The translations under genes were made by a program, and so were the position numbers. The notes under the pieces are model-generated. The model did not search any database and had not been told where the DNA came from. It saw only the letters and a program-made list of their open reading frames with translations. Shown in pieces: positions 1 to 8,842 of a stretch of 8,842 nt of DNA (positions are counted from its first letter, which is position 1; every line of letters starts with the position of its first letter). The DNA is from Clostridia bacterium (GTDB taxonomy: Bacteria > Bacillota_A > Clostridia > Oscillospirales > CAG-272). Location: the NCBI GenBank assembly GCA_017935805.1, contig JAGBGV010000148.1, forward strand, positions 1 through 8,842. Reading direction: 5' to 3'.

Positions 1-1581
1 AAGCTCGATCTTGTCAAACTGCTTGATCATTGCGTTGATCTTCGCGTTGAACTTGCGGTTATCCTGCTTTGTCCACCAGTTGTTGATGTTACCGTATTCA
101 TCGCACTTTGCACCGTTTGAGTCAAACGCATGGGAGATCTCGTGACCGATAACTGCACCGATACCGCCGAGGTTTTCACTTCTTGTCTGCTTGAGGGAGT
201 AGAAGGGAGCCTGAAGGATAGCAGCGGGGAAGGTAATATCGTTTACAAAAGGATCGTAGCAAGCGTTTACCATGTGACCGGGCATTGCCCACTTGGTGCG
301 ATCAACAGGCTGTGTGAGCTTTCCGAGTCTGTACTCTGTCTCAATTGCGCCGAGAGTCTTTACGATATCAAACAGGGATGCTTTTTCATCATATACGAGC
401 TTGTCGAAGAAAGGATCAACTCGGTCGGGATATCCCATCTTAACGCCGATTTTCGACAGCTTGAGGATAGCCTTTTCCTTGGTGCTGTCTTCAAGGAAGT
501 CGTTCTTCTGGATGTGTTCCTTGTACATATCAATGATCTGGTATACGATCTCGGTGATGTCCTTCTTTGCCTCTTGGCCGAAGTACTTGTCGCCGTAGTA
601 AACGCCTACAGGCTCGGAATACAGACCGGATGCCAGGTCATATGCGAACTTTTCGATAGGTGTAACTGCGGGAATACCAGCGATAGCTCTGTAATAGGAG
701 CTGCCGAGTTCACGGAGTTCTTCGCTGAGAAGTGAGCAAGAGCCGATAAGTCCTGTAACATACGCCCAGTGCTTATAGAGGTCGAAGTTTGCAGAGTTGA
801 ATACGGTCTTGAAGGCCTTGAAGTATCTGGGCTCGGTTACGATGATCTCTTCGGGAACAAAGCCAAAGAGGTCGGTGAGCAGCTTCTTAAAGTTAATGGG
901 CCTCAGCATAGAGCATACTCTTGCTGTCTTCATAGGGTTGTAGATCTTAACGTACTCGGACCATTCTTCGCTTGTTTTTACAAGATTACCGAGAAGCGCG
1001 TCAAATGCAAGAGTGTCAGCAAGATACTGCGCCTGCTCTTCTTCTGTGAGTGTGGACTGTGCAAGAACAGCCTTCGCCATGTTTGTCCATATACCGAGGA
1101 TGGCAGTCTTCTGTGCTTCCATTTCGGGTTTGTAATATGAAGCGTCAGGCAGAATTACGCCGGGGCCCTGAATAAATACGCAGTGACGGGAGGTGTCCTT
1201 CATATCTGTGTCAACAAAGATGCTGAAGGGAAGTGGCAGGCGGCGGATTACCATGTCACGGAGAGCGTTGTTCATACTTCTGACTGTACCCATTTTCTTG
1301 AATACTGACAGATATCTGAGAGCGGGCTTCATTCCTGCCTTTGCTTTTTTCTTTACGTTGGTTGCAGCCTTGAACACGCCGCAAGCTCTCTCAAGATGCT
1401 CGTTCGGATATGATCCGTCCTTGCTCATTGTTTTGAATTCGCCGATCATGAGCTTCTGAATATCATCTCTGAGCTCTGTAAATCCGCCGGCAGTGGGCAT
1501 ATCATCGGGGATAACAAGCTCCTCCAGCTTTTCACCGTTAACGTGATTATACAGGTCGTCCTGAATTCTGATCTTTTCCAT
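1..1581 (-). CDS. M13 family zinc metallopeptidase (PepO/neprilysin-like), C-terminus beyond left edge
   Basis: Encodes 527 residues that run off the left edge; M13 enzymes usually have about 630-700, so roughly the last 100 or more are missing. M13 peptidases are zinc endopeptidases that cleave oligopeptides. The N-terminus (MEKIRIQDDLYNHVNGEKLE) has no signal peptide or membrane anchor, so a cytoplasmic PepO-like enzyme is likely. The family's substrate-binding segment appears as VNACYDPFVNDITFPAA, with Cys where VNAYY is typical. The catalytic motif HEISH followed by AFD lies at residues 480-484 (zinc ligands H480 and H484, catalytic E481). The third ligand, the Glu of the family's ENxAD-type motif about 60 residues later, falls outside the window. 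The start at 1581 is set by GGAGG eight bases upstream and the promoter at 1628-1656. The gene appears monocistronic at this end. The family call is firm; the substrate is unknown. Confidence 0.96.
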   Translation of the reverse strand, partial: MEKIRIQDDLYNHVNGEKLEELVIPDDMPTAGGFTELRDDIQKLMIGEFKTMSKDGSYPNEHLERACGVFKAATNVKKKAKAGMKPALRYLSVFKKMGTVRSMNNALRDMVIRRLPLPFSIFVDTDMKDTSRHCVFIQGPGVILPDASYYKPEMEAQKTAILGIWTNMAKAVLAQSTLTEEEQAQYLADTLAFDALLGNLVKTSEEWSEYVKIYNPMKTARVCSMLRPINFKKLLTDLFGFVPEEIIVTEPRYFKAFKTVFNSANFDLYKHWAYVTGLIGSCSLLSEELRELGSSYYRAIAGIPAVTPIEKFAYDLASGLYSEPVGVYYGDKYFGQEAKKDITEIVYQIIDMYKEHIQKNDFLEDSTKEKAILKLSKIGVKMGYPDRVDPFFDKLVYDEKASLFDIVKTLGAIETEYRLGKLTQPVDRTKWAMPGHMVNACYDPFVNDITFPAAILQAPFYSLKQTRSENLGGIGAVIGHEISHAFDSNGAKCDEYGNINNWWTKQDNRKFNAKINAMIKQFDKIEL

Positions 1582-1627
1582 ATTTTTGTCCTCCAATTAT
1601 TGTGTGATTTTTTGTTTACATATTAGT

Positions 1628-1656
1628 ATTATAGCGCAATTGGTATAATAATGCAA
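1628..1656 (-). promoter_or_regulatory. sigma-A promoter of the M13 peptidase gene
   Basis: Read on the minus strand: -35 TTGCAT (1656-1651), a 17-bp spacer and -10 TATAAT (1633-1628). This gives a leader of about 40 nt before the ATG at 1581. Confidence 0.85.
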
Positions 1657-1720
1657 GGAAAATTGAAAAAAACGGGATGGATAGGCACCGGTTTTATTTT
1701 GTATGATCAGATATGTGGGA

Positions 1721-1841
1721 AGAACTGTTGTGCGGGAAAACTGTCCACTGGACACTTTTTTAACACGCGCCCTCGGGGTCCTTCTCCATCTGATAAAACA
1801 AAAATGGATGCACAGAAGTACATCCAATCTTTGTTATGCGG
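1721..1841. repeat. Extragenic repeat unit A (hairpin-T6 block, terminator, short tRNA-end remnant)
   Basis: First of three related units (others at 4313-4417 and 4418-4565). It contains the inverted repeat TGTCCACTGGACA (1742-1754), six Ts, then AACACGCGCCCT. The 36 bases at 1755-1790 match 4315-4350 at 34 positions. Next come a minus-strand terminator (1795-1826) and TTATGCGG (1834-1841), which matches the plus-strand start of the tRNA-Leu 3' end. On the minus strand the block reads through in the same frame as unit C (RVKKVSSGQFSRTTVLP against RVKKASGGGFFRATAPS). I recall such strings from spurious ORFs in Clostridia genomes, so I treat it as an extragenic repeat and not a gene. Confidence 0.7.
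1795..1826 (-). terminator. Intrinsic terminator of repeat unit A (minus strand)
   Basis: The stem is TGGATGTAC with GTGCATCCA and the loop is TTCT, followed on the minus strand by TTTTTGTTTT. The single non-Watson-Crick pair is a U-G wobble on the minus transcript but would be a C-A mismatch on the plus transcript, so the minus strand is the working direction. No minus-strand gene lies just upstream now, which makes it an orphan or a relic. Confidence 0.75.
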
Positions 1842-1897
1842 TGAATGATGTTAATTCCCGAAATTGTTTTTACATATTACATATACTAACGGTTGAC

Positions 1898-1926
1898 GGA
1901 AACTTTCCAGAGCCCGATTGACAATC
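1898..1926. promoter_or_regulatory. Two perfect 11-bp palindromes at the operon promoter (candidate operator)
   Basis: GGAAACTTTCC (1898-1908) and GATTGACAATC (1916-1926) are both perfect 5-1-5 inverted repeats with centres 18 bp apart. The second contains the whole -35 hexamer of the promoter at 1918-1946. The operon's last gene encodes an XRE repressor-like protein, so these could be its autoregulatory sites. The two palindromes differ in sequence, so at most one may be its target. Binding is inferred. Confidence 0.45.
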
Positions 1927-1946
1927 AACAGATAATATGCTATATT
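1918..1946 (+). promoter_or_regulatory. sigma-A promoter of the leader-ATPase-XRE operon
   Basis: Consensus -35 TTGACA (1918-1923), a 17-bp spacer and -10 TATATT (1941-1946). Transcription should start near 1953, giving a leader of about 325 nt before the ATPase start at 2278. The -35 is embedded in a perfect palindrome. Confidence 0.88.
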
Positions 1947-1957
1947 GTTTGTGTAAC

Positions 1958-1978
1958 CAAATAACAAATTCAGCCAAA
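1958..1978 (+). repeat. Leader direct repeat, copy 1
   Basis: Its partner is at 2191-2211; 17 of 21 bases match, including an identical 13-base core AAATTCAGCCAAA. Each copy lies just upstream of a strong ribosome site and a short ORF, so the start region of the operon seems to have been duplicated within the leader. Confidence 0.7.
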
Positions 1979-1991
1979 GGAGGCGTTTATT

Positions 1992-2045
1992 ATGATGAAC
2001 ACTTATATTTATCGGATGTCATATGTATCGCCTGCAGTATGCTGA
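1992..2045 (+). CDS. Putative 17-aa leader peptide
   Basis: ATG at 1992 is preceded by AAAGGAGG (1976-1983) with an eight-base gap, one of the best ribosome sites in the window. The product would be MMNTYIYRMSYVSPAVC, ending at TGA 2043-2045. It contains three Tyr and three Met in 17 residues and has no signal sequence. Codons 7-10 overlap the segment 2011-2019 that can pair with the 5' arm of the terminator at 2071-2097. That arrangement suggests a control peptide whose translation sets RNA folding, rather than a functional protein. No known leader peptide is recognised. Translation is strongly suggested by the ribosome site but unproven. Confidence 0.6.
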   Translation: MMNTYIYRMSYVSPAVC

Positions 2046-2146
2046 ACGCAAGGTTAATATAGTGTTAAATGCACATCCGATCTCGGGTGTGTTTTTTGTT
2101 TGCCTGAAACATCTTTCTTTGGTGAACGTGTAGCTTGATGCACCCG
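2011..2146 (+). promoter_or_regulatory. Candidate transcription attenuator with antiterminator pairings
   Basis: Segment 2011-2019 (ATCGGATGT), inside the leader ORF, is perfectly complementary over 9 nt to ACATCCGAT at 2073-2081, the 5' arm of terminator 1. If they pair, the freed 3' arm of terminator 1 (CGGGTG, 2084-2089) is complementary to CACCCG (2141-2146), the 5' arm of terminator 2, with two further wobble pairs. One switch could therefore disable both terminators. The complementarity is seen directly; regulation, and the signal sensed by the leader ribosome, are inferred. Confidence 0.6.
2071..2097 (+). terminator. Leader terminator 1
   Basis: CACATCCG pairs with CGGGTGTG around the loop ATCT, giving eight pairs with one U-G wobble, followed by TTTTTTG. 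It lies 26 nt after the leader stop codon and 180 nt before the ATPase start, so it would stop most transcripts from the 1918 promoter unless relieved. Confidence 0.8.
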
Positions 2147-2166
2147 CAGGGATGCTTTTTGTTTTT
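2140..2166 (+). terminator. Leader terminator 2 (weaker)
   Basis: GCACCC pairs with GGGATGC (one bulged A) around the loop GCA, followed by TTTTTGTTTTT. The stem has only six pairs, so termination may be partial. Its 5' arm can instead pair with the 3' arm of terminator 1. Confidence 0.55.
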
Positions 2167-2190
2167 CGTGGGAAGCACTCGAATATAAGT

Positions 2191-2211
2191 CAAACGGAAA
2201 ATTCAGCCAAA
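2191..2211 (+). repeat. Leader direct repeat, copy 2
   Basis: Second copy of the 1958-1978 repeat with the identical core AAATTCAGCCAAA at 2199-2211. It again lies directly upstream of a strong ribosome site (GAAAGGAG, 2214-2221). Confidence 0.7.
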
Positions 2212-2231
2212 CCGAAAGGAGAATTTTTACT

Positions 2232-2306
2232 ATGATTGCAATCACAACGTTTTTGAAAAATGAAAGAGGGGATGACTATGAAGAGACTGGCACACTTTTT
2301 GCGTAA
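2232..2306 (+). CDS. Putative 24-aa ORF overlapping the ATPase start
   Basis: ATG at 2232 follows GAAAGGAG (2214-2221) at a ten-base gap. The 24-residue product begins MIAITTFLKNERGDD and stops at TAA 2304-2306, in a different frame from the ATPase gene, which starts inside it at 2278 (29-nt overlap). A ribosome translating this ORF would pass through the ATPase ribosome site GAGGGG (2266-2271), so translational coupling is plausible. The upstream direct repeat echoes the first leader ORF. No homology is recognised and function is unknown. It could also be a remnant of a duplicated gene start. Confidence 0.4.
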   Translation: MIAITTFLKNERGDDYEETGTLFA

Positions 2307-4080
2307 CATGGATAACGATACGGCAACCTACAAAGAAATGTACGAAGGCGGGCTAACGGTATATGATCCCGATATGCCGGACGCACCTCCATACGGAGAT
2401 TATGAACCAATATATTACAATAATGAGATAGGATATGAAATTACGCATACACACAAACTCGCGCAGGATAAACCCACAATAACCATCAGAATACCGCTTT
2501 CAAAACTCCCATTAAAAGATTTTGGTTGGACACCGGCCGCCTTTTGTTACAATAGATTCCGATCTTACATGGATCGACTGAACGAGGAGTTATACAATCG
2601 TTCCCGACCCGATAATGAAAACGGAAAGTATATATTATCCGAACACACAAGCGTGGTAATACCCAACAATTACTCGTTTTTTTCTCAATGTCTACACAAA
2701 TGGTATGAAAACACATCCGGTAAGAATGTTTGGCTTCTTAAAGCTCCAAATGCACCGGGAATGGAATTGATGTTGCATTTCAGGATCCAAGTTCAACTGC
2801 CACGCCGTAAACTGCGCAAAACTATACAGATGCTATGTCGTGATCTGCCGGATGCCGTGGATCGGTTTATTGAAGAATTCGATTATATCAGGTTAAACCG
2901 TGCTCTGGAACTCGCCGAAAAGCAGGCTGCAATCCGTACTTGGCTGAAGGATAGCGATTACTGTGCTTTTGTTGCAAACGGCAGTATTTTACCGCGCGCC
3001 AAAGGAACTGATATTCCTATGCTTGATGCGATACCGTTCAGATCCACACCTGATGATGAAATTGAGGTCTTTGGCGTAAAAGGTATGGGAATCAAAAAAG
3101 GCGTCACCGTCATTACTGGTGGTGGTTATTCGGGCAAATCCACTCTGCTTGATGCCATTTCTGCAGGAATCTACGACCACGTGCTTGGTGATGGGCGCGA
3201 GCTGTGCCTTACAGACGAAAGCGCCGTTACCATATCCGCAGAGGACGGACGAAGCGTAAAGCATGTCAACATTTCACCTTTTATCAAGTGGCTTCCGGGC
3301 GGTGATGCAAGGGATTTCTCCACAGATCATGCGTCAGGTTCCACTTCCCAGGCAGCAAACATCATGGAAACCGTGGACTGTGGCGCAAAGCTTCTGCTTA
3401 TAGATGAGGACAGAAGTGCCACAAACTTTATGATCCGCGACAAAATGATGAAGGAGCTGATTGAAAAAGAGCCAATCACGCCTTTCACCGATCGGGTAAA
3501 CGAGCTATACAAAAGGGAAGGTGTTTCTACGATTCTTGTAATCGGTGGTAGCGGAGAGTATCTTTCCGTTGCTGACAAGATCTACATGATGGAGGATTAC
3601 ATCATTCACGATGTAACGGAAAAATCAAAGGGAATCTGCACTTCTCACGGTGTTATGTCGGAGATTCCCACAGAAGCAGACTGGACACAAAACCGGATTC
3701 TGTATTCCGATAACTTCTCGTCTTATCCGGAAGGAAGCGGTAGTGAAAGATTAGAGGTGTCCGACATGGGATTTATCCGGATCGGTGACGAGTGGATTGA
3801 TGCTCGTGGAATGCATGATATTGTGTCAAAACGGCAACTTGATGCCCTCGGATTTATGCTACGGCTACTTATGGTATCCAACAAGGATCACTACATTGAT
3901 CTTACTCAACGAATTGATGAACTGTACGAAAAAATCACAGCAGAGGGCATGGATATTCTCTATTCGTCCTTTTTCACAACTACAGAGCGATTCCTCAATC
4001 TGCCGCGAAAACAGGAACTTCTGGCACTGGTCAACCGTATGCGAAAGATCAATATGGCGAAAGGCGGTGATGTGATATGA
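2278..4080 (+). CDS. Predicted ATPase of the ABC class (PF09818/COG3044 type)
   Basis: The protein has 600 residues. A Walker A GGGYSGKST lies at 281-289, a signature-like ASGSTSQAAN at 352-361, and a Walker B LLLIDEDRSATN at 372-383. This order and spacing, with a long N-terminal region before the P-loop, are characteristic of PF09818. No membrane segments are visible, so it is a soluble ATPase and not a transporter subunit. The bacterial family role is not established; one structurally studied relative I recall is MRB1590, an RNA-binding trypanosome RNA-editing factor, so nucleic-acid binding is possible. ATG 2278 is chosen because GAGGGG sits six bases upstream; an in-frame ATG at 2260 has no ribosome site. 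It follows an attenuator-like leader and overlaps the XRE gene by ATGA. The family call is strong; the substrate is unknown. Confidence 0.92.
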   Translation: MKRLAHFLRNMDNDTATYKEMYEGGLTVYDPDMPDAPPYGDYEPIYYNNEIGYEITHTHKLAQDKPTITIRIPLSKLPLKDFGWTPAAFCYNRFRSYMDRLNEELYNRSRPDNENGKYILSEHTSVVIPNNYSFFSQCLHKWYENTSGKNVWLLKAPNAPGMELMLHFRIQVQLPRRKLRKTIQMLCRDLPDAVDRFIEEFDYIRLNRALELAEKQAAIRTWLKDSDYCAFVANGSILPRAKGTDIPMLDAIPFRSTPDDEIEVFGVKGMGIKKGVTVITGGGYSGKSTLLDAISAGIYDHVLGDGRELCLTDESAVTISAEDGRSVKHVNISPFIKWLPGGDARDFSTDHASGSTSQAANIMETVDCGAKLLLIDEDRSATNFMIRDKMMKELIEKEPITPFTDRVNELYKREGVSTILVIGGSGEYLSVADKIYMMEDYIIHDVTEKSKGICTSHGVMSEIPTEADWTQNRILYSDNFSSYPEGSGSERLEVSDMGFIRIGDEWIDARGMHDIVSKRQLDALGFMLRLLMVSNKDHYIDLTQRIDELYEKITAEGMDILYSSFFTTTERFLNLPRKQELLALVNRMRKINMAKGGDVI

Positions 4081-4310
4081 GTACGATGACTTATCATATA
4101 ACGATTGCGGACAAAATCAAAGCATACCGCAACGATAATAATCTGTCGCTAAAAGAATTCGGTAAGCTGATAGGAGTTTCTGCTCAAGCGGTCTGGAAGT
4201 GGGAGCAGAACGCTTGTTGCCCCGATATCATTATGCTGCCACACCTCGCTAAGATCATGAAATGCACTACCGACGATTTCTTTGAACAATATGAGGTTAA
4301 TAATAGCTAA
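4077..4310 (+). CDS. Small XRE-family helix-turn-helix regulator
   Basis: The product has 77 residues and is almost entirely one Cro/CI-type helix-turn-helix domain (about residues 9-69): IADKIKAYRNDNNLSLKEFG, then KLIGVSAQAVWKWEQNACCP with the recognition helix, then HLAKIMKCTTDDFF. Its ATG lies within the last codons of the ATPase gene (ATGA overlap), so the two are co-transcribed and probably translationally coupled. A start at 4086 would remove only three residues. There is no sensor domain, so it likely binds DNA as a dimer. Autoregulation at the palindromes around 1898-1926 is the simplest guess. It could equally be a remnant of a mobile element's immunity repressor. The fold is confident; the target is inferred. 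Confidence 0.9.
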   Translation: MSTMTYHITIADKIKAYRNDNNLSLKEFGKLIGVSAQAVWKWEQNACCPDIIMLPHLAKIMKCTTDDFFEQYEVNNS

Positions 4311-4352
4311 CAGGCTTTTTTAACACGCGCCCTTGGGGTCCTTTTCCATCAT

Positions 4353-4390
4353 CAAAAAACAAAAATGAGACACACAAAAGTGCATCTCAT
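4353..4390 (-). terminator. Intrinsic terminator of repeat unit B (minus strand)
   Basis: Minus strand: ATGAGATGCAC pairs with GTGTGTCTCAT around TTTT, followed by TTTTTGTTTTTT. Two wobble pairs are compatible only with the minus transcript. The plus strand also has a T run after the stem, so it may stop the XRE operon weakly too. Confidence 0.75.
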
Positions 4391-4398
4391 TTTTGATC

Positions 4399-4417
4399 AT
4401 GCGGGTAAAAGGACTTG
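4399..4417 (-). pseudogene. 19-nt copy of the tRNA-Leu 3' end
   Basis: ATGCGGGTAAAAGGACTTG is identical to 4547-4565, the last 17 nt of the intact tRNA-Leu plus two flanking bases. The match stops abruptly inside the T-loop. It is either a decayed tandem tRNA copy or an attachment-site-like duplication. The order tRNA end, terminator, repeat is kept in both units. Confidence 0.7.
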
Positions 4418-4490
4418 CCCGTCTGCGGACGGAGCGGTGGCGCGGAAAAACCCTCCCCCGGAGGCTTTTTTAACACGCGCCCTTCAATTC
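4418..4490. repeat. Extragenic repeat unit C (most complete block)
   Basis: It contains the stem-loop CCGTCTGCGGACGG, a short GC-rich stretch, then the inverted repeat CCTCCCCCGGAGG (4452-4464), six Ts and AACACGCGCCCTT. Compared with unit A (TGTCCACTGGACA), two stem pairs differ by compensatory changes (T-A to C-G and G-C to C-G). That suggests the hairpin itself is conserved. With its flanking A and T runs it could also terminate transcription in either direction. Confidence 0.65.
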
Positions 4491-4505
4491 CTTTCTGAAT
4501 CTAAT

Positions 4506-4539
4506 AGAACAAAAAGCAGATATGCTAATGCATACCTGC
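4506..4539 (-). terminator. Terminator of the tRNA-Leu gene
   Basis: Minus strand: GCAGGTATGC pairs with GCATATCTGC around ATTA (ten pairs, one G-U wobble), then TTTTTGTTC. It begins ten bases after the tRNA 3' end. Confidence 0.88.
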
Positions 4540-4548
4540 TTTTGTTAT

Positions 4549-4631
4549 GCGGGTAAAAGGACTTGAACCTTCACCGGATCGCTCCGACTAGAACCTGAAT
4601 CTAGCGCGTCTGCCAATTCCGCCATACCCGC
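4549..4631 (-). tRNA. tRNA-Leu, anticodon CAG
   Basis: The gene is 83 nt, class II. The acceptor stem GCGGGTA/TACCCGC pairs fully. The anticodon stem CTAGA/TCTAG encloses the loop TTCAGGT, giving anticodon CAG (reads CUG). A long variable arm CGGA-GCGA-TCCG and the T-arm GAAGG-TTCAAGT-CCTTT are present. CCA is not encoded. It has its own promoter (4715-4743) and terminator, with a leader of about 75 nt that includes the inverted repeat ACTCAC/GTGAGT. Its 3' end is partly copied at 4399-4417, which marks this locus as a likely recombination site. Confidence 0.95.
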
Positions 4632-4714
4632 GTTATACTCACAATTTTTACACGGCGTGAGTTGCCGAGACGGAGCATTTCGCTTAATCCGCTTGTGTTC
4701 TCTCGAACGGATAC

Positions 4715-4743
4715 ATTGTACATCAAATTCGTATTTTTGTCAA
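4715..4743 (-). promoter_or_regulatory. Promoter of tRNA-Leu
   Basis: Minus strand: -35 TTGACA (4743-4738), a 17-bp spacer and -10 TACAAT (4720-4715). The near-consensus strength fits a stable RNA gene. Confidence 0.85.
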
Positions 4744-4833
4744 TAGGTTTACCGAAATTTTCTCCCTCCTCTGTTCTCACCCCGCTTTTCCTTCTTGTTT
4801 TTAACAAAAACGCCTCATATATACAGAATAAAC

Positions 4834-4862
4834 TTGATTTTGCATCTGTTTTTGAGTATAAT
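4834..4862 (+). promoter_or_regulatory. Promoter of the GtrA-like gene
   Basis: -35 TTGATT (4834-4839), a 17-bp spacer and -10 TATAAT (4857-4862). The predicted start is near 4869, leaving a leader of about 28 nt before the ATG at 4897. Confidence 0.85.
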
Positions 4863-4896
4863 AATTAAATATGAAAGCAAAAAATGCGAGGTAAGT

Positions 4897-5709
4897 ATGG
4901 AAGAAAAAATCGTACTGCTCTGCGGCAGGGATGTTGACTCTCTCACCGGGATAGATGCAGATTACATTGTAATATATGACCGAGGGGCTGAGGTGAGCGT
5001 GAACGAGCTGACCGCAATGGCTTCCGAAATGTCGAAAAAAGAGGGAGTATGCGCAGTTGTTTCCCGTGGCGGAATGGGTGCAAAGCTTAATTCCATGATA
5101 TATTCCGTAGCGGCAGGCAAGGGAGTTCCCGTTCCCTCGGGTGCTGTTGGATTCTCCCGTGAGACCGCTCCACGTCTTGTTAAGGCTCGCAAAAACGATA
5201 CTACCTCACTCATTATGGAGGCTGCAAACTGCGGTGTCGCGTTAAGCTCGGTTGCATACGAATCAAATGGCGGCATGAGATTCTCAAAACTTATCTCCCG
5301 CTGGTGGTCACTGTTCCTCTCCTCGCATATTCTGAAATATATATTCTCTTCCGTTGTGGCATTTGCTGTTGACTATGTGCTGCTTCTCTTGCTCAACAAC
5401 CTACTTGGCGGCATATTCCCGAAGCTGTCTATGGAAATTGCGGCACTTCTCGCGTGGCTTACTTCCTCAATTACAAACTTCACCATAAACCGCAGCTTTG
5501 TTTTCCGTTCAAAGGCTCATATATGGACAGCGCTGGGGGAATATTACGGCCTTGCCGCGGTGGTATTTCTGCTCAAGACTTATGTGCTTCTTGAGCTGCT
5601 CACTCGCGTGCTGTCAATTCCCCTCGGTATCGCAAAGCCCATTGCTGAGGTGGTGTTCTTCATCATGAACTACTTCATTCAGAAAAAGCTGATCTTCAAA
5701 AAACGGTAA
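4897..5709 (+). CDS. GtrA-family membrane protein with degenerate GT2-like N-terminal domain
   Basis: The protein has 270 residues. Residues about 145-265 hold four hydrophobic helices (near 145-170, 178-197, 213-240 and 245-262) and the family motif NFTINRSFVF (194-203), as expected for GtrA/PF04138. GtrA proteins are thought to help move polyprenyl-linked sugars across the membrane. Residues 1-140 resemble the second half of a family 2 (dolichol-phosphate-mannose synthase type) glycosyltransferase: ADYIVIYDRGAEVSVNEL aligns by eye with the usual DADLQ region, but the DxD is lost and the upstream nucleotide-sugar half is absent. The N-terminal part is therefore probably not catalytic. The start at 4897 has GAGG nearby and fits the promoter; a longer reading from 4795 would begin upstream of the transcription start. 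It converges on spoVG across a shared terminator. Confidence 0.87.
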   Translation: MEEKIVLLCGRDVDSLTGIDADYIVIYDRGAEVSVNELTAMASEMSKKEGVCAVVSRGGMGAKLNSMIYSVAAGKGVPVPSGAVGFSRETAPRLVKARKNDTTSLIMEAANCGVALSSVAYESNGGMRFSKLISRWWSLFLSSHILKYIFSSVVAFAVDYVLLLLLNNLLGGIFPKLSMEIAALLAWLTSSITNFTINRSFVFRSKAHIWTALGEYYGLAAVVFLLKTYVLLELLTRVLSIPLGIAKPIAEVVFFIMNYFIQKKLIFKKR

Positions 5710-5710
5710 A

Positions 5711-5750
5711 ACAAAAGATCCGTCATGTATTTCACACGCGGATCTTGTTT
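5711..5750. terminator. Bidirectional terminator between gtrA-like gene and spoVG
   Basis: AAGATCCG (5715-5722) pairs with CGGATCTT (5739-5746) around a 16-nt loop. T-rich tails exist in both directions (GTTTG on plus; TTGTTTT on minus). It serves both convergent genes, with the longer U tail on the spoVG side. Confidence 0.8.
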
Positions 5751-5758
5751 GATCGGTT

Positions 5759-6082
5759 TCAGATCTGTTCTGCCAGCTCGGCTTCTCTTGCTTCCATTGC
5801 CTCAGTTTCAAGCTCTGCGGCAACTCTTGCAAGCTCTTCTTCGTAGGCCTTGATAACCTCTTCTTCGAGCATACCTCTGAAGTCACCGTTAATAGGGTGA
5901 ACTATGTCGCGGTATGTTCCGTCGGGGTTCTTGCGGCTGGGCATAACAATGAAATTTTTATCTCTAACGCTGATTACCTTGATGTCGTGGAGTGCAAGCT
6001 GTCCGTCGAATGTCACGGACACGATAGCTTTCATAGGACCTTCGTCAAAAAGCTTTCTTACTTTGATATCAGTGATTACCAT
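5759..6082 (-). CDS. spoVG: SpoVG family nucleic-acid-binding regulator
   Basis: The protein has 107 residues beginning MVITDIKVRKLFDEGPMKAI. It carries the family's conserved blocks: SVTFDGQLALHDIKVI, the NFIVMPSRKNPDGTYRDIVH segment and PINGDFRG. SpoVG is a small DNA/RNA-binding regulator of Firmicutes, linked to septation and sporulation in Bacillus and to surface factors in other species. Typical proteins have about 85-100 residues; this one ends in an acidic, Ala/Glu-rich helix (residues about 79-107) that looks coiled-coil-like. ATG 6082 is chosen over upstream in-frame ATGs because AAGGGA lies eight bases before it and similarity begins there. It is divergent from murC and convergent with the GtrA-like gene. 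Confidence 0.94.
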   Translation of the reverse strand: MVITDIKVRKLFDEGPMKAIVSVTFDGQLALHDIKVISVRDKNFIVMPSRKNPDGTYRDIVHPINGDFRGMLEEEVIKAYEEELARVAAELETEAMEAREAELAEQI

Positions 6083-6118
6083 GGTGTTGTCCCTTCTTTT
6101 AATTAATTTTCCTGGCTG

Positions 6119-6147
6119 ATTATAATTATACTCCCACAATGTGAAAA
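6119..6147 (-). promoter_or_regulatory. Probable spoVG promoter
   Basis: Minus strand: -35 TTTTCA (6147-6142, four of six consensus bases), a 17-bp spacer and -10 TATAAT (6124-6119). A second TATAAT adjoins it at 6130-6125. No sigma-H-type AGGA/GAAT pair, as in Bacillus spoVG, was seen. Leader about 30 nt. Confidence 0.6.
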
Positions 6148-6164
6148 TGATTCATCGGAATCAT
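6147..6164. promoter_or_regulatory. 18-bp perfect palindrome between spoVG and murC
   Basis: ATGATTCATCGGAATCAT has perfect 7-bp arms around ATCG. It abuts the spoVG -35 and lies about 45 bp upstream of the murC -10, a good place for an operator acting on one or both genes. The protein is unknown; it does not match a Fur/PerR consensus closely. Confidence 0.5.
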
Positions 6165-6204
6165 AAATATTTTTTGAAAACTGTGTGTCTTTTTTTGAGA
6201 TATA

Positions 6205-6213
6205 TGTTATAAT
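6205..6213 (+). promoter_or_regulatory. Extended -10 promoter of murC
   Basis: TGTTATAAT is a TGn-extended perfect -10. No good -35 lies 17 bp upstream (T-rich sequence), which the TG extension could offset. The murC leader would be about 45 nt. Confidence 0.65.
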
Positions 6214-6265
6214 TATTGTAAAGACGAGTACTACAGCCTGAATCAAACATCAGAAAGGTTTAATT

Positions 6266-7693
6266 ATGGCTTTACCGAATACACATCTCGGCGCGGAGGC
6301 AATAGGCGCTCTGCTGGACGGGAAAAAGAAACTGTTTTTTGCAGGTATTGGCGGGGTGAGTATGAATGCCCTTGCCCACATCAGTCACCTGCGCGGACAC
6401 CTTGTGTCAGGCTATGACCGCACCCCTTCCGCTATCACTCACAAGCTTGAGGAGATGGGGATAACTGTCTACTACACGGCAGATGCGGCTCATGTGAAGG
6501 ACTGCGACGCGCTGATCTATACTGTTGCCATGCCGGCTGACAATCCCGAATACGCATATGCAAAGGAGAACGGCATACCGCTTATCTCCCGTGCGGACTA
6601 TCTCGGATATATCATGACCGGTTATCGCCGTCGTATCGGTGTATCCGGTACTCACGGCAAGAGTACAACTACCGCGATGATCGCCCGTGTTCTGTCTCAT
6701 GCAGGAGTAGATCCAACCGTATTCAACGGAGCGGCAATGAAGGAAACGGGAACTGTTGACATGATCGGCGGTGAGGGATACTTCGCTTTTGAGGCTTGCG
6801 AGTACATGGACTCATTCCTTGACTTCAATCCCACGGTTGCGGTGGTGCTTAATATTGAGCTTGACCACGTGGACTACTTCAAGTCGATTGGACAGATCCG
6901 GGATTCCTTTACAGAATTTATGAATCTTGCGGGCGAGGACGGATACGCGGTTATTAATATAAATGATAAGGACTGCATCCTTGCGGCAGACGGCGTGAAG
7001 AGCAGATGCATCACCTTTGCCCACGAAAATCCCGCTGCGGATTATTATTCGGACAATGAAGTTCTCACCGACGGATATCCCGAGTTTGACGTTTGCCGTC
7101 ACGGTGAGGTGCTTGCTCATGTGAAGCTGAGAGTTCCCGGGGAGCACAGCGTAAGTGACGCACTGGGTGCTTTTGCCGCTTGTGCGGTGTCGGGTATCGC
7201 TCCCGAGATCATCGCAGAGGGACTTTCGTCCTATGAGGGAATCGGCCGACGTATGGATAAGATGTGCGTGACAAAAAAAGGCGCAGTTTTGTACAGCGAC
7301 TATGCTCATCATCCTACGGAGATCGCAACAACTCTCAGCGGAGTTGACAAGATCTGCCGAGGACATCTCAACGTGGTATTCCAGCCTCACACATTCTCAC
7401 GCACGGCTGAATTGTTCGACGATTTTGTCAGAGCGTTTGCTGAATGCGGAGCGGACGAGATCGTGCTGTGCGATATTTATCCCGCAAGAGAGACAAATAT
7501 TTACGGTGTATCCTCAAGCGGACTTGCCGAGGCAATTGCACGGACAGGAAAGAAGTGCATCGCTGTTGACAGCTTTGATTCCGCTGCCGATTATGTGAAT
7601 TCCATCTCCGGCACAGGAGACGTGATCCTCGTCATGGGCGCGGGAGACGTTATTAAGGTGGCGGACACCATTGTGGAGAAGTACGGTGAATAA
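6266..7693 (+). CDS. murC: UDP-N-acetylmuramate--L-alanine ligase
   Basis: The protein has 475 residues, normal for MurC. It adds L-Ala to UDP-MurNAc with ATP in the cytoplasm, the first peptide-stem step of peptidoglycan synthesis. The N-terminal UDP-binding loop GIGGVSM is at 27-33 and the ATP P-loop GTHGKSTTT at 128-136. The Mur-ligase region includes FEACEY (about 175-180) and ELDHVDYF (198-205). The C-terminal domain has DYAHHPTE (345-352) and FQPHTFSRT. No catalytic motif is missing. ATG 6266 has AGAAAGG seven bases upstream. It is transcribed alone from the extended -10 promoter and closed by the terminator at 7697-7721. No other dcw-cluster genes adjoin it, as is common for murC in Firmicutes. 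Confidence 0.97.
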   Translation: MALPNTHLGAEAIGALLDGKKKLFFAGIGGVSMNALAHISHLRGHLVSGYDRTPSAITHKLEEMGITVYYTADAAHVKDCDALIYTVAMPADNPEYAYAKENGIPLISRADYLGYIMTGYRRRIGVSGTHGKSTTTAMIARVLSHAGVDPTVFNGAAMKETGTVDMIGGEGYFAFEACEYMDSFLDFNPTVAVVLNIELDHVDYFKSIGQIRDSFTEFMNLAGEDGYAVININDKDCILAADGVKSRCITFAHENPAADYYSDNEVLTDGYPEFDVCRHGEVLAHVKLRVPGEHSVSDALGAFAACAVSGIAPEIIAEGLSSYEGIGRRMDKMCVTKKGAVLYSDYAHHPTEIATTLSGVDKICRGHLNVVFQPHTFSRTAELFDDFVRAFAECGADEIVLCDIYPARETNIYGVSSSGLAEAIARTGKKCIAVDSFDSAADYVNSISGTGDVILVMGAGDVIKVADTIVEKYGE

Positions 7694-7696
7694 AAG

Positions 7697-7721
7697 AAAA
7701 GACCTCACCCGGGGTCTTTTT
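7697..7721 (+). terminator. murC terminator
   Basis: AAAAGACC (7697-7704) pairs with GGTCTTTT (7713-7720) around TCACCCGG, beginning three bases after the stop codon. A near-identical copy follows the next gene at 8433-8458. Confidence 0.88.
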
Positions 7722-7760
7722 AGACAACAGACACAATGATATTTTTGGAAAGGCGGAGAC

Positions 7761-8423
7761 GTGAAAAGTAAATACGTTTATGAAATAAGCTCTGCATATA
7801 CAGACCGTCCTTGTAAGTTTGAGCATTTCAGATTATCGGATAGGTATCCGAAATACGAAAATCTGATATACGATTTGAATTTTGTTGCGAAAAAGCCTAT
7901 GACAGCTATGGAAAAATCAATACTGTCGGAGCTTTTTCCTGCTGACAGCTTAGAAGAGGACGTGAGTCCGGATATAAACGTATTACGGGATGCTGCAGAG
8001 AAAAGTGTGGCGAGAAAGGTGTTCTTAAATGGCTTTCGCCAAGAGCATTTTGATTATATTGCGCCATTTATTAAAGACAAAGTAGAAGTGCTGTATCTGT
8101 TCAAATGCCCGAAGATAAAAGATCTTTCTGCTTTATCGGAGTTTTCAAGATTGGAATGCGTTTTAATGACCTGGAATAATTCACTTGAAAGCTTGTGGGA
8201 TATGAGGAATAACAAAGAGTTAAGAGCCCTTTCATTTAAAAATATTTCTAAGCTGGCTCACATCGAAACTTTGAAGGACTCGAATTTGGAGTACGTCTCT
8301 TTCGATAGCATAGATAATAGTAGCAACAGAAAGCAAATGCTGTTTGACAAAGCGGTTTTTGACGAGATGCCGAAATTAAAGCATTTAAGGCTTGTTTACA
8401 GCAGAGTTTTCGTAGATTATTAA
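7761..8423 (+). CDS. Leucine-rich-repeat-like protein of unknown function
   Basis: The protein has 220 residues. The start is GTG 7761, preceded by AAAGGCGGAG; the parallel ATG start of the truncated copy at 8498 supports it. The first 85 residues are charged and unrecognised. From about 108 on, leucine-rich-like units of roughly 22-25 residues appear: VEVLYLFKCPKIKDLSALSE, LECVLMTWNNSLESLWDM, LRALSFKNISKLAHIETL, LEYVSFDSIDN and LKHLRLVYSRV. The protein ends abruptly after the last unit, so it may be shorter than its relatives. No signal peptide or membrane segment is seen, suggesting a cytoplasmic protein-binding scaffold. Base composition is more AT-rich than in murC, which hints at accessory origin. 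No clear promoter was found. A truncated second copy follows, so this is a small paralogous family. Function unknown. Confidence 0.75.
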   Translation: MKSKYVYEISSAYTDRPCKFEHFRLSDRYPKYENLIYDLNFVAKKPMTAMEKSILSELFPADSLEEDVSPDINVLRDAAEKSVARKVFLNGFRQEHFDYIAPFIKDKVEVLYLFKCPKIKDLSALSEFSRLECVLMTWNNSLESLWDMRNNKELRALSFKNISKLAHIETLKDSNLEYVSFDSIDNSSNRKQMLFDKAVFDEMPKLKHLRLVYSRVFVDY

Positions 8424-8432
8424 GCAAACGGT

Positions 8433-8458
8433 AAAAAGACCTCACCCGGGTCTTTTTT
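8433..8458 (+). terminator. Terminator of the LRR-like gene
   Basis: AAAAAGACC (8433-8441) pairs with GGTCTTTTT (8449-8457) around TCACCCG, then T. It nearly duplicates the murC terminator, including the loop. Confidence 0.88.
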
Positions 8459-8568
8459 GATTAATAGATGCAAAGATATTTTTTGAAAGGCAAATACATG
8501 AAAATCGAACACGTTTATAAAATAGGCTCTGCATCACCGACTATATACTGTGAGCACATATTGCTTTT
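8433..8568 (+). repeat. Degenerate tandem copy of the 7697-7832 region
   Basis: Both stretches read in order: AAAAGACCTCACCCGGG with TCTTTTT, a short spacer, GATATTTTT, GAAAGG, a start codon, and then a related coding start (ACGTTTAT, AAATA, GCTCTGCAT). The duplication covers the murC terminator, the spacer and the beginning of the LRR-like gene. Confidence 0.8.
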
Positions 8569-8608
8569 TTTGAGATCCTTCGACTTCACTTCGTTACGCT
8601 CAGGATGA
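8498..8608 (+). pseudogene. Truncated second copy of the LRR-like gene, interrupted by a MITE-like element
   Basis: ATG 8498 has GAAAGG at 8485-8490. The reading begins MKIEHVYKIGSASPTIYCEH, which parallels MKSKYVYEISSAYTDRPCKF and then EHF of the upstream gene. About 25 codons in, the frame enters the inverted-repeat element at 8573 and stops at TGA 8606-8608 (36 codons in all). No LRR region follows beyond the element, so the rest of the gene has been lost. It is either a dead paralog or a partial tandem duplication that never contained the whole gene. Confidence 0.75.
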
Positions 8609-8700
8609 CGTGACATGACGTTAGTTGTTATGCTCCAAGGATGACAAGGAGTATTATTTGTCATCCTGAGCGAAGGGTACCACCAGTAGTCGAAGGATCT
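8573..8700. mobile_element. MITE-like inverted-repeat element, 128 bp
   Basis: Perfect 13-bp terminal inverted repeats: AGATCCTTCGACT (8573-8585) and AGTCGAAGGATCT (8688-8700). A second perfect 12-bp pair lies inside: GCTCAGGATGAC (8598-8609) and GTCATCCTGAGC (8660-8671). If the ends are set at GATCC...GGATC, a 3-bp direct repeat TGA flanks it. No ORF lies inside, so it would need a transposase in trans. The string GTCATCCTGAGCGAAGG is, from memory, a widespread bacterial extragenic repeat. It sits in the truncated LRR copy. Confidence 0.8.
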
Positions 8701-8742
8701 GATCATTTTTCTTGCTTTACCAGGCATCAGTCTGTAAACAAC

Positions 8743-8775
8743 AAAAAACGGAGTTATCACACTCCGTTTTGTTTT
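8743..8775. terminator. Strong intrinsic terminator near the right edge
   Basis: AAAACGGAG (8745-8753) pairs with CTCCGTTTT (8762-8770) around TTATCACA, with TTTTGTTTT on the plus strand and TTTTTTG on the minus strand. It may have ended the original second LRR gene or a gene entering from the right on the minus strand. Confidence 0.8.
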
Positions 8776-8842
8776 GCCCATACACAACCACCAGTAATGC
8801 TGGAGGATAAAGCTTTAGTATTAAGGCTCCTTCCGGGAGGGA
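8776..8842. other. Right-edge stretch, no gene recognised
   Basis: No supported coding start is seen. The last bases (GGCTCCTTCCGGGAGGGA) contain an imperfect inverted repeat resembling the edge of another GC-rich extragenic repeat; the window ends inside it. Confidence 0.3.

Follow-up and report, generated by a model that had tools for sequence, protein, structure and literature searches.

The window, by which we mean the whole 8,842-nt stretch of Clostridia bacterium DNA analyzed here, carries a two-gene operon encoding an ABC-class ATPase and an XRE-type regulator, preceded by a promoter and a leader (Table 1). Structural matches of the ATPase are PDB entries 5d6a, 4yj1, 4yix, and 4yiy. 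Relatives of PF09818 include the trypanosome RNA-editing factor MRB1590, and others occur in Vibrio and Staphylococcus. According to the accessible part of PMC4538832, MRB1590 binds RNA. No bacterial role for PF09818 was found in the literature searched.

A second short open reading frame (ORF) with its own Shine-Dalgarno (SD) sequence overlaps the start of the ATPase gene in another frame, and it might couple translation to that of the ATPase. A crude scan of 29 relatives (L002-L030; loci and their leaders are given here by L numbers) detected a short ORF close to the start of the ATPase gene in 11. The counterpart in L006 is MMTAITTLLKNERGDAHEEIKK, and L007, L009, and L010 have similar ones. 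The stretch AAATTCAGCCAAA occurs ahead of both short ORFs of the window, at 1966-1978 and 2199-2211. Degenerate repeats related to the tRNA-Leu 3' flank bracket the ATPase-XRE operon (1722-1817, 4315-4417, and 4432-4565), an arrangement that would fit insertion or duplication of the operon next to the tRNA-Leu gene. Farther along, positions 7761-8423 hold a 220-residue ORF with no Pfam match, and a second, cut-off copy of it apparently starts at about 8499. An inverted-repeat element at 8560-8710 (CATCCTGAGCGAAGG / CCTTCG...), which we take to be of a kind scattered in bacterial genomes, resembles a stretch upstream of the leader in L068.

Table 1. Features of the window and of the leader that precedes the ATPase-XRE operon
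Feature	Positions	Strand	Remarks
25-nt promoter box (relatives: AACCAACGGTTGACAAAAACTTTCC)	1884-1908	+	9 nt upstream of -35; candidate XRE operator
Promoter TTGACA-17-TATATT, sigma-70 type	1918-1946	+	Strong; 11/12 matches, TG ahead of -10
Putative transcription start	about 1953	+	
uORF Shine-Dalgarno AGGAGG	1978-1983	+	Kept in the leader alignment; 1981-1983 form part of the P1 5' arm
P1 hairpin (anti-antiterminator)	1981-2033	+	1981-1985 x 2029-2033, 1991-1995 x 2019-2023
uORF, 17 codons, MMNTYIYRMSYVSPAVC, then stop	1992-2045	+	Read from the sequence
Antiterminator word ATCGGATGT within the uORF	2011-2019	+	Complement of 2073-2081
Terminator 1 (T1) GCACATCCGATCTCGGGTGTGT, then T run	2071-2092	+	Called by terminator scan
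T1 5' arm ACATCCGAT	2073-2081	+	Read from the sequence
Likely second antiterminator, T1 3' arm CGGGTG x T2 5' arm CACCCG	2084-2089 x 2141-2146	+	Re-pairing tests and folding
Terminator 2 (T2) GCACCCGCAGGGATGC, then TTTTTG	2140-2155	+	Imperfect in the window
Second short ORF MIAITTFLKNERGDDYEETGTLFA, then stop, with its own SD	2232-2306	+	Overlaps ATPase start, other frame
PF09818 ABC-class ATPase with MRB1590-type C-terminal domain	2278-4080	+	PF09818 338.3 bits, PF21117 48.9 bits
XRE-type helix-turn-helix regulator	4077-4310	+	PF01381; start overlaps ATPase stop
tRNA-Leu, anticodon CAG	4548-4631	minus	

A sequence-only reading of this DNA had described an upstream ORF (uORF) of 17 codons with a ribosome site and two serial terminators, all of which we recovered at the same positions. 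The two complementarities that it had pointed out, between the word inside the uORF and the T1 5' arm and between the T1 3' arm and the T2 5' arm, are exact. T2 of the window is imperfect, with one bulge or C-A mismatch, and neither of two terminator scans called it; a GCACCC-type T2 was called by terminator scan in 47 of 64 leaders. The uORF is also involved in a hairpin, P1, that pairs its SD and AUG with its later part and overlaps the end of the word, which is thereby partly buried. The fold of 1953-2280 was of ordinary stability (z of -0.51, and -1.61 for 1953-2100). We therefore dropped the single-sequence fold as proof of a leader, and the case rests on comparison among relatives. Searching positions 1900-2290 against Rfam 15 gave no family or riboswitch match, T-box included, up to an E value of 5, and identity with a leader or riboswitch known to Rfam was rejected.

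A scan with the ATPase of the window yielded 36 loci, whose upstream DNA was then read. The leader was recognized by its pattern in 24 of them, and L001 was added later, giving 25. The shared layout comprises an SD, an AUG, CTTATATTTATCGGATG in most, an SD-complementary stretch, a stop, T1, and, in most, T2. The same layout in ATPase relatives and at further sites found with a covariance model (R1, built from alignment A1 of the window and 23 loci) rules out a feature private to the window. Of the 30 locus genomes searched, 25 had R1 matches (E up to 0.1); at E up to 0.001, matches were obtained in 31/394 genomes of one order, 5/391 of the class, and 27/146 of one family, these samples overlapping. 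In the family sample, PF09818 was present in 31 of the 146 genomes (E up to 1e-60), and the leader (at least 38 bits) stood at 18 of the 20 best-matching PF09818 loci (L125-L144, identity of at least 60%), with the proviso that 6 of these 18 leaders had gone into R1. Such recurrence ahead of PF09818 genes across Clostridia speaks against chance as the source of the leader. Of the two exceptions, L137 ends at a contig edge before the leader and L144 has a variant leader made of a uORF and one hairpin terminator. The other 10 PF09818 loci of the family gave weak matches in 3 cases (25 to 27 bits) and none in 7. No match was obtained when plasmid and phage sequences were searched for copies of the leader. 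The weak model sites L084, L087, and L088 (33 to 39 bits) look like chance terminators and were rejected; L064-L066, two G021 sites without a locus, G287:C34, and G802:C32 were left outside the examination. A leader subtype in L082, L090, L102, L103, and L107 has a strong hairpin over SD and AUG, and no second terminator was found in it; it precedes PF09818 genes and, in L082, a Lsa ABC-F gene.

To evaluate the pairings, we exchanged helix arms between leaders and compared own with permuted energies in 5000 permutations. Of 67 model matches, 64 leaders were tested, leaving aside L104, with its unaligned T1, and the weak secondary matches L069 and L107. The pairing of the uORF with the T1 5' arm had an own energy of -13.8 kcal/mol versus -12.3 (standard deviation [SD of permutations], 0.2) after permutation, and P1 had -18.2 versus -15.2 kcal/mol (0.31); no permutation out of 5000 reached the own value for either helix (n = 64). 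For the T1 3' arm and the T2 5' arm, the energies were -13.1 versus -12.2 (0.14), again with 0/5000 (n = 47), and 67/5000 when only the 20 distinct arm combinations were used. Thinning to less than 70% identity (36 leaders, 23 for T1:T2) left all three helices at 0/5000; thinning to less than 60% (9 leaders, 5 for T1:T2) gave 9 for uORF:T1, 1 for P1, and 816 for T1:T2 out of 5000. With correction for composition, the respective counts were 0, 0, and 84 of 5000. Taken singly, the uORF:T1 arms are less distinctive, since on average 28% of foreign arms with a different 8-mer match or beat the own arm, and in L097 the uORF fits its own T1 arm slightly less well than it fits consensus arms. Paired changes were seen for uORF:T1 in L096 (CGAATG/CATTCG), L076 (CGGACG/CGTCCG), L078 (CGGATA/TATCCG), L074, and L077, and for T1:T2 in L071, L074, L076, L077, L106, and L108; T1:T2 has end mismatches in L039, L041, L043, L068, L079, and L099. 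The T1:T2 test omits L058, L105, L091, and L092, in which the T2 picked was not of GCACCC type (L058 does have such a T2, closer to T1), and stem-edge errors make it rate L049, L050, L069, L078, and L063 worse than they appear by eye.

Column covariation of the antiterminator among 24 close leaders showed no excess over shuffles. This test was uninformative because the columns barely vary among close leaders, hence our use of the wider set. An internal pair of T1 is U.G in 24/24 aligned leaders and in 61/64 of the wider set. The U fits an A of the uORF and the G fits a C of T2, so that keeping U.G inside T1 would follow from a need of the two arms to match different partners outside it. Of the exceptions, the T2 arm is altered to match in L078 and L106, and L103 has no T2; against such a three-way constraint, the U.G pair persists in other leaders without T2. 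Judged by own versus re-paired arms, P1 and the uORF:T1 antiterminator are well supported as real conserved pairings, and conservation of the T1:T2 pairing is likely. Covariation among leaders, to which the sequence-only reading had looked for confirmation, thus bears out its uORF:T1 pairing, and also P1, which it had not included, and lends weaker support to its T1:T2 pairing. That reading had also staked itself on homologous leaders keeping the ORF and the complementarity, and they largely do: the uORF crosses the word and ends before T1 in 62/64 leaders, and 58/64 have a word with 5 or 6 of 6 positions complementary to T1.

We then classified 70 model sites by the gene that follows. PF09818 genes follow 51 of them, of which 26 (the window and 25 loci) had been preselected via PF09818. 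The 44 sites without such preselection precede 25 PF09818 genes, 6 ABC exporter genes, 2 Lsa-type ABC-F genes, 2 XRE genes, and 1 GNAT gene (at a weak site); 8 precede nothing recognized, two of these sites having less than 450 nt of DNA left. The leader is thus not restricted to PF09818 operons, the only setting in which it had first been noticed. Model scores are 98 and 43 bits at the ABC-F sites. Against the NCBIfam Lsa model, the two ABC-F genes score 703, below the cutoff of 750, and 762, above it; both pass the general ribosomal-protection cutoff of NCBIfam, and the nearest solved chain to the first is Lsa(A). The exporter sites score 59, 43, 38, 37, 36, and 32 bits, and L092 lacks a clear word; the exporter group is less certain because these matches are mostly weak. 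At two of the exporter loci, the leader precedes a pair of adjoining half-transporter genes. Reciprocally, 16 Lsa-like ABC-F loci were found in the 146 family genomes and 2 of them had a model match in their flanks, so this leader is one of several used by such genes. Several Lsa-like ABC-F genes among L114-L123 seem, by eye, to have different and very short uORFs (MYID or MSK, then stop).

To relate the pairings to ribosome position, we folded 24 leaders with the T1 3' arm not yet made and scored the antiterminator as formed at a probability of at least 0.5. It formed in 11/24 leaders without a ribosome (0.54 in the window), in 24/24 with a ribosome at the start codon, in 12/24 at codon 3, in none at codon 5, 8, or 11, as follows from the geometry, and in 21/24 at the last codon. 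The earlier reading had proposed that a ribosome on the early Tyr codons would mask the word and favor termination and that the word would be free with a ribosome at the end of the uORF or with none. Masking and the late position agree with these predictions; the ribosome-free state does so in only 11/24 leaders, P1 having been overlooked, and this number also implies that P1 is not a tight lock everywhere. At equilibrium, T1 prevails without a ribosome (mean of 0.94) and stays ahead of the antiterminator in 20/24 leaders with a ribosome at the start (means of 0.76 versus 0.22). The model therefore needs a kinetic advantage, and timing must matter. When the T1 5' arm is engaged, T1:T2 pairing of at least 0.5 is predicted in 47/47 leaders, against 15/47 otherwise; the window values are 0.98 with the arm engaged and 0.06 with T1 allowed. 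With the arm engaged, T2 is open in the window, yet it closes at 0.5 or more at equilibrium in 17/47 leaders. In the 24 aligned leaders, the CGGA of the word starts 19 or 21 nt past the A of the start codon, just beyond the edge of an initiating ribosome, whose toeprint is placed at 16 in the part of PMC9226507 available. In the exporter leaders L063, L100, L106, and L108, the word lies 39 to 55 nt past the start.

These data suggest the following switch. In an untroubled cell, the uORF would be translated, or its SD and AUG would be shut inside P1, and the word would be masked; T1 would then fold and stop transcription, and T2 would catch what leaks through. A ribosome arrested at the uORF start by inhibitors of the pleuromutilin, lincosamide, or streptogramin A type would keep P1 from forming, and the word just past this ribosome would capture the T1 5' arm. 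In turn, the released T1 3' arm would capture the T2 5' arm, both terminators would fail, and the ATPase-XRE operon would be made. The accessible portions of PMC9226507 and PMC10201436 describe stalling of initiating ribosomes by lincomycin and retapamulin and, for this drug class, an action that follows initiation and depends little on sequence; such low dependence would suit a leader whose peptide is free. We consider it probable that the leader is a ribosome-sensing, drug-responsive attenuator of the vmlR/cplR type with two terminators that open in turn, like dominoes. Its parts and pairings are read from sequence comparison; arrest at the start codon, the class of drug, induction, and the sign of the switch are suggested by the geometry, by the modeled folds, and by the resistance-type genes that share the leader. 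The uORF-dependent, two-stage attenuator proposed earlier for this PF09818 operon is thereby supported, with P1 and the start-codon state as the elements that it had missed.

The uORF itself bears on what is sensed. As frame controls for the 62/64 count, the +2 frame does likewise in 30/64 leaders and the +1 frame in none, the latter being trivial because 57/64 uORFs begin with ATGA. In the 58 leaders with a complementary word, the word is read as CGG ATG, xCG GAT G, or xxC GGA TG in 24, 27, and 7 cases, respectively. Start codons were picked mechanically, and the L091 match begins at an inner ATG, a likely start with a ribosome site lying 21 nt farther upstream. Since the uORF is kept while the word falls in all three frames, we conclude that the RNA and the position of the ribosome matter, rather than the peptide or its Tyr codons. 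Arrest that depends on the peptide, of the macrolide or phenicol type known from erm and msr leaders and placed late in the uORF or at its stop, is accordingly an unlikely explanation. It would account for the stable length of the uORF (median of 17 codons, mostly 16 to 19) and position of its stop (30 to 35 nt from the word in the middle half of the leaders), for the freeing of the word by a ribosome at the last codon, for the longer uORFs of exporter leaders, and for a common N-terminal Tyr-Ile/Leu. However, the peptide is not conserved as the length is, no common peptide spans the three frames, no RLR-type arrest motif occurs in the uORF peptides compared, and a ribosome at the start codon frees the word more often (24/24) than one at the last codon.

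Another possibility is that the leader is switched by a protein or ligand, such as the XRE product or the ATPase binding to P1 or the terminators. The XRE gene in the operon and the RNA binding of MRB1590 (PMC4538832, as far as available) would fit, but 13 of the 25 leader-bearing loci have no XRE match (the cut locus L029 among them), such a switch would not need a uORF kept in 62/64 leaders, and the promoter offers a better candidate XRE site on DNA; we regard this explanation as very improbable. At a fixed spacing of 9 nt, the 25-nt promoter box has 19 to 25 of 25 matches in 12/12 XRE-bearing loci with enough readable upstream DNA (the window included; L014 is cut), compared with at most 18/25 in the 22/22 loci counted as lacking XRE, which include L018 and L020 with distant XRE matches (30 to 32% identity) farther down. 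Because the box consensus was read from these XRE-bearing loci, which are related to one another, it is only a lead. By this comparison, XRE probably controls the promoter while the leader controls elongation.

The earlier reading had pointed to the early Tyr codons as the place where a ribosome is held, and a ribosome waiting there could sense the supply of Tyr-tRNA. Tyr is indeed found at codon 5 in 25/25 close-relative leaders, the window included, and the window uORF has three Tyr codons. Yet 11/64 leaders have no Tyr at residues 3 to 8, the RNA word falls in any of three frames, and a ribosome on codon 5 masks the word, so that starvation would switch the operon off. In addition, the recognized downstream genes are not amino acid genes, and the combination of a cognate-codon run with pathway genes was not found; we give tyrosine attenuation hardly any credence. 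Equally little credence goes to a constitutive double terminator or ordinary 5' untranslated region with complementarities as by-products of similar terminators: T1 does resemble T2 and T1:T2 covariation is modest, but uORF:T1 and P1 covary and the leader also precedes unrelated resistance-type genes.

A ribosome-sensing, drug-responsive attenuator has known counterparts, described here as far as the available portions of the cited papers go. The leader shares with the vmlR/cplR kind a uORF with a ribosome site before an intrinsic terminator, an anti-antiterminator (P1) overlapping the uORF, and an antiterminator exclusive with T1 and backed by covariation. A further trait of that kind, control of resistance or ribosome-protection genes, is seen at the related Lsa ABC-F and exporter sites (2 and 6 of the 70, the exporter matches mostly weak) and would be a prediction for the window gene. 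In the leader of the Bacillus subtilis ABC-F gene vmlR, the uORF likewise lies in a 5' anti-antiterminator hairpin, followed by an antiterminator and an intrinsic terminator, and read-through results when drugs of the lincomycin type hold a ribosome at the uORF; of three uORF sequence variants tested, two were fully functional and one less so (PMC9226507). In contrast to vmlR, with its 3-codon uORF and one terminator, the leaders described here mostly have 16 to 19 codons, the word inside the uORF, two terminators, and a downstream gene of a different family. The Clostridioides difficile cplR leader also has a 5' hairpin that sequesters the uORF and a terminator/antiterminator switch, and its induction was tested with retapamulin and lincomycin; it differs from the window leader by its MRI uORF and its single terminator, which also hides the SD of the gene (PMC10201436). 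Transcription attenuation with two adjacent terminators and a short uORF is known from erm(K) of Bacillus licheniformis (cited in PMC4335068), which differs in its RLR-type peptide and its macrolide resistance methylase gene. The two exporter loci with paired half-transporters recall B. subtilis bmrB-bmrCD, a uORF-dependent, lincomycin-inducible paired ABC exporter whose 53-codon uORF, unlike ours, contains the terminator (PMC4191407). In Listeria, the attenuator rli80, with a 14-codon RLR uORF and one terminator in contrast to the window leader, led to HflXr, an unexpected resistance factor that acts on the ribosome and belongs to neither ABC-F nor Erm (PMC6310831). Ribosome-sensing attenuators, including two-terminator ones such as erm(K), are therefore already known. 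In agreement with the earlier reading, no leader of this type before PF09818 was found in print in the literature searched, mostly at the abstract level. As far as that literature shows, it is new that such a leader precedes PF09818 and is shared with Lsa ABC-F and exporter genes, and so are the likely terminator domino and the frame-free uORF.

That the leader is common to some resistance-type genes suggests that blocked ribosomes are what turns on the ATPase in these gut Clostridia. By guilt by association, we predict that it works on, or in response to, blocked ribosomes. More tentatively, and as a possibility that we rate below even, the Clostridia PF09818 ATPases may be a new antibiotic-induced rescue or resistance factor, distinct from ABC-F, that acts on ribosomes or RNA under a portable two-terminator leader that senses start arrest, is common to some Lsa ABC-F and multidrug exporter genes of related genomes, and follows an RNA logic independent of the peptide. 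The leader exemplifies attenuation by a conserved uORF with a largely free peptide, and the likely two-terminator domino should tighten repression. The covariance model can be used to find further genes of this kind. Together, an anatomy that reads ribosome arrest and the company in which the leader is found provide a testable prediction for PF09818, as rli80 did for HflXr.
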